Assembly (NCBI GenBank): GCA_003134815.1
Contig: PLCO01000009.1
Coordinates: 65,010-129,009, forward strand
Reading direction: 5' to 3'
Source of the DNA: Acidobacteriaceae bacterium
GTDB lineage: Bacteria; Acidobacteriota; Terriglobia; Terriglobales; Acidobacteriaceae
DNA length: 64,000 nucleotides
The position numbers were made by a program, and so were the translations under genes. Below the pieces are notes generated by a model. The model saw only the letters and a program-made list of their open reading frames with translations. It searched no databases and was not told the DNA's origin. Positions 1 through 64,000 of the stretch are shown here, piece by piece. The stretch's first letter is position 1; the number at the start of each line of letters is the position of its first letter.

Positions 1-2513
<2,513 letters not shown>

Positions 2514-2717
2514 ATGAAAACTGCCATTCGCATGTTCGCCCTGTTCGTTGCCATCGCCGGCCTTGCTGCGGCATCGCTCGCGCCAGCCAAAACGCAGATT
2601 CATGCCACACACAATTCTGTAACTGCTGGTAACCCCGGCCCGCTGATTTCGCTTCCCCTTCCGCTTCCCTGCCAATCGGTTGACAAGTGTTTTGCGCCAG
2701 CCCCCACGTCGCGCTAA
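2514..2717 (+). CDS. Small secreted hypothetical peptide (67 aa)
   Basis: I do not recognise the family. The ATG at 2514 follows a GAGAGG Shine-Dalgarno-like stretch. The product begins with a typical Sec signal peptide: a basic start (MKTAIR), a hydrophobic core (MFALFVAIAGLAAASLA) and a likely cleavage site after an Ala-rich segment near residue 24. The mature part is only about 40 residues, rich in Pro, Ser and Thr, with two cysteines (LPCQSVDKCFAP) that could form one disulfide. It stands alone, divergent from gyrB. A chance ORF cannot be excluded, but the signal peptide and ribosome binding site argue for a real gene. Confidence 0.55.
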   Translation: MKTAIRMFALFVAIAGLAAASLAPAKTQIHATHNSVTAGNPGPLISLPLPLPCQSVDKCFAPAPTSR

Positions 2718-2867
2718 CATTCTCGGCGAAGTCCTGCTAAGAGAAGTGAGATCCGACGAGTACTGCCTAGCACGAAAGTGCCAGAGGTGCGTTACCCTTT
2801 TGTGTTTGAGCCATTAGGCATAGAGGCGCTATCCTGAGAGCGTTCGAACGATTGCAATCCAGCCTCT

Positions 2868-3749
2868 ATGCCATTAAACGCTGCAATGTCGACGATGAGC
2901 GCGGTTGAACTTACCCTTTGGGCCGCGCTCGCCATTCTTTTCTGGACTAAGGGGTTGCAGCGCCGTTTCAAGGCGATGAGCTTCTTCCTCGCCTTGCGCG
3001 CGATTTCAACGCCGGTCCTCATGCTTGTTCTCTACGAGGAGTCAAAGCCCTGGGGAATCGACCATCACCTTAACAAAATTTATTATTTCGGTTTTTTCGC
3101 GGCTTATCTCGCGAGCGCGGTGTTGCTGTTCTTAATCTGCATTGAGGTCTTCCGGGCGGCGCTTGCGGCGTTTCCGGGAATCGCGAAGTTGGCGATCGTG
3201 ATTTTTCGCTGGGCGGCAGTCGTCTCAATGCTTGTGAGCCTGACCTCGATTTCCTATGCGCACAAGGGAATCTACATTATCGCGGACGTATGTTATGGGT
3301 TGATGCACTCGGTGAGCGTTCTTGAGTTGTGCCTGCTCGCGTTTCTTTGCCTCAGCATGAACGCCCTGCGACTGACAGTGCGCGATTTGGCGTTTGGCAT
3401 CGCTTTGGGCTTCGGAGTGTTGTCCTCAGCCGATTTTATCGGCGCATCGTTGATCTCTCGCGTAGCCTCCCTCACCAACCCGCTGCAATTTGTGTATGAA
3501 GCTTTGATTCTCGGAACGCTCGCGATTTGGATGGTTTACTGCGTCCATCCCGAGCCGGTTCGCATGCCGGTGCTGATGCCAGCTAGCTCGACCATTTACC
3601 GCTGGAACGAAATCGCTTCGGCACTGGGCCACACAGGCACCAAGGTGGCCATGCAGCAGCCGGCCAACAGCTTCTTCCTCTCGGATGTCGAGCGCGTGGT
3701 GGAGAAGGTGCTGGCGCGGAATATGAAGAGTCGGGAGTCAGAGACGTAG
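2868..3749 (+). CDS. Multi-spanning membrane protein of unknown function
   Basis: This 293-aa protein has about seven hydrophobic segments spread from residue 10 to about 230 (for example YYFGFFAAYLASAVLLFLI and LAIVIFRWAAVVSMLVSL), then a soluble tail of about 60 residues. No catalytic motif is visible, so I leave it unnamed. Starts at 2868, 2886 or 2895 are all possible, and none has a strong ribosome binding site. A strong rho-independent terminator follows about 28 bases after the stop, which suggests a monocistronic unit. Many Acidobacteriota encode similar orphan membrane proteins. Confidence 0.8.
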   Translation: MPLNAAMSTMSAVELTLWAALAILFWTKGLQRRFKAMSFFLALRAISTPVLMLVLYEESKPWGIDHHLNKIYYFGFFAAYLASAVLLFLICIEVFRAALAAFPGIAKLAIVIFRWAAVVSMLVSLTSISYAHKGIYIIADVCYGLMHSVSVLELCLLAFLCLSMNALRLTVRDLAFGIALGFGVLSSADFIGASLISRVASLTNPLQFVYEALILGTLAIWMVYCVHPEPVRMPVLMPASSTIYRWNEIASALGHTGTKVAMQQPANSFFLSDVERVVEKVLARNMKSRESET

Positions 3750-3776
3750 AGACAGTGACCAGGGATCAGAAAAGCG

Positions 3777-3815
3777 AAAGGCCATCCCGCCGAGGCGGGA
3801 TGGCCTTTTGATTTG
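3777..3815. terminator. Strong bidirectional intrinsic terminator
   Basis: A perfect 15-bp inverted repeat has its left arm at 3777-3791 (AAAGGCCATCCCGCC) and its right arm at 3794-3808, with the tight loop at 3792-3793. It ends in a T run, and the A-rich left flank serves as the T run on the other strand. It lies between convergent genes: the plus-strand membrane protein ending at 3749 and minus-strand rpmA ending at 3888. Confidence 0.85.
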
Positions 3816-3887
3816 CAGCAAAATGCGCGCTTATTCGATGCGACAGCGCGAAATTGGAACGACGCGAAAATCCGGATATTGCGCCGG

Positions 3888-4151
3888 TTACTCGGAGGCG
3901 ATGGGCTCGACGGAGGCGAAGCGGCCGCGGTTTCCGCGGTCAGTGAATTTCACGCGACCCGAGACCTTGGCGAAGAGCGTGTCATCTGAGCCGATGCCAA
4001 CATTAACGCCGGGCTTGATGCGAGTGCCGCGCTGGCGGCTGATGATGGTGCCGCCGGTGACCAGTTGGCCGGCAAAGGCCTTTACGCCAAGCCGCTGCGC
4101 GTTTGAGTCGCGTCCGTTTGTGGAACTGCCCCCACCTTTTTTATGTGCCAT
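3888..4151 (-). CDS. rpmA: 50S ribosomal protein L27
   Basis: L27 lies near the peptidyl-transferase centre of the large subunit. The 87-aa product starts [20 protein letters not shown], the hallmark N-terminus of the family. It continues with [16 protein letters not shown] and [12 protein letters not shown] at the usual positions, and its length is normal. There is no N-terminal cleavage extension of the Firmicutes type. It is downstream of rplU in the same direction with a 126-base gap, the classic rplU-rpmA arrangement, and is probably transcribed from the rplU promoter. The gap carries a five-copy 7-bp repeat. Confidence 0.98.
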
Positions 4152-4177
4152 TTTCGAATCCCCTTCTGAAAGGCAGC

Positions 4178-4212
4178 TTCTAGCTGCTAGCTCCTAGCCT
4201 CTAGCCTCTAGC
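4178..4212. repeat. Five tandem 7-bp NNCTAGC units between rplU and rpmA
   Basis: Five consecutive heptamers (TTCTAGC, TGCTAGC, TCCTAGC, CTCTAGC, CTCTAGC) fill 4178-4212. Each carries the tetranucleotide CTAG, which is usually scarce in bacterial DNA. The run sits in the rplU-rpmA spacer and would be in their shared transcript. Confidence 0.8.
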
Positions 4213-4277
4213 CCGGTCCGAGCAGGAAGCAGGGTTTGGTGCACTTGCGTGAAACCGTTCCCGATGCGCCGTTTACG

Positions 4278-4607
4278 CTACTTTTTGTTTGCGTCGTAGG
4301 TAACGCCGTCAGCCACGATGGCCTTGATGCGAACCTCAGTGAAGTTCTGCCGGTGGCCCTGGAGCTTCTTGTATTGCTTCTTGCGCTTGAAGTGGAAGAC
4401 CAGGATTTTGTCGCCGCGGCCTTCGCCGAGAACTTCGGCGGTCACGGTGGCAGAACCTGGCTTGGCAAGCGTTCCGGGCTCGCCGGAAACGGCAAGCACG
4501 TCGCTAAACTCGATGGTCGGAGTGCCCGACGGGACGCTTTCAATCTTCAACACGTCACCGGGCGCGACACGATACTGCTTGCCTCCGGTGCGAATGACTG
4601 CGTACAT
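4278..4607 (-). CDS. rplU: 50S ribosomal protein L21
   Basis: L21 is a 23S-rRNA-binding large-subunit protein. I place the start at the ATG ending at 4607 (MYAVIRTGGKQYRVAPGDVL), because this matches the family N-terminus and is preceded by a GGAGG ribosome binding site (minus strand, 4615-4619). Upstream in-frame codons are leader. The core motif GDKILVFHFKRKKQYKKLQG is intact, and the length (109 aa) is normal. A promoter lies about 170 bases upstream. It is transcribed with rpmA. Confidence 0.97.
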   Translation of the reverse strand: MYAVIRTGGKQYRVAPGDVLKIESVPSGTPTIEFSDVLAVSGEPGTLAKPGSATVTAEVLGEGRGDKILVFHFKRKKQYKKLQGHRQNFTEVRIKAIVADGVTYDANKK

Positions 4608-4778
4608 AACAAATCCTCCAGCGGCCCGGGTGGCAGGACGCAAAACACAAATCGTGTGCTCGATGGGGGCGGATACAGAACAGTGACTGCATCGCGAGAG
4701 GAGGGCCGAGCCGAACTAGACGGAGAACCCGGCACCATCCCGCGCACCCTTCAACCAGGTGCATCGCCGAACTCTTTG

Positions 4779-4807
4779 ATTTTATCGTTAAGCGAAGATT
4801 AGGTCAA
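4779..4807 (-). promoter_or_regulatory. Probable sigma-70 promoter for rplU-rpmA
   Basis: On the minus strand, TTGACC (4807-4802) is separated by exactly 17 bp from TAAAAT (4784-4779). Each hexamer has one mismatch to consensus. It points towards rplU, leaving a 5' leader of about 165 bases. Confidence 0.7.
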
Positions 4808-5056
4808 TAATTAGGCCAAGGCGCCGGAGCGCGGAAATTATCGGCAAAGTTGGGGGAGTTTTTGGGAGTGATTTCAGGGGGTTGCGGGGGCTGGGGAGGT
4901 CGGGGGGTGACAGCGAAGGAGCGGGGACCGTCGGGCTGAGCGGACGGAACGGAAGGGGAACGGTATCGGGGCAGGTCACGAGTACAGAGAGAAGCGGCGC
5001 CCCTGAGTCTCTTGGACGCCGAGAATTCTCGATCGGCCCTTCGCTGCTCCAGTTTG
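4808..5056. other. Intergenic stretch between the AIPR gene and the rplU promoter
   Basis: This stretch lies downstream of the AIPR stop codon and upstream of the rplU promoter. I find no gene with homology character; the short ORFs here are low-complexity G/P-rich translations. No convincing terminator hairpin with a T run is visible for the AIPR gene. Confidence 0.4.
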
Positions 5057-6766
5057 TCAGACGGCTTGTACAGCGTCTCTCATCTCGGTAGATTTCGCAT
5101 TCTTGTCGGTTCCACCCAAAGCTAGGTATATTTTCATTACTTTTTCTGTGGCGTTCCACAAGTCATTTTCGGGGATTGGTTTCACGACCTCTTTCATCGC
5201 GTCTGCGATTGACTGGGCCGACTTGGTAGCGAGGTTCCATTTCTTCCCGAGCAGCATGGCGACATAATAGTGGAGGTCGCGGACCAAATTTGATGTGAGT
5301 TCTCCTTTTTGCTTCCGGCCCTCAAGATACGATTCGACCTGCCGGTCAATCAGAATTGAGGCTGCATAGAAATCAAGGTCGAGCTTTTCGTCGTATACGA
5401 CATCCTTGTTCTTCTTGATGTATGTCTGCGGCCTTCCCCGTGCCTGATCTGGCTGTTGCAGGACTATTGCGATGAAAGCCTGAGCCAAGGCACCCATGCC
5501 GACCAGGGAGTTAATGGGCTTCTTAAGGCGCTTGTACTCTCCTTTCTTACGATCATAGAAGAGACCATAAAGGCGGAGGCGATCCTCGATGCTTTCCTGA
5601 ATAGGATCGTTTGCCAATAGGGTGAAATCGTCAACTTTCGTCTGGGAATTAGTGGATTTGATGATTCTCGAGCGTGTCTTCTCCTCGTTCGCCACAATAA
5701 TCTTGATGAGGATTGCCCGATTGTCAGTTCCGCTATTCTGATTCTTTCTCCATTGATAGACTTCATGCGAGGTCTGAAGGCCATTAACAATTTCTGGATT
5801 CTTGATTTTGGCCTTGTGCCCATTGACAGGACATTCGTCGGCAATAATCGTGACTCCATTGTTGAGCCACCAGAACTCCTCTTGGGAGATCGGAAACGAG
5901 AGAGTTGCGCGGATTTGCGTATTTACGGGATTCTTGGTCCCTTGATAGTCCCTCACATTTGGTTCCAGGAAGCGCGTTTGCATTTCCCCGTTCTCTTTGA
6001 TGAGCAGGCGATCCGCATAGTCGGTGAGCTTTACAAGGCACACTGTAGAGCCGTCCTCAGTTGAAAAATTCTCAAGGACAGGGAGGACTACGGTCGTTTC
6101 CATCGCGGTTTTTGCTGCGTCGTGGAGCCGCTGCGCGTTCCAGAGGGTGAAGGTTACGTCTGCGGATGAGAGAATCGCTTTGACGTACGCCTTTAGGTTG
6201 TCCCCCCTCACGTTAATCTTGTCCTTCGGCCCCGGCAATGCGTCCGCCTTGCATGCGTAGTGAAAGTGGACGGCAAGTGTATGGGGATGCCCCATCACTT
6301 CGTCGCTGTACTTCTCGCGGAAATTGGTGATGGCATCTTGCGCCTTTGAGTTCAAGTAGGTCATCGTGTCCACCGGCTTGCTATAAGTCAGTAGGTCCTT
6401 GGCGAAAGCTTCCAGTTTTGTGACAGGAGTTTCCTTAAAGGTCTTCTCTTCCTTTGCCTGGATGATGTGCAATTGGATTGGGCCTGCGGGAATGATCGGA
6501 GGAGTCTCCGTTGTAATTAGCTTGCTGCCCATGAACAGGTAGGCGGAATCCACTCCACCGTCATCTCCGCCTCCTAGTTCTCCGGAGATAACTTCGTCGT
6601 TATCGAGATCGAAGTCCTTCAGTACTTGCTCAGCAACGAATCGCTCGAATGCCTTAGAAGCGGGCAGACCTTCGGCATGCTCGGACTTCCAAATCGCGTA
6701 CTTGGCTTCGAAAAGACGCACCTCATGTTCGCTCATTTCTGCTACCTCAAAGGAGGTGTCAATCAT
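5057..6766 (-). CDS. AIPR-family protein (abortive phage infection type) with a nuclease-like N-terminus
   Basis: The 569-aa product carries the AIPR signature around residues 305-340: FWWLNNGVTIIADE followed by IKNPEIVNGLQTSHEVYQW. AIPR proteins are associated with abortive infection and restriction-type phage defence. The N-terminal 110 residues contain GGGDDGGVDSAY (Asp73) and then IIQAK (Gln103, Lys105). This D...QxK spacing is what PD-(D/E)xK nuclease domains show, so a DNA-cleaving role is an inference. The ATG at 6766 has an excellent GGAGGTGA ribosome binding site. The DNA is visibly AT-richer than its neighbours (27 of 60 G+C in the line at 5641), which suggests acquisition by transfer. 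No modification or restriction partner is adjacent. It could act alone or be an orphan. Confidence 0.85.
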   Translation of the reverse strand: MIDTSFEVAEMSEHEVRLFEAKYAIWKSEHAEGLPASKAFERFVAEQVLKDFDLDNDEVISGELGGGDDGGVDSAYLFMGSKLITTETPPIIPAGPIQLHIIQAKEEKTFKETPVTKLEAFAKDLLTYSKPVDTMTYLNSKAQDAITNFREKYSDEVMGHPHTLAVHFHYACKADALPGPKDKINVRGDNLKAYVKAILSSADVTFTLWNAQRLHDAAKTAMETTVVLPVLENFSTEDGSTVCLVKLTDYADRLLIKENGEMQTRFLEPNVRDYQGTKNPVNTQIRATLSFPISQEEFWWLNNGVTIIADECPVNGHKAKIKNPEIVNGLQTSHEVYQWRKNQNSGTDNRAILIKIIVANEEKTRSRIIKSTNSQTKVDDFTLLANDPIQESIEDRLRLYGLFYDRKKGEYKRLKKPINSLVGMGALAQAFIAIVLQQPDQARGRPQTYIKKNKDVVYDEKLDLDFYAASILIDRQVESYLEGRKQKGELTSNLVRDLHYYVAMLLGKKWNLATKSAQSIADAMKEVVKPIPENDLWNATEKVMKIYLALGGTDKNAKSTEMRDAVQAV

Positions 6767-7221
6767 AGCTCACCTCCGCCTTGATGGGCAGAGATGTTGG
6801 TGCCTTCGCGGGGTGTGGCGTGGTTCGGCGCGCGACCGCAAGGGGAGCGCGTCAGCAGGGACGGGCAATGAGGCTTCGCGCAGGGGCTGAAGCCCATTTA
6901 CTTTTCGGGCGGTCTTGCGGCATGGCTGAAGCCAAGCCCTGATACAAGGCGAGAAGCAAAAGCAGATCCTTCGGCTCCCCCTCCGCATCGCCGCGCTCCT
7001 CGTCAGGGTCGCTCGGGATTACAGCGGATACAAATGGGTTCGTGGTATCCCACCCTTCGCCAGAAAAGAGGCGAAGGATGGGGCACCCATTCTCATAGGT
7101 TGGTGAAGGTCATGAAAAGCAACCACGTATTCCGGATCGTCGCGCGGCTTCGCCACGGCAAACGCCGGTGGGCGAGCGCGTCGAAAGAATTTGCTTGCGC
7201 AGGAGCGCCACTTATGCGATA
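6767..7221. other. Intergenic region with dispersed-repeat remnants
   Basis: About 450 bases between the AIPR gene and the PadR regulator hold no credible gene. Two self-complementary stretches are visible: one around 6885-6955 (GGGCTGAAGCCC-like, then GGCATGGCTGAAGCCAAGCC) and the CCCACCC...GGGGCACCC palindrome at 7046-7089. A short run near 6960-7020 also looks like intergenic repeat debris. Confidence 0.5.
7046..7089. repeat. Palindromic dispersed repeat, copy 1
   Basis: The element runs from TATCCCACCCTTCGCC to GGCGAAGGATGGGGCACCC, with the short loop AGAAAAGA. The arms CCTTCGCC and GGCGAAGG are perfectly complementary, and the outer parts pair imperfectly. A nearly identical copy is at 11128-11170. 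Confidence 0.85.
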
Positions 7222-7238
7222 ACTACGTTATGCGTAGT
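7222..7238. promoter_or_regulatory. Candidate PadR autoregulatory operator
   Basis: ACTACG-TTATG-CGTAGT is a perfect 6-5-6 inverted repeat about 30 bases before the preferred PadR start at 7269. The earlier in-frame ATG at 7230 lies inside the palindrome, which argues against using it. The ABC promoter at 8718-8734 has a palindrome of the same architecture. Confidence 0.5.
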
Positions 7239-7268
7239 ACGCGAGACGTAGTAGACGCGGACGGCGGG

Positions 7269-7571
7269 ATGGATCCCGGATATTATTCCGATCCGCCGCT
7301 GCTGGTGCTGGCGAGCCTGGCGAGCGGGCCGAAGCACGGGCACGCGATGCTCGAGGATATTGAGCGGCTGTGCGGCACGCGGCTGGGACCGGGGGCGCTG
7401 TATGGAGCGATTGCGCGGCTCGAGCAGCAGGGATGGATTGCGCCGCTGCCGGCAAAGGAGCGGCGGCATCCTTACCGGATTACCGGGGATGGGCTGAGGG
7501 TGCTGCGCGCGAAGCTGACGAGGCTGCATGAGTTTTCAAAGGCGGGGCTGAAGAGGCTGGAGGCGCGATGA
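7269..7571 (+). CDS. PadR-family winged-helix transcriptional regulator
   Basis: This is a small repressor of the PadR type. The conserved N-terminal domain is obvious: LLVLASLASGPKHGHAMLED, then LGPGALYGAIARLEQQGWI and HPYRITGDGLRVL. I choose the ATG at 7269 (MDPGYYSDPPLL) because it starts a few residues before the first helix, as is usual. Starts at 7191 (TTG) and 7230 (ATG) are in frame but would read through a palindrome. The C-terminal dimerisation helix is short, giving about 100 aa. The stop overlaps the ATG of the next gene (ATGA), so it is translationally coupled to the membrane protein. It probably controls the downstream ABC exporter. Confidence 0.9.
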   Translation: MDPGYYSDPPLLVLASLASGPKHGHAMLEDIERLCGTRLGPGALYGAIARLEQQGWIAPLPAKERRHPYRITGDGLRVLRAKLTRLHEFSKAGLKRLEAR

Positions 7572-8083
7572 ATCGGGGCACGATGAAACGGGGGCTTGCT
7601 CATCTGCTGACGCGTCTCTATCCGCGCCGCTGGAGAGAACGGTATGGCGAGGAGTTTGAGGATTTTTTGCTGGAAGGCCGCGGGGATTTGAAGGCGTGGA
7701 TGGACGTGGTTCGAGCGGCGGTAGGAGAGCATATTCACCCGACACTACAAGCGATTGAACAAGGAGGCATGATGAGCGAAGTACGGACGACCAGTTTTGG
7801 AACGGTGGTGAGGCAGCCGAGCGCGCTGGTTCCGATGGCGATGGCATTGACGGCGCTGGCTGTGGTGATGGGGCATATTGCGATTTATGGCGCGGCACGC
7901 GAGGCGGATGAGGGAGCGACCGCGCACATTTGGCAACTGCTGATGGTGGCGCAGTTGCCGGCGTTGCTTGTGTTCGGAATTCGGTGGCTGCCGAAGGCGC
8001 CGAGACAGGCATTGGGTGTGTTGGCGCTGCTGGCGGTGGCTATCCTGGCGGCGATGGCGCCGGTGTTCATCTTCCACTTGTAG
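7568..8083 (+). CDS. Membrane protein coupled to the PadR regulator
   Basis: The 171-aa protein begins with a soluble segment containing LLTRLYPRRWRERYGEEFED, a motif I associate with PadR-linked membrane proteins in this lineage. Three or four hydrophobic helices follow from about residue 85 to the C-terminus. The ATG overlaps the PadR stop by four bases, so the two are one operon. Function is unknown. By context it may be a membrane partner or sensor of the regulator or of the ABC exporter encoded 700 bases downstream. Confidence 0.8.
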   Translation: MNRGTMKRGLAHLLTRLYPRRWRERYGEEFEDFLLEGRGDLKAWMDVVRAAVGEHIHPTLQAIEQGGMMSEVRTTSFGTVVRQPSALVPMAMALTALAVVMGHIAIYGAAREADEGATAHIWQLLMVAQLPALLVFGIRWLPKAPRQALGVLALLAVAILAAMAPVFIFHL

Positions 8084-8229
8084 GCGGATGGGGCATCCAG
8101 CGTATCGGAAAGCTCAGACTTCTCTCTGCCGGTTGGAAGAGTGTAGAGACACAAGCCGGTCGAGATTCAAACCGGGGAGGAGATCATTCTTTCCCTGGCA
8201 CCAGAGTCTCCTTACCGCCGAGGTTGCAC

Positions 8230-8553
8230 ATGTCCTCTTCCTCTCCCGAGCCGATCGCTGGCCGGTCGCCTGCTGATAATTGCGCGCGAATCAAGAAGCT
8301 TGGCTACGTCGCGGGCAAACACGTGGATCTGTACGGCGAGCACATTGAGCTGGTCTCAGATCCATTTGCGGAGGGTGAGTGCGTAGCCGTCCGCGCTATC
8401 AGCGGAAATAATCCGACCGAACGGACAATCGACCTTCCCGTAACCCTCTTATCCGGTTGGGAGGACCTGTTTGAAGAACTGGCAGATCCCACTGCCTCGG
8501 AGCTGCCGGCACACGCTCCGCTTGCTGAGCCTGTTGGGAAAAAGACGGCGTAG
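8230..8553 (+). CDS. Conserved-type hypothetical protein (107 aa)
   Basis: I do not recognise a named family. The ATG at 8230 starts MSSSSPEPIAGRS. The central part (RIKKLGYVAGKHVDLYGEHI, then ELVSDPF and GECVAVRAISGN) looks like a small beta-rich soluble domain, and the C-terminus is Pro/Ala-rich. The same frame is open to 7930, but that region overlaps the upstream gene. There is no signal peptide and no transmembrane segment. It stands alone between the PadR operon and the ABC transporter. Confidence 0.6.
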   Translation: MSSSSPEPIAGRSPADNCARIKKLGYVAGKHVDLYGEHIELVSDPFAEGECVAVRAISGNNPTERTIDLPVTLLSGWEDLFEELADPTASELPAHAPLAEPVGKKTA

Positions 8554-8705
8554 CCCCTAATCCAAAACAGTGAGAAGCAGGGCCGCGTTCGCCCCGCGAC
8601 CGCAATGACTACTTGCCGGGGTACATTTGAGCGGCGCTAGAAGCCTATTTGAACCAATGAGCTAGCTTGGAGATCGAGCATCCGCAGAACCGCGGAAGAA
8701 ATTTC

Positions 8706-8734
8706 TTGACATCGAGTACTCTACATTATAGAGT
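8706..8734 (+). promoter_or_regulatory. Promoter with overlapping operator for the ABC exporter
   Basis: TTGACA (8706-8711) is followed after 17 bp by TAGAGT (8729-8734). Overlapping the -10 is the perfect inverted repeat ACTCTA-CATTA-TAGAGT (8718-8734). It has the same 6-5-6 layout and the same first and last bases (ACT...AGT) as the palindrome before the PadR gene. This suggests repression by that regulator, which is inference. Confidence 0.65.
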
Positions 8735-8790
8735 TCTCTTCACGTTGAGACAGGGAATAGCCAGTAGGGAGTAGAAGACCGGTAAACGGT

Positions 8791-9759
8791 ATGACAGGAA
8801 GCAGAGGGACGATGACGGCGAGTACGCAAATGATCGAAGAGGGGACGGCGCTGGAAGTCGACGGGCTGGTAAAGCGGTTCGGCGATTTGACGGCGGTGGA
8901 CGGGGTGAGCCTGACGGTGCGCGCGGGCGAGTGCCTGGGACTGCTGGGTCCAAACGGCGCCGGGAAAAGCACGCTGATCCGGAGCATGGTGGGGCGCGTG
9001 CGTCAGGACAGCGGACGCGTGACGGTGATGGGGAAGGCGGCGGGATCGACAGAGGCGCGGATGGCGCTGGGATGGGTTCCGCAGGAGTTGTCGATTTATC
9101 CGCGGATCACGTGCAGGGAGAATCTGGGATCGTTTGGGCGGTACTACGGGCTGAAGGGGCAGACGCTGAAGGATGCGATTGCGTGGTGCCTGCATTGGGC
9201 GGCTCTTGAAGAGAAGCAGGACGACGTGGCGAAGACGCTGAGCGGCGGGATGAAGCGGCGGCTGAACATGGCGGCCGGGATGCTGCACCGGCCAAAAGTA
9301 GTTTTATTCGACGAGCCGACGGTGGGGGTCGATCCGCAGTCACGGAACCGGATCTTCGAAATGATCGAGGCGCTGCGTGATGCAGGGACGGCGATTGTGT
9401 ATACGACGCATTACATGGAAGAGGCGGAGCGGCTGTGCGACCGGATCGCGATTATCGATCACGGAAAGATTATTGCCGAAGGGACGAATGAAGAGCTGGT
9501 GGAGAAAACGTTTGGAAGACGAAGCCAGGTGCTTGCGCGGTTTGACGGAGAGACGGCGGCGATTGAAGCATGGGCCGGGCGGCACGGCGGGCGAGTGAAG
9601 GGCGAGACGGCGGAGTTCACGATTGAGCAGGCGGGGGAGATCGCTCCGCTGCTGGACGATGCGACGAAGGCGGGGCTGGAGCTGGAGGATTTGACGCTGC
9701 GGCGGCCGAATCTGGAGTCAGTATTTCTGCACCTGACAGGAAGGGAGTTACGAGATTGA
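8791..9759 (+). CDS. ABC transporter ATP-binding protein (DrrA-like exporter type)
   Basis: This is the cytoplasmic ATPase of an ABC-2 type exporter. Visible motifs are Walker A GPNGAGKST (about residues 53-61), the signature LSGGMKRRL, Walker B VVLFDEPTVGVDPQ and the switch-His region YTTHYMEEAERLCDRI. A C-terminal domain of about 90 residues follows the nucleotide-binding core, as in DrrA-like multidrug or polysaccharide exporters. Starts at 8791, 8812 and 8830 are possible, and none has ideal ribosome-binding-site spacing. The stop overlaps the TTG start of the permease (TTGA), so the pair is translationally coupled. A PadR-like palindrome overlaps its promoter. The substrate cannot be read from the sequence. 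Confidence 0.95.
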   Translation: MTGSRGTMTASTQMIEEGTALEVDGLVKRFGDLTAVDGVSLTVRAGECLGLLGPNGAGKSTLIRSMVGRVRQDSGRVTVMGKAAGSTEARMALGWVPQELSIYPRITCRENLGSFGRYYGLKGQTLKDAIAWCLHWAALEEKQDDVAKTLSGGMKRRLNMAAGMLHRPKVVLFDEPTVGVDPQSRNRIFEMIEALRDAGTAIVYTTHYMEEAERLCDRIAIIDHGKIIAEGTNEELVEKTFGRRSQVLARFDGETAAIEAWAGRHGGRVKGETAEFTIEQAGEIAPLLDDATKAGLELEDLTLRRPNLESVFLHLTGRELRD

Positions 9760-11072
9760 TTTTCCAAGTTGCAAGGACGGCATTGATTGCGCTCAAGCGG
9801 GATCGCGGAGCGCTGGTATTGAGCTTCGTGTTGCCGCTGGCGTTTTTCTCGATCTTCGCGGTGATTTTCGGGAGACAGGGCGGCGGGACGCCGACAGTGA
9901 AGCTGATTGTGGTGGACCAGGACCAGAGCCAGGCTTCGGCGGCGCTGGTGAAGGGACTGCAGAGCGAGTCGAGCCTGGTGGTGATGATGAAGCCGGAGGC
10001 GAAGAGCAAGAGCGCGCCGGCACCGGCGGATTACACGGCCGCGACGGCGGAGGCTGCGGTGAAGGCGGGAGACGCGCCGGTGGCGTTGATTATTCCGGCG
10101 GGATTTGGGCAGCATCCGATCGCATTTGGGCCGGACGCAGGAGGAAGCACGCTGGAGCTGCTGAACGACCAGAGCGACACGATCGCTCCGCAGATTGTGG
10201 TGGGGCTGCTGCAGAAGGCGGCAATCACATCAATGCCCTCGGCGATGGCGGACGAAGGGATGAAGTACGCGGACAAATACGTGGGCGGGTTTACGCCGGC
10301 GCAGAAGGCAAAGGTGGACGAGGAGCTGGATGCGCTGCGCAAAGCAGAGGCAGACGGAAAAACGGGGGCTGGAAGTGGAGATTCAGGGAACGGAAATTCG
10401 GGCAATGGGAGCGCGGGCGCTGGGATTGTAGCGGTGAACGTGCGCGCGGTGGTGGGCGAGAACAAAAAGAGCCCGATGATTTCGTTTTACGCGGCGGCGA
10501 TCGGAGTCATGTTTCTGATGTTCACGGCGAGCGGGTCGGCGGGAGCTCTGCTGGACGAGGCGGAGAGCGGCACGCTGGAGCGGGTGCTTAGCACGCGCGT
10601 GACGATGACGAAGTTGCTGGCGGGAAAGCTGGTGTTCAACACGGGGCTGGCGTTTGTGCAACTGACAGCGATGTTCCTGTGGGGATGGTCGGCGTTCAAG
10701 CTGGACTTCTTCAGCCATCTGCCGGGATTTGCGGTGATGGGATTGTGCACGGCATTTGCAGTGGCGGCGTTCGGGATGCTGCTGGCAAGCGCGTGCCAGA
10801 CGCGAGCGCAATTGGGCGCGCTGTCGACGCTGGTGATTCTGATTATGTCGTCGGTGGGCGGCAGCATGTTTCCGCGGTTCCTGATGCCGGAGAGCATGCA
10901 GAAGGCGGGGCTGCTGACGATCAACGCGTGGGCGATCGACGGGTTCACAAAGGTGTTCTGGCGGGATTTGCCAGTGACGGATTTGTGGCCGCAGGTGGCG
11001 GTGCTGTTGGGAGTTGGAGTGGTGCTGTTTCTAATTGCGCGGAGAGTGGCAAGAAGGTGGGAGTTCTCGTAA
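9756..11072 (+). CDS. ABC-2 type permease
   Basis: This is the membrane partner of the preceding ATPase. The 438-aa product has an N-terminal helix (LSFVLPLAFFSIFAVIFG) and an extracytoplasmic region of about 220 residues with a Gly/Asn/Ser-rich linker near residues 205-225. About five further helices fill the C-terminal half, including the family-typical segment LLDEAESGTLERVLSTRVT. It starts with TTG, overlapping the ATPase stop. The layout of one helix, a large loop and five helices fits ABC-2 permeases of the YhiH/DrrB kind. Start choice is set by the overlap and by the typical N-terminus. Confidence 0.93.
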   Translation: MIFQVARTALIALKRDRGALVLSFVLPLAFFSIFAVIFGRQGGGTPTVKLIVVDQDQSQASAALVKGLQSESSLVVMMKPEAKSKSAPAPADYTAATAEAAVKAGDAPVALIIPAGFGQHPIAFGPDAGGSTLELLNDQSDTIAPQIVVGLLQKAAITSMPSAMADEGMKYADKYVGGFTPAQKAKVDEELDALRKAEADGKTGAGSGDSGNGNSGNGSAGAGIVAVNVRAVVGENKKSPMISFYAAAIGVMFLMFTASGSAGALLDEAESGTLERVLSTRVTMTKLLAGKLVFNTGLAFVQLTAMFLWGWSAFKLDFFSHLPGFAVMGLCTAFAVAAFGMLLASACQTRAQLGALSTLVILIMSSVGGSMFPRFLMPESMQKAGLLTINAWAIDGFTKVFWRDLPVTDLWPQVAVLLGVGVVLFLIARRVARRWEFS

Positions 11073-11127
11073 GACGGCGGGGTTGGCGGAGTTAGCGGGG
11101 CTAGGAGTGGCGGGTTGGCGTTTGTGC

Positions 11128-11170
11128 TATCCCACCCTTCGCCAGAAAAAAGGCGAAGGATGGGGCACCC
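11128..11170. repeat. Palindromic dispersed repeat, copy 2
   Basis: The copy runs from TATCCCACCCTTCGCC to GGCGAAGGATGGGGCACCC and is nearly identical to 7046-7089, differing mainly in the loop. It is preceded at 11074-11122 by short GGCGGAGTTAGCGGGG-type repeats. It lies downstream of the ABC permease. Confidence 0.85.
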
Positions 11171-11210
11171 AGTGAGTTAAACGGAGCAAGCGAAGGGCAG
11201 GAGGACTTAT

Positions 11211-11831
11211 ATGAGTGCTGAGAAAGTGGAGTTGACGGAGCGGCTGGAGTTGATTGAGAACATGATTGCCGAGGGACGGCGGAGCACCACGAGATGGGCG
11301 TGGACGATCGTGCTGTGGGGCGTGGCGTTTTACGTGGCCATCGCGTGGTCTTCAGGGATGTTTGGCGGGCCGATCTGGGGCCAGCACTACATGGCATGGC
11401 CAGTGACGATGACCGGCACGTGGCTGCTGAGCTGGGGATTGTCGGCACGGATGCGCACAAGCGCAAAGTCGCCGATGACCACAGTGGGTTGGGCAATCAT
11501 ATCCATCTGGACGGCCATGGGAATTTCGATGTTTGCGCTGCTGTTGCCGTTGGGGTTGAGTGGCAGGGCTGACCAGCAGGTGTGCGTGGCAGTGGTGGCG
11601 ACGCTGCTGGGGACAGCGAATGCCGCATCCGGAATGCTGCTGAAGTGGAAGGCGCAGATCGGCTGTGCGGTGGTGTGGTGGATGGCGTCCGCTGCGTCAT
11701 TGTTTGGCACTGTGACGCAAAGCACGATTGCGTTTCTGGTGGCCATTTTCATCTGCCAGATTTTGTTTGGAATTTACGCGATGATCCTGGAATCTCGCGG
11801 ACACCGGAGGCAGGGGGCCGTGAATGCCTGA
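11211..11831 (+). CDS. Six-helix membrane protein paired with a winged-helix regulator
   Basis: The 206-aa protein has a short charged N-terminus (MSAEKVELTERLELIENMIA) that could be a coiled coil. Six hydrophobic segments follow (for example WTIVLWGVAFYVAIAWSSG and VGWAIISIWTAMGISMFALL). No catalytic motif is seen. Its stop overlaps the start of the next gene by eight bases, so the two are co-translated. This gene pair looks like a lineage-typical regulator/membrane-protein unit. Function is unknown. Confidence 0.8.
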   Translation: MSAEKVELTERLELIENMIAEGRRSTTRWAWTIVLWGVAFYVAIAWSSGMFGGPIWGQHYMAWPVTMTGTWLLSWGLSARMRTSAKSPMTTVGWAIISIWTAMGISMFALLLPLGLSGRADQQVCVAVVATLLGTANAASGMLLKWKAQIGCAVVWWMASAASLFGTVTQSTIAFLVAIFICQILFGIYAMILESRGHRRQGAVNA

Positions 11832-12120
11832 GATGCCGGAGTTGAATCCTGTGATTCACGGGAAGCTGCGCCTGGCGGTGCTCTCGCTACTGCTGGGAGT
11901 GGACGAGGCGGAGTTTACGTGGCTGCGAGAGAGAACGGGCGCGACAGATGGAAACCTGGGCGCGCAGTTAATGAAGCTCGAAGAAGCGGGTTACGTGGCG
12001 ATGAAGAAGCGGTTTGTGCTGCGCAAGCCGCAGACGCTCTACCGCATGACGGAGAAGGGACGCACGGCGCTGAGCGAATATGTGGATGCGTTGAAGGAAC
12101 TGCTGGGAGCGGCAATTTGA
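11824..12120 (+). CDS. Winged-helix DNA-binding protein (MarR/HTH_34-like)
   Basis: The 98-aa protein is a single winged-helix domain. LRLAVLSLLLGVDEAEFTWL forms the first helices, TGATDGNLGAQLMKLEEAGY the recognition region, and KRFVLRKPQTLYRMTEKGR the wing. It lacks extra sensing domains. It overlaps the preceding membrane-protein gene, which implies a joint role, perhaps a membrane-controlled regulator. A further membrane-protein gene follows 90 bases downstream. Confidence 0.88.
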   Translation: MPEMPELNPVIHGKLRLAVLSLLLGVDEAEFTWLRERTGATDGNLGAQLMKLEEAGYVAMKKRFVLRKPQTLYRMTEKGRTALSEYVDALKELLGAAI

Positions 12121-12209
12121 AGGGCGCGTGTGAAGGCCCGGACTCGTGCGGGGAGATTTGGAATGTGGATCTTTCAAGATGACCGCGAAGAATCGGATCG
12201 GAGCATGGA

Positions 12210-12833
12210 ATGAGCGAGGCAGGCGGAATTCTTGGCCCCAGCGGACCGGATTTGCTGGTTCGCATGCGAGGCAGAGCGGTGGGCGCCATTGTCTGCGCCG
12301 GGTTCGGCGCGTATGCGCTGTATTGGTGGACTCAAGCTGCGATTTCGGGCGACCAAAGACTGTGGTTTGGTGCAATCGCGACGGCGACGGCAGTTCTTGT
12401 GGTTTGGGCGATTGCGAACCTCGTCGCGCTGAGTCACGAACCGAGAGTTGTTCTCGACAAACGGCTGGCGAGATTTTACAGAATTGGATACGCGCTGATC
12501 GTCGCGACAGAGGGCGCTGCGATTTCTGTTGGAGGGCCGATCCTGGGCCACTTTCATCGGCCCGACCTGTATGGGCAATGGATCGGCGCGGTCGTAGGGA
12601 TCCACTTTTTCCCTCTCGGCAAATTGTTCAAAATTCCTCTTTACTACTGGACGGGCGCTGCCATTTCGCTGGCTGCTTTTGGTTCGCTGTTGATTTCTGC
12701 GAGCTCACTTAGCTCCGCTCTATGCGCGGGAGGGACGGGCGGGGCTCTATGGATCACGGCGATCGTGATTCTCAGCAAGAATCTGGAGAGTCTATCGGCG
12801 AAGTCCGTGGTTGCTGTGTCGCCGGGCGAGTGA
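12210..12833 (+). CDS. Membrane protein of unknown function (207 aa)
   Basis: The protein starts MSEAGGILGPSGPDLLVRMR and has five or six hydrophobic helices. A polar segment (LSHEPRVVLDKRLARFYRIG) sits near the middle, and the motif VGIHFFPLGKLFKIPLYYWT recalls integral membrane proteins of unknown role. It is in the same direction as the winged-helix gene and may be its target. I cannot name it. Confidence 0.75.
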   Translation: MSEAGGILGPSGPDLLVRMRGRAVGAIVCAGFGAYALYWWTQAAISGDQRLWFGAIATATAVLVVWAIANLVALSHEPRVVLDKRLARFYRIGYALIVATEGAAISVGGPILGHFHRPDLYGQWIGAVVGIHFFPLGKLFKIPLYYWTGAAISLAAFGSLLISASSLSSALCAGGTGGALWITAIVILSKNLESLSAKSVVAVSPGE

Positions 12834-12871
12834 CGGCGAGGGCTTGACGACTCGGGAATTCAGGATCTCGC

Positions 12872-14068
<1,197 letters not shown>

Positions 14069-14269
14069 CCAGCCATTCTAGCGGGAATGAGAACGGCGGT
14101 GACGGGCCGGTGGGTTGGCGGGCAAAGCGAGAAAATGGTCAAGATTGACCATCTTTCCTGTCCGGGACTTTGTAACGTGGTCGGAAGAACTAACTAATGC
14201 AACAAATCCGCACGGCAACAGTTCAATCATCCGCTCAAAACAATCTGCAGTAAGTCCCTCCCCCGGGAA

Positions 14270-14309
14270 CGCTGGTACGAGTCGGGAGAAATCCCGACTC
14301 GTACCAGCG
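14270..14309. repeat. Perfect 18-bp hairpin with a GAAA loop
   Basis: The left arm CGCTGGTACGAGTCGGGA (14270-14287) is perfectly complementary to 14292-14309, around the loop GAAA. It lies in the 307-base gap between the 3' end of the metzincin-like gene and tgt, both on the minus strand. There is no T run, so it is not a standard terminator. A dispersed palindromic repeat is more likely. The rest of the gap (14069-14269) shows no gene. Confidence 0.85.
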
Positions 14310-14375
14310 CACGAAAGTGTTCGAGTTTCCCCCTGTTCGCTTTTAAGCGGGCGGCCCTTTTGCAAACGAATCGCC

Positions 14376-17300
14376 TTACTGGACCACGACGGTCACATTT
14401 TGAGTGTGCGATAAGGATCCCGAAGTGGCGGTGACGGCGACGGATGAAGAGAAGGAGTGGAAACTGGAGCCGCAGCCGTTCGCCGAGCAGAGAGCGAGCA
14501 CGACGGCGAGGAACATGAAAATACCGAGGCGCTTCTTGCGACGGCGGAAGCCGGGGACGAGCAGACAAAGAGCCAAAGCGAGCGAGCCGCCTGAGACGCG
14601 ACGGAGCATTGCCGACGACGAGCTTTTGGCGTTGCCGGCGACACTAATCCACAGGGCACTGGAAAGCGGAGACCCGGCTGGAGTAAGAGTCGCAGGCGAG
14701 AAGGCGCATGTGACTCCAGCGGGCGGGTTGGCACAAGTGAAGGTGATGGGTGCGTTAAAACCGCTGAGCGGAGCAATGGTGATGTTGGTAGCGCCTTCTG
14801 AGCCGTGCTGGACGTTGAGCGAAGAATTGCTGAGAGCCAAGCTGAAATCGGTGTTGGTGAGCGTGAACTGCGCTGTGCCGGAGAAGCCGGAGACCGAGGC
14901 GACAACCGTGTAGTTGCCGTTTGTGCCGTTGGCTTTGGCGGTGGCGGTGGCCACTCCGTTGGCTCCGGTGATAGCGGTGGCAGGAGTGATGGTTGCGCTG
15001 GCGCCGGTGGCGGGGGCGGTGAAGTTGACAGTAACGCCGACCGAGGGATTGCCATTGACGTCAGTGACGAGGGCAGATAGCGGCGTGGCGAAGGAGGAGC
15101 CGACGGTAGTGGTCTGCGGTGAGCCTCCAAATAAGGTGGGAGCACCGGCGGTGCAGGCGCCCGTTAATGAGACCACGGCGGATTGCGCGGCGGTTTGCCG
15201 CGACGCATCCTGAGCCACGGCGACGACGGTGCCGCCGGTGCTGCCCGGCACGACAAAACTGTAAGGCAACGCGTTGAGGGGAATGCTCGTGTAGGTGCTG
15301 CCGCCATCAAGGCTGTACTGGACCAACGACAAGGCCGCCCCCTGACTGCCGGGAGAAGCGGCGATGCTGGCGCGGACGCAGTTGGTGGAGAGCGTGGTTG
15401 TGGTCAACGCAAGGGCGGGTCCCTTGCCGGCCATGGTGACGCTGGTGGTTGCGGTGATGGCGTTGCCGTCAGAATCAGTTCCCGTAAGCGTGATGGTGTG
15501 TGGGCCGGGCTGCAGTGTCACGCTCAGAGGAGAGCCCGAGCCTAACGCTCCCTGCACGTTGTCGCTCCACTGCAACGCGGTTCCAGTCAGCACGCCGTCG
15601 TCGGCATCCCATACCGCGCCGCTCAAAAACAGGGGATCCACCGCGGCCTGCGTATAACCGCTCGCCGGCGAAGTGATGACGATCGTTGAGGGCGTCTTCT
15701 TTGGCGCGTTGAACGGGGCCGAGGTTGCGCTTCCGGTGTTCACTCCATCCGACACGAGCACCTGAATCATTCCGTTCGGGCTCCCCGGCAACTGGCTGAA
15801 GTCCAGCGTGTCGCTTGTCCAGGTAGTCTGCGAAACCTGCCCCCAGGTCGTTCCGCCATCCGGCGAATACAGCACCCTCGACGTGAACGCAGTCGAATCC
15901 GGATCGACAATCGTCCACGAAATGGTTTGCGTGTTTGAACCGACAAATCCCGTCCCCGGGCTGGTGATGGTCACCGTGGGCGCAGCGCCGGTAACCGGAA
16001 CCGTCCCCACTGTGTTCCCGTTGGGATCCATCACCGCAAACGACGCTGCTCCCGTCGCAACTGGAACCCATTCTGAGAAAGTCGGATTCAGCGTTGCAGA
16101 CCCTGTCAGCTCATCAGCCACGCCGTAGAGCGGGGTGAAGTTCCTCGTGTAGAGTACCTGCCCGCCTGCTCCCAGCACCTGAATGGAGTAGGTTCCCGTA
16201 CCGGCATCGGTGGTGCCCGCCAGCGTCTGCGCAAAGATCGGATCGAAGGTGACGCCCGCCACCGGATCGATGGAACCCCCAATTTGCCAGTAGGGCTGAG
16301 TCACGACGGCCGGCGGCGCGACGAGCGGCGCTGCCTCGCTCAACACCGGCGACTTCCTGTTCGATGGAGACGCCACCACCCCACCGTTCAGTTGCGTAAT
16401 CAACTTCTTGTATTCGAATGGCGCGATCCATTCCGGAAAGCAATAGGCCATCAGGTCGAAGGTGTTGCTGGGGTCCAGTACGGTTTGCGTCGTCACGTTG
16501 AAGCCGTCTTCCAGCACGCCGCCGGAGCTTTGGATGTTGTTGGTTGGGTACGGCCAGTCCGGAGAGGACGGCGCATCCACCACCGCCGTTGCCCAGCATC
16601 CCGGCGGCGCGGCTGCCTTCGTCGACACCACCACCCCTGTATGCTTCAGGGACAGCGTGTGGGCGATCTCATGAGCAACAGTCTGCGCCGTGTCGTCAAC
16701 GCCGATGTCGTGCGAGAAATCCGGACCTGCGATTCCATGCGAGGGAATCCCCGCCGCTGACGCGCTTGAATCTCCCACTAATGGTGAGCTCGCGGGATAA
16801 ACCGCAAAGTAATCCGTCCACTGGTTGGTTTGGGCATCCTGAAGCTGGTCCGCGACAGAGTAGAAAGCGGCCGCCTGGCGAGCAAGATCCAGGTCCCAGG
16901 CAGTGTAATCAAACCTGGTGCATTCCAGGCAGGACGATACGCTGGCCCACTTCGTAGAGGCAGTCACCGAGGCCGTGGGCATCAGCAGGCTCGCCAACCA
17001 CGTCTGGCTCAACAACGCAGACGCACTGCCGCATGCCTTCTGATTCGTTGTGTTCTTGAGTACGCAACCGCTTATGGCAGTTAGTTGCACCGACGACGTT
17101 GTCCGGCTCGTAAGGTTCAGATCTTCCTGTTCCAGAACCACGTTGTTGTCGTCGGTCACCGTGATGCTCACGGTCCAGGCTCCCGTCGGCGCGGCGGTGA
17201 AGTAGAAATCCAGCGATGAGCACGGGTTATTGCGCGCGCGTTGATCGGCCGGCTGGCATCCCGGGGGAAGCTGAATCGACTTCGTCGCTCCCGGAGGGCC

Positions 17301-17918
17301 CACTACCAGAACGTTATAGGTTGTGGCCGCGGTAACCGAGGCGAAGTAGAGTCGCATCACTCCGGGCTTCCCGGCGATCATCGGCACCGGCGGCTCATTG
17401 TTCGCCATGAGCGAAGCCTTCAAAACCGCCAGCGTCTGGTACTGCTGGATCGCCTGGGTGAACTCAATAGCGGCGATGGGATTCGCGCCGCAGCCCGCGA
17501 TGGCCGGGATGGTGTACGTGTCTCTGTAGCTTTCACCCTGGTTCCCGCCGGGACGGCCGCAGACTCCAGGCAGGCCCGGGTCAACCAGCACCGGCGTGCT
17601 TTTGTTGCAGGAAAGATAGAGCGGGGTGAGGCCGGTGCAATGGCCGAAAGTATCGATCACCTGATCCGTAATCTGGTCGCCTTCCTTGGCCTGGATCGTG
17701 AACGGACCACGGCTCACCGCCTCACCGTTTCCTGTCGTGTAGAGCAGCGGACCAGTGATGCCGGCGCCAGAGTAAACATTCAAATTGTCGTCGACGGTCC
17801 AGGTGCCGCCAGCCGCGCCGCTGACGGTGTAGGTATTGGTCTGCGCAGGCGAGGCCGCGGGAAAGAAAAACGCGAAGGCGAAGACGGCAGAGAGAATTCG
17901 GAGTGAACGGTGGGTCAC
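14376..17918 (-). CDS. Large secreted metzincin-like metalloprotease with Ig-like domains
   Basis: The preferred start is a GTG at 17918, which puts a signal peptide first (THRSLRILSAVFAFAFFFPA, cleaved near SPAQ). A GGAGG motif lies about 10 bases upstream. The frame is open to 18041, but that extension has no signal character. From this start the product is 1180 aa. HEIAHTLSLKH at about residues 416-426 is the HExxHxxxxxH zinc motif of metzincins, and DLMAYC near residue 490 fits the Met-turn. Ser replaces the usual Gly in the motif. Several Ig-like modules follow. The last, near TTTVGSSFATPLSALVTDVN, resembles bacterial Big domains. Near the C-terminus two hydrophobic stretches (LALALCLLVPGF and FMFLAVVLALCS) flank an RRRKKR patch. 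It is probably exported and degrades external protein. Confidence 0.8.
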   Translation of the reverse strand: MTHRSLRILSAVFAFAFFFPAASPAQTNTYTVSGAAGGTWTVDDNLNVYSGAGITGPLLYTTGNGEAVSRGPFTIQAKEGDQITDQVIDTFGHCTGLTPLYLSCNKSTPVLVDPGLPGVCGRPGGNQGESYRDTYTIPAIAGCGANPIAAIEFTQAIQQYQTLAVLKASLMANNEPPVPMIAGKPGVMRLYFASVTAATTYNVLVVGPPGATKSIQLPPGCQPADQRARNNPCSSLDFYFTAAPTGAWTVSITVTDDNNVVLEQEDLNLTSRTTSSVQLTAISGCVLKNTTNQKACGSASALLSQTWLASLLMPTASVTASTKWASVSSCLECTRFDYTAWDLDLARQAAAFYSVADQLQDAQTNQWTDYFAVYPASSPLVGDSSASAAGIPSHGIAGPDFSHDIGVDDTAQTVAHEIAHTLSLKHTGVVVSTKAAAPPGCWATAVVDAPSSPDWPYPTNNIQSSGGVLEDGFNVTTQTVLDPSNTFDLMAYCFPEWIAPFEYKKLITQLNGGVVASPSNRKSPVLSEAAPLVAPPAVVTQPYWQIGGSIDPVAGVTFDPIFAQTLAGTTDAGTGTYSIQVLGAGGQVLYTRNFTPLYGVADELTGSATLNPTFSEWVPVATGAASFAVMDPNGNTVGTVPVTGAAPTVTITSPGTGFVGSNTQTISWTIVDPDSTAFTSRVLYSPDGGTTWGQVSQTTWTSDTLDFSQLPGSPNGMIQVLVSDGVNTGSATSAPFNAPKKTPSTIVITSPASGYTQAAVDPLFLSGAVWDADDGVLTGTALQWSDNVQGALGSGSPLSVTLQPGPHTITLTGTDSDGNAITATTSVTMAGKGPALALTTTTLSTNCVRASIAASPGSQGAALSLVQYSLDGGSTYTSIPLNALPYSFVVPGSTGGTVVAVAQDASRQTAAQSAVVSLTGACTAGAPTLFGGSPQTTTVGSSFATPLSALVTDVNGNPSVGVTVNFTAPATGASATITPATAITGANGVATATAKANGTNGNYTVVASVSGFSGTAQFTLTNTDFSLALSNSSLNVQHGSEGATNITIAPLSGFNAPITFTCANPPAGVTCAFSPATLTPAGSPLSSALWISVAGNAKSSSSAMLRRVSGGSLALALCLLVPGFRRRKKRLGIFMFLAVVLALCSANGCGSSFHSFSSSVAVTATSGSLSHTQNVTVVVQ

Positions 17919-18155
17919 GGGCGGACGACCTCCAGAGATTTCCGATTTAGCAGGTGCAGCATTCCGGAGGCGGGCGTCCGGGAGAATTCCGAACAACGCA
18001 ATACCAAACATGAAGGGGACGCCAGGGACCGTTGCGTCCAATCGGTTGCCGTTAGAACTGTAGTTCTATCTGTTATCACCCAATGGGACTGGAAAAGCAA
18101 GAAGTGATCGGAGAAATTGCTGGAGGATTAAGGAGCGAAGCGGAAATCGAATTGG
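17919..18155. other. Intergenic region between two minus-strand exported-protein genes
   Basis: About 240 bases. It must hold the promoter and leader of the metzincin-like gene, whose GGAGG motif is at 17929-17933 on the minus strand. I see no further gene and no clear terminator after the receptor gene, which ends at 18156. Confidence 0.4.
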
Positions 18156-20369
18156 CTAATTGCCTGCGCCGCCGAGATGAATGAGGAATCCCGCGCGGGC
18201 GGTGCGGGGCTGGCCGAGCGTGGTGGTCGGGGTTTTGGAAACTTCGATGGAGCGATTGAAGAGATTTTCGCCGGCTGCGAAAATTTCAATTTGCGGGATG
18301 CGTGGGCGCTTGCTGAGTGTGTGCGAGGCGTAGGCGTCGAGGCGAAAATAGCCGTGCAGAAGATTGGCGTTGGCGTCGTCGTCAAACTGGCGGCCGCTGA
18401 GGCGGCTTTCGAGGCTGATGGTTCCGAGACGCGGGCGCGATGCGCGCAGGTTAAGAGTGGCCATATTGCGCGCGACTTCGGGAATCCAATTGCCGAGGTC
18501 CTGACTGCCGCGCGAGACGACAGCGTGGGCGTATTGGTAGCCGCCATCGACAGCGAGCCATGAGCGAGGCGCAAGGTCGAAGTCAAGAGAGACGCCGCGG
18601 CTCTCAATTTGGCCAAGATTTTCTCGCATGAGCCGGATGGGCGAAGAGTTGGGGTTGATGGTGAGAGCGGCGATGGGGCGATTGACCTGGGTGAGGAAGT
18701 AGCTGGAGCGAATGCTGCCCCAGGAGCGCTCGGCGGCGAGGCCGGCTTCCCAGCCAGTGGCGCGCTCGCTGAGGAGATTGCCGTTGGGCAGAGTGAGCTG
18801 GTTGCCGACTTGAGTGGAGCGATAAAGCTCGCTTGGCGTGGGAGCGCGGAAGGCGCGGAACCCTGACGCAGTGAGGGCCCAGTGCGGCGACAGCTTGCGC
18901 GAGAGACCGAGACGCGGATCAAATATGCGCTCATCGAGTTGCGGTGGCTGAGCGGCAGTGGGCGTCCAGGTTGTACCGTTCCATTGCGTTTCGTGGCCGT
19001 CGTAGTTCTGGAACCAATCCATGCGGGATGAGGCGACGAGCGTCCAGGCATTGTGCTCCCACATGGCCTCAGCGTAGGCGGCTGAGTCGCGCTGATGGTC
19101 GGCGAGATTGGTAAGAGGCGAAGTGCCAGTGTAGGATTGCTCGCGGTCCCAGACGCGGACGTCGTGCGCGTCTGCTCCGGCAACGAGCAGAAGGCCCGCA
19201 CCGATGGGCTGACTCCAATGCGCGGCCGCGCCGAGCTCGTTGTCGGGGACGTAGGAGAATTTGGTGGGGATTTCGCCGCAACGATAGGCGCATGCCGCGT
19301 CGCCGAAGTTGGCGAGATTCGAAATGCTCGAAAAGGTCTGGCGATAGCGCTCGTCCGATCCGTAGAGGCGCAGTGCGAGCGCGGTGCTGTGCGCATTTTG
19401 CCAATCGGCCCCGGTACTGTAACGAATGAGGCGAGTGGCGTTGCGCTGGTAGGGAGTTCCGTTGTGGCGGGATTCGTTAAAACCTGAAGCGCGCGCGAAG
19501 ATCTTGAAGTCGCCGAGCTTGAGATTGTGAATGTCGCGGCCGGCCGTGAGCAGTGCGTTCTGGCTGTGATCGTTGTTAGCGTCATCGACGGGGCCACGCT
19601 GCGATGGGCTCTCCTGAATGTAGCCGTCGGTGCCGATGAGACCGCCGGCGGCGAGGAGATTCCATGGGCCGACGTGAGCCGTGGCTAGCAGGCTGTTGTC
19701 GTATGTGCCTTCGCCGCCGAAGGTGCTCCGCACTTCTAGTCCTTTGGACAAGGGGAGTGCTGGAATGATGTTGACCACGCCGCCGATGGCGCTGGAGCCA
19801 TAGAGATCGCTGGCGCCGCCGCGGACGAGCTCAACGGATTGGACGGAGAGCTCGGGCTGCTCCTGCCAGTGAATCCAACCGCCGAGCGGGTCGTTGAGAG
19901 GAACATCGTCTTCGGTGACGAGTGTGCGGCTGGCAGAGGTGGAACCGAGGGCGCGAAGGCTGATTCCCTGCGAGGTGGGATTGGCGACGAGCGAACTGGA
20001 ACGGCGAAAGAGCTCGACGCCGGGAAGCGTGCGCAGTTGATCGTCGAAGGTGATGGCCGCGGTGGAGCGCAGCGATTCGCTCGTGAGCAGGCGCGTGGTG
20101 GTGGGGCTTTCCAAAACGCCGAGAGGAGCGCGATAGGCGGTGACGGTGATTTGTTCGGGTTTGGCAAGCGGAGCGGGTTTGATGGGTGGGGCAGGTTGGG
20201 CCGCTGCGGATGCGGGCGGAATTGACTGCGATGCGGGAGACCGCTGCGGAGGGGATTGGGCGGCGAGGGGCGACGGGATCGACAGTGCAGGGACCAATAA
20301 GGCAGAGATCGAGACGGCAATGGCCAGGAGCCGCGCGCAAAAAATCGGTTTGTGTTTGAAGCGTGCCAT
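18156..20369 (-). CDS. TonB-dependent outer-membrane receptor
   Basis: This is a ligand-gated outer-membrane beta-barrel energised by TonB. The 737-aa product has a signal peptide (ARLLAIAVSISALLVPALS) and a Pro/Ala/Gln-rich spacer to about residue 70. A TonB-box-like EQITVTAYR comes next, then a plug domain (LRTLPGVELFRRSSSLVANP, LVRGGASDLYGSSAIGGVVN) and the barrel. The last strand ends LIHLGGAGN, without the usual terminal aromatic residue. There is no carboxypeptidase-like N-terminal domain. The plug resembles BtuB-type receptors, but I found no convincing cobalamin riboswitch upstream, so the ligand is unknown. It is divergent from the 20582 gene. Confidence 0.92.
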   Translation of the reverse strand: MARFKHKPIFCARLLAIAVSISALLVPALSIPSPLAAQSPPQRSPASQSIPPASAAAQPAPPIKPAPLAKPEQITVTAYRAPLGVLESPTTTRLLTSESLRSTAAITFDDQLRTLPGVELFRRSSSLVANPTSQGISLRALGSTSASRTLVTEDDVPLNDPLGGWIHWQEQPELSVQSVELVRGGASDLYGSSAIGGVVNIIPALPLSKGLEVRSTFGGEGTYDNSLLATAHVGPWNLLAAGGLIGTDGYIQESPSQRGPVDDANNDHSQNALLTAGRDIHNLKLGDFKIFARASGFNESRHNGTPYQRNATRLIRYSTGADWQNAHSTALALRLYGSDERYRQTFSSISNLANFGDAACAYRCGEIPTKFSYVPDNELGAAAHWSQPIGAGLLLVAGADAHDVRVWDREQSYTGTSPLTNLADHQRDSAAYAEAMWEHNAWTLVASSRMDWFQNYDGHETQWNGTTWTPTAAQPPQLDERIFDPRLGLSRKLSPHWALTASGFRAFRAPTPSELYRSTQVGNQLTLPNGNLLSERATGWEAGLAAERSWGSIRSSYFLTQVNRPIAALTINPNSSPIRLMRENLGQIESRGVSLDFDLAPRSWLAVDGGYQYAHAVVSRGSQDLGNWIPEVARNMATLNLRASRPRLGTISLESRLSGRQFDDDANANLLHGYFRLDAYASHTLSKRPRIPQIEIFAAGENLFNRSIEVSKTPTTTLGQPRTARAGFLIHLGGAGN

Positions 20370-20581
20370 GAATTTATGTCGCCGGTTTCGGAAACAGGCT
20401 CTTTATCCATTGTGAGACAGCGGCCTGCTTGAGGGAACCAGGAAACAGGCGAGACAGCCGCCGAGCCGGTGGAGGCGAGTGGTGTCGAGTGGTGTTATAT
20501 TCCGTTGCAGCCGAGTGGCAAGAGGCTAGGTTGTATCAACATATAGGGACGGGCGGCGTTGCAAGCGAGGAGGGATGCAAG
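20370..20581. other. Divergent intergenic region with tandem decamers
   Basis: GAGTGGTGTC (20477-20486) is followed at once by GAGTGGTGTT (20487-20496), and a third partial GAGTGG is at 20513. TATATT at 20496-20501 could be a -10 box for the plus-strand gene. Such direct repeats may bind a regulator, but this is weak evidence. Confidence 0.4.
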
Positions 20582-21250
20582 ATGAGTTCGCGAAGATTCC
20601 CTCTGAAGGGCGCGCGGGCGCGGCGCAAAGCAGACGGGTTGGCTGGGACGGTGTTTGTGAGCAGCCCGAAGACGGATCTGGTGGCGGTGCGCTGGCAACG
20701 AAGGGATGAGACGGGGACGCTGCTCTACGACGCTGAACGATTTGCGCGGGAATGGGAAGTGAAGAGAACGAGCGGCGCGAAGTGGAGAATGCACGCAGGA
20801 GTGATTGCATTGGCGGCGATGGCGGGGATAGGGATTTATTGCGCGGCGATGGAGTGGAAATCGATTGTGGCGAGCAGGGCTGAGGCTGCGACCCGGCAAA
20901 AGGGGAGCGCAGGGGCTGACGGAAAAAGTCTGCGCGGCGCCAACGGGCGCGGCGACGATGGATTGTTGGCGGCGCAGGCATGGGCGGCTCGGGCGTGCGG
21001 GAGGGGCGCGGACGCGTTCGTGCAATCCATTGCAAGGAACGGGTACGTATGGGTGGACGCCGCTACGCCGGATGAACGATTCAGCGGGGAGATCGCTGTT
21101 CATGTGGCTCCGGGAATCACGACGAGCGTGTCGGACAAGCTGCTGATTAAAGACGGAGCAGGAGCGTACCGGCGCGTGGAGCTGGTTTGCAGCTACAACA
21201 GCGAGGAAAATGAAGTTCTGAAGTATTGGATCGCGGACGGCGGCGAGTAG
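20582..21250 (+). CDS. Single-pass membrane protein of unknown function
   Basis: The ATG at 20582 (MSSRRFPLKGARARRKADG) is preceded by GAGGAGGG, so I prefer it over the open-frame start at 20429. The 222-aa product has an Arg/Lys-rich cytoplasmic part of about 75 residues, one helix (MHAGVIALAAMAGIGIYCAA) and a soluble domain of about 120 residues. That domain contains GYVWVDAATPDERFSGEIAV and VELVCSYNSEENEVLKYW. It is not a family I recognise. It stands alone. Confidence 0.65.
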   Translation: MSSRRFPLKGARARRKADGLAGTVFVSSPKTDLVAVRWQRRDETGTLLYDAERFAREWEVKRTSGAKWRMHAGVIALAAMAGIGIYCAAMEWKSIVASRAEAATRQKGSAGADGKSLRGANGRGDDGLLAAQAWAARACGRGADAFVQSIARNGYVWVDAATPDERFSGEIAVHVAPGITTSVSDKLLIKDGAGAYRRVELVCSYNSEENEVLKYWIADGGE

Positions 21251-21426
21251 AGCGGATGGCACGAGTGGCGGGGGCGCGCTGCGCGGGGCTCCGAGTAAGC
21301 GATTGCGATAGGGCGCTAACCAAAGAGCGCCCATGAAGACGCCGACGCCGCGCGGACGGGCGCGGCGGGCGAGAAATGCGAAAGTCCGAACGCGAAGACT
21401 CGGGCGCGAAAATCTGAAAAAGAAGA

Positions 21427-23277
21427 TTAGTGGGCGGGAGCCGGCAGGGCGGGACGAACGCTGGGCGAAGCGGACGGCTGCGCGGCGGCCGGCGCATTAG
21501 ACGTTAGCGCTGCGTGGACCCGCTTTGGAGCGGCGACTATTAGCGCCGGCTGAGCTGAGATGTGCTGCGCGGCGATGGGGCTCGCGGAGGGATTCGCGTT
21601 TTGTCCAGACGGCTGCGCGGAAATCATGACCGCGGGATGGGCAACGGAGGGCATGGCGACGGGAGCATTGCTGCCTGATGACATTGAAGCTGACGGCCGC
21701 TTTGAGGCTGAAGGCTCCTTTGCAGTTGAACCTGAGGACGGCGCGGTTGCCGAAGGTTTTGCAACAGAGGCGTTGGCGCGCATCGGCTTGGGAGCGGGCG
21801 CGGCTGGCGACACGATTGCTGGGGAGGGCTTGGGAACGGTGGCGCTGGGCTTGATAGCTGCGGCGGGTGCAGCGGCAGGAGCCGAGGCTGGAGATCGAGA
21901 ATCCGGAGAACTATATGCCGTAGAAGCGGGATCGGAAGGCGCAGAGGATTCTGTGGCGGCGGGATTATCAGTATCTGGCGCGGAGGCGTCGGGCGCGGGG
22001 GCTGAGGGCGGAGCCAGGACGGTGGATTGGTCGGGAATTGCGGAGTGGGGCTGAGGCGCCCAGACCTCGGAGAGACGGAGCACGCCGAGGAAGGTGACAA
22101 CGAGAATGATGGCCGCCGAAGGAACCCAGAGCATGACGGAGCCAGTGGTGGCCGGAAGGATATGGAGCAGGCGCAGTTTGGTCCGCTGCCAGAATCTGGG
22201 TTTGGCGTGCTCGTCGGGCGTGTCCTTGGAATGGGAAGACGCGGAATCGGAAAACGCGAAATCCGAGACCGCGAAGTCGGGGACCACGCGGCCGGCAACG
22301 ATGGGGGTATAAGCGGGGGCGTCGGCGGGCTCATACATTGAGGGGATCAATTGAAGTCCGGTGAATCGTTGACGCTTCATGGGCTGCTCAACAGCTTGAT
22401 GGAATGCGGCGGGAACAGCGCCCACGGCTGGAAAACCGGCGTGGGTAGCAGCGGGCTCAAGCGACGGCGGAGTGAGTTTCAGGCCGGCGATGACTTTGGA
22501 GACCATGGCGGCGTCAACCTGCTTGAGCTTCATTTTGCAGCAGAGAGCCAGCGAGTTATAGCAAAGATTGTTGATGGTTCGAGGCGTGCCGTGGCTGGCC
22601 TCGGCGATCAACTTGACTGCGCCAGCGGTAAACAGCGGCTCGGCAAGATAGCCCGCCATCTTTACCCTGTAATCGATGTAGCCGACGGTCTCTTCGAGCG
22701 AAAGCGATTCGATGTGGCAGACGGTGGAGATGCGCTGGCGGAGTTGGACGAGCGAAGCGTGCTGCAATTTCTCTGAGAGCTGCGACTGACCGGAGAGGAC
22801 GATCTGGATGAGCTTGCCGCGCGAAGTTTCAAAGTTGGTGAGCAGGCGAACGCGCTCGAGTACAGCGTCAGAGAGGTTTTGCGCCTCGTCAATGACGATG
22901 ACGAATTTTCGGCCTGCGCGATTTTCTTTGATGACGGCGTTCGAGAGCTGCTCGTGCATTTCCGCGCTGCCCTGCGCGGGGACGATGCCGAGGTCGCGGA
23001 GAATGTAGGCGACAAACTCGCGGGGCTCGCACTGGGGGTCGAGGTCAAAAAGGAAGACCACGCGGGCGGCGTCGCGAATGTCCTCAAGGAAGCGGAAGAG
23101 GAGGGTGGTTTTGCCCATCCCCGGGGGCGCGATCATGGCCGTGAAACCGCGGTTGTTTGCGAAGCCGAAGCCAAGCGCATCGAGCGCCTGCTGATGGGTG
23201 CGGCTGAGATAGAGGCAACGCGGATCGGGGTTAACTCCGAATGGTTCTTCTTTGAATCCAAAGTACTGCAACAGCAT
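21427..23277 (-). CDS. ExeA-like AAA ATPase with a long low-complexity C-terminal region
   Basis: The start at 23277 (MLLQYFGFKEEPFGVNPDPR) is the family-typical N-terminus and has GGAGG upstream. The in-frame ATG six codons earlier is less likely. Walker A is APPGMGKTTL and Walker B is FVIVIDEAQN; the sensor region lies near LIQIVLSGQSQL. ExeA proteins help assemble secretion systems or pili, often by remodelling peptidoglycan. Residues to about 270 form the ATPase. One transmembrane helix follows (VPSAAIILVVTFLGVLRLS). The last 200 residues are a Pro/Ala/Ser-rich tail with no recognisable peptidoglycan-binding domain. It would reach the periplasm. No secretion genes are adjacent. Confidence 0.88.
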   Translation of the reverse strand: MLLQYFGFKEEPFGVNPDPRCLYLSRTHQQALDALGFGFANNRGFTAMIAPPGMGKTTLLFRFLEDIRDAARVVFLFDLDPQCEPREFVAYILRDLGIVPAQGSAEMHEQLSNAVIKENRAGRKFVIVIDEAQNLSDAVLERVRLLTNFETSRGKLIQIVLSGQSQLSEKLQHASLVQLRQRISTVCHIESLSLEETVGYIDYRVKMAGYLAEPLFTAGAVKLIAEASHGTPRTINNLCYNSLALCCKMKLKQVDAAMVSKVIAGLKLTPPSLEPAATHAGFPAVGAVPAAFHQAVEQPMKRQRFTGLQLIPSMYEPADAPAYTPIVAGRVVPDFAVSDFAFSDSASSHSKDTPDEHAKPRFWQRTKLRLLHILPATTGSVMLWVPSAAIILVVTFLGVLRLSEVWAPQPHSAIPDQSTVLAPPSAPAPDASAPDTDNPAATESSAPSDPASTAYSSPDSRSPASAPAAAPAAAIKPSATVPKPSPAIVSPAAPAPKPMRANASVAKPSATAPSSGSTAKEPSASKRPSASMSSGSNAPVAMPSVAHPAVMISAQPSGQNANPSASPIAAQHISAQPALIVAAPKRVHAALTSNAPAAAQPSASPSVRPALPAPAH

Positions 23278-23471
23278 GATGCGAACCTCCAACATTCAGC
23301 GGCGCAACGAGAAGCGGTGCAATGAGCACAACGCGCGCGACGAGCCGGTAAGCTCGCGAACACGCGGAACATTGGAATTATCTTATCTGGAATGCAGCAT
23401 CAACTTATGGGCTTCGAACCAATCCGGTTACCTGTGGTTGGGGGTTTGGCGCGGTTGGTGGAGGATTGGAA

Positions 23472-24029
23472 TTATGTGGCGGCCCAGAGGGGCGATTGAA
23501 TGCGCGCGACAGCGGGTTCGAGGCCCGACTTGGCGGGAGCGAGATTGGCGAGGAGATGATCGAGGAGTTGGGCAGCGGTGAGGCCAGAGCGGGGATCGCG
23601 GAGGGTGGGAGCGATTTCAGCGAGGGGAACGAGGACAAAGGCGCGCTGGGCGAGACGGGGATGAGGAATTTCGAGGCCGGCCATTGAGAGGACGAGGTCG
23701 CCGTAGAGGAGGATGTCAAGATCGAGAGTGCGGGGGCCGTTGAGGACGGAGGCGGAGCGGTCGCGGCCGAAGTTGAATTCGATGGCAAGGAGAGACGCGA
23801 GGAGATCAAACGGGGCGATTGCGGTGCCGAGGGCGACGACGGCGTTGAGGAAGCGCGGCTGATCAGAATACCCGGGAGCGAGTCCCACAGGTTCGGTGGA
23901 GTAGAGAGAAGAGCGGGCGGTGATGCGGCCGAGAGTGGCGAGTTTTTCGAGGGCTGCGGCGAGCGTTGCGTCGGGAGGGCCGGCTGGGCTGGGAAGGTTA
24001 GAGCCGAGGGCGATGTAGGCGCGGGGCAT
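23472..24029 (-). CDS. folK: 2-amino-4-hydroxy-6-hydroxymethyldihydropteridine pyrophosphokinase
   Basis: HPPK transfers pyrophosphate from ATP to 6-hydroxymethyl-dihydropterin in folate synthesis. The start MPRAYIALGSNLPSPAGPPD is the typical N-terminus, so I place it at 24029 although the frame is open to 24701. SSLYSTEPVG and RFLNAVVALGT are conserved. NGPRTLDLDILLYGD holds the two metal-binding aspartates, and IPHPRLAQRAFVLVPL follows. The product is 185 aa, with a slightly long C-terminus. The other folate genes are not nearby. Confidence 0.95.
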   Translation of the reverse strand: MPRAYIALGSNLPSPAGPPDATLAAALEKLATLGRITARSSLYSTEPVGLAPGYSDQPRFLNAVVALGTAIAPFDLLASLLAIEFNFGRDRSASVLNGPRTLDLDILLYGDLVLSMAGLEIPHPRLAQRAFVLVPLAEIAPTLRDPRSGLTAAQLLDHLLANLAPAKSGLEPAVARIQSPLWAAT

Positions 24030-24280
24030 TGAGATTAGAGTAGCGGAGTTAGCGGAGCTAGCGGAGTTTGCGAGTTGGCGGCGCTTCGCGCGTGTTAACA
24101 AGTTGGCGGGTTGGGCGGCCCAACGGGGATTGCGGCTGGAGCTTTCACCAATCGGCATTGTTTCCCTTCCCAACCGTAAAGCACGAAGACGCAGCCCTCG
24201 GCCGAGAGGGCCGTCTATCCGGCATTCGAACGGAATCTCGAACGGTTGATCTGGTAGCATCGGTGTTCGGAGAAATGCAT
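24030..24280. other. Intergenic region with short GAGTTAGCGG / GCGAGTTGGC repeats
   Basis: The stretch 24040-24125 is built from tandem-like units (AGCGGAGTTAGCGGAGCTAG, GCGAGTTGGCGG, AGTTGGCGGG) and ends with a GTTGGGC-G-GCCCAAC palindrome (24110-24124). Similar strings occur near 11074, 25289 and, inside hflX, near 37760. No gene is seen other than the one starting at 24281. Confidence 0.6.
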
Positions 24281-24517
24281 ATGGAGACATTAGGTAGCGC
24301 GGGACTTGGAGCCCGGCGCAATGAAGATATTGCGCTGGACTTGATGAAGTTTGTGGCAGGAACGGCGGGAGTCGGTAAGGCGGCAGTGGGCTCGACTGGA
24401 TTTGCCGGAGCGGGTGGAGCGAAGCCGGAGGAGCACGTAAGCCAACTGCTGGCGCTCTATAGCCGCTGCCTGAAGGCCGTGGAAGGCAAAGGGCCGGAAA
24501 AAGAGGCCGCGAAATAG
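24281..24517 (+). CDS. Small hypothetical protein (78 aa)
   Basis: The ATG at 24281 (METLGSAGLGARRNEDIALD) follows CGGAGA with good spacing. The protein has two helix-forming parts, DIALDLMKFVAGTAGVGKAA and PEEHVSQLLALYSRCLKAVE, joined by a Gly-rich stretch. I recall similar small proteins in Acidobacteriota, but no function. It ends 14 bases before the oxidoreductase, so the two are probably one transcript. Confidence 0.65.
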   Translation: METLGSAGLGARRNEDIALDLMKFVAGTAGVGKAAVGSTGFAGAGGAKPEEHVSQLLALYSRCLKAVEGKGPEKEAAK

Positions 24518-24531
24518 CGGCGGGACGACAG

Positions 24532-25806
24532 TTGCGCGTAGCAGTGGCCGGCGCAGGAGCGTTCGGACGCAACCATCTACGCGTGTTGCGCGAACTGGAG
24601 ACGGCAGGCGAGGGTGTGGCCCTGGTGGCGGCGGTCGAGCCTGATGCGGCGCGGGCGGAAGAGGCGGCGAAGCTGTACGGGATCAAGGTGTTCGCGAGCA
24701 CGGACGAGTTGCTGCAAGCGGACCTGAAGCTGGATGCGGCGTGCGTGGCCGTGCCGACGGTGAAGCATCATGAGGTTGCCGCAGCGCTGCTTGGGGCGAG
24801 ACTGGACCTGCTGGTGGAGAAGCCGCTGGCGGCGAGTCTTGCCGAAGCTGACGATCTGATTGCGCGCGCCGAGCGGGGCGGGCGGATTCTGCAGCCGGGG
24901 CATCTTGAGCGGTTCAACCCGGCAGTGCTGGCGGTGGAAACGAATCTGAAGCGTCCGATGTTTTTTGAGGCGCACCGGCTGAGCGTGTTTACGCCGCGGG
25001 CGCTGGACGTGGACGTCGTGCTGGATCTGATGATCCACGATCTGGACATTGTGCTGACGTTTTCGAAGTCCGCAGTGCGCGAGGTGCGCGCAGTGGGGCT
25101 GCCGATTCTCTCGCCCAAGGTGGACATTTCGAATGTGCGCGTGGAGTTTGAGTCGGGATGCGTAGCGAACTTTACGGCGTCGCGCGTGTCAACGGAGCGG
25201 GTGAGGAAACTGAGGTTCTTTGAGCCGCGACAGTATGTTTCGATTGATTATGCAAGGCGGGATGTGCTGGTGATTCGCGTAGAAGAGAGCGGAGTTAGCG
25301 GGGTTGGCGAGCAGCGTCGTCTCCCACCCTTGCCCCAAGAGCAGAAGCACGGCAAGGATGGGGCACCCGATTCTCGGTCGCGACTGGCGGAGGCGGCGGC
25401 TGAGTTTTTGGCGACGGGGAAGCTTGATTCGGCGGTGATCCAGAAGCTGATCGCGTCGGGCCAGGTTCCGGTGACTCTAGCGATGAAGATTGCCTCGGCG
25501 AAAAATGATCCGGAGAAGCTGAAGGAGATTGCGAAGGGACTGGCCGGGATGCAGGATGCAGGCCATGATGGAAGTCAGGCCGGACTAGGGCCGGGGCTGA
25601 GCTTCGTGAAGCCGGAAGTGAAAGACGGCGAGCCGCTGAAGCTCGAGATTCTGTCGTTTCTGGAAAGAGTGCGGACGCGGCGAGAGCCAAAGGTTACGGC
25701 GCGGCAGGGACGCGCGGCACTGGAACTGGCGCTCGAGATTCAGGCGGCGATGGCGGCGCACGCGGAGCGGGCGGGGCTGAGGGATTTCTTTAAAGGCAGT
25801 GGTTAG
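24532..25806 (+). CDS. Gfo/Idh/MocA-family NAD(P)-dependent oxidoreductase
   Basis: The 424-aa product starts with a TTG and the Rossmann motif VAVAGAGAFGRNHLRVL. The conserved EKP is in LLVEKPLAASLAEADDLIAR. The family's second-domain motifs HLERFNPAV and DLMIHDLDIVL are present. The substrate (usually a sugar or sugar nucleotide) cannot be read. The C-terminal half is unusual. A palindromic repeat in the CCCACCC...GGGGCACCC family is read through in frame near residues 258-282 (LPPLPQEQKHGKDGAPDSRS). A second insertion of about 80 residues (LDSAVIQKLIASGQVPVTLA to GLSFVKPEVK) is also longer than typical. The catalytic motifs lie upstream and are intact. Confidence 0.9.
   Translation: MRVAVAGAGAFGRNHLRVLRELETAGEGVALVAAVEPDAARAEEAAKLYGIKVFASTDELLQADLKLDAACVAVPTVKHHEVAAALLGARLDLLVEKPLAASLAEADDLIARAERGGRILQPGHLERFNPAVLAVETNLKRPMFFEAHRLSVFTPRALDVDVVLDLMIHDLDIVLTFSKSAVREVRAVGLPILSPKVDISNVRVEFESGCVANFTASRVSTERVRKLRFFEPRQYVSIDYARRDVLVIRVEESGVSGVGEQRRLPPLPQEQKHGKDGAPDSRSRLAEAAAEFLATGKLDSAVIQKLIASGQVPVTLAMKIASAKNDPEKLKEIAKGLAGMQDAGHDGSQAGLGPGLSFVKPEVKDGEPLKLEILSFLERVRTRREPKVTARQGRAALELALEIQAAMAAHAERAGLRDFFKGSG
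25321..25368. repeat. Palindromic repeat in frame within the oxidoreductase gene
   Basis: The copy reads CTCCCACCCTTGCC to GGCAAGGATGGGGCACCC. The arms CCTTGCC (25328-25334) and GGCAAGG (25351-25357) pair. The outer ends match the intergenic copies at 7046 and 11128. It is preceded by GGAGTTAGCGGGGTTGGCGA (25291-25310). It adds about 25 in-frame codons. Confidence 0.85.
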
Positions 25807-25849
25807 TGATTAGTGGTTAGTTCTTCGCTCACGGATCGGTTTCAGTGCT

Positions 25850-25892
25850 TCCCATCCTCCCGCTATGAAACCGCGGAAGGATGGGGCAACCA
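25850..25892. repeat. Palindromic dispersed repeat, diverged copy
   Basis: CCCATCCTCCCGC, the loop TATGAAA, then CGCGGAAGGATGGGGCAACC. The arms CATCCTCCCGC and GCGGAAGGATG pair with one mismatch. It lies between the convergent oxidoreductase and the 25925-26371 gene. Confidence 0.75.
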
Positions 25893-25924
25893 GCACGCGG
25901 CGCCACGACCGCGAACACATAGAT

Positions 25925-26371
25925 TCAGTCAATGCCGAGGGTGCTGTTGAGGAAGCCGATGATGTACTTCCAGGCGAGGTAGTAGACGGCGACGCCGAAG
26001 CAGAAGCCAACGGCGATGAGGGTGTAGGGGACCGAGCAGGCGTTAAACCAAGTGACGCTGGTGGGTCCCAGAGTGAGGACGCCGAGGCAACGGGCGACGA
26101 GCGCTCCCGAGGGCACAAGCACAAAGGGAAAGATGGCGCCGTGCGCGCCGACGGCGAGATGCGTGCGCTCGTGGGAGGCCAGCCAGAGCATGTTCCACAG
26201 GCCCCAGGCTGCAGGCACAAGCGCCATGGGAAAGATGAGGCCGCGCTCAATGGGGATGGGCAGCTGAAGAACGAGGCGAACGACGATGAACACCGTGAGG
26301 ACGAGGGGCAGCACGAGCGTGGTGACAAAGACTCCGGCGAGGTATGCGCGAAGGAATGGATGCGGGTTCAT
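25925..26371 (-). CDS. Integral membrane protein of unknown function (148 aa)
   Basis: The start at 26371 (MNPHPFLRAYLAGVFVTTLV) has an AAGGAGA ribosome binding site and is preferred to the longer frame. Four hydrophobic helices are visible. The loop between helices 2 and 3 contains LASHERTHLAVGAHGAI. ERTH and the second His might bind metal, but no complete peptidase motif is present. The gene is 22 bases downstream of the small membrane protein of the sigma-factor unit, in the same direction, and probably belongs to that operon. Confidence 0.75.
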   Translation of the reverse strand: MNPHPFLRAYLAGVFVTTLVLPLVLTVFIVVRLVLQLPIPIERGLIFPMALVPAAWGLWNMLWLASHERTHLAVGAHGAIFPFVLVPSGALVARCLGVLTLGPTSVTWFNACSVPYTLIAVGFCFGVAVYYLAWKYIIGFLNSTLGID

Positions 26372-26393
26372 GGTGAGTCTCCTTTTGGACACT

Positions 26394-26633
26394 TCATAAG
26401 TAGTAAAGAAAGACCGGGATCGTAGCCGGAAACGAAACGGCGAAGACGACGAGGCCGGCCATAAGAGCCCAGTCAAATAGCGGAATGGAGCTAGACGCAG
26501 CTTTCGCCGGCTCGGCATCGAGGCGACGGAGGACTGCTGGCCAGAGGTCGTGGGACGGCGAGGCTGCGGGATCGACAGCCGGCAGCGACTGCTGGAGGAG
26601 TTGCTTGATGCGGTTCTCGTCTTGTTTTTTCAT
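26394..26633 (-). CDS. Small single-pass membrane protein, probable anti-sigma-type partner
   Basis: The 79-aa protein has a cytoplasmic part (MKKQDENRIKQLLQQSLPAV, then HDLWPAVLRRLD) and one C-terminal helix (ALMAGLVVFAVSFPATIPVF). The start overlaps the stop of the ECF sigma gene by four bases. Size, topology and coupling fit a membrane-tethered sigma-factor partner. No zinc-binding anti-sigma (HxxxCxxC) motif is seen, so the role is inferred from context. Confidence 0.7.
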   Translation of the reverse strand: MKKQDENRIKQLLQQSLPAVDPAASPSHDLWPAVLRRLDAEPAKAASSSIPLFDWALMAGLVVFAVSFPATIPVFLYYL

Positions 26634-27187
26634 GGCGTGATTCCCTGCTGAAGCAGATCCTTTCTCAACAATCGGATGGCGCGAAATACGCGCAGTTTGA
26701 CGGCGCCGATGGAGATGCCGAGGGCGGCGGCGACTTCTTTGTGGGGCTGCTCCTCGATAACGGAAAGAACAGCCGCGACGCGCAGGTTGGGCGGTAATCG
26801 AGCAAAGGCCTGTGCGGCTTTGAACCGGATCTCGGCGGCAATGCCGGGATCGGGCGCTGAATTCGATGGAAGATTGGCGACGTCATGGTCGAAATTGGGC
26901 GTGGCCAACTCCGATTCGGTGCGCCGCGAGCGGAGCCAGTCGAGAGCGGCACGCGCGGCGATGCGCCGCGCCCAAGGCTCGAAAGTACGCGCGGGCTCAA
27001 AGCGGGCATGAGCGCGATGGATGCGCCAGAAGGTCTCGACTGTGAGGTCCTCAGCGGCTGCGGGATCGCGGACGATGCGGAGAATCCAGCCGTAGACAGT
27101 GTGCTGATGCTCGCGGAATAGAGATTCGAAGGCATCGAGATCGCCAAGCCGGAACCGGACTAATACACTTTCTGATGGCTCCGGCAT
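26630..27187 (-). CDS. ECF-type RNA polymerase sigma factor
   Basis: The 185-aa protein has only regions 2 and 4. Region 2 is FESLFREHQHTVYGWILRIV to RTFEPWARRIAARAALDWLR. Region 4 is FARLPPNLRVAAVLSVIEEQ with the helix-turn-helix HKEVAAALGISIGAVKLRVF. It is the first gene of an apparent three-gene operon with the small membrane protein (4-base overlap) and the 148-aa membrane protein. The likely scheme is sequestration by the membrane partner and release by an envelope signal. The target promoters are unknown. Confidence 0.93.
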   Translation of the reverse strand: MPEPSESVLVRFRLGDLDAFESLFREHQHTVYGWILRIVRDPAAAEDLTVETFWRIHRAHARFEPARTFEPWARRIAARAALDWLRSRRTESELATPNFDHDVANLPSNSAPDPGIAAEIRFKAAQAFARLPPNLRVAAVLSVIEEQPHKEVAAALGISIGAVKLRVFRAIRLLRKDLLQQGITP

Positions 27188-27279
27188 CCGACTTCCCTTT
27201 CTAAATAGGTTTACGTGGGCGATGGCAGAAAGGTTACACGAAAAGACAGGTAACAGGGAGCAGGGAATAGAAATGCAGT

Positions 27280-27351
27280 GAGCGATAGGGGCGGTTTGTA
27301 TCGATCACAATATGGGCATATAATGAGCGATAGAAAGGAAGGCTATCGCTC
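27280..27351 (+). promoter_or_regulatory. Fic promoter with palindromic operator
   Basis: A perfect TATAAT (27319-27324) lies 17 bp after a weaker TTGTAT (27296-27301). Directly after it is GAGCGATAG (27325-27333), spacer AAAGGAAGG, and CTATCGCTC (27343-27351), which abuts the ATG at 27352. Another GAGCGATAG is at 27280-27288, just upstream of the -35. The first arm lies at or before the expected transcription start, so the repeats look like DNA operator sites rather than an RNA hairpin. The spacer doubles as the ribosome binding site. Confidence 0.75.
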
Positions 27352-28464
27352 ATGACGTGGAACTGGGAACGCCCCGACTGGCCCCATTTCAAGTGGGACA
27401 GCGCGCGACTTACCCAGGCAGAGGAGCAGTTTCTGCTTGACGCAGGCGTTGCTATCGGGACCGTTAAGCATCTGGGTGATGAAGAACAGACTCAACTCCT
27501 GGTGGAATTGATGAGCGCGGAGGCTGTGACCACATCGGCTATCGAGGGGGAAGTCCTCAATCGGGCCAGCGTGCAATCGTCGATCCTTCGTCAATTAGGG
27601 TTGGCGCCTGCCGACAAGCAGCGCGTGAAACCCGCGGAACAAGGCATCGCCGAGGTGATGGTCGATCTGTATCGGTCGTTTTCGAAGCCGCTATCAGCCG
27701 AGATGCTCTATGGATGGCATCGAATGGTGACTGCGGAGCGGAAAGACCTGACTAACGTTGGGAAATATCGCACCAGCCGGGAAGCGATGCAGGTTATTTC
27801 CGGACGAATTGGCGCCCCGAAAATTCACTTTGAAGCGCCGCCGTCGAAACAAGTTTCGGCGGAGATGAAGCGGTTTGTCTGGTGGTTCAACGGCACGGCT
27901 CCACGCGGCAAGGAGCCGCTACCGGCGATCACGCGCGCGGGCACGGCGCATCTGTACTTCGAGTCGATCCATCCCTTTGAGGACGGGAACGGGCGCATCG
28001 GGCGCGCAATTGCGGAAAAAGCGTTGACGCAGAGCTTTGGCCAGCCTGCACTGGTTTCTTTGGCTACGACTATCCTTGCGCACCAAAAAAGCTATTATCG
28101 GGCTCTGGAAAATGCCAACCGGCAGAACGAGATCACCGAATGGCTGGTGTGGTTCGCCGAGATCGCGTTAGAAGCGCAGCACCGGAGCATAAGGCAAGTG
28201 GAATTCATTCTGACCAAAGCGAAGTTGCTGGACCGGCTGCGCGGACAGATCAACGAAAGGCAGCAGAAGGCTCTCCTTCGAATGTTCAGGGAGGGCCCTG
28301 AAGGATTCGAGGGCGGGCTGAGCGCGGGAAACTACGGCAAAATTACGGGAGCATCACCGGCCACAACGACTCGAGATCTTGCAGACCTGGTGGAGAAGGA
28401 CGCACTGATCCGCACGGGCGAGCGCCGACATGCGCGCTATGCGCTGAAGCTGACGCAAAGCTGA
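27352..28464 (+). CDS. Fic-domain protein with N-terminal inhibitory helix and C-terminal winged helix
   Basis: Fic enzymes usually AMPylate protein hydroxyl groups using ATP. The catalytic motif HPFEDGNGRIGR is complete, starting near His207. T61-x3-E65-G66 (TSAIEGE) matches the (S/T)xxxE(G/N) inhibitory helix of class II Fic proteins, so activity is probably autoinhibited. The N-terminus WNWERPDWPHFKW is typical of a Fic subfamily with an extra N-terminal domain. The C-terminal 70 residues (FREGPEGFEGGLSAGNYGKI to LIRTGERRHARY) look like a winged helix. The gene is alone, with a strong promoter overlapped by GAGCGATAG sites. The winged helix could bind these itself, which is inference. Confidence 0.93.
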   Translation: MTWNWERPDWPHFKWDSARLTQAEEQFLLDAGVAIGTVKHLGDEEQTQLLVELMSAEAVTTSAIEGEVLNRASVQSSILRQLGLAPADKQRVKPAEQGIAEVMVDLYRSFSKPLSAEMLYGWHRMVTAERKDLTNVGKYRTSREAMQVISGRIGAPKIHFEAPPSKQVSAEMKRFVWWFNGTAPRGKEPLPAITRAGTAHLYFESIHPFEDGNGRIGRAIAEKALTQSFGQPALVSLATTILAHQKSYYRALENANRQNEITEWLVWFAEIALEAQHRSIRQVEFILTKAKLLDRLRGQINERQQKALLRMFREGPEGFEGGLSAGNYGKITGASPATTTRDLADLVEKDALIRTGERRHARYALKLTQS

Positions 28465-28610
28465 ACCATAAAAGCCCTTGTAAAACGTTTATTCCGCGAC
28501 AATTTGTTGACAGAGAAGTTTGGCGGCAATTAGAGTGAGCCGCTGAGGGCGAGAAATTTCGAGCCTCGAACGATAGCCGCGGGCGTGAAGGGAAAGGTTT
28601 ACTCAAGCAA

Positions 28611-31298
28611 ATGATCAGGGAGATGATTTCGATGCGTGGAATGCGGATGGTGGCGGGAGCGTTGTTGGGAGTTGCGGCGATTGGGGCGGTCTATGCGCAG
28701 GATGCAGAAAAGCCGGCGTATTTGAATCCGAATTTGCCGGCGGAGCAGCGCGCGGCGGACCTGGTGCACCGGATGACGCTCGAAGAAAAGGCCGGCCAAC
28801 TGGTAAACCAGGCGCGCCCGATTCCGCGGCTGGGCGTGAAGGGATACGACTGGTGGAGCGAGGCGCTGCACGGCGTAGCGGTGGTGGGGACGACTGAGTT
28901 TCCCGAGCCGATCGGCTTGGCATCGACCTTTGACACGGCCAAGGTTCACGAGATGGCGATTGATATTGGCACCGAGGCGCGCGTGGTTTATGAGCAATCC
29001 GCGGCAGCCAACGACGGAAACAGCCTGATCTTTCACGGGCTGGATTTCTGGGCGCCGAATCTGAATATCTTTCGCGATCCACGGTGGGGACGCGGGCAGG
29101 AGACGTACGGAGAGGATCCGTTCCTGACAGGGCGGATGGGCGTGGCGTTTGTGACGGGAATGCAGGGCGACGATCCGCATTATTACCGCGTGATTTCGAC
29201 GCCGAAGCATTTTGCCGTGCACTCGGGGCCGGAGCCGACCCGCCACTTTACCGACGTGGATGTGAGCAAGCACGACGAGCTGGACACTTACCTGCCGGCA
29301 TTTCGCGCGGCGGTGACGGAGGGCAAGGCGGACAGCGTGATGTGCGCCTACAACGGCATCAACGGGCAGCCGGCGTGCGCGAACGAGTTTCTGCTGCAAG
29401 ACCACCTGCGCGGCAAGTGGGGATTTCAGGGGTACGTGGTGTCAGACTGCGGAGCGGTGCGCGACATTTTTGAAGGCCACCGCTATGAGCCGACACAGGC
29501 GCAGGCCTCGGCGATCAGCCTGGAGCGCGGGATGGACAACGAGTGCGTGGACTTCAGAGCCAAGGTGCGGGACGACCACGATTACAAGCCTTATGTGGAC
29601 GCGGTGAATGCAGGCTATCTGAAGGAGAGCGAGATTGACACGGCGGTCATCCGGTTGTTTACAGCGCGGATGAAGCTGGGACTGTTCGATCCGCCGGAGA
29701 TGGTGCCCTACGCAAAGACGGACGCAAGCGAGCTGGACAGCGCGGCGCACAGAGCGCTGGCGCTGAAGCTGGCGAACGAAGCGATGGTGCTTTTGAAGAA
29801 CGACGGCGCGCTGCCGTTGAAGACAACGGGGCAGAAGATGCTGGTAGTGGGGCCGCTGGCGGAGCAGACGCGCGTGCTGCTGGGCAATTACAACGGGATT
29901 CCGACGCACACGGTTTCGATTCTGGAGGGGCTGAAGAAAGAGTTTGCGGGCGACACGGTCACTTTCATGGCCGGGACGGGATTCCTGAGCAGGGAGGCCA
30001 CGCCGGTGCCAGACGGTTTTTTGACGGTGGATGGAAAGCCGGGAGTGAAGGCGACGTATCTGAACGAGAACATCGTGAGCTTTGCGACCGCGCAGACTTA
30101 CGCAACGCAGGGGCTGGCGACGCGCATTGAGCCGGGGATCGACATTGAGGCGCAACCGGTGCCCGATGTGGCAAGTAACGTTGATCCGCTGACGGTGAAG
30201 TGGGAGACGACGCTGACGGCGAAGGAGACGGGCGACTACAACCTGGGAGTGGAGACGGACGGATTCTTCCGCGTGTTTCTGAGTGACCGGCCGGTGGTGA
30301 TGGCGAATTATCCGCACGGCGTGGAGACGATCACGGGCAAGGTACACATGGAAGCGGGCAAGGCGTACCCGTTGCGAGTGGAGTACCAGAGGACGGGCAA
30401 AGCGCCGCTGCACCTGAAGCTGATGTGGAGCAAGATTGACCAGAGTCTCGACCCGGCAGTGGTGACGGCGGCGAAGGACGCGGACGTGGTGGTAGCGGTG
30501 GTGGGCATTACCAGCCAGCTTGAAGGCGAAGAGATGAACGTAAGCGAGCCGGGCTTTCAAGGGGGCGACCGGACGAGCCTGGATTTGCCGAAGCCGGAAG
30601 ACGACCTGCTGCGCGGGGTGGCGCAGGCGGGCAAGCCGCTGGTAGTGGTGCTGACGAATGGAAGCGCGCTGGCGGTGAACTGGGCCAACGAGCACGCGAA
30701 TGCAATTGTGGACGCGTGGTATCCCGGCGAAGAGGGCGGGAACGCGGTGGCAGAGACGCTTTCCGGCGCGAACAATCCAGCGGGAAGGCTGCCGGTCACC
30801 TTTTACAAGAGTGTCGACCAACTGCCGAATTTCGAGGACTACTCGATGAAGGCGCGGACCTACCGGTATTTCACGGGAAAGCCGCTATATCCGTTTGGGT
30901 ATGGGCTGAGCTACACGAAGTTCGCGTACAGCGGGCTGACGGTTCCCGAGGGGGCAGTGGATGCGGGTAACCCGGCGGTGGTGGAAGCGACGGTGACGAA
31001 TACGGGAGCGCGAGCGGGTGACGAAGTAGCGGAGCTTTATTTGAAGTTTCCCGCAGTGGCGGGAGCGCCGCGGCTTGCGCTGCGGGGTTTTGAGCGCGTG
31101 CATCTGGAGCCGGGGGCTTCAACGAAGGTGCACTTTGAATTGAAGCCGCGCGAGCTGAGCATGGTGACGGATCTGGGCGCGCTGATTGAGGCCGAAGGCG
31201 CATACACGGTGAGCGTGGGCGGCGGACAACCGGATACCGGAGCGCCATTCGTGGCGGGGACGCTGACGGTAAAGGGAACGGTGGCGATACCGGAATAA
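28611..31298 (+). CDS. Glycoside hydrolase family 3 (beta-glucosidase / beta-xylosidase type) with PA14 domain
   Basis: The 895-aa enzyme has a signal peptide (GMRMVAGALLGVAAIGAVYA) and probably acts in the periplasm or outside on plant or microbial glycans. The GH3 N-terminal barrel includes LNIFRDPRWGRGQETYGEDP and STPKHFAVHSG. The nucleophile Asp is in YVVSDCGAV, near residue 279. The second GH3 domain is split by a PA14-like insert around residues 480-620 (LTVKWETTLTAKETGDYNLG to LHLKLMWSKID). A fibronectin-III-like domain ends the protein. The xylosidase-like barrel suggests xylan or glucan fragments as substrate. ATGs at 28611, 28623 and 28632 are possible, and 28632 has the best spaced AGGGAG. 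Confidence 0.95.
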   Translation: MIREMISMRGMRMVAGALLGVAAIGAVYAQDAEKPAYLNPNLPAEQRAADLVHRMTLEEKAGQLVNQARPIPRLGVKGYDWWSEALHGVAVVGTTEFPEPIGLASTFDTAKVHEMAIDIGTEARVVYEQSAAANDGNSLIFHGLDFWAPNLNIFRDPRWGRGQETYGEDPFLTGRMGVAFVTGMQGDDPHYYRVISTPKHFAVHSGPEPTRHFTDVDVSKHDELDTYLPAFRAAVTEGKADSVMCAYNGINGQPACANEFLLQDHLRGKWGFQGYVVSDCGAVRDIFEGHRYEPTQAQASAISLERGMDNECVDFRAKVRDDHDYKPYVDAVNAGYLKESEIDTAVIRLFTARMKLGLFDPPEMVPYAKTDASELDSAAHRALALKLANEAMVLLKNDGALPLKTTGQKMLVVGPLAEQTRVLLGNYNGIPTHTVSILEGLKKEFAGDTVTFMAGTGFLSREATPVPDGFLTVDGKPGVKATYLNENIVSFATAQTYATQGLATRIEPGIDIEAQPVPDVASNVDPLTVKWETTLTAKETGDYNLGVETDGFFRVFLSDRPVVMANYPHGVETITGKVHMEAGKAYPLRVEYQRTGKAPLHLKLMWSKIDQSLDPAVVTAAKDADVVVAVVGITSQLEGEEMNVSEPGFQGGDRTSLDLPKPEDDLLRGVAQAGKPLVVVLTNGSALAVNWANEHANAIVDAWYPGEEGGNAVAETLSGANNPAGRLPVTFYKSVDQLPNFEDYSMKARTYRYFTGKPLYPFGYGLSYTKFAYSGLTVPEGAVDAGNPAVVEATVTNTGARAGDEVAELYLKFPAVAGAPRLALRGFERVHLEPGASTKVHFELKPRELSMVTDLGALIEAEGAYTVSVGGGQPDTGAPFVAGTLTVKGTVAIPE

Positions 31299-31764
31299 AC
31301 CATGGAGAAACAGCAAGATGGAGCAGCCGGCGGGGTGAAGGCGGCCAATTTGAGCAAAAAGCTGTCAAGGCCTTGGCTCACGGACTGTCCCAGAACGAGG
31401 AAGCGCGGGCCGCCTTCAAGGTAAGTGATAGTTGCGATTAGAGATGCGCTCTGGCTCCTCCATCCAGAGCGCCACCGGGAACGGGGAGAAACGGGACGAT
31501 CTTGCACACCTAAACGGAAGGCCGGTAGTAGACTTCAATGTAGCCCGGCAACGACTCCCTCACCGCCGGGTAAACAACCGCGAAAGACCGTGGTTGTTGA
31601 GGTTTTATGCAAGCCATCCTCTCCGGATCGTTTCACACCAGCCGTAAAACATCTCCATTTCAATTGAAAGACAGCAGCTTCGTTGAGCTTTCCAACAGGA
31701 GGCCCAGGCGGAGCCGGAATTTGTCTGGCCACCGTAATTTGTCTGGCCGCCGTGGTGGTTTCTG
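31299..31764. other. Intergenic region between GH3 and the phosphate transporter
   Basis: No credible gene is seen in 466 bases. It contains a perfect 9-bp hairpin (GCGCTCTGG at 31446-31454 and CCAGAGCGC at 31464-31472). It also has an 18-bp tandem repeat AATTTGTCTGGCC(A/G)CCGT at 31718-31735 and 31736-31753. Short ORFs here are Arg/Pro-rich and unconvincing. Confidence 0.5.
31718..31753. repeat. 18-bp direct tandem repeat upstream of the PiT gene
   Basis: Two adjacent copies of AATTTGTCTGGCCNCCGT differ at one base (A or G). They end 11 bases before the ATG at 31765. They could be a duplicated regulator site or a recent slippage product. Confidence 0.75.
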
Positions 31765-33399
31765 ATGGCCGATCTCGCGACGGTAGTTCATGCACTTCCT
31801 GGGTCTCCCGGCCTGCCCCCATCTCCCAGCCTCGTTGACCGTGGGCCCCGAAGCAGATCGAGCCGGGCTGGCAAATGGATTTTCCTGCTCGCTGTGCTGA
31901 GCGGGATCGGCTACATCGGCGTTCACGTAGCGCGGGATCTCGATCATGTGGTGGTGACCAGCATCTGGCCGTATCTGCTGCTGGGGCTGGCGCTCGCAAT
32001 CGCGCTGGGATTCGAATTTGTGAACGGCTTTCACGACACGGCAAACGCGGTGGCCACGGTGATCTACACCAACTCGCTGACGCCGACCATTGCGGTGGTG
32101 TGGTCGGGAGTGTGTAACCTGGCAGGCGTCCTGTTGTCGTCAGGCACGGTGGCATTCGCAGTGATCACGCTGCTGCCGGTGGAGCTGATTCTGAAGGTGA
32201 GCTCGGGCGCAGGTTTCGCGATGGTGTTTGCGCTGCTGATAGCCGCGATCCTGTGGAACCTGGGAACGTGGTGGTTCGGGCTGCCGGCGTCGAGCTCGCA
32301 CACGATGGTCGGGTCGATTATCGGCGTGGGACTGGCGAGCCAACTGATGAATGTACACCGCGGCACGTCTGGCCTGGACTGGGCGCAGGTGATCAAGGTT
32401 CTGAAGGCGCTGCTGATCTCGCCGCTGCTGGGATTTGCGCTGGCCGGCGCGCTGATTGTTCTGTCGAAGCGGCTAATCAGAATTCCGGCACTCTATGAGG
32501 CGCCGAAGGGCAAGGAACCGCCGCCATGGCCGATTCGCGCGCTGATGGTGCTGACCTGCACGGGCGTGAGCTTCTTCCATGGATCGAACGACGGGCAGAA
32601 GGGCATGGGGCTGATCATGCTGATCCTGATCGGCACGGTGCCGACGGCGTATGCGCTGAACTATACCGTAAGCCCCACGGAGGTGCAGGCGTTCATCGCT
32701 GCATCAACGCAGGCAGAGAACATTCTCGACCGGCATATCGCGCCGGGCACGCCCGATCCGGATCCGCGGCTGGAGGTGACTCAATTTGTGAGCACCCGCC
32801 AACTGCAGCCGGGGACAATTCTGGCGGTCCGGCAACTGGTGGATGCGGTGGGCCGCGAGGTGGCGACCTACAAGTCGTTCCAGTCGGTACCGGCCGGGGA
32901 CCGGAGCAACATCCGCAACGACATGTACCTGGCGAGTGAGGCGTTGCGGCTGATGGAGACTGCGGACAATCCGGCTTTTACTGCGGCAGAGCGCGCGGCG
33001 CTGAAGAACTATCGCGGCCAGTTGGACATGGGGACAAAGTTCATTCCCACCTGGGTAAAAGTGGCGGTGGCGCTGGCTCTTGGTCTGGGAACGATGGTGG
33101 GCTGGAAGCGGGTTGTGGTGACGGTGGGCGAGAAGATCGGCAAAGAGCACCTGACCTACGCACAGGGCGCGAGCGCCGGACTGGTGACGATGGCGACCAT
33201 CTTCGCCGCGGACACGTGGGGCCTGCCGGTTTCGACCACGCACATTCTGAGCTCGGGCGTGGCGGGCACCATGGCAGCCAACGGCAGCGGATTGCGGTGG
33301 TCTACGGTGCGCAACATCGCGGCGGGATGGGTGTTCACGCTGCCGGTCGCGGCGCTGCTTTCGGGCACGCTCTATTTCCTGTTCCATACATTCGCGTAA
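31765..33399 (+). CDS. Inorganic phosphate transporter, PiT family
   Basis: This is an inner-membrane, cation-coupled phosphate uptake protein. Two inverted PiT repeats are visible: GFEFVNGFHDTANAVATVIY with GLPASSSHTMVGSIIGVGLA in the first half, and GVSFFHGSNDGQKGMGLIML with GLPVSTTHILSSGVAGTMAA in the second. About ten to twelve helices are present. The central hydrophilic part (about residues 310-420) is long. The ATG at 31765 precedes a Pro/Arg-rich leader of about 35 residues, so a later start is possible. No PhoU-like gene is adjacent. A terminator follows. Confidence 0.95.
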   Translation: MADLATVVHALPGSPGLPPSPSLVDRGPRSRSSRAGKWIFLLAVLSGIGYIGVHVARDLDHVVVTSIWPYLLLGLALAIALGFEFVNGFHDTANAVATVIYTNSLTPTIAVVWSGVCNLAGVLLSSGTVAFAVITLLPVELILKVSSGAGFAMVFALLIAAILWNLGTWWFGLPASSSHTMVGSIIGVGLASQLMNVHRGTSGLDWAQVIKVLKALLISPLLGFALAGALIVLSKRLIRIPALYEAPKGKEPPPWPIRALMVLTCTGVSFFHGSNDGQKGMGLIMLILIGTVPTAYALNYTVSPTEVQAFIAASTQAENILDRHIAPGTPDPDPRLEVTQFVSTRQLQPGTILAVRQLVDAVGREVATYKSFQSVPAGDRSNIRNDMYLASEALRLMETADNPAFTAAERAALKNYRGQLDMGTKFIPTWVKVAVALALGLGTMVGWKRVVVTVGEKIGKEHLTYAQGASAGLVTMATIFAADTWGLPVSTTHILSSGVAGTMAANGSGLRWSTVRNIAAGWVFTLPVAALLSGTLYFLFHTFA

Positions 33400-33443
33400 A
33401 TTCGCGCGTAAGATTGGCGCGCAAGATTCGGAGTTCAATTGCG

Positions 33444-33477
33444 AAAAGGCGTCTGGCGAGGCCGGACGCCTTTTTTT
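33444..33477 (+). terminator. Intrinsic terminator after the phosphate transporter
   Basis: GGCGTCTGGC (33448-33457), loop GAG, GCCGGACGCC (33461-33470, one G-T pair), then seven T. The A run before the left arm would also allow function on the other strand. It separates the transporter from scpB. Confidence 0.88.
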
Positions 33478-33498
33478 GTGCGCGCTGCGGCGTTGCGT

Positions 33499-33548
33499 TA
33501 ACCCACTCTGGCCGGAAACACAAGAACCCGGCGAAGGTGGGGCACCCG
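33499..33548. repeat. Palindromic dispersed repeat, degenerate copy
   Basis: ACCCACTCTGGCC on the left and GGCGAAGGTGGGGCACCC on the right. The right end matches the family, while the arms pair only partly. It lies between the PiT terminator and scpB. Confidence 0.55.
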
Positions 33549-33606
33549 GCGAACAGGCGAAGAAAGAGGCGCATCCGGTAACATACAGAATGGTGCGTTG
33601 AGAGGA

Positions 33607-34533
33607 ATGAGCCTGAAAGCCAAGCTGGAAGCTGTGATTTATGCCGCCGAGGAGCCGGTAACGCTGGCGCAACTGGCCGGATTGTTTGCCGATGAGGCGC
33701 TGGAGTTGAAAGCGGAGCAGGAAGCCGCGGCTGCGGCACTGGTCGCGGAGGGCGCGGCGGAGGGCGATGTGCTGCCGCAATTGAACGAGGCGTTTCCGCA
33801 TCTGGGGCTGGAGCCGGTAGAAAGCGGCGAGAGCGCCGAGACTTCTGCAGAGGGCGGCGACGCGACGGAAGAGGCCGGTGCGGGCTGTGATGCGGCTGCC
33901 GATTCGGAGGCAGGGGCCGAGGCAAAGCGCGCGGCGAAGTTGCGCGAGCGCGAGGCACGCGCGGCGATCAAGCAGGTGCTCGACGAGTTGATTGCGGAGT
34001 ATGCGGCGGATGAGAGAGGAATTGAGATTCGCGAGATTGCCGGCGGATATCGAATGGCGACCAAGCCGCAGTGCCACGACGCGGTGCGGTTGTTTGTGAA
34101 GAGCCTGAAGCCGGCACTGAAGCTGTCATTGCCGGCCCTGGAGACGCTGGCCGTAATCGCCTACAAGCAGCCGGTGACAGCGCCCGAGGTGAACGAGATT
34201 CGCGGCGTGGATTCGTCGGGAGTATTCGGGTCGCTGCTGGCGCGGAAGCTGATTGTGACAGCGGGGCGGAAGCAAGTTGTGGGTCGGCCGATTCTCTACA
34301 AGACGACGCGGGAGTTTCTGCTGAGATTTGGCCTGAAGGATGTGACGGAGCTGCCATCGATGGAGGAGTTCGAAAAGATGGCGGCGAGCGAACTGGAAGA
34401 GGCTGCGCTTGAGGCCGGAGATGAGACGGCGACGGAAGCAGCGGAGTTTAACGCGGATATGAGCGCGGAGACGGAAGAGGCGGCGAGCGAAGAGGCCGCG
34501 GAAGCAGACACCCCACAGGCCGCTCAAGAATAA
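33607..34533 (+). CDS. scpB: Segregation and condensation protein B with an acidic insertion
   Basis: ScpB binds ScpA in the SMC condensin complex. The winged-helix core is recognisable: SLKAKLEAVIYAAEEPVTLA at the start, IEIREIAGGYRMATKP, LPALETLAVIAYKQPVTAPE and VNEIRGVDSSGVFGSLLARK. Residues about 30-110 form an Ala/Glu-rich acidic insertion between the first winged helix elements, which most ScpB proteins lack. The C-terminal 60 residues are again Glu/Ala-rich. The start at 33607 gives the normal N-terminus. scpA is not adjacent in this window. It is followed by rluB 49 bases downstream, a common association. Confidence 0.93.
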   Translation: MSLKAKLEAVIYAAEEPVTLAQLAGLFADEALELKAEQEAAAAALVAEGAAEGDVLPQLNEAFPHLGLEPVESGESAETSAEGGDATEEAGAGCDAAADSEAGAEAKRAAKLREREARAAIKQVLDELIAEYAADERGIEIREIAGGYRMATKPQCHDAVRLFVKSLKPALKLSLPALETLAVIAYKQPVTAPEVNEIRGVDSSGVFGSLLARKLIVTAGRKQVVGRPILYKTTREFLLRFGLKDVTELPSMEEFEKMAASELEEAALEAGDETATEAAEFNADMSAETEEAASEEAAEADTPQAAQE

Positions 34534-34582
34534 AAAAAGACCACGGGCGGCACAGAGTAAGAAGAAACAGAGGCAGTTCCCC

Positions 34583-36886
34583 ATGAAAAAAGATTCGAAG
34601 CTGAAGGCGAAATCGATACCGAAGGTCGGAGCGAAATCGCCGGCGGCAAAGCTCGCCCCAAAGAGCGCCGCGAAACCCGGGAAGATTGCGAGCGCAAAAG
34701 TGACGGGCAAGAGCAAGCCCGCAGGCGCGGGCGAAGGCACACGCGAAGTTGTGGGCGCGAAAACGAAAAAAGTAAAGGCGAAGGCTGGGATGCCAGCGGG
34801 AAAGGCGAGCAAGGCAAGGGCCGAGCCGGCGGAAAAGCCAGCGGCGAAGCGCGCGGTGAAAGGCGAGAAACCGAAGGCTCGCGGCGAAAAGCCAAAGGCA
34901 GCGATTGAGGCGACAGGAGCAAAGACTCGCAAGGCGAAGACCGATGATGCGGCGAGTTTCAGGATCGGCGAGCCGGTGCTTGATCCGATTGGAGACGTGA
35001 TCAGCGGCGAGGCGCGAAGGTACCTGGGCGAGGATGAAGCGCCTGCTCGGACGGAGATGAACGCGTACCGGGAAGAGGCGGAAGCCGAGGCGGTGGACGG
35101 AACGCTTGAACCCGGGCCGGGGATGGCGGCGGCGAGTGGGGCTGGCGCGGCGGGCGACTCGGATGACGAGGCCGAAGACGAGGCAGGAGGCGGGGCCGGG
35201 GAAGATACGGTTCCGGTGGCGCGGCCGCCGGCAAAGCTCGAGCGGTTGCAGAAGATTTTGTCGCAGGCGGGGATTGCGAGCAGGCGGCACGCCGAGGAGA
35301 TGATCGTCGCCGGCCAGGTGATGGTGAATGGGCAGGTGGTGACGCAGCTGGGCAGCAAGGCAGATGCGGCGCGCGACCACATCCGCGTTGGCGGCAAGCT
35401 GCTGAAGGGCGCCGAGCGGCACCGATATTTCATGCTGAACAAGCCCAAGGGATACATGACGACGGTGAGCGATCCTGAGGGACGGCCGACGGTGATGGAG
35501 TTCTTCGCGGAGAGCAGCGAGCGGCTGTATCCGGTTGGGCGGCTGGACTACCAGAGCGAAGGCCTGCTGCTGATGACGAATGACGGCGAGCTGGCGAACC
35601 TGGTGACGAAGGCCGGATCGGGCGTTGAGAAAGTTTATCTGGTGAAGGTGGCCGGGCAGCCGACCGAGGATGAGCTGGACCGGCTGCGCAAGGGCATAGC
35701 GATTGAGCGCGGCGAGGCGGGTTCGGAGCGGGTGGTGACTGCGCCAGCGCGGATACGGCAAGTTCGGGTCGGCGAGAATCCGTGGTACGAGGTGGTGCTG
35801 ACGGAGGGACGGAATCGCGAACTGAGAAAGATGTTCGCGGCGATTGGACATTTTGCGGAGAAGATTCGGCGCGTGGGCTATGGGCCACTGGTACTCGACT
35901 TGGAACCGGGAAAGCTGCGCGAACTGACCGTGGATGAGGTGAGTGCTCTGCGCGCGACGGCCGAGGGAAGGATGAAGCCGCGACGGATGCGCGTGGACAT
36001 TTCGTTGCCGAAAGATGCGGGCAGAGGACCGGGACAGCGGAGCGGCAGAGGTCCCGGGCAGTGGCGAGACAAGCCCGGTCGAGACAGGCCGGCGGGAAAG
36101 CGATTTGATGGGGCGCGAGGGGGAGCAGCGCAGGGACGAGGCGGAGCGCCGTTCCGGCCACGGGAAGATCGCGGGCCGAGAACCGCGTGGAAGCCGCGCG
36201 AGGGAGCGATTGGCAGTGGGAGTGCGGCAGGCGCGGACGAACGTGGAGAACGGCCGCGGTTCGACAAGCGGGCAGGCGGGCCGCCGAGAACCGGATCGGG
36301 TTTTGGCGCGCGGCCGAGCAGGCCATTTGCAGCGAAGCCGGGATTTGGCGGCGGACGCGAAGGCGGCGCGGCGGGAAGTGGAGAACGGCCGAGATTCGAT
36401 AAGCGGGCCGGTGGGCCACCGAGAGCTGGTTCAGGTTTTGGCGCGCGACCAAGCAAACCGTTTGGTGACAGGCCGAAGTTTGGTGGCGGACGCGACTCGG
36501 GCGCAGGCAAGAGCTTTGGTAGGAGTGCGGAAAAGAAGCCGCGCTGGATTCCGAGGCCTGGTAGCGCGCGGAATGACGAAGCGCGCGGGCAGGCGGCCGG
36601 TGGAGATCGGTCAGCTGCGGGATTCGGCGCGCGGCCTGATGCGGGAAGAACGAGGCCAGCGTTTGGCGCGAGACCTGGCGGCGGCTCGAGGCCGGACGCC
36701 AATCCAAGGGCAGGCGGTTTCAAGAGGCCGGACAAGCCGGGAGGTTTCGCGAGGCCGGGTGGATCGTCGAGACCGGGAGGATTTTCGAAGCCAGGTGGAT
36801 TTTCAAAACCGGGAAGGCCGGGCGGCGGGAGTCGAGGTGGTGCGCGCCCGGGGGGGAGACCCTACGGAGACCCGAAAAAGGGCTAG
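34583..36886 (+). CDS. rluB: RluB-type pseudouridine synthase with long disordered tails
   Basis: The central domain (about residues 215-470) is a complete RsuA/RluB enzyme that isomerises a uridine in 23S rRNA. An S4 domain (RLQKILSQAGIASRRHAEEM) is followed by the catalytic Asp in GRLDYQSEGLLLMTND and by NRELRKMFAAIGHFAEKIRR. About 210 N-terminal residues are Lys/Ala-rich, then Glu/Ala-rich. About 290 C-terminal residues are Arg/Gly/Pro-rich with a 45-residue unit repeated twice (from GERPRFDKRAGGPPR) and a GGFSKPGGFSKP end. The whole is 767 aa, about three times the usual length. The basic tails probably bind RNA. Confidence 0.92.
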   Translation: MKKDSKLKAKSIPKVGAKSPAAKLAPKSAAKPGKIASAKVTGKSKPAGAGEGTREVVGAKTKKVKAKAGMPAGKASKARAEPAEKPAAKRAVKGEKPKARGEKPKAAIEATGAKTRKAKTDDAASFRIGEPVLDPIGDVISGEARRYLGEDEAPARTEMNAYREEAEAEAVDGTLEPGPGMAAASGAGAAGDSDDEAEDEAGGGAGEDTVPVARPPAKLERLQKILSQAGIASRRHAEEMIVAGQVMVNGQVVTQLGSKADAARDHIRVGGKLLKGAERHRYFMLNKPKGYMTTVSDPEGRPTVMEFFAESSERLYPVGRLDYQSEGLLLMTNDGELANLVTKAGSGVEKVYLVKVAGQPTEDELDRLRKGIAIERGEAGSERVVTAPARIRQVRVGENPWYEVVLTEGRNRELRKMFAAIGHFAEKIRRVGYGPLVLDLEPGKLRELTVDEVSALRATAEGRMKPRRMRVDISLPKDAGRGPGQRSGRGPGQWRDKPGRDRPAGKRFDGARGGAAQGRGGAPFRPREDRGPRTAWKPREGAIGSGSAAGADERGERPRFDKRAGGPPRTGSGFGARPSRPFAAKPGFGGGREGGAAGSGERPRFDKRAGGPPRAGSGFGARPSKPFGDRPKFGGGRDSGAGKSFGRSAEKKPRWIPRPGSARNDEARGQAAGGDRSAAGFGARPDAGRTRPAFGARPGGGSRPDANPRAGGFKRPDKPGGFARPGGSSRPGGFSKPGGFSKPGRPGGGSRGGARPGGRPYGDPKKG
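36245..36514 (+). repeat. Two tandem 135-bp units in the rluB C-terminus
   Basis: Units 36245-36379 and 36380-36514 are each exactly 45 codons and start GERPRFDKRAGGPPR. They are clearly homologous at the protein level with about ten substitutions, concentrated in the second half. Confidence 0.88.
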
Positions 36887-37073
36887 TGGGTCTCGGCTCA
36901 GATTAATCGGACTCTCACGAGTCTGCGGAAGAATGGGCGTATATCCCCGTTCGACTGCGATCGCTGTCGCGATCTTCGCTCAGGGCAGGCTTTCGACTCC
37001 GGTGTCCGCGGCGGCGGACTCTAGTCGCACAGGATGACAACTCAAACACACGGTCGATCAGGAGGGCCTTTCA
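36887..37073. other. Intergenic stretch with repeat debris
   Basis: No gene is seen. GACTCTCACGAGTC near 36930 is self-complementary. The stretch 36965-37040 (TCGCGATCTTCGCTCAGGGC, then AGTCGCACAGGATGACAAC) looks like intergenic repeat sequence. The ribosome binding site GGAGG at 37060-37064 serves the next gene. Confidence 0.4.
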
Positions 37074-37391
37074 TTGGCAAATAAATTTGGTACCGACATT
37101 TTGATTCAGGCGCCGGACCCCAAGGCTGCCGCCGCGTTTTACGTGGAGCAATTGGGGTTCAAGATTACCGGTGAAGATCACAACATGGTGAGCCTGCACG
37201 GAAAAAACATCAACCTGTTTATTGAGGAGGGACCGGCGCTGGGGTCCGTTTTGGAAGTGACGGTTGAGAACGTAGAAGAGGCGAAAAAACGGCTGGTGGC
37301 CAACGGGTGCGAGATTGTGAAAGACGAGCCGGAGTTTCCGCGGTGCTACGTGAAGGATCCGTTCGGGCTGATTTACAACTTGACGGCGTAG
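37074..37391 (+). CDS. VOC / glyoxalase-superfamily protein
   Basis: The 105-aa protein is one vicinal-oxygen-chelate domain. TDILIQAPDPKAAAAFYVEQ and LGFKITGEDHNMVSLHG form the first beta-alpha-beta unit, and CYVKDPFGLIYNLTA the end. Only some metal ligands are present (a Glu in LEVTV is plausible), so catalysis is uncertain; it could be a binding protein. The TTG start at 37074 has GGAGG at correct spacing. It stands alone. Confidence 0.88.
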   Translation: MANKFGTDILIQAPDPKAAAAFYVEQLGFKITGEDHNMVSLHGKNINLFIEEGPALGSVLEVTVENVEEAKKRLVANGCEIVKDEPEFPRCYVKDPFGLIYNLTA

Positions 37392-37417
37392 GAACCTGAC
37401 GGCGTAGACGCGACGTT

Positions 37418-39079
37418 TTATGCTTTGCCGGCGCGGAAGCGGCGCATTCGGCCGACGAGCGAGGCGGGGCCGCTGGCGGTGAGGCGGACGAGATTGCCTT
37501 CGTATTCGCGGGAGTGGACGATCATTCCCGCCTCAATTGCGGCGAGAGCAGCGCCCTCGTGCTGAGGAATACGAAGCTCGGCTTCGACGATGGGGTCGGA
37601 GTGGAGCGCGGCGTCAATGGCTGCAAGCAGAGCAGGAATGCCTTCGCCGGTGAGCGCAGAGAGCGCGACCGCTCCGCCAGCGCCGGCGGTTCGCTGCGGA
37701 TAAGGCGAGTTGGCCTTTGGCGGATTTGCGTCGCTTCGCGGCGCGGCAAGTTGGCGAGTTGGCCCGGCGTCCGATTCGAGAATTGAATTTGTGCGGAACA
37801 ATAGAGCCGCGCGCTCATCTTCTGGCAGCAGATCAATTTTATTGAGGACTTCAATGCGGGGCTTGGATAGACTCTCAAGTTCGCCGAGGACTTTTTCGAC
37901 CTGCGTCTTCTGCTCTGCTCCATAAGTAGAAGACGCGTCGCGAATGTGGAGCAGCACTTCGGCCTGCGCGACTTCTTCAAGCGTGGCGCGGAAACTAGTG
38001 ACGAGCGTGTGGGGCAGGTTGCGGATGAAGCCGACAGTGTCAGAAAGCAGAACGCGGCGGCGGCTGGGAAGTTCGATGGCGCGGAGTTTGGGATCGAGCG
38101 TGGCGAACATGCGCGAAGAAGACAGCACCTGCGCGCCGGTGATGGCATTGAACAGCGAGCTTTTGCCCGCGTTGGTGTAGCCGACGAGAGCGACGGTGGG
38201 AACGGGAACGGCTTCGCGGCGCTGGCGCTGCTGGCGGCGGACGCGGCGGACGGAGTCGAGCGAGAGCCTGAGGTGATCGATGCGGCGCTGGATGCGGCGG
38301 CGATCGGTTTCAAGCTTGGTTTCGCCGGGTCCGCGAGTGCCGATGCCGCCGCCGAGTTGCGACATGGCTTTGCCGCGGCCGGTGAGGCGCGGGAGCATGT
38401 ATTCGAGCTGGGCGAGCTCGACCTGGAGCTGGCCCTCGCGGGTGCGGGCGTGGCGGGCGAAGATATCGAGGATGAGCTGCGTGCGGTCGAGGACGCGACA
38501 GGGCAAGGCGGCCTCGAGGTTGCGCAACTGCGTGGGTGAAAGGTCGTGATCGAAGAGAACGAGGTCGGCGTTGGTTGAGGCTGCGATGGCGGCGATCTCT
38601 TCCACTTTGCCGGAACCGATGAGCGTGGCGGGATCGGGGCGAGGGCGGCGCTGGAGAACTTCGGCAACCACCTGGCCACCGGCGCTGAGCACCAGTTCGC
38701 GAAACTCGGCGAGAGATTCTTCGGCGTCTAATCCAGGAGAGTCGACGTTGGGAGAGGCAAGGCCGGGCGCGAGAGGGCCGGGAGAAATAGACGGCGCAAA
38801 TGAGCGATCAGAGGGCGGCGGCGACGCCGTTTGCGGCGCAAGTCGATCTACAGAACCCGGGGCCGAAGGGCCGGCAGCAAAGCGCTCACCCGGTGTTGCC
38901 CTGCCCTTGCCTGGCGAGCGCGCTTCGAGATCTACAGCGACGAGGACGGCACGCTCAGGCGCACTACCCCGGCGGCCGAGATCTGCCGATGAAGGTTGTG
39001 AACTGCCCACAGCGCTGCCCGAACTAGACGTCGTGCGGGCCAGTCGAGAAGCTAGACGAGTAGCCAAACGGGGAGCCAA
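37418..39079 (-). CDS. hflX: Ribosome-associated GTPase HflX with low-complexity insertions
   Basis: HflX splits stalled or hibernating ribosomes using ATP/GTP. The family N-terminal domain includes [40 protein letters not shown] and [20 protein letters not shown]. The G domain has [22 protein letters not shown] and NKIDL. Two oddities are seen. About 70 Pro/Ser-rich residues interrupt the N-terminal domain after [12 protein letters not shown]. About 30 residues ([20 protein letters not shown] and on) split the G domain before ALSALTGEG. The latter DNA contains GCGAGTTGGC-type repeats seen between genes elsewhere. The TTG start is 17 bases after the hfq stop, so hfq-hflX form an operon. Confidence 0.94.
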
Positions 39080-39095
39080 AGGGGGCGCTCCCGCG

Positions 39096-39413
39096 CTAAT
39101 GCTGTTCCGCGGTCGCCTGCGAGATCGACTGCACCGGCGACGGAACTGCCGACGGACCGATACCGCCCGATACTGCAGACGGACGGTGCTCGCCGTGCAT
39201 GACGCTGCGATTGCTTACCACGGTTGAGATCGCGTGTTTGAAAATCAACTGTTCCTGGCTGTTGTTCTCTAGGAGCACGGAGTATTTATCGAAGGACCGA
39301 ATCTTCCCAGTCAGCTTGACGCCGCTGACCAGATAGATCGTAATGGGGGACTTGTCCTTGCGAACCGTGTTCAGAAAGGTGTCCTGAATATTTTGTGCCG
39401 GCTTGTTCTCCAT
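39096..39413 (-). CDS. hfq: RNA chaperone Hfq
   Basis: Hfq is an Sm-like hexameric RNA chaperone that pairs small RNAs with mRNAs. The core is complete: [20 protein letters not shown] (Sm1), [20 protein letters not shown] and [12 protein letters not shown] (Sm2, with KHA in place of YKHA). The C-terminal tail after [16 protein letters not shown] is about 35 residues and Ser/Pro-rich. The ATG at 39413 has AGGAGAT in front. It is transcribed with hflX, the same order as in enterobacteria. Confidence 0.97.
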
Positions 39414-39764
39414 ATGCCGATCTCCTACTTTCTTGTTGAAGTTGTGTGGTGATGCTCTTACACCGCGAATCAGATACGCGAGGACGGCCCCGGAACGCCC
39501 GGAACCGGCAAACCCCGCAATGGGACAACTTTATAGGGATTTCCGGCCTATTTCAACTCCGCGGCGGGTTACGTTGGGGGTGTGAAATCGGTTGGGAGGG
39601 CGGCTGAGGAGGCGGGCAGTGCACCGAAGCCTTGTGTTTGCTGGGGAATAGACGAACGAGCGGAAGAGGACGAGCGGCTGGGACGAGGCAGATTCGGGGT
39701 AAGGCACATTCGGGGCGGCGCAGATTCCGCGCGAAGCAGATTCCGTGACTGATAGCATCGATTT
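39414..39764. other. Divergent intergenic region between hfq and the aminotransferase gene
   Basis: 351 bases with no convincing gene. It should hold the hfq promoter on the minus strand, but no strong -35/-10 pair is obvious to me. The sequence 39640-39750 is purine-rich and repetitive in feel (GCAGATTC repeated near 39687, 39720 and 39736). Confidence 0.4.
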
Positions 39765-41036
39765 GTGAACGAGGCAGCTGTGAAAAAGACAGCGATTCCG
39801 GAGCGGGTTGAGGCTGAGAGCGGCCCGGCTGCGCGCACTCCCGTGCCGATGCCAGTGCCGATGCTAGACCTGAAACGGCAGTACGAGCCGTTGCGCGCGG
39901 AACTGATGGACGCGCTGGGGAGTGTGCTGGAGACGCAGCAATTTATTCTCGGCGAGCATGTGGCGGAGTTTGAGCGGTCGGCGGCGGAGCAGTTGGGAGT
40001 GAAGCACGCGCTGGGCTGCTCGTCGGGGACGGACGCGCTGTGGCTGGCGTTGACGGGGGCCGGAATTCGGTCGGGCGACGCGGTTGTGACCACGCCGTTC
40101 AGCTTTTTCGCTTCGGTGAGCGCGATTCTGCGCGCGGGCGCAACGCCAGTCCTGGCAGACATCGATCCAGTGACGTTCAATCTATCGGCGGCGGCGGTGG
40201 AAGCTGCTCTGGATGGGAAGCGCGGGGCGGGAGCGAAGGCGATTCTGCCGGTGCATCTTTATGGATTGTGCGCGGACGCGACGGCCTTTTCGCGAGTAGG
40301 ACGAGAGCGCGGGTTGGCGGTCATCGAAGACGCGGCGCAGGCGTGGGGCGCGGAGTGGAATGGCGTGAAAGACGGGGTCCCCGCGGACGGGTCTTCGTCC
40401 GTGGGGTGTAAAGCGGGCGCGTTGGGCGATGCGGCTGCGTTCAGTTTTTATCCCACGAAGAACCTGAGCGCGGCGGGCGATGCGGGAATGGTGACGACGA
40501 ATCGCGATGACGTGGCCGAGCGGGTGAAGATGCTGCGCAACCAGGGGATGCGGCGGCGCTACCACCACGATGAGCTGGGCTGGAACGCGCGGATGGATGG
40601 TTTTCAGGGTGCGGTGCTGAGCGTGAAGTTGAAGTACATTGGCGCGTGGAACGAGAAGCGGTGCGAGCTGGCCGCGCGATATGGCAGGATGTTTGCCAGG
40701 GCTGGGCTTGCCGAGAATGGGCCATATCCGGACCGCGGAGTGGTGGCGCCGCGTGAAATGGCGGGCACTAAACATGCGTGGCACCAATATGTAATTCGCG
40801 TGGTGCGACGCGATGAATTGCGGGAGTTTCTGACGGCGCGCGGCATTGGGTCGGAGATTTATTATCCGGTTCCGCTGCACATGCAGGAGGCACTGAAGGG
40901 ATTGGGGCATGGTGAGGGAGACTTCCCTGAAGCGGAGCGCGCGGCGCGCGAGGTGCTGGCACTGCCTATTTTTCCGGAGCTGCACGAGGACGAGCAGAAC
41001 GCGGTGGTCGAAACGATTGTGGAGTTCTTGAGCTAG
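39765..41036 (+). CDS. DegT/DnrJ/EryC1/StrS-family PLP aminotransferase
   Basis: These enzymes transaminate keto-sugar nucleotides for surface glycans or antibiotics. LDLKRQYEPLRAELMDAL, CSSGTDALWLAL and PVHLYGLCADA are typical. The PLP Lys is in AFSFYPTKNLSAAGDAGMVT, and the C-terminal GIGSEIYYPVPLHMQEAL fits. The frame starts with GTG at 39765. A second GTG at 39780 has a better GAGG motif. A palindromic segment (CCCCGCGGACG...CGTCCGTGGGG) is read through in frame, inserting about 15 residues (KDGVPADGSSSVGCKAGALG) just before the PLP-Lys strand. The substrate is unknown, as no sugar-nucleotide genes are adjacent. Confidence 0.93.
   Translation: MNEAAVKKTAIPERVEAESGPAARTPVPMPVPMLDLKRQYEPLRAELMDALGSVLETQQFILGEHVAEFERSAAEQLGVKHALGCSSGTDALWLALTGAGIRSGDAVVTTPFSFFASVSAILRAGATPVLADIDPVTFNLSAAAVEAALDGKRGAGAKAILPVHLYGLCADATAFSRVGRERGLAVIEDAAQAWGAEWNGVKDGVPADGSSSVGCKAGALGDAAAFSFYPTKNLSAAGDAGMVTTNRDDVAERVKMLRNQGMRRRYHHDELGWNARMDGFQGAVLSVKLKYIGAWNEKRCELAARYGRMFARAGLAENGPYPDRGVVAPREMAGTKHAWHQYVIRVVRRDELREFLTARGIGSEIYYPVPLHMQEALKGLGHGEGDFPEAERAAREVLALPIFPELHEDEQNAVVETIVEFLS
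40375..40407. repeat. Palindrome in frame within the aminotransferase gene
   Basis: CCCCGCGGACG (40379-40389) pairs with CGTCCGTGGGG (40396-40406), with one mismatch, around the loop GGTCTT. It adds residues in the loop before the PLP-binding strand. Confidence 0.75.
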
Positions 41037-41377
41037 ATAAGTTGCGAGGATTCTAACCGGTATCGTCCCGTGTGCCTCATGTCGGGAATCAGGTGACGGA
41101 AAAGATAAACCAACTTCATCCAGCCGGTCGTCTCAATCAGGATAAGCACGCCCCATAAGTCGCTGTGCCGCCCTCGATAGCGGTCCTTCCAGTGCAAAAG
41201 AGTCACGACGTAGAGGTAAATAAAGCCGGGAACAAACAGAAGAAGTCCTGCGACTATGCAAAAACCCTGCAAAGAACCGGTGGAAAATGCAGCTCCTGCA
41301 AAAAAGGGAAGGCTTACGAGGCCCAGCCAGCCAAAGAGGCAGAGAGCTGCGAATCGCTTTTTCCATTTGTTGCCCAT
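41033..41377 (-). CDS. Small membrane protein of unknown function (114 aa)
   Basis: Two clear helices (FAALCLFGWLGLVSLPFFAG and GFCIVAGLLLFVPGFIYLYV) are followed by a basic loop (HWKDRYRGRHSD) and a hydrophobic stretch (LWGVLILIETTGWMKLVYLF). The stop codon overlaps the end of the aminotransferase gene, with which it converges. No family is recognised. Confidence 0.7.
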   Translation of the reverse strand: MGNKWKKRFAALCLFGWLGLVSLPFFAGAAFSTGSLQGFCIVAGLLLFVPGFIYLYVVTLLHWKDRYRGRHSDLWGVLILIETTGWMKLVYLFRHLIPDMRHTGRYRLESSQLI

Positions 41378-41492
41378 GGGAGATCATTATCACGAATTGC
41401 TTTGGCGGGGTCAATTTCTCGCCCGGTTAGCCCAAGGAAGCCTATCTTGAAAGCGGGTTCGCAGCAGCGACGGGAAGTATGGGAGACAGAAT

Positions 41493-43514
41493 TTGCGCAT
41501 TGCGATCGATACCGGCGGCACATTTACCGACTGCGTTTGCCTGGCTGAGGGGAAGCTACGCGTGAAGAAGATTTTTTCGACGCCGGCTGATCCCTCGCGC
41601 TCAGTTCTGGAGGGCGTGCGGCAATTGGGTGGCGGAGACAACGTGGAGGTGCGCCACGGGACGACCGTGGGCACCAACACGATGCTCGAGCGGACCGGTG
41701 CGCGCGTGGCGTTTGTGACGACGGCTGGATTTGAAGACACGATTGCGATCGGAAGGCAGGCGAGGGCGCGACTCTACGACTGGTTTGCGCCAGCGCCGGT
41801 TTGCCTGATCGAGAGAGAGCTGCGATTCGGCGTTGCCGAACGGGTGAGCGCGGAGGGCGAAATTCTGTGCGAGACGACGGACGAGGAGCTTGCCGCGCTG
41901 GTTGAGGCGGTGAAGGCGAGCGGGGCTGAAGCAGTGGCGATCAGTTTGCTGTTTTCGTTTGCGAATCCCAAGACGGAGAAGCGCGTGGAAGCGGCGTTGA
42001 GGAGATTGGGGATTCCGGTTTCGGCGTCGCACAGAATTCTGCCCGAGTTTCGCGAGTACGAGCGCGCGTCGACGACGGTGGTAAACGCGTACCTTGCGCC
42101 GCGGATGGAGCAATATTTGACGACGCTCAAAGAGCGTGTTGGCGCCGAATATGAAGGCGGCCCCGTGGACGTGATGCAGTCGTCGGGAGGAATCATAGCT
42201 GCGCGCGTGGCGGCGGAGGAGCCGGTACGAACGGTGCTGAGCGGGCCTGCGGGCGGCGTGGTGGGCGCGTGCCGCATGGCGCAGTGGGCCGGGTTCGACA
42301 AGGTCATTGGCTTCGATATGGGCGGGACTTCGACGGACGTATTTGTGGCGAACGCCGCGACCGGCGCGAAGCGAACGCGCGAGGCCGTGGTAGCGGGAGT
42401 GCCGATTGGCGTGCCGATGCTGGACATTCATACGGCGGGAGCGGGCGGCGGGTCGATTGCGAGATTTGACACCGGAGGAATGATGCGCGTCGGCCCGGAG
42501 TCGGCTGGCGCCGAGCCGGGGCCGATTTGCTTTGGGCGCGGCGAGCGGGCGACGGTGACGGACGCGAATTTCGTGTTGGGACGGCTGGACGCGGAGAGCT
42601 TTCTGGGCGGAGGCGTGCAGTTGGACGCCGAGCGAACGCGGCGGTTGTTGCGCGAGCAAATGGGCGGACTCAAGACGGTGGAGGAGTTTGCCGCAGGAAT
42701 TGTGCGCGTGGTGGAGACGCAGATGGAGAAAGCGATCCGCGTGATTTCTGTGGAACGTGGGCACGATCCGCGTGACTTTACGCTGGTGGCGTTTGGGGGC
42801 GGCGGGCCGCTGCACGCGTGCTCGCTGGCGCGGGCCCTGCGCATACCGCGCGTGCTGGTTCCGGCGCTCCCGGGCGCGCTTTCGGCAGTGGGGATTCTGC
42901 TGGCGGATACGGTGCGGGATTTTTCGCGGACTGTGATGATGCCGGGCGAGGCAATGGGAGTCGTTGGTGAGATTTTCGGCGAGTTGGAGAAACAGGGCGC
43001 GGCGGAGTTTGCGGCGGAGGGATTGACGGGCGTGGCCGAGCGCAGCGTGGATTTGCGCTACCGGCGACAGGGATACGAGCTAAATGTGGAGTACGATCCC
43101 CTGATGCCGGAGCGGTCGATGAAGGCTTTCCACGAATTGCATCGGCAGCGGTACGGATTTGCCGATGAAGCGAGGGCGGTGGAGATTGTGAATCTCCGTA
43201 TCCGGATGATCGCGGCGAGCGAGCCGTTTGAGCCGGAGCGGCAAGCGTTGGTGGCGGGCGATGGAAGAGCGGCGCGGACTGCCGAGCGCGACGTTTGGTT
43301 TGAGGGCGGATGGAGGCCGACGCGATACTACAAGCGCGAATTGCTTCGGCCGGGAGATGCGATCGCGGGGCCGGCGATGATCACCGAGTACACGGCGGCG
43401 ACGCTGCTGTTGCCGGGATGCGCGGCGCAAGTGGACGGGCTGGGCAATCTGGTGATCGAGATTGGCCAAGATGAAGTGCGCGAAGATGCGGTGGGTGAGG
43501 AGGCCGGTGTATGA
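41493..43514 (+). CDS. Hydantoinase/oxoprolinase subunit A
   Basis: This is the ATP-dependent HyuA-type subunit of an enzyme that opens cyclic amides such as N-methylhydantoin or 5-oxoproline. It starts RIAIDTGGTFTDCVCL, the phosphate-binding motif of the acetate-kinase fold. It continues with HGTTVGTNTMLERTGARVAF, VMQSSGGIIA, GFDMGGTSTDVFV and DFTLVAFGGGGPLHACSLA. The TTG start at 41493 follows GGGAG with good spacing. The stop overlaps the next gene by four bases. The substrate specificity (hydantoin, oxoproline, or a carboxylase such as acetone/acetophenone type) cannot be fixed from the sequence. Confidence 0.93.
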   Translation: MRIAIDTGGTFTDCVCLAEGKLRVKKIFSTPADPSRSVLEGVRQLGGGDNVEVRHGTTVGTNTMLERTGARVAFVTTAGFEDTIAIGRQARARLYDWFAPAPVCLIERELRFGVAERVSAEGEILCETTDEELAALVEAVKASGAEAVAISLLFSFANPKTEKRVEAALRRLGIPVSASHRILPEFREYERASTTVVNAYLAPRMEQYLTTLKERVGAEYEGGPVDVMQSSGGIIAARVAAEEPVRTVLSGPAGGVVGACRMAQWAGFDKVIGFDMGGTSTDVFVANAATGAKRTREAVVAGVPIGVPMLDIHTAGAGGGSIARFDTGGMMRVGPESAGAEPGPICFGRGERATVTDANFVLGRLDAESFLGGGVQLDAERTRRLLREQMGGLKTVEEFAAGIVRVVETQMEKAIRVISVERGHDPRDFTLVAFGGGGPLHACSLARALRIPRVLVPALPGALSAVGILLADTVRDFSRTVMMPGEAMGVVGEIFGELEKQGAAEFAAEGLTGVAERSVDLRYRRQGYELNVEYDPLMPERSMKAFHELHRQRYGFADEARAVEIVNLRIRMIAASEPFEPERQALVAGDGRAARTAERDVWFEGGWRPTRYYKRELLRPGDAIAGPAMITEYTAATLLLPGCAAQVDGLGNLVIEIGQDEVREDAVGEEAGV

Positions 43515-45124
43515 AAACGCAGGCGGCCGATCCGGTGGAACTGGCGATCTTTCAGTCCGCGGTGCACTCGATTGCGGAAGAGATGGGAGCGGCGCTGCGG
43601 CGGACCGCGCTCTCGCCAAACATTAAGGAGCGGCGCGATTATTCGTGCGCGGTATTTGACGGACGCGGGCGCGCGATTGCGATGGGCGACCACATGCCGG
43701 TGCATCTGGGATCGATGCCGATGAGCGTGCAGGCGGCGATTGCCACGATCAAGTTTGCGCCGGGAGACATTGCGATTTTGAACGATCCGTATGCAGGCGG
43801 AACGCATCTGCCGGACATCACGATGGTGCTGCCGGTATTTGTGGACGACGCAGAAAAGCCTGGATTTTATGTTGCGAATCGCGCGCATCACGCCGATGTA
43901 GGCGGAAAATTCGCGGGATCAATGGGGCCGGCGACGACGATTGAAGACGAGGGGATTCGCATTGCGCCTATGCGGATTGTGCGCGGGGGAGTGGTTGATC
44001 GAGAGGTGTTGGATTGGATTTTGCGGAACGTGCGGACGCCGCAGGAGCGCGAAGGCGACCTGGACGCGCAGATGGGCGCGTGCCGAGTGGGCGAGCGGCG
44101 CGTGTTCGAACTGGCGGCGAAGTACGGAATGGAAAAACTGGCAGCGTGGGGTGAGGAGCTGCTCGACTACTCGGAGCGGCTGGTGCGGGCGGAGCTGAAG
44201 AAGATGCACGCAGGCATCTTCGACGCAGATGATTGGCTGGACGACGACGGCGAAACGGATGAGCCGCGAAGGATTGCGGTGCGGCTGCGTATTGATCCGG
44301 ATGCGGGCGCGTTAGATGTGGATTTCGCCGGCTCGTCGGCGCAGGTTGCGGGCGCGGTGAATGCGGTTCGTGCGATCACGCTTTCGGCGTGCTTTTATGT
44401 GCTGCGATGTTTGCTGGGAGAGGATGCGCCGGCGACGGAGGGAATTCTGCGGCCATTGACGCTGCACACGCCAGAAGGGTCGATTGTGAATGCGCGGCCG
44501 CCCGCGGCTGTGGCTGGCGGCAATGTAGAGACGTCGCAGCGAATTGTGGATGTGCTTATGCGGGCGCTGGCGAAGGCTGTGCCGGAGCGGGTTCCGGCAG
44601 CGAGCGCGGGAACGATGAGCAATGTGACGATCGGCGGGATTGATCGACGTGCGGGCGAGGGCGCGGGCGGGGGGACGGGCGAAGCGTTTGCGTACTACGA
44701 AACGGCTGCCGGCGGAATGGGCGCGCGGCCGGGGATGGATGGAATCAGCGGCGTACATACGCATATGACCAACTCGCTGAATACGCCGGTTGAAGCGCTG
44801 GAATATGCGTACCCGTTCCGCGTGCGGCGGTATGGGTACCGCTACGGCTCGGGTGGCGAAGGAAAGTTTCGCGGCGGGGATGGATTGATTCGCGAAGTGG
44901 AGTTGCTGACCGATGCAGAGGTGACACTGCTGGCGGACCGGCGAAAGTTTCGGCCTTACGGATTGGAAGGCGGCGGCGACGGAGCTGCGGGGCGCGCAGT
45001 GGTGACGAAGGCCGAAGGCGGCGAGGAGATCGAGTTGCCGGGAAAGTGCAGCCTCCAGCTCAAGCAGGGTGACGTGCTGCGGATTGAGACGCCGGGCGGA
45101 GGGGGATACGGCGGCAGTGAGTAG
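43511..45124 (+). CDS. Hydantoinase/oxoprolinase subunit B
   Basis: HyuB partner of the preceding gene, overlapping it by four bases. PVELAIFQSAVHSIAEEMGA, RRDYSCAVFDGRGRAIAMGD, HMPVHLGSMP and LNDPYAGGTHLPDITMVLPV are conserved, and the Gly-rich C-terminal part (YRYGSGGEGKFRGGDGLIRE) is typical. The length (537 aa) is normal. A and B together form the ATP-dependent amidohydrolase. Confidence 0.93.
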   Translation: MKTQAADPVELAIFQSAVHSIAEEMGAALRRTALSPNIKERRDYSCAVFDGRGRAIAMGDHMPVHLGSMPMSVQAAIATIKFAPGDIAILNDPYAGGTHLPDITMVLPVFVDDAEKPGFYVANRAHHADVGGKFAGSMGPATTIEDEGIRIAPMRIVRGGVVDREVLDWILRNVRTPQEREGDLDAQMGACRVGERRVFELAAKYGMEKLAAWGEELLDYSERLVRAELKKMHAGIFDADDWLDDDGETDEPRRIAVRLRIDPDAGALDVDFAGSSAQVAGAVNAVRAITLSACFYVLRCLLGEDAPATEGILRPLTLHTPEGSIVNARPPAAVAGGNVETSQRIVDVLMRALAKAVPERVPAASAGTMSNVTIGGIDRRAGEGAGGGTGEAFAYYETAAGGMGARPGMDGISGVHTHMTNSLNTPVEALEYAYPFRVRRYGYRYGSGGEGKFRGGDGLIREVELLTDAEVTLLADRRKFRPYGLEGGGDGAAGRAVVTKAEGGEEIELPGKCSLQLKQGDVLRIETPGGGGYGGSE

Positions 45125-45174
45125 GGAGTAGCCATTAGGGATTAGCCGTTCGTGCCAGATTACGGATTGTTCGG

Positions 45175-45222
45175 TCCCACCCTTTTCGTTCGCCCGGGCG
45201 AACGAAAAAGGATGGGGCAACC
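45175..45222. repeat. Palindromic dispersed repeat, long-arm copy
   Basis: TCCCACCCTTTTCGTTCGCCC and GGGCGAACGAAAAAGGATGGGGCAACC meet with no loop. The inner arms pair over about 15 bp with one bulged A. It lies between the convergent hydantoinase B gene and the reductase gene. Confidence 0.88.
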
Positions 45223-45252
45223 GCCGTTCCGGTTCGGTGGTAGATCGGCGCG

Positions 45253-46149
45253 CTACGCGCCCGGCACTTTGACTTCGACGTGCGAGGCGCTTTCGATAAA
45301 GGTCGCGATGGCGGAGTGGTCGAAGTCGCCTTTGCCATCGGCGATGAGAGAGGAAAGCATCTGCTGCACCTGCGCGGTGAGCGGCAGAAAGACGTGATTG
45401 GCCTCGGCAGTCTGGAGCGCGTTGCGCAGGTCTTTCTGGTGAAGACTAATTCTGAAGCCGGGCTTGAAGTTGCGCGCGATGAGCATGGGGCCTTTTGCGT
45501 TGAGGACGGCGCTGCCGGCGAGTCCGGCTTTGACGGCGTTAACGACAACTTCAGGGTTGAGGCCGCATCGCGCAGCCAAGGCAAGCGCTTCACCCATGGC
45601 GGCGATGTTGCATGCAACCATGATCTGATTGGCGAGCTTGGTGGTGTTGCCCGCGCCGACGGGACCGGTGAGCGTGACGCTGGATCCGAGGCACTTGAGG
45701 ATGGGTTCGGCTTTCAAGAACACTTCCGGCTTGCCGCCGACCATGATGGCGAGTGTGCCGTCGACGGCCTTGGGCTCGCCGCCCGAGACAGGCGCATCGA
45801 GAAAGTCGACTTTCTTCGCTTCGCATTCCGCGGCGATTTTCTGCGAGACGAGCGGGCTGATGGAGCTCATGTCGATGATGAGCGAGCCGGGCTTCGCGCC
45901 GGAGAGAATTCCGTTGGCGCCGAGCACGACTTCTTCGACTTCAGGGCCGTCGGGGAGCATGGTGATGACGATGGGGGCGCGTGCGCCGACATCGGCGTTC
46001 GAAGATGCGCGCTGAGCGCCGTCGGCGACCACTAAGTCGAGCGTGGCGGGAGTGCGGCCGTAGGCGACGACGGTGTGGCCTGCCTTTAGAAGGTTCCTGA
46101 GCATGGGGCGGCCCATGATGCCGAGGCCGACAAATCCGACGGTTGCCAT
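45253..46149 (-). CDS. GarR-like 3-hydroxyacid / tartronate-semialdehyde reductase family
   Basis: This is a beta-hydroxyacid dehydrogenase using NAD(P)H. It has the Rossmann motif TVGFVGLGIMGRPMLRNLL, the substrate motif FLDAPVSGGEPKAVDGTLAI and the catalytic Lys in GAGNTTKLANQIMVACN. The start at 46149 (MATVGFVGLG) is the family N-terminus, so I ignore the upstream open frame. The length (298 aa) is normal. 2-Hydroxy-3-oxopropionate and 3-hydroxyisobutyrate are the usual substrates; I cannot decide between them. Confidence 0.92.
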   Translation of the reverse strand: MATVGFVGLGIMGRPMLRNLLKAGHTVVAYGRTPATLDLVVADGAQRASSNADVGARAPIVITMLPDGPEVEEVVLGANGILSGAKPGSLIIDMSSISPLVSQKIAAECEAKKVDFLDAPVSGGEPKAVDGTLAIMVGGKPEVFLKAEPILKCLGSSVTLTGPVGAGNTTKLANQIMVACNIAAMGEALALAARCGLNPEVVVNAVKAGLAGSAVLNAKGPMLIARNFKPGFRISLHQKDLRNALQTAEANHVFLPLTAQVQQMLSSLIADGKGDFDHSAIATFIESASHVEVKVPGA

Positions 46150-46263
46150 CGATCGTCTCCACTTGCCGAATTTACTGCGGTTCCGCAGTTGTTGTGTCTT
46201 GAAGCCGCTGCACAAGAGCTGGAAACGGCTACATGAACTGCGAAACCGCTCTAAGATGGGACT

Positions 46264-46980
46264 GTGCGCAACTACTTCAATTATTTTACCGAAATTGAGG
46301 AGCGATTCCAGCAGAGGCGGGGAACGATTCTGCTGCTTTCGACGCTGGATTGGGCGCTGATTGAGATGTGGCGCGAGGCGGGGATTCCGCTGGAAGCGGT
46401 TCTGCGCGGGATTGACGATGCGTTTGACAAGTATGAGGCGAGGCAGAAGCGGGCAAGCATGCAGCGCGTGAACGGGTTGGCGTGGTGCGCGCAGGCGGTG
46501 ATGCAGGCGGCAGTGGAGATGAATGAGGCGGCGACCGGATCGGCTGCGGCGACGGCTGAGACGGCGCAGGAGTCGGGGTTCGAGCATGAGCGCGTGGCGG
46601 CGCATTTGACGGCTGCGGCAGAGGCGCTGGACCGGGCGACGGTGGCTGACGAGGCTTGCCGGGCGACAGCGGCGCGCCTGCGTGAAATTGCCGCGGAGGT
46701 GCAGGCTCCAGGAGAGAAGAATGCGGCGGCTTTGAACCTTGAAGCGCTGGAGCGGTCGCTGATGGTACTTGAAGACAAGCTTTATGCCGCGCTGAACGTC
46801 GCCGCGCCCGAGCCACTGCTGCTGGGGTTGAGCGAGCACGCCGACCTTGAGCTGGCCCCCTACCGCAGCCGTATGGGGGCGGTGCAACTGCGCCAGGTGA
46901 AAGAACAGTTCGTGCGGAAGCAATTGCTGGTGAACTACAACCTGCCGCGATTGAGCCTGTTCTACATGAGCCAGCAATGA
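46264..46980 (+). CDS. Hypothetical helical protein upstream of the rRNA methyltransferase
   Basis: The GTG at 46264 starts RNYFNYFTEIEERFQQRRGT. The 238-aa protein is mostly alpha-helical, Ala/Glu-rich, with two basic/aromatic ends (PRLSLFYMSQQ at the C-terminus). DWALIEMWREAGIPLEAVLR could be a helix-turn-helix-like segment. Its stop overlaps the methyltransferase start by four bases, so the two are co-translated and may share an RNA-related role. I do not know the family. Confidence 0.75.
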   Translation: MRNYFNYFTEIEERFQQRRGTILLLSTLDWALIEMWREAGIPLEAVLRGIDDAFDKYEARQKRASMQRVNGLAWCAQAVMQAAVEMNEAATGSAAATAETAQESGFEHERVAAHLTAAAEALDRATVADEACRATAARLREIAAEVQAPGEKNAAALNLEALERSLMVLEDKLYAALNVAAPEPLLLGLSEHADLELAPYRSRMGAVQLRQVKEQFVRKQLLVNYNLPRLSLFYMSQQ

Positions 46981-48326
46981 AGAGGCGGACGCGATCATTT
47001 TCGGGGCACAAGAAGGCTGTGTCGAGGACTGCAGTGAGCGATGCTGCACCGGCGCAGCTGGTTCAAATCGAGAAGCCTATTTATGGCGGGGCGTTTCTGG
47101 CGCGCCTGGAAGGCAAGGCAGTGTTTGTGCCGCTCGCGCTGCCCGGGGAGCAGGCGCGCGTGCGCGTAGTGGAAGAGAAGCGCGGCTACGCGACGGCCGA
47201 ATTGGAAGCGATTGTTGCTGCGGCGGCGGAGCGGGTTGTGCCGGCTTGCAAACACTTTGGAACCTGCGGCGGCTGCCAGTACCAGCACGCGGAGTACAAA
47301 GCGCAACTTGCTTACAAGCAGGCGATTTTGCGCGAGACGCTGGAGCGCGGCGGCGTGCGGGTGCCGGAAGAAATCGCAGTGCTGGCTGGCGAGCCGTGGG
47401 CGTACCGAAATCGGATCCGGCTGGCGTTCGATGCGGAGGGGAAGACGGGATACCGAGGGCGGCGGTCGCATGCGGTGGTTGCAATTGAGGAGTGCCCAAT
47501 CGCGGCGCCCCTGCTGGTGCAGGCTGCATTCAGCGCGGCGGAACTGTTTCGGCGGTTCGCGGTTCCGAGCCGGCCCGCTGAGCTCTCGGTTTTTGGCGAT
47601 GCGGCTGAAGATTCGATGCTGGCGAGTGTCTTCACGGAAGGCGCGGCTCGGGTTCCGCTCAGGGATTATTTCGATGCGCTGCTGCCGCAGATCCCTTCCC
47701 TTCGCGGGGTGGAACTGGTGGAAGTTCACCAAGGCCAGCCAAGGACCGTCGCGCGGGCTGGCGCCGAATCAATTGACTACCGTGCGGCTGGATTTGATTA
47801 TCGCGTAGATCATGGTGCGTTCTTCCAGGTGAACCGTTGGCTGGTGGACGAGCTGGTGGAGTGCGTGACGAGCGGGCTGCGGGGCGGCCAAGCCTGGGAT
47901 CTGTTTGCGGGAGTTGGACTGTTTGCGCGAAAGCTTGCGGGGAAGTTTGAGCGCGTGATCGCAGTGGAGTCGGCGCCGGCGGCGATGGCCGCGCTCACGG
48001 AGAATTTGAAGGGGACAAATGCGACGGCGGTAAAGGCAGCGACGCTGGAGTTTTTGCGCGGTGCGGCGAAGGGCGAAGGACCGGATGCGATTGTCCCCGA
48101 TTTGATAGTTGTCGACCCGCCGCGCGCAGGGTTGGGCGCGGAAACGACGGAGCTTTTGGGACGAATTGCCGCGCCCGAGTTGGTGTATGTTTCGTGCGAT
48201 CCGGCAACGCTGGCACGCGATCTGCGAGAGCTTGTGAACGCGGGCTACGCGATCGAGCGCATCACGCTCGCGGACCTGTTTCCGCAGACGTTTCACCTTG
48301 AAACTGTGGTCAAGTTGCGGCGGTAA
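46977..48326 (+). CDS. 23S rRNA (uracil-5-)-methyltransferase, RumA/RlmD type
   Basis: This is a SAM-dependent m5U methyltransferase of the TrmA/RumA family. An N-terminal TRAM domain (LVQIEKPIYGGAFLARLEGK) is followed by CKHFGTCGGCQYQHAEYKAQ and a later Cys (EECPIA), the four [4Fe-4S] ligands of RumA. SAM motif I is WDLFAGVGLFARKLA, and DPPRAGLG is next. The catalytic Cys is in YVSCDPATLARDL. The length (449 aa) is normal. The exact uridine (1939 or 747) is not clear from the sequence, so I give no symbol. Confidence 0.93.
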   Translation: MKRRTRSFSGHKKAVSRTAVSDAAPAQLVQIEKPIYGGAFLARLEGKAVFVPLALPGEQARVRVVEEKRGYATAELEAIVAAAAERVVPACKHFGTCGGCQYQHAEYKAQLAYKQAILRETLERGGVRVPEEIAVLAGEPWAYRNRIRLAFDAEGKTGYRGRRSHAVVAIEECPIAAPLLVQAAFSAAELFRRFAVPSRPAELSVFGDAAEDSMLASVFTEGAARVPLRDYFDALLPQIPSLRGVELVEVHQGQPRTVARAGAESIDYRAAGFDYRVDHGAFFQVNRWLVDELVECVTSGLRGGQAWDLFAGVGLFARKLAGKFERVIAVESAPAAMAALTENLKGTNATAVKAATLEFLRGAAKGEGPDAIVPDLIVVDPPRAGLGAETTELLGRIAAPELVYVSCDPATLARDLRELVNAGYAIERITLADLFPQTFHLETVVKLRR

Positions 48327-48356
48327 TACGATGCAGCACTTTTCCTGATAGGCTTA

Positions 48357-48424
48357 TTCCACTTCCAAGACTGCTGCTTTCCAATTCCAAAACTGCTTTT
48401 TTTCACTTCCCGGACTGCTGTTTC
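48357..48424. repeat. Three imperfect tandem 22-23 bp repeats before comEC
   Basis: Units TTCCACTTCCAAGACTGCTG, TTCCAATTCCAAAACTGCTT and TTCACTTCCCGGACTGCTG start at 48357, 48379 and 48402. They fill the gap between the methyltransferase stop and the comEC start, and replace a visible ribosome binding site for comEC. Confidence 0.7.
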
Positions 48425-48431
48425 CGACACG

Positions 48432-51146
48432 ATGGAATCTCCTTTTGTCCATCCCGGGATTCGTGTGTCCGTTGGCGCCGGCGCGCCGCTGTTCCATGCG
48501 GCGTGGCTGTTTGCGGCGGGGATTGTTGTGGCGAGCCGCGTATGGATGCAGCCTGCGCTGCTGCTGATCCTGCTGGCGGTGGTCGCGGCGCTGTGTTGCC
48601 TGGCTGTCTGCCGCGGCGGACACTCACAACGAATTGCGTGGCTGCCGCTGGCAGTGTTGTGGATGATGCTGGGCGCGTGGTGCGCGGAGATGGAACCGCA
48701 GCCTGCGCCTGCGCCGGAACTGGCCGCCCTTTCTGACGGATTGCTGCGCACCGTGGAAGGGACCGTGGTGGATGCGGGGCCGCTGCGCACCGAGCTTGAA
48801 CAAAATGTGGACGAGCCAACAGCGACTGTGCCGTCGCAGCGAATCGATGTTCGCGTGGCGACGGTTGAGTTGGTGACCGACGACAACGATGCGCAAACGC
48901 CGGTAACAGGCGGCGTGCGGTTGACGGTGCGGTGGCCGTTGGAGACGGGCGCACAGGGCGGTGTGCAGGCCTTTCAGTGCGGCGAGCGCGTGCGGGCTGT
49001 GGTTCGGCTGCTGCGGCCTGAGAGCTATCGCGATCCGGGCGTATGGAGCAGAGCGGATTATCTGCTGGACCAGGGAATCACTTCGACGGCATCGGTTGCA
49101 ATTGATCGCGTGGAGCATCTGGGGCGGTCGCCCGGCGCGTTTCTGGCGTGCAGAGTGAGCGAGTGGCAGCATGCGTCAACGACGCGGCTGCTGGCGCTGC
49201 CGGCGGCGATGCGCTGGCTGCCGGCGGCGATGCGACTGAGCGAAGACGACGCTGTGATGCTGTCGGCGATGGTGGCCGGGGACCGCACCTATCTGACTCA
49301 TGCGCTGCGCGTGGGCTTCGAGCGGACGGGGTCGTTTCACATGCTTGTGGTTTCGGGATTCCACCTTGCGATCGTGGCCGCGTGCATCTTGTGGATCGCG
49401 CGACGATTGCGCATCCCGCGTGTACCGGCGACGATTTTGACGATCGTTGCGTCGTTGGCGTATGCGCTGTTTACAGGATTTGGCACTCCGGTGCAACGGT
49501 CGCTTTGGATGGTGACGCTGTATCTGCTGGGGCGGCTAGTGTATCGCGAACGAAACGCACTGAACACGATTGGGTTTGCCGCGTTGTGTTTGCTGGTGGT
49601 GAGCCCGCGGAGCCTTTTCGATAGCAGCCTGCAGATGACGCTGCTGGCGGTGATTGCGATTGCGGGAGTGGCTGCGCCGCTGCTCCAGGGAACGATTCAT
49701 CCTTATGCGACAGCGTTGCGCGATTTACGGGTGGTGGCGATTGACATTAAGCTCGCGCCACGTTTGGCGGAGTTTCGCGTGATGATGCGGATGGTGGCTG
49801 AGCGGATGGAGCGGGCCGGCAATCGATGGTTGGCGTGGCAGATTTTTCCGTGGAGCGTCCGATTCGCAATCAGAGTTGCGGAGCTGGTGGTGGTTTCATG
49901 CGTGGTGGAGCTGGCGATGACGCTGCCGATGGCGGTCTACTTTCACCGCATTACGATCTTTGCGCTGCCGGTCAATCTGCTGATTTTGCCGATGCTGCTG
50001 GTGTTGATGCCAGCGGCGCTCGTGACAATGCTGATGCTGGTAGTGTGGCCGGCGGCAGCGGTGGTTCCGGCGATGGTGGTGGCGCTGGTGATGCACATCG
50101 GAGTGGGTCTGGTGCATCTGTTCGGATCGATGGCGCTGGGGGATTTTCGGATTCCGAGTCCGCTGGCATTGCAGTCGGCGGCGTTCTGCATGCTGCTGGG
50201 AGCAGCGGTTGTGCTGGCGCATGAGAGTTTAGGGCGTGGTACACGCTGGATGCGCCGCAGCGCATGGGCGGCGCTGGCGATGGCTGCGCTGGCGGCTGTG
50301 ATTCCACGACCAATTGAGCGGCCGAAGGGCGCGATGCTGATGGAGGCGATCGATGTGGGACAGGGCGATTCGCTGCTGGTGATTACGCCGGACGGAAAGA
50401 CGCTGCTGATTGATGGCGGGGGATTTGGCGGAGGGCCGAGGCAGGCTCCCCAGGACTTTGACATTGGCGAAGAGGTGGTTTCGCCGGCGCTGTGGGCGCG
50501 GGGGATTCGACATCTGGATGCGGTGGCGCTGAGCCACGCGCACTCCGACCATATGGGCGGATTGCCGGCGGTGCTGAGGAATTTTCATCCCGATGAACTG
50601 TGGATGGGAATCAATCCGCGGTTTGGAGCATATAACGCGCTACTGGACGAGGCTGCTGCACAGCATGTGAATGTGCGAAGTTTTCGCGCAGGCGATGCCT
50701 TCACTTTTGGAAACACGCAAGTGAAAGTGCTGGCTCCATTTCGCAATTATGAGCCGGGCGTCGAGCCATCGAATAACGATTCGCTGGTGCTGCATGTGGG
50801 ATACGAAGCAACCTCGGTGATGTTGGAGGGTGACGCAGAAGCGCCGATTGAGCAGGCGATGCTGGCCGAGCAAGGACTCGCGAGCACGCTGCTGAAGGTG
50901 GGACACCACGGCAGCATCACTTCGACACGGCCGGAGTTTTTGGCGCGCGTGGCGCCGCAATGGGCTGTGATTTCGAGTGGGCTTCACAACCGGTACGGGC
51001 ATCCGCGCGAGGAGGTTCTGGAAGAGCTCGAAGAGGCGCATGTACGGACGCTGCGGACGGACATTAATGGGATTTCATGCTTCGTGCTCGACGGACGAAC
51101 GACAACGGGGACGGTGGGATGCGGTGGGGGCCCCAGCTCACGGTAG
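48432..51146 (+). CDS. comEC: DNA internalisation channel ComEC/Rec2
   Basis: ComEC carries transforming single-stranded DNA across the inner membrane. The 904-aa protein has a hydrophobic N-terminus, a DUF4131-type soluble part to about residue 270, and the competence domain (LSEDDAVMLSAMVAGDRTYL, RTGSFHMLVVSGFHLAIVAA) with about eight helices. A C-terminal metallo-beta-lactamase domain starts at IDVGQGDSLLVITPDGKTLL. SHAHSDHMGG is the HxHxDH metal motif near residue 700, and HHGSITSTRPEFL follows. All three parts are complete. The ATG at 48432 has no clear ribosome binding site. Confidence 0.95.
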   Translation: MESPFVHPGIRVSVGAGAPLFHAAWLFAAGIVVASRVWMQPALLLILLAVVAALCCLAVCRGGHSQRIAWLPLAVLWMMLGAWCAEMEPQPAPAPELAALSDGLLRTVEGTVVDAGPLRTELEQNVDEPTATVPSQRIDVRVATVELVTDDNDAQTPVTGGVRLTVRWPLETGAQGGVQAFQCGERVRAVVRLLRPESYRDPGVWSRADYLLDQGITSTASVAIDRVEHLGRSPGAFLACRVSEWQHASTTRLLALPAAMRWLPAAMRLSEDDAVMLSAMVAGDRTYLTHALRVGFERTGSFHMLVVSGFHLAIVAACILWIARRLRIPRVPATILTIVASLAYALFTGFGTPVQRSLWMVTLYLLGRLVYRERNALNTIGFAALCLLVVSPRSLFDSSLQMTLLAVIAIAGVAAPLLQGTIHPYATALRDLRVVAIDIKLAPRLAEFRVMMRMVAERMERAGNRWLAWQIFPWSVRFAIRVAELVVVSCVVELAMTLPMAVYFHRITIFALPVNLLILPMLLVLMPAALVTMLMLVVWPAAAVVPAMVVALVMHIGVGLVHLFGSMALGDFRIPSPLALQSAAFCMLLGAAVVLAHESLGRGTRWMRRSAWAALAMAALAAVIPRPIERPKGAMLMEAIDVGQGDSLLVITPDGKTLLIDGGGFGGGPRQAPQDFDIGEEVVSPALWARGIRHLDAVALSHAHSDHMGGLPAVLRNFHPDELWMGINPRFGAYNALLDEAAAQHVNVRSFRAGDAFTFGNTQVKVLAPFRNYEPGVEPSNNDSLVLHVGYEATSVMLEGDAEAPIEQAMLAEQGLASTLLKVGHHGSITSTRPEFLARVAPQWAVISSGLHNRYGHPREEVLEELEEAHVRTLRTDINGISCFVLDGRTTTGTVGCGGGPSSR

Positions 51147-51172
51147 ACCTAGTAAGCAAAATTGCTTATAAT
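51144..51172 (+). promoter_or_regulatory. hicAB promoter with palindromic operator
   Basis: TAGACC (51144-51149), 17 bp, and a perfect TATAAT (51167-51172). The inverted repeat TAAGCAA-AA-TTGCTTA (51153-51168) overlaps the spacer and the -10, a usual place for HicB binding. Confidence 0.75.
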
Positions 51173-51183
51173 GAGAGGCAAGC

Positions 51184-51360
51184 GTGAAGAGCAGCGAGTT
51201 CAAAAGATGGCTGGCGTTGCAGGGCGCGACCTTCAAACCGGGCAAAGGCGGTCACCTGAGAGTGGAGCTAAACGGAAAGATTTCCGTGCTGCCTATGCAT
51301 TCGAAGGATATGAAGACAGGAACGGTCCGAGGCATCAAGAAGCAGCTCGGACTGAAATAG
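51184..51360 (+). CDS. hicA: HicA mRNA-interferase toxin (58 aa)
   Basis: HicA is a small double-stranded-RNA-binding-fold ribonuclease that cleaves mRNA. The frame starts with GTG at 51184 after GAGAGG. It reads KSSEFKRWLALQGATFKPGK, then GGHLRVELNGK with the catalytic His24, and ends KTGTVRGIKKQLGLK. This matches HicA throughout and has the usual size. It is 12 bases upstream of hicB and shares its operator-bearing promoter. Confidence 0.93.
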   Translation: MKSSEFKRWLALQGATFKPGKGGHLRVELNGKISVLPMHSKDMKTGTVRGIKKQLGLK

Positions 51361-51372
51361 GAGACGGCAAAG

Positions 51373-51789
51373 ATGAGATTCCCCGCGAAGTTTGTCCGCG
51401 CTAAAGAAGGCGGCTTTGTCGTCACGTTCCCTGATATTCCCGAAGCGATTACGCAAGGGGAAAACATTGACGACGCCATGTGGCACGCAGCAGACGCTCT
51501 GGAATCTGCGCTTGATTTCTATTTCGAAGCGGGCCGGCCAGTCCCTCTTCCCTCCCCAGCTAAACGCGGCCAGAGGATGGTTGAACTGCCGGCGAGCGTT
51601 GCCGCAAAGGTTCTTCTGCTCAACGAGATGATCCGCCAGAAAGTGCGGCCTGCGGAGTTGGCTCGCCGCCTGCGTGTGACACCTCAGGAAGTGACGAGAT
51701 TGATTGACTTGCGCCACGCGACGAAAATCGACGGGATCGCGGGCGCGTTGAAGGCATTGGGTAAAACGATGGAAATTCGGGCCGTTTGA
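51373..51789 (+). CDS. hicB: HicB antitoxin with HTH domain
   Basis: HicB neutralises HicA and represses the operon. The N-terminal partially degraded RNase-H-like domain reads FPAKFVRAKEGGFVVTFPDI, PEAITQGENIDDAMWHAADA and LESALDFYFEAGRPVPLPSP. The C-terminal part is a helix-turn-helix (RPAELARRLRVTPQEVTRLI, DLRHATKIDGIAGALKALGK). The length (138 aa) is normal for HTH-type HicB. It ends four bases from the convergent kdsA stop, so there is no room for a terminator. Confidence 0.94.
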   Translation: MRFPAKFVRAKEGGFVVTFPDIPEAITQGENIDDAMWHAADALESALDFYFEAGRPVPLPSPAKRGQRMVELPASVAAKVLLLNEMIRQKVRPAELARRLRVTPQEVTRLIDLRHATKIDGIAGALKALGKTMEIRAV

Positions 51790-51793
51790 GCCT

Positions 51794-52615
51794 CTATTTG
51801 GCCGAGCGCGCCGCGGCGTGGATGGCGAGGAGCGTTTCGAGCAGGGGCTTGAGGAGTTTGAGGTCGAGGGCATTGGCGCCGTCGGATTTAGCGTTGGCCG
51901 GATCGTTGTGGACTTCAACGAAGAGACCATCGATGCCGGCGGCGACCGCGGCGCGAGAGAGCAGAGGAATGTACTCGGGTTGGCCGCCGCTGATGCCGTT
52001 GGCTGCGGAGGGCTGCTGCACGGAATGCGTTGCATCAAAGACGACAGGCGCAAGACGGCGCATGATGGCGAGCGAGCGGAAATCGACGACAAGATTGTTG
52101 TAGCCGAAGGTTGAGCCGCGCTCGGTGAGGAAGACGCGCTCATTGCCCGTGGAGCGGACTTTTTCGAGGCCATGAGTCATGTCCCAGGGGGCAACGAACT
52201 GGCCTTTCTTGATGTTGACGGCGCGGCCCGTGCGTCCCGCGGCCAGTAGCAGGTCAGTCTGGCGGCAGAGGAACGCGGGAATCTGCAGCACATCGACAGC
52301 TACAGCGGCGACTTCGCAGTGGGCCGGCTCGTGAACGTCGGTGAGGACGGGCAGGCCTGTGTCTTTGGCGATCTTACCGAGGATGCGCACGCCTTCTTTG
52401 AGGCCGGGACCGCGGAAGCTCTTGGCGCTGGTGCGGTTGGCCTTGTCGTAGCTGGCCTTGAAAATAAACGGAATGCCGAGGTCGGCGGCAATGCGCTGGA
52501 CGGCTTCAGCAATGGAGCGAGCGTGGGATTCGGACTCGATGACGCAGGGACCGGCGACGAGGAAGAGCCGGCCTGAGCCCACTTGCACCGGCCCGATTTC
52601 GAACGAACTGCTCAC
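51794..52615 (-). CDS. kdsA: 3-deoxy-8-phosphooctulonate (Kdo-8-P) synthase
   Basis: It condenses arabinose-5-phosphate and phosphoenolpyruvate in lipopolysaccharide core synthesis. LFLVAGPCVIESESHARSIA, IFKASYDKANRTSAKSFRGP, RGSTFGYNNLVVDFRSLAIM and VEVHNDPANAKSDGANALDL are conserved. A Cys in AGPCVIES is at the position of the metal-binding Cys of the metal-dependent class, where the metal-independent enzymes have Asn. The start is GTG at 52615. The length (273 aa) is normal. Confidence 0.96.
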   Translation of the reverse strand: MSSSFEIGPVQVGSGRLFLVAGPCVIESESHARSIAEAVQRIAADLGIPFIFKASYDKANRTSAKSFRGPGLKEGVRILGKIAKDTGLPVLTDVHEPAHCEVAAVAVDVLQIPAFLCRQTDLLLAAGRTGRAVNIKKGQFVAPWDMTHGLEKVRSTGNERVFLTERGSTFGYNNLVVDFRSLAIMRRLAPVVFDATHSVQQPSAANGISGGQPEYIPLLSRAAVAAGIDGLFVEVHNDPANAKSDGANALDLKLLKPLLETLLAIHAAARSAK

Positions 52616-52700
52616 GAGGGAGATTGTACAGGGGCCAGAGAACTGGGGTCAGGGATCATTAAGGCCTTGATCCGTGATTGGAAATCTGAGGGAAAGTACA

Positions 52701-52744
52701 CGCGTGCTCTCCGCGTATCCCGGAGACGGGAGGGAGAGCACGCG
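52701..52744. repeat. Long palindrome between kdsA and an HhH-like gene
   Basis: CGCGTGCTCTCC (52701-52712) pairs perfectly with GGAGAGCACGCG (52733-52744). Inside, TCCCG and CGGGA pair around GAGA, so the whole forms a two-part hairpin. It lacks a T run. Confidence 0.85.
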
Positions 52745-52769
52745 GTAGGGATTCGGAAATCAGGCCCGG

Positions 52770-53327
52770 CTACTCGGCGTGGCTGCGCGACCACTCCCAG
52801 AGCGCGCGGTCAATTGTGCGCAGAGGCGTGGGAGCGGGAAGCTCGCTTTGCGGCGTGACGATGTTGCTTTCGGCGAGGCGCTTGCAGAAGGCCAGGTACT
52901 CCTCGTAGAAGCGGACGTCGTGACGCGCGTGGCCCAGGGCTTCAAGGGTGCGGTAGTCCAGCACCGTATAGCGCTCAGGGAAGATTGCGGCCAGAACGGC
53001 TGAGGCCAGGGCAATGTCAATGCCGTGAAGATCAAGCAGCGCCTTTACGGCGGTTTCAGTTGAAGACTCGGGTGATGCGGCGACGGACAAGGTGCGGCGG
53101 ATCTTCTCGTTGCTGTTGCAGATGAGGACCTGCACCGCGCGCTCGGACTTCCAGCGCACAATCGCTTCCAGGTTGGCCAGCGAATAATCTCCATTGCGAA
53201 TGGCTTCTCCGGCTTCAAAAGCGGCTTTTTCTAGCTCGTGCTCTTTCTCGCCGGCTGTCTGCCAATACTGCTCTGCCAAGTCTTGCAACTCCGCTTCAGC
53301 AGGCTGAAGCTGGAAGTAGGCGACCAT
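52770..53327 (-). CDS. Hypothetical protein with a helix-hairpin-helix-like segment
   Basis: I prefer the ATG at 53327 (MVAYFQLQPAEAELQDLAEQ) because AAGGA precedes it at good spacing. The 185-aa product is helical. LLDLHGIDIALASAVLAAIF with PERYTVLDYRTLEALG resembles the helix-hairpin-helix segment of DNA-glycosylase-like proteins. The end TIDRALWEWSRSH is also characteristic of a conserved group I recall, without assigned function. The catalytic Lys/Asp of HhH-GPD glycosylases is not evident. It sits beside vapBC and the TcmP pair, so a nucleic-acid role is possible. Confidence 0.7.
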   Translation of the reverse strand: MVAYFQLQPAEAELQDLAEQYWQTAGEKEHELEKAAFEAGEAIRNGDYSLANLEAIVRWKSERAVQVLICNSNEKIRRTLSVAASPESSTETAVKALLDLHGIDIALASAVLAAIFPERYTVLDYRTLEALGHARHDVRFYEEYLAFCKRLAESNIVTPQSELPAPTPLRTIDRALWEWSRSHAE

Positions 53328-53699
53328 CTCGATATTCCTTCCTTTCATTCCCAAAGCTTAGTCACGATAGGCCCGGGGCGAAATCATTGTCAATAACCCG
53401 GAGGGTGGTATTTGCGCAGGCGTACCGGACTGGTCTAGTCAGACTCGGATGGCCATGGAAACGGCTGCCCGGATTGCTGTTGAAGAGGCATTTGTTCATC
53501 GAATTATGGCTCGAAGAGGAACATTTTATAGGTCAAAAGAGGACACGAAAAAGAAGGCTTCCAGTGGAAGTAGACGAGATTGCCATGAGATTCGCTTGAA
53601 GGGGAGTTTGCTGCGGGAAGAATGTTTCGAGAAAAGCGGGGCTGGATGGGCGGGGAGCGATTTTTGGATTCGAGTGAAATCGTGATTGGTCACTTTAAG
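53328..53699. other. Intergenic region upstream of vapBC
   Basis: About 370 bases. Short plus-strand ORFs (53387-53599, 53449-53685) overlap in different frames and have no family character. The region is AT-richer than flanking genes. It may be a decayed gene, but I see no recognisable remnant. Confidence 0.35.
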
Positions 53700-53752
53700 T
53701 TGTTAAAATTCAGGTTGTTGGCTAAAATGCCATTTTTGATGGTAAAATGGCA
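53700..53752 (+). promoter_or_regulatory. vapBC promoter with palindromic operator
   Basis: TTGTTA (53700-53705), 17 bp, and TAAAAT (53723-53728). A perfect 9-bp inverted repeat TGCCATTTT (53728-53736) and AAAATGGCA (53744-53752) with a 7-bp spacer covers the start region up to the ATG. Another AATGCCAT half-site lies at 53758-53765 inside the gene. Confidence 0.75.
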
Positions 53753-53754
53753 CT

Positions 53755-54036
53755 ATGAATGCCATTGTGGAGATTGATCGTGCGGGCAGGATTGTGGTGC
53801 CAAAGAAGTTTCGCGACGCGCTGCGGCTGCGGCCAGGAACGCGACTAAAGCTGGAGCGGGCCGGCGACCAGTTGGTGCTGGAGCAGGACTACCCGGAACC
53901 GCGGCTGGAAATGCGAGACGGACTGCTGGTGATGGTAGGCGGGCCTCCGCTGACGGCGGAGGACGTGAACGAGGCAATCAAGCAGGGGTATGACGAGCGC
54001 CACAAAAGGATTATGGAAGGAAGCGGATTGGAGTGA
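53755..54036 (+). CDS. vapB: AbrB/MazE-type antitoxin (VapB)
   Basis: The 93-aa protein has the swapped-hairpin AbrB domain: VEIDRAGRIVVPKKFRDALR, LRPGTRLKLERAGDQLVLEQ. A C-terminal toxin-binding tail (LTAEDVNEAIKQGYDERHKR) follows. It should bind the TGCCATTTT repeats. Its stop overlaps the toxin's GTG by four bases. Confidence 0.92.
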   Translation: MNAIVEIDRAGRIVVPKKFRDALRLRPGTRLKLERAGDQLVLEQDYPEPRLEMRDGLLVMVGGPPLTAEDVNEAIKQGYDERHKRIMEGSGLE

Positions 54037-54518
54037 GCGTCTTCCTCGATACTTCGGTGCTTGTTGCCGCGGTGCGCACGGCCGACCTACGTCATGCAGC
54101 CAGTAACGAACTGGTACGGAAATGCGGCCCCGACAACTCCAGTTGCGCGGCGCACACCTTGGCCGAGGTTTACTCCAGCCTGACGGGTATGCGCCCGCCG
54201 AACCGTTTCCGCCCGGAGCAAGCGATTCAAGTGATTGATGAGTTTCGCGCGAAATTTCGCTGCGTGGAGCTGACAGCGGACGAAGTGGTGGACACGGCGC
54301 GCGGAATCGCGGGCCTGGGATTGATGGGCGGAATCATTTACGATGCTCTGCTGCTGACCTGCGCCCGCAAGGTGAACGCGGACCGGATTTACACCTGGAA
54401 CGTTCGACATTTTCAGACGGTGGCGCCGGATCTGGCAGGGCGAATTGTGGAGCCCGGCCAGCAAGACTCGCTCGGAGTCGATCACGAGACCGAGGACGAC
54501 GTCATCGGGTTTCCGTGA
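54033..54518 (+). CDS. vapC: PIN-domain ribonuclease toxin (VapC)
   Basis: VapC toxins cleave RNA. The PIN acidic residues are visible: Asp6 in VFLDTSVLVAAV, Glu in HTLAEVYSSLTG, and Asp in GGIIYDALLLTCARK. TWNVRHFQ provides the last strand, with Asn in place of a final Asp. The GTG start overlaps vapB. The C-terminal tail of about 25 residues after IVEPG is acidic. It forms a complete type II toxin-antitoxin pair. Confidence 0.92.
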   Translation: MSVFLDTSVLVAAVRTADLRHAASNELVRKCGPDNSSCAAHTLAEVYSSLTGMRPPNRFRPEQAIQVIDEFRAKFRCVELTADEVVDTARGIAGLGLMGGIIYDALLLTCARKVNADRIYTWNVRHFQTVAPDLAGRIVEPGQQDSLGVDHETEDDVIGFP

Positions 54519-54701
54519 GATGAGGGTTTGGCTAGCATTCCGCCGCAAGTCCATTCTGATCGCGCGGCCTGGAGGGGGAAGGCGGCGCTGCGACTCGAAC
54601 AACCTATCGGGTATGCTAGTTTGATTCTCCATCTGGCCGACCCGACTAGAGCTACACTGATCGACCTTGACATAAAGAGAACGAAAGGCGAAAGTCTAAG
54701 C

Positions 54702-55541
54702 ATGAGCACAGAGCTCAGAATTGACGAAATCGGCTACTGGTCCGAGGTCAAGCTCGCGATCTTGGACGAGTATGCCAAGCCTTACAACCAGATACTGCAT
54801 AAGCGTCGCTTTAAGACCATGTACATTGATGGTTTCGCCGGCGCAGGACACCACCGGGCCAAAGGTAGCAACCGGGTAATTGAAGGCAGCCCTCAGCGTG
54901 CTTTAAATGTGCAGCCGCCATTTGACTACCTCCACTTTGTCGATATCGATTGAGCGCGTGTGCATGAATTGGAACGTCTGACGGCTGGGCGCCAAAATGT
55001 GCAGGTACATCATGGCGACTGCAACAGGATTCTCGTCAACGATGTCTTTCCGAAGGTTCGGTATGCAAACTATGAGCGGGCCCTGTGCATTTTGGACCCG
55101 TACGGATTGCACCTAGACTGGCAGGTCATCAAGGCTGCAGGCGATTCTCAATCGATTGAGATCTTCCTGAATTTCCCAGTAATGGACATGAATATGAACG
55201 TCCTTTGGCACAACTCGGATCTCGTTTCCGAGCTTCATCGGGAACGAATGACAAGATTCTGGGGTGATGACTCTTGGCAGAACGCAGCCTATCAAACTAC
55301 ACAGGGTCTCTTTGAACAAATGCAGGAGAAGTCTACCAACGAGGAGGTCGCCGAGGCATTCCGGGTCCGACTGATGAAGGACGGTGGCTTCAAGTATGTT
55401 CCAAAACCAATGCCAATGCGCAATACGAAAGGAGCGGTAGTATATTTCCTGTTCTTTGCCGCCCAAAAGCCAGCCGCCGACAAGATCGTGAAAGATATCT
55501 TTGCGAAATACGCGCACCGTGGAGAGGTCCCAAATGGCTGA
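54702..55541 (+). pseudogene. tcmP: tcmP, three-Cys-motif partner gene interrupted by an in-frame TGA
   Basis: Read through, the 280-codon frame is a typical TcmP with a methyltransferase-like Rossmann pattern: YIDGFAGAGHH (motif I), LHFVDID (motif II), VQVHHGDCNRILV and LCILDPYGLHLDW. Codon 84 (54951-54953) is TGA directly after FVDID, in a place where the family continues. A CGA-to-TGA change would explain it. The frame is intact on both sides. GTG at 54960, two codons later, could restart translation and yield a split protein of 83 and 193 aa. Alternatives are a true pseudogene or a sequencing error. The DNA is AT-richer than its neighbours (27 of 60 G+C in the line at 54781). It overlaps the three-Cys gene by eight bases. 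Confidence 0.85.
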
Positions 55542-56361
55542 ACATTCGACAATCGAATGGACTGACGCGACATGGAATCCAGTACGGGGCTGCACGAAGG
55601 TCAGCCCCGGCTGCAAGCACTGTTATGCAGAAGTCTTCGCAGAGCGATTTCGTGGCGTTCCAGGGCATCCATACGGGCAGGGATTCGACTTAAGATTGGT
55701 TCCGGAAAAGTTGGCAGAGCCGCTGCGCTGGCAAACTCCCAAGATGATCTTCGTGAACTCGATGAGCGATCTCTTTCACCCTGGGGTTCCCGACGAGTAC
55801 ATCGAGGCAGTTGCTACCGTGATGGTGAGAGCAAAATGGCATACTTACCAAGTTCTCACAAAGCGTTCAGCCCGAATGGCAAGTCTTCTTAATGGGAGAT
55901 TGAGATTTGCGGCGAACTCACCGCACATCTGGTGGGGAGTCAGCGTTGAGAACAAGCAGCACGGCCTTCCCCGCCTTCGCGACCTTCAGGCGTCGCCCGC
56001 TACTGTGAGGTTTTTGTCTATAGAGCCATTACTTGAGGGGCTTGGTCGCTTGCGCCTTGACGGCATTCATTGGGTGATCGTTGGCGGAGAGAGCGGGCCG
56101 GGCGCGAGGCCATTAAATAGAGACTGGGTTACTTCGATTCGTGACCAGTGTGTTGACGCCGGCATACCATTTTTCTTCAAGCAATGGGGAGGCATTCGCA
56201 AGAAGCGCGCTGGGCGAGCGCTTGACGGACGCACCTACGATGGTTTTCCCGCGCGGACGAACCATCCCGTTTCCTCAATCGCGACTGCATTGGCTTGGGC
56301 AAGCGAAATCCGAAAGGCATACGATGCATCCCAGTCGGAACTCTTACCTGTCTTAGCGTAG
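55534..56361 (+). CDS. Three-Cys-motif (DUF5131, phage Gp37/Gp68-like) protein
   Basis: The ATG at 55534 (MAEHSTIEWTDATWNPVRGC) has GGAGAGG in front. The Cys20-x6-Cys27-x2-Cys30 motif (GCTKVSPGCKHCYA) suggests an iron-sulfur cluster like that of radical-SAM enzymes, although the spacing is not the classical CxxxCxxC. The remainder contains IFVNSMSDLFHPGVPDEYIE, VLTKRSARM, WWGVSVENKQ, FLSIEPLLEGLG, VIVGGESGPGARP and FFFKQWGG, all typical. The family occurs in phages and next to TcmP. The reaction is unknown to me. It overlaps the upstream tcmP by eight bases. Confidence 0.93.
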   Translation: MAEHSTIEWTDATWNPVRGCTKVSPGCKHCYAEVFAERFRGVPGHPYGQGFDLRLVPEKLAEPLRWQTPKMIFVNSMSDLFHPGVPDEYIEAVATVMVRAKWHTYQVLTKRSARMASLLNGRLRFAANSPHIWWGVSVENKQHGLPRLRDLQASPATVRFLSIEPLLEGLGRLRLDGIHWVIVGGESGPGARPLNRDWVTSIRDQCVDAGIPFFFKQWGGIRKKRAGRALDGRTYDGFPARTNHPVSSIATALAWASEIRKAYDASQSELLPVLA

Positions 56362-56454
56362 CGGTGCGCTCGCCACCTGTGCTTACAACCGGCGGCCGGA
56401 TCAGAGGCACTGATTCGGTTCTGCGGCCATGAGTCTCGATAATCGTCCGCAATT

Positions 56455-58856
<2,402 letters not shown>

Positions 58857-58934
58857 AAGGATGCGGCGCAAAGGAAATGGGCAAGCTTTGACGGGCTGCC
58901 CGTTTCGTATTTCCAGCGCCGCGTTCTTTTCCGC

Positions 58935-61643
58935 TTAGAAATTCAGCGTGATCTTGGCCGTGAGCGCACGCGGAGTGACGTAGTGTGTGCCGCTGAACGT
59001 GGAGAGGAAATTGTAGAGCGCGTACTTGTTGGTGACGTTGATGGCCGTCAGGTCGAGGTCCGTCTTGAAGTGCTCCTTGTTGAAGATGTTGTTCTTTCCG
59101 AGAGACACATCGAAGAGGCTGCGCGGCGCGATGCGTGGCGGGTTATGGTCGTCGTCTTCGGTTCCCGGCGCTGGAATGGAAACCAGCGTAGATGAGTATT
59201 GGGAAGGAGCGCACGACTCGAAGCCGGCGGTGAGGATGGCTTTGATGCCATTGCAAGTGAGACCGGCCTCGGCCTGCTGATCGAAGGTCAGGCCGCTCAG
59301 GTCGACCGGCGTTGTAGTGTCGGTTGCGAAGGGCACCGCGCCAGCGACGAGACCCGAGTCATAGCGCCAATTGAACCCGCTCCAGAGACCGTTGAACCAA
59401 CTGCCATCGTGGGAGACCGTGTACTGAAGGTGCGTGGTTTCGTTGAATTTCTCGTCGTGATCGATGCGGAATGGGCTCCCGCCCTGGCCCACGGTCGCGC
59501 CTGCTCCGGCTGACTGTGGGGGAAAGAACCGCGCAGCGACCGATGAAGTAACGAAATAGGCGCTGAAGTGGTGGAAATCGGGAACCTCCGCATTCAACGC
59601 ATAGCCCGGGATCTTGGAGTTATGCCAGTCGATGGGGAAGAAGATCGGCGTGTTGCCCAGGATGCTGAAGTCGAAGGCGTTGTGCGTGTACTTCCAGATG
59701 TACTCGCCGCTAACGACGATATTCTTGCCGACGGCCTGCTGGAATCCGGCATGGAACTCGTTGCGGAAACCCGGCTGAAGCGTTCCCGAAACGCCTGGAG
59801 TACACGCGAGGAGCGGCGACAGCACGACGTCGGAACATCCGTTGCTGGAGAGCACGAGGTTTTCGTTGAACGGCGTTTCCAAGGTGCGCGCATAGGAAAC
59901 GCGGAGCACGGTCGCTGACGGCTTGATGTTGTAGGCGATGCCCACACGGGGCTCGGGTTGTTTTGTAGTGGCGAGGCCATTGTAAAAATCCCCGCGCATT
60001 CCCAGGTTGAAGTCCCAGTTGCCGGCCTTGATCTCGTCCTCGATGTAGAGGGCGAGTTCCTTAACGTCGGTGTGGCCGAAGAAGTGGTAGTAGCTGCCGC
60101 CGCGGGTAAGGTCATAGGGAGCCAGAACCGGGAGATAGTTGCCATTCGGGAAGGAAGTTACGCCATCACAGTCGGATGGAGTGGCGTACCCCGGCAAAGG
60201 ATTGCCATCGACGTCAACGCAAGGCGAGTTATAGGTGGGGCCGACGACACCGAGGTTGTCATGCTCGCGCAGGAAGGTCTGCTCGTAGACCGCGCCGGCC
60301 TTGATGTTGTGATGTCCGCGGACATAGGTGTAGTCGGAGTGGACTCCGGCGTTGGTCAGCGTGCGGTACTGGGAGATCGATGAGGTTTGAATTGGCCCGA
60401 GGTCAGCGAGAGGGTTGCCGCTGGGGTAGTAGTTGTAATCGTCATTGCGGATGTAGCCACCAAAGTTAAGAACCGAGTCGTTGCTGATGACGTGGGTATA
60501 CGTGGGGGAGATGTTGAAAGTCCCGATCTTGGAACGTTGGTCGGCGTTGCCAACATTGATGAACGTCGGGTTGGCACTGGCGCCGCCGCCGGTGCCAGTT
60601 CCGCCGTTGATCACGTTCGGCACGTTCAGGTTGTCGTAGGCGTTGGGGTTTTGAAACCAGGAGCGGCTGTAGTTGAAGTCCAGGTGGACCGAGTCGGCAG
60701 GCGTAAAGCTCAAATCGACGCGGTCGAAGAAGTTTTCTTCGTTTCCTTTGTCGTGGAAGACGGAGAATTCGGGGGGATCGAGAAAACGGCCGGTGTTCAG
60801 AACGTCGGCCTCGATGAAGTTGCCCCAGCTTTTTCCGCCGTAGGAGAGGTCGACGCCGCCGGAGGCCGAACCGAAATTGCCATAGGAGGCGTAGACACTT
60901 CCGGTGGGCTTGGTCACGCCCTGTCCGGAGCGAGTGGTGGCCACGATGACCAGGCTCGTCTTGTCGCCATACTCAGCCGGCGGCGCGCCGCTGATGACCT
61001 CGATCGACTGAATGGAGTTCGATGGGAGCTGGTTGGAAAAGATCTTGCTCTGCTGGTCGGTGATGGGCTGGCCATCAACGGAGAAGGAGTTGGATGCGTG
61101 GTCGCCGAGGCCGTGAAAGAGACCGTTGGAGTCGGCGGCAACACCCGGCGTGGTGAGCGTGACGAGCGAGCTAAGCGTGGATGATGCACTCTCCAGCGGC
61201 ACCTTGTTAAACAGGTCGCGGTCCACATCCACGTGGAAAGTGGGGTCATCTTCGATGAGGTCGCCACCAGATTCGACTGTGACCGTTTGGCTGGCGCCGG
61301 CGATTTGCAGAACGAGATTCACGCTGAGTCCAAGCGAGGAACGAATCTCGAAAGTTTGGCTCAAGGACGCAAACCCTTTGGCGGAGACATCGATTCTGTA
61401 TGAGTTGAAGGGAACGTTAGAGAAGCTGAATTGGCCAGTGGCGTCGCTTGTTGCGTTGCGGTCGAGTCCGCTGCGCTCGTTGGTGAGATGGACGGTTGCG
61501 TTGGGAATCACTGCACCGCTCGGATCAGTGACGGCGCCGCGTACGGCTCCGGCGTTGCCGCTCTGTGCGGGCGCGGAAAGCGCCGCGAAGGCGAAGGCGA
61601 TGAGGGGAAGGATGCGCAGCGTTGCGCTGGCTCGGAAAGTCAT
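58935..61643 (-). CDS. TonB-dependent receptor with carboxypeptidase-like N-terminal domain (Oar-like)
   Basis: The start at 61643 (MTFRASATLRILPLIAFAFA) has AGGAG upstream and begins a signal peptide. The 14 codons before it are leader. After cleavage, a carboxypeptidase regulatory-like domain follows (AVRGAVTDPSGAVIPNATVH to LQIAGASQTVTVE). The plug is next (SVDGQPITDQQSKIFSNQLP, VISGAPPAEYGDKTSLVIVA), then the barrel, which ends in the canonical aromatic (LTAKITLNF). The length is 902 aa. The ligand is unknown. Genes on the right are for metal export, in the same direction, which may link it to metal handling. Confidence 0.93.
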   Translation of the reverse strand: MTFRASATLRILPLIAFAFAALSAPAQSGNAGAVRGAVTDPSGAVIPNATVHLTNERSGLDRNATSDATGQFSFSNVPFNSYRIDVSAKGFASLSQTFEIRSSLGLSVNLVLQIAGASQTVTVESGGDLIEDDPTFHVDVDRDLFNKVPLESASSTLSSLVTLTTPGVAADSNGLFHGLGDHASNSFSVDGQPITDQQSKIFSNQLPSNSIQSIEVISGAPPAEYGDKTSLVIVATTRSGQGVTKPTGSVYASYGNFGSASGGVDLSYGGKSWGNFIEADVLNTGRFLDPPEFSVFHDKGNEENFFDRVDLSFTPADSVHLDFNYSRSWFQNPNAYDNLNVPNVINGGTGTGGGASANPTFINVGNADQRSKIGTFNISPTYTHVISNDSVLNFGGYIRNDDYNYYPSGNPLADLGPIQTSSISQYRTLTNAGVHSDYTYVRGHHNIKAGAVYEQTFLREHDNLGVVGPTYNSPCVDVDGNPLPGYATPSDCDGVTSFPNGNYLPVLAPYDLTRGGSYYHFFGHTDVKELALYIEDEIKAGNWDFNLGMRGDFYNGLATTKQPEPRVGIAYNIKPSATVLRVSYARTLETPFNENLVLSSNGCSDVVLSPLLACTPGVSGTLQPGFRNEFHAGFQQAVGKNIVVSGEYIWKYTHNAFDFSILGNTPIFFPIDWHNSKIPGYALNAEVPDFHHFSAYFVTSSVAARFFPPQSAGAGATVGQGGSPFRIDHDEKFNETTHLQYTVSHDGSWFNGLWSGFNWRYDSGLVAGAVPFATDTTTPVDLSGLTFDQQAEAGLTCNGIKAILTAGFESCAPSQYSSTLVSIPAPGTEDDDHNPPRIAPRSLFDVSLGKNNIFNKEHFKTDLDLTAINVTNKYALYNFLSTFSGTHYVTPRALTAKITLNF

Positions 61644-61834
61644 GGCAAATTCTCCTGAAGGATGGCTGAAGAACGGGGAATGCAAGCCGCGAGATGGGCC
61701 GTCGCGGCGTCCTCAGTGCAATGGAGAAACATCAGTCCGCTTCAGGATCAGGATGTGCAGGTGCGCCGATGCATCGCCCGTCGAGTTAAACGACGGGGCG
61801 ATGCAGGGCCCTCAGATGGAAACGGAAAGATGCT
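61644..61834. other. Intergenic region upstream of the Oar-like receptor
   Basis: About 190 bases with no gene. CATCGCCC and GGGCGATG (61775-61782 and 61795-61802) flank a short AT-rich loop, giving a possible hairpin after the His-rich membrane gene. Confidence 0.45.
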
Positions 61835-62161
61835 TTAGCAGGAGACGGGAGGGGGACGAATATAGAGGCGAATCTGTCGATGGCGAACAACGAAGATGGG
61901 GTCAGCATGGGGCGTGGAGGGTCCCAATTGCACGATCACAATGACAGTCGCCGCGGCAGCAACGGGCACAACCGTGTGCATGACAATGCACAACTGGCAG
62001 TGGTCCGCGTCAGATTGGTCAGGATGAACGTGCGTGACCTGGGCAACGACGAGCATCGCGAGCAGGGCCAGACAAAGAACGGCCACGGCCGGCAAAAAGC
62101 CGGACGAGAAGCCCCTCTGGGCGCCGCGTTTCCCGCGGAGATTTGTCTTAAGTCCTGCCAA
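61835..62161 (-). CDS. Small His-rich membrane protein (DUF2946-like)
   Basis: The TTG start at 62161 follows GGAAGGA. The 108-aa protein has one or two helices (LPAVAVLCLALLAMLVVAQV and VVPVAAAATVIVIVQLG). Between them is HVHPDQSDADHCQLCIVMH, with four His and two Cys (CxxC) facing the periplasm, a plausible metal-binding loop. Such proteins often sit next to heavy-metal efflux genes, as here. The exact family assignment is tentative. Confidence 0.75.
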   Translation of the reverse strand: MAGLKTNLRGKRGAQRGFSSGFLPAVAVLCLALLAMLVVAQVTHVHPDQSDADHCQLCIVMHTVVPVAAAATVIVIVQLGPSTPHADPIFVVRHRQIRLYIRPPPVSC

Positions 62162-62285
62162 TCAATAGTTCCTTCCGGTTCTAATCTCTTAAAAGCAACT
62201 TACTCGTTTGAGCGCTTCAAGCCTGAAGAGGTTGCACCAAAGCTCCAATCGACTTGCTGGCTCTCCTGAAGCAAAGTTCACCGAA
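62162..62285. other. Short spacer between the RND pump and the His-rich gene
   Basis: 124 bases. It holds the GGAAGGA ribosome binding site of the His-rich gene. No terminator is seen, so the pump and the small gene may be co-transcribed. Confidence 0.4.
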
Positions 62286-64000
62286 CTACACCTTCAAAAC
62301 GTCTCCATCGCGGGCGACCATCTGGTAGAGCACGGGGTTCACAAAGAAGCCAAGGAAAAGTCGCGAAATCAAACCCGCGACGATCACAATGGCGAAGGGC
62401 TTCTGCGTATCGGAGCCGATTCCCGAGGAAAGCGCCGCCGGCAGAAGGCCGAGGCATGCAACAAGAGCCGTCATCATAATGGGCCGCAGCCGCAGCAACG
62501 AAGCCTCGCGGGTTGCGGTACGAATGTCCATATTCTGCTCAAGGCGCAGCTTGTTGATGTAGGAGACAAGAATCACGGCAGTCTCGACTGAAACGCCGAA
62601 CAACGCCAACATGCCCAACGCCGACGAGGCGCTGAACGCTGTGCCGGTGAGCTTGAGTGCGAGCAGGGCGCCGACGGGAACCGTGAGGATGACGCCGAGA
62701 ACGATGACCACCGGGAACTTGAAGTTGTCGTAAAGCGCAAACAGGATCATGAAGATGATGAGCACGGCCAGGGGCCCGATGAAGACCAACTGGTGCTCGG
62801 CGGCTAGAAACTCGTCATACTCTCCGCCCCAGCTGAGCCGATAGCCGGGGGGCAAGTTTTTTTGTATGTCGGCGATGGCCTGCTGGCCGGCGATTACGCC
62901 GCTCTGCAGGTCGCGTCCGTCAATGCTGTACTGCACGCCGATATAACGCGAGTTGCTTTCGCGGTAAATGAAGGACGCACCGCCGGCCTCATGGATGTCT
63001 GCCAGCGCGCTCAGGGGGATCTGCTGCCCTGTGGGTGTTCCCACCAGCAGGTTTCCGATCTGCTGCTCACTTTCGCGGAATTCCGGCTTCATGCGGACAA
63101 CGAGATCGAAGAGTTTTTCGCCCTGGATGACCTGGGTAGCCGCCTGTCCGCCAACTGCCGCCTGGACGACAGCTTCAACGTCGGCAACATTGATGCCGTA
63201 ACGGGCGATCTTATCGCGATCGACGTCGATCAACAGGCTCGGCTGGCCGAGTTCGCGGACCACTGTGAGGTCGGTAAATCCGGGAACCTGGCTGAGCCGG
63301 CGCTTGATTTCGAGCGCGGTATTTTGCAGGACGTTCAGATCGGGGCCGTAGATCTTCACGGCGAGCGCGCTCTTCAAGCCGGTCAGCGCCTCGTCAACGG
63401 CATCCTCGGCGGGCTGCGTGTAGTTGAAGATGACGCCGGGAAATGCCTGGAGCTGCCGCTGAATGTCGGCTTGCAGCTCCGCCTTGTTATGGATGGAGCC
63501 GGACTTCCAGGCGGAATCGCCGTAGGGCTTGAGGCCGACATAGAATTCGTCGTTGAAGAAACCTGTGGGGTCAGTGCCATCGTCGGGGCGTCCAAGCTCG
63601 GAGCCGACATCGGTAACCATCGGATATTTGAGGAGAATATCGCGCACTTGCGGTGAGAACTTGCTTGCCGTGTCGAAGGAAACTGTGTAGGGCATGGTGG
63701 CCCGAATCCACAACGCGCCTTCATCGAGATGAGGCATGAACTCGCCGCCGATGAAGGGAATGAGCAGGAGCGTAGCCACAAAGATCGCCGCGGCCCCGAT
63801 CATGGTGGCCCGAGGATGATCGAGGCACCAATCGAGCCACACCGCATATTTTTCGCTCACCCACCGGAAGGGCTTGTTCTCGTGCTCGTGAACGCACCCC
63901 TTGAATAAGTAGGCGCACATGACGGGAACAAACGTAAGCGTCAGGATCAGCGCGCCGACGAGCGCGATCGCGACCGTATCCGCCATCGGTTTAAATAATT
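62286..64000 (-). CDS. Heavy-metal RND efflux pump, CzcA/CusA family (partial, N-terminus beyond window)
   Basis: This is the inner-membrane proton-driven pump of a tripartite metal exporter. The frame stays open to 64000 (reading LFKPMADTVAIALVGALILT at the edge), so the gene continues rightwards. Visible are FVPVMCAYLFKG, FIGGEFMPHLDEGALWIRAT, ELGRPDDGTDPTGFFNDEFY, the periplasmic porter domain and the last membrane block (FGVSVETAVILVSYINKLRL, RLRPIMMTALVACLGLLPAA). The DEGALWIRATMP segment is typical of the HME-RND group. The ion cannot be decided. The adaptor gene should lie to the right. Confidence 0.95.
   Translation of the reverse strand, partial: LFKPMADTVAIALVGALILTLTFVPVMCAYLFKGCVHEHENKPFRWVSEKYAVWLDWCLDHPRATMIGAAAIFVATLLLIPFIGGEFMPHLDEGALWIRATMPYTVSFDTASKFSPQVRDILLKYPMVTDVGSELGRPDDGTDPTGFFNDEFYVGLKPYGDSAWKSGSIHNKAELQADIQRQLQAFPGVIFNYTQPAEDAVDEALTGLKSALAVKIYGPDLNVLQNTALEIKRRLSQVPGFTDLTVVRELGQPSLLIDVDRDKIARYGINVADVEAVVQAAVGGQAATQVIQGEKLFDLVVRMKPEFRESEQQIGNLLVGTPTGQQIPLSALADIHEAGGASFIYRESNSRYIGVQYSIDGRDLQSGVIAGQQAIADIQKNLPPGYRLSWGGEYDEFLAAEHQLVFIGPLAVLIIFMILFALYDNFKFPVVIVLGVILTVPVGALLALKLTGTAFSASSALGMLALFGVSVETAVILVSYINKLRLEQNMDIRTATREASLLRLRPIMMTALVACLGLLPAALSSGIGSDTQKPFAIVIVAGLISRLFLGFFVNPVLYQMVARDGDVLKV

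Follow-up and report, generated by a model that had tools for sequence, protein, structure and literature searches.

In an Acidobacteriaceae genome, the gene tcmP is followed by a gene for a DUF5131 protein and is cut by a TGA codon in its own reading frame, which raises the question of how this stop codon is to be understood and what the gene pair does. The window that we analyzed is a stretch of 64,000 nucleotides. For the interruption of tcmP, the initial annotation had offered three options, a recent pseudogene, a natural split by stop and restart or a recoded gene. Our analysis makes it likely that the locus is a mobile tcmP-DUF5131 operon, probably controlled by LexA (SOS), and that a nonsense mutation has recently inactivated its tcmP.

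The interrupted tcmP gene and its intact partner, a probably mobile pair

Translation of tcmP revealed exactly one internal stop, so that the gene is no single open frame owing to the TGA at codon 84. The frame is otherwise clean, and the remaining two forward frames contain 14 and 13 stops over the same region. The GTG seen earlier two codons past the TGA is indeed present at 54960-54962, 6 bases beyond it, and would give a 193-residue product. Each tcmP piece independently exceeds the curated cut-off of the NCBIfam model TIGR04474 (53 bits), with 72.1 bits for part one (profile positions 1-82) and 124.1 bits for part two (profile positions 93-262), and the pieces reach 62.7 and 185.6 bits, respectively, with the PADLOC-DB model PDC-M41A. 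The description of tcmP and the DUF5131 gene as adjacent with an eight-base overlap (start at 55534, end at 55541) and as AT-richer than their surroundings likewise held, as the GC content is 51.2% for tcmP and 55.2% for the DUF5131 gene compared to 59.9-63.3% in six other genes measured. Each gene was detected once in the draft genome, which comprises 66 contigs.

The DUF5131 gene is intact. Its product scores 324.8 bits with PF07505 and 332.7 bits with PDC-M41B, and retains a C-X6-C-X2-C motif whose three cysteines are invariant in all 45 aligned sequences. It is a distant relative of TIGR04471 (rSAM_mob_pairA), with 64.1 bits at a cut-off of 355. The initial annotation had called the pair phage-associated by family; this applies to DUF5131, which matches 161 of 50,697 phage records as well as phrog_2045, but hardly to TcmP of the present type, which matches only 5 phage records.

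Table 1. Features of the tcmP-DUF5131 locus, genes of the same genome with the upstream box, and breaks of TcmP in close loci
Feature	Location	Strand	Remarks
HicB-like antitoxin ORF	51373-51789	+	PF15919 33.1 bits; C-terminal helix-turn-helix-like part
ORF beside kdsA/pyrG	52770-53354	-	194 residues
AbrB/PIN (VapBC-type) toxin-antitoxin pair	53755-54518	+	intact; directly before tcmP
TTGACA, -35-like hexamer	54667-54672	+	directly before the box; spotted by eye
Direct repeat AGAGAAC-GAA-AGGCGAA	54676-54692	+	putative LexA box; 11/12 to RGCGAA-N5-RGCGAA; ends 9 bases before tcmP
tcmP, whole frame	54702-55541	+	one internal stop
tcmP, part one	54702-54953	+	83 residues; Lys17, motifs I and II; ends at premature TGA
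In-frame TGA, codon 84	54951-54953	+	directly after FVDID
tcmP, part two	54954-55541	+	same frame, no further internal stop; GDCN and DPYG motifs
DUF5131 (phage Gp37/Gp68 family)	55534-56361	+	275 residues; intact; ATG at 55534
lexA, 201 aa ORF	L132, own genome C6		box at start
uvrB	L135, own genome C20		box at start
Lhr-type helicase gene	L141, own genome C35		box overlaps first codons
RecA/ImuA-like gene	L147, own genome C62		box at start
TcmP break, own locus			TGA at codon 84
TcmP break, G360			frameshift
TcmP break, G114			frameshift
TcmP break, G022	L058:9896-11440		insertion carrying an IS110-family transposase; DUF5131 intact behind
TcmP break, G245			deletion
TcmP break, G409			stops and frameshift

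The neighboring genes, which we take to be kdsA, pyrG and a TonB-type receptor gene, co-occur in relatives with a macro-domain gene and the ORF at 52770-53354, not all of them on each contig. This ORF is conserved beside kdsA/pyrG in several relatives, and its protein gave no Pfam, NCBIfam or PADLOC match. Near relatives lack the pair itself at this site. In G006, which has the closest PyrG of the relatives listed (94%), other small ORFs, one of them antitoxin-like, are found instead, and G011 carries the AbrB/PIN toxin-antitoxin genes at the same site without tcmP-DUF5131. In G004, tcmP-DUF5131 and pyrG are found on different contigs (C8 and C3, respectively). Since the pair is absent from the site in two relatives and located elsewhere in a third, it appears to move as a unit. 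TcmP and DUF5131 are also annotated side by side, in several orientations, on plasmids of Pseudomonas, Streptomyces, Mycolicibacterium, Rhizobium and Phaeobacter. On a Rhizobium phaseoli plasmid (L229:71-4395), both genes face each other and adjoin genes for an N-6 DNA methylase, an Eco57I-type methylase and a GIY-YIG nuclease.

TcmP matches were obtained in 59 of 397 genomes of the order, 58 of which also encode DUF5131, and DUF5131 occurs in 124 of the 397 overall. A close set of 22 loci comprises every genome with a best match of E <= 1e-34. DUF5131 follows tcmP in all 22. Six of them, including the present one, have an interrupted TcmP (Table 1), some perhaps through draft errors, with a stop in G214 near residue 270 of 279 counted as intact. 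DUF5131 is damaged in two (G214 and G409), and in G371 and G305 it is truncated by contig ends. The simplest reading is that TcmP decays repeatedly and at different places. In 5 of the 22 loci, an intact DUF5131 accompanies a broken TcmP; if the breaks are real, TcmP would hence not be an obligate antidote, and we rejected a toxin-antitoxin reading of the pair. In G399, which falls below the E cut-off of the set, only TcmP residues 4-62 match beside a partial DUF5131 (G399:C351:8158-8814), as if a deletion had fused both genes.

Origin of the TGA codon

A recent nonsense mutation is the most likely origin of the TGA, because column 84 of the alignment is variable (13 different residues) and holds neither Cys nor Trp in any of 124 relatives, because the nearby GTG is an ordinary codon for a Val present in 99 of the 124, because the genome yields no selA match and because TcmP is broken at different places in 6 of the 22 close loci. 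Among the three options offered at the outset, the recent pseudogene is thus the one supported. In the model of an intact relative (P0002, mean pLDDT 87.7), helix 84-93, which follows strand 76-81, begins with column 84. A dN/dS analysis of the pair was of little use, as synonymous sites are at or near saturation.

An error of sequencing or assembly, with the gene in fact intact, is in our view very unlikely as the source of the TGA. The draft state of the genome, the presence of one lesion only and the intact frame of the nearest relatives, the closest being 89% identical across the second part, would fit such an error. Against it, the exact 83-residue product and the identical DUF5131 are each recorded on 7 database contigs, which may share the same reads and the longest of which measures in both cases 332,776 bases, the same as our own contig. 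The exact 193-residue product is found on 2 database contigs, the longer of which, another contig of 142,332 bases, also argues against an error.

A TcmP made naturally in two pieces, with translation ending at the TGA and restarting at the GTG, is highly improbable. The distance between both codons is short enough for coupling, the 193 codons from the GTG onward are free of stops, and the two records of the 193-residue product show that gene callers have logged it. The GTG is, however, the conserved Val codon, and its anti-Shine-Dalgarno pairing of -1.9 kcal/mol is weaker than at no less than 75% of random positions (median -4.7 kcal/mol; -7.6 kcal/mol at the DUF5131 start), a measure that decides little alone since three ordinary starts in the region score only -3.2 to -3.5 kcal/mol. 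In the P0002 model, such a split would sever the cofactor core after strand 2. Two other breaks lie close by, namely the end of fragment P0250, about two residues beyond the same place, and the G114 frameshift at residues 88-90, but P0250 sits on an 828-base contig, the G114 lesion is a frameshift with overlapping frames instead of a stop-restart, and the remaining breaks are scattered. We also discarded a programmed split at a fixed place, as the ends of 33 N-terminal fragments, some cut by contig ends, are scattered; in three of them the match ends near residue 72, and in P0250 near residue 85. Readthrough of the TGA as selenocysteine or another residue has a negligible probability: the frame does continue past it, but selA is missing among the matches in the genome, column 84 is devoid of Cys and Trp, and tcmP uses TGA as its own terminal stop, so that the recoded gene was dismissed.

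Following the preferred reading of a nonsense mutation, translation in the present strain would stop after motif II and leave the SAM-binding and catalytic motifs on separate pieces, so that TcmP would be dead, and DUF5131 could still be made from its own Shine-Dalgarno sequence. Taken alone, the premature stop in tcmP is nothing more than common gene decay. More telling as to function than any other feature is an SOS-type box upstream of the operon, which is absent from the earlier reading of the sequence.

A direct repeat shared with lexA and repair genes

With a gap of 5 and both strands considered, RGCGAA-N5-RGCGAA scores 11-12 of 12 upstream of tcmP in 20 of the 22 close loci and is perfect in 13, and at other gaps from 0 to 15 the repeat is found in at most one locus. 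A single-strand scan gave scores of at least 11 in 19 of the 22 loci compared to 17 of 4,400 shuffles. The one-mismatch form of our own locus is common to the genus (G022 and G073, with G004 similar). A pattern with a gap of 4 was rejected for its wrong spacing, with 14 hits compared to 4 in the control. When our own genome was scanned with a slightly looser pattern, 16 hits were obtained compared to 6 for the reversed control. Five of these lie at gene starts, namely those of tcmP, lexA, uvrB, a RecA/ImuA-like gene and an Lhr-type helicase gene (Table 1), of which uvrB and lexA score above and the ImuA-like and helicase genes below the curated cut-offs. Nine lie inside ORFs and two elsewhere. 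The tcmP operon thus carries, at its promoter, the same putative operator as lexA and repair genes of the genome.

The start of lexA was located in 8 of 10 genomes (G121 and G114 were excluded). The box is perfect at 7 of these 8 starts and reaches 10 of 12 at the eighth; none of 2,400 shuffles reached 12. In 6 genomes, the repeat lies 28-29 bases ahead of the lexA start, and a separate genome-pattern search also found a perfect box at the lexA of G121. None of 17 pyrG upstream regions reached 11. Among 4,000 random 150-base windows, 91 scored at least 11, with the reservation that they were drawn from all loci, including box-bearing ones, and hence form no clean null. Perfect hits in G121 and G240 again include lexA, the ImuA-like gene and tcmP, and other hits fall within ORFs or precede a sigma factor gene and genes without a name. 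In G240, a radical-SAM gene of the Rv2578c/PA0069 type (L237:1501-2735; below curated cut-offs) has a perfect box 12 bases ahead of it and may encode a second SOS-controlled radical-SAM protein.

Since the repeat is also found before lexA, uvrB and imuA-like genes, RGCGAA-N5-RGCGAA is probably the LexA (SOS) box of the order. It resembles the alphaproteobacterial LexA box, GTTC-N7-GTTC, in being a period-11 direct repeat before lexA and repair genes, and differs from it in the half-site RGCGAA. Less probably, and in our view unlikely, the repeat is another shared promoter or regulator element. Its orientation before lexA is opposite to that before tcmP, some of the perfect hits fall within ORFs or well away from recognized SOS genes, and our literature search on LexA in Acidobacteria turned up nothing useful and no LexA-binding experiment for the order, all of which would suit such an element. 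The constant position before lexA in 6 genomes, the occurrence before uvrB and ImuA-like genes and the boxless pyrG upstream regions speak against it.

The LexA reading extends to further DUF5131 loci of the order. In the 1,500 bases ahead of the gene, 38 of 60 loci (the first 61 listed minus G274, whose contig begins 6 bases before the gene) score at least 11 and 26 are perfect, whereas 16 of 247 control windows, drawn from 27 loci of the same order, reach 11 and one is perfect. When the 10 loci of motif discovery are set aside, the box is present in 29 of 50 DUF5131 loci (20 perfect), and the counts for the other gaps between 2 and 8 are 2-7 of the 50. The box lies within 160 bases of DUF5131 in 12 of 19 loci with no adjacent same-strand ORF upstream, and mostly about 860-1,180 bases ahead where another gene leads DUF5131. 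Several genomes of this survey (e.g. G101 and G182) have no match to the present TcmP, in the sense of no match to P0002, which finds nearer TcmPs only. It thus seems that DUF5131 can be retained in the absence of TcmP. Counting against an SOS-controlled operon are the mismatch in our own box, the 9 of 16 hits inside ORFs and the 22 of 60 DUF5131 loci without a box scoring at least 11. Because the known LexA boxes of other groups were not found above chance before DUF5131/TcmP on 18 plasmids, picked by us from 60 listed of 401 matching records, we limit the predicted SOS control of the pair to the present order.

Possible roles of the pair and comparison with known systems

For an intact copy, we envisage that DNA damage relieves LexA repression and that TcmP, with an RlmJ-like SAM-methyltransferase fold, and DUF5131, with a radical-SAM fold, would be made together and act on nucleic acid, the simplest role being the handling or marking of damaged or foreign DNA or RNA. 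More specifically, the pair might form a DNA-damage-inducible repair or modification system, in which a LexA-controlled radical-SAM enzyme resembling spore photoproduct lyase works on lesions or modified bases and a dispensable RlmJ-like methyltransferase helps; we put this forward tentatively. If true, DUF5131 would be under the same LexA control when standing without TcmP upstream, and the helper methyltransferase would be dispensable enough for repeated loss, as in the present strain.

That the intact pair is instead an anti-phage defense system (PDC-M41), armed under stress by SOS control, and not a repair or housekeeping module, is possible, though we would not presume it. The pair is a PADLOC-DB candidate, is patchy and mobile, and adjoins DNA methylase and nuclease genes on one Rhizobium plasmid. 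In PMC12445080, an expression table of S. meliloti places a TcmP gene beside hna, a defense gene. The M30 candidate, the second protein of which scores here almost as well as M41B, was predicted in 32 P. aeruginosa strains, 68.8% of them phage-resistant. The PDCs are presented as unvalidated guilt-by-embedding candidates in PMC12988326 and PMC10855318. Against defense, DUF5131 without an adjacent upstream gene keeps the box, alongside lexA, uvrB and imuA-type genes, and the neighborhood gave no clear support. Of 10 neighbor genes taken from five loci of the order, 9 lack any match among the PADLOC families; the remaining one matches TIR effectors weakly and is classified by Pfam as a type II secretion ATPase carrying a cyclic-nucleotide domain. 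Whichever role applies, two widespread families with no known reaction gain a regulatory context, the SOS regulon of one order, and the little-studied order gains a candidate LexA box and a draft SOS regulon. The function becomes directly testable by damage induction, LexA binding, survival and phage assays. Searches confined to open-licence literature found no paper on the function of TcmP or DUF5131, where other meanings of TCMP could hide one, and no statement on SOS control of the pair.

The fold neighbors of both proteins agree in direction, namely nucleic acid. Sequence searches for solved relatives gave nothing significant for either protein. For the TcmP model, the closest solved fold is RlmJ, the 23S rRNA m6A2030 methyltransferase, in line with a Rossmann-type methyltransferase fold, at a weak profile comparison (probability 15.6%). 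Motif IV of TcmP is DPYG (D132 and P133 in 124, Y134 in 123 and G135 in 121 of 124 relatives), and not DPP(Y/F) or the DPPY of RlmJ. The best folds for the DUF5131 model are radical-SAM enzymes, the closest being spore photoproduct lyase at 9-10% identity and a Foldseek E of 5e-3, a similarity of fold only, and Foldseek returned nothing at E <= 0.001. Spore photoproduct lyase, a radical-SAM DNA repair enzyme, spaces its cysteines as C-X3-C-X2-C, in contrast to C-X6-C-X2-C in DUF5131, where pLDDT falls below 50 at residues 23-29 within the motif. The low pLDDT, the Foldseek values and the DPYG motif count against a function deduced from folds.

The claim of an undescribed system was too strong, since NCBIfam already names TcmP and PADLOC-DB lists the pair as PDC-M41A/M41B. 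Both proteins belong to named families, TcmP to TIGR04474 (three-Cys-motif partner), here cut in two by the TGA, and DUF5131 to the radical-SAM-like Gp37/Gp68 family PF07505, and the pair is the already known candidate PDC-M41 (PADLOC-DB 2.0.0). DUF5131 scores nearly the same with M41B and M30B (332.7 and 329.1 bits), and therefore only the TcmP half separates M41 from M30. As in PDC-M41, both models are matched by adjacent genes; the present locus differs from it in that M41A is in two pieces and that the operon stands behind a probable LexA box.
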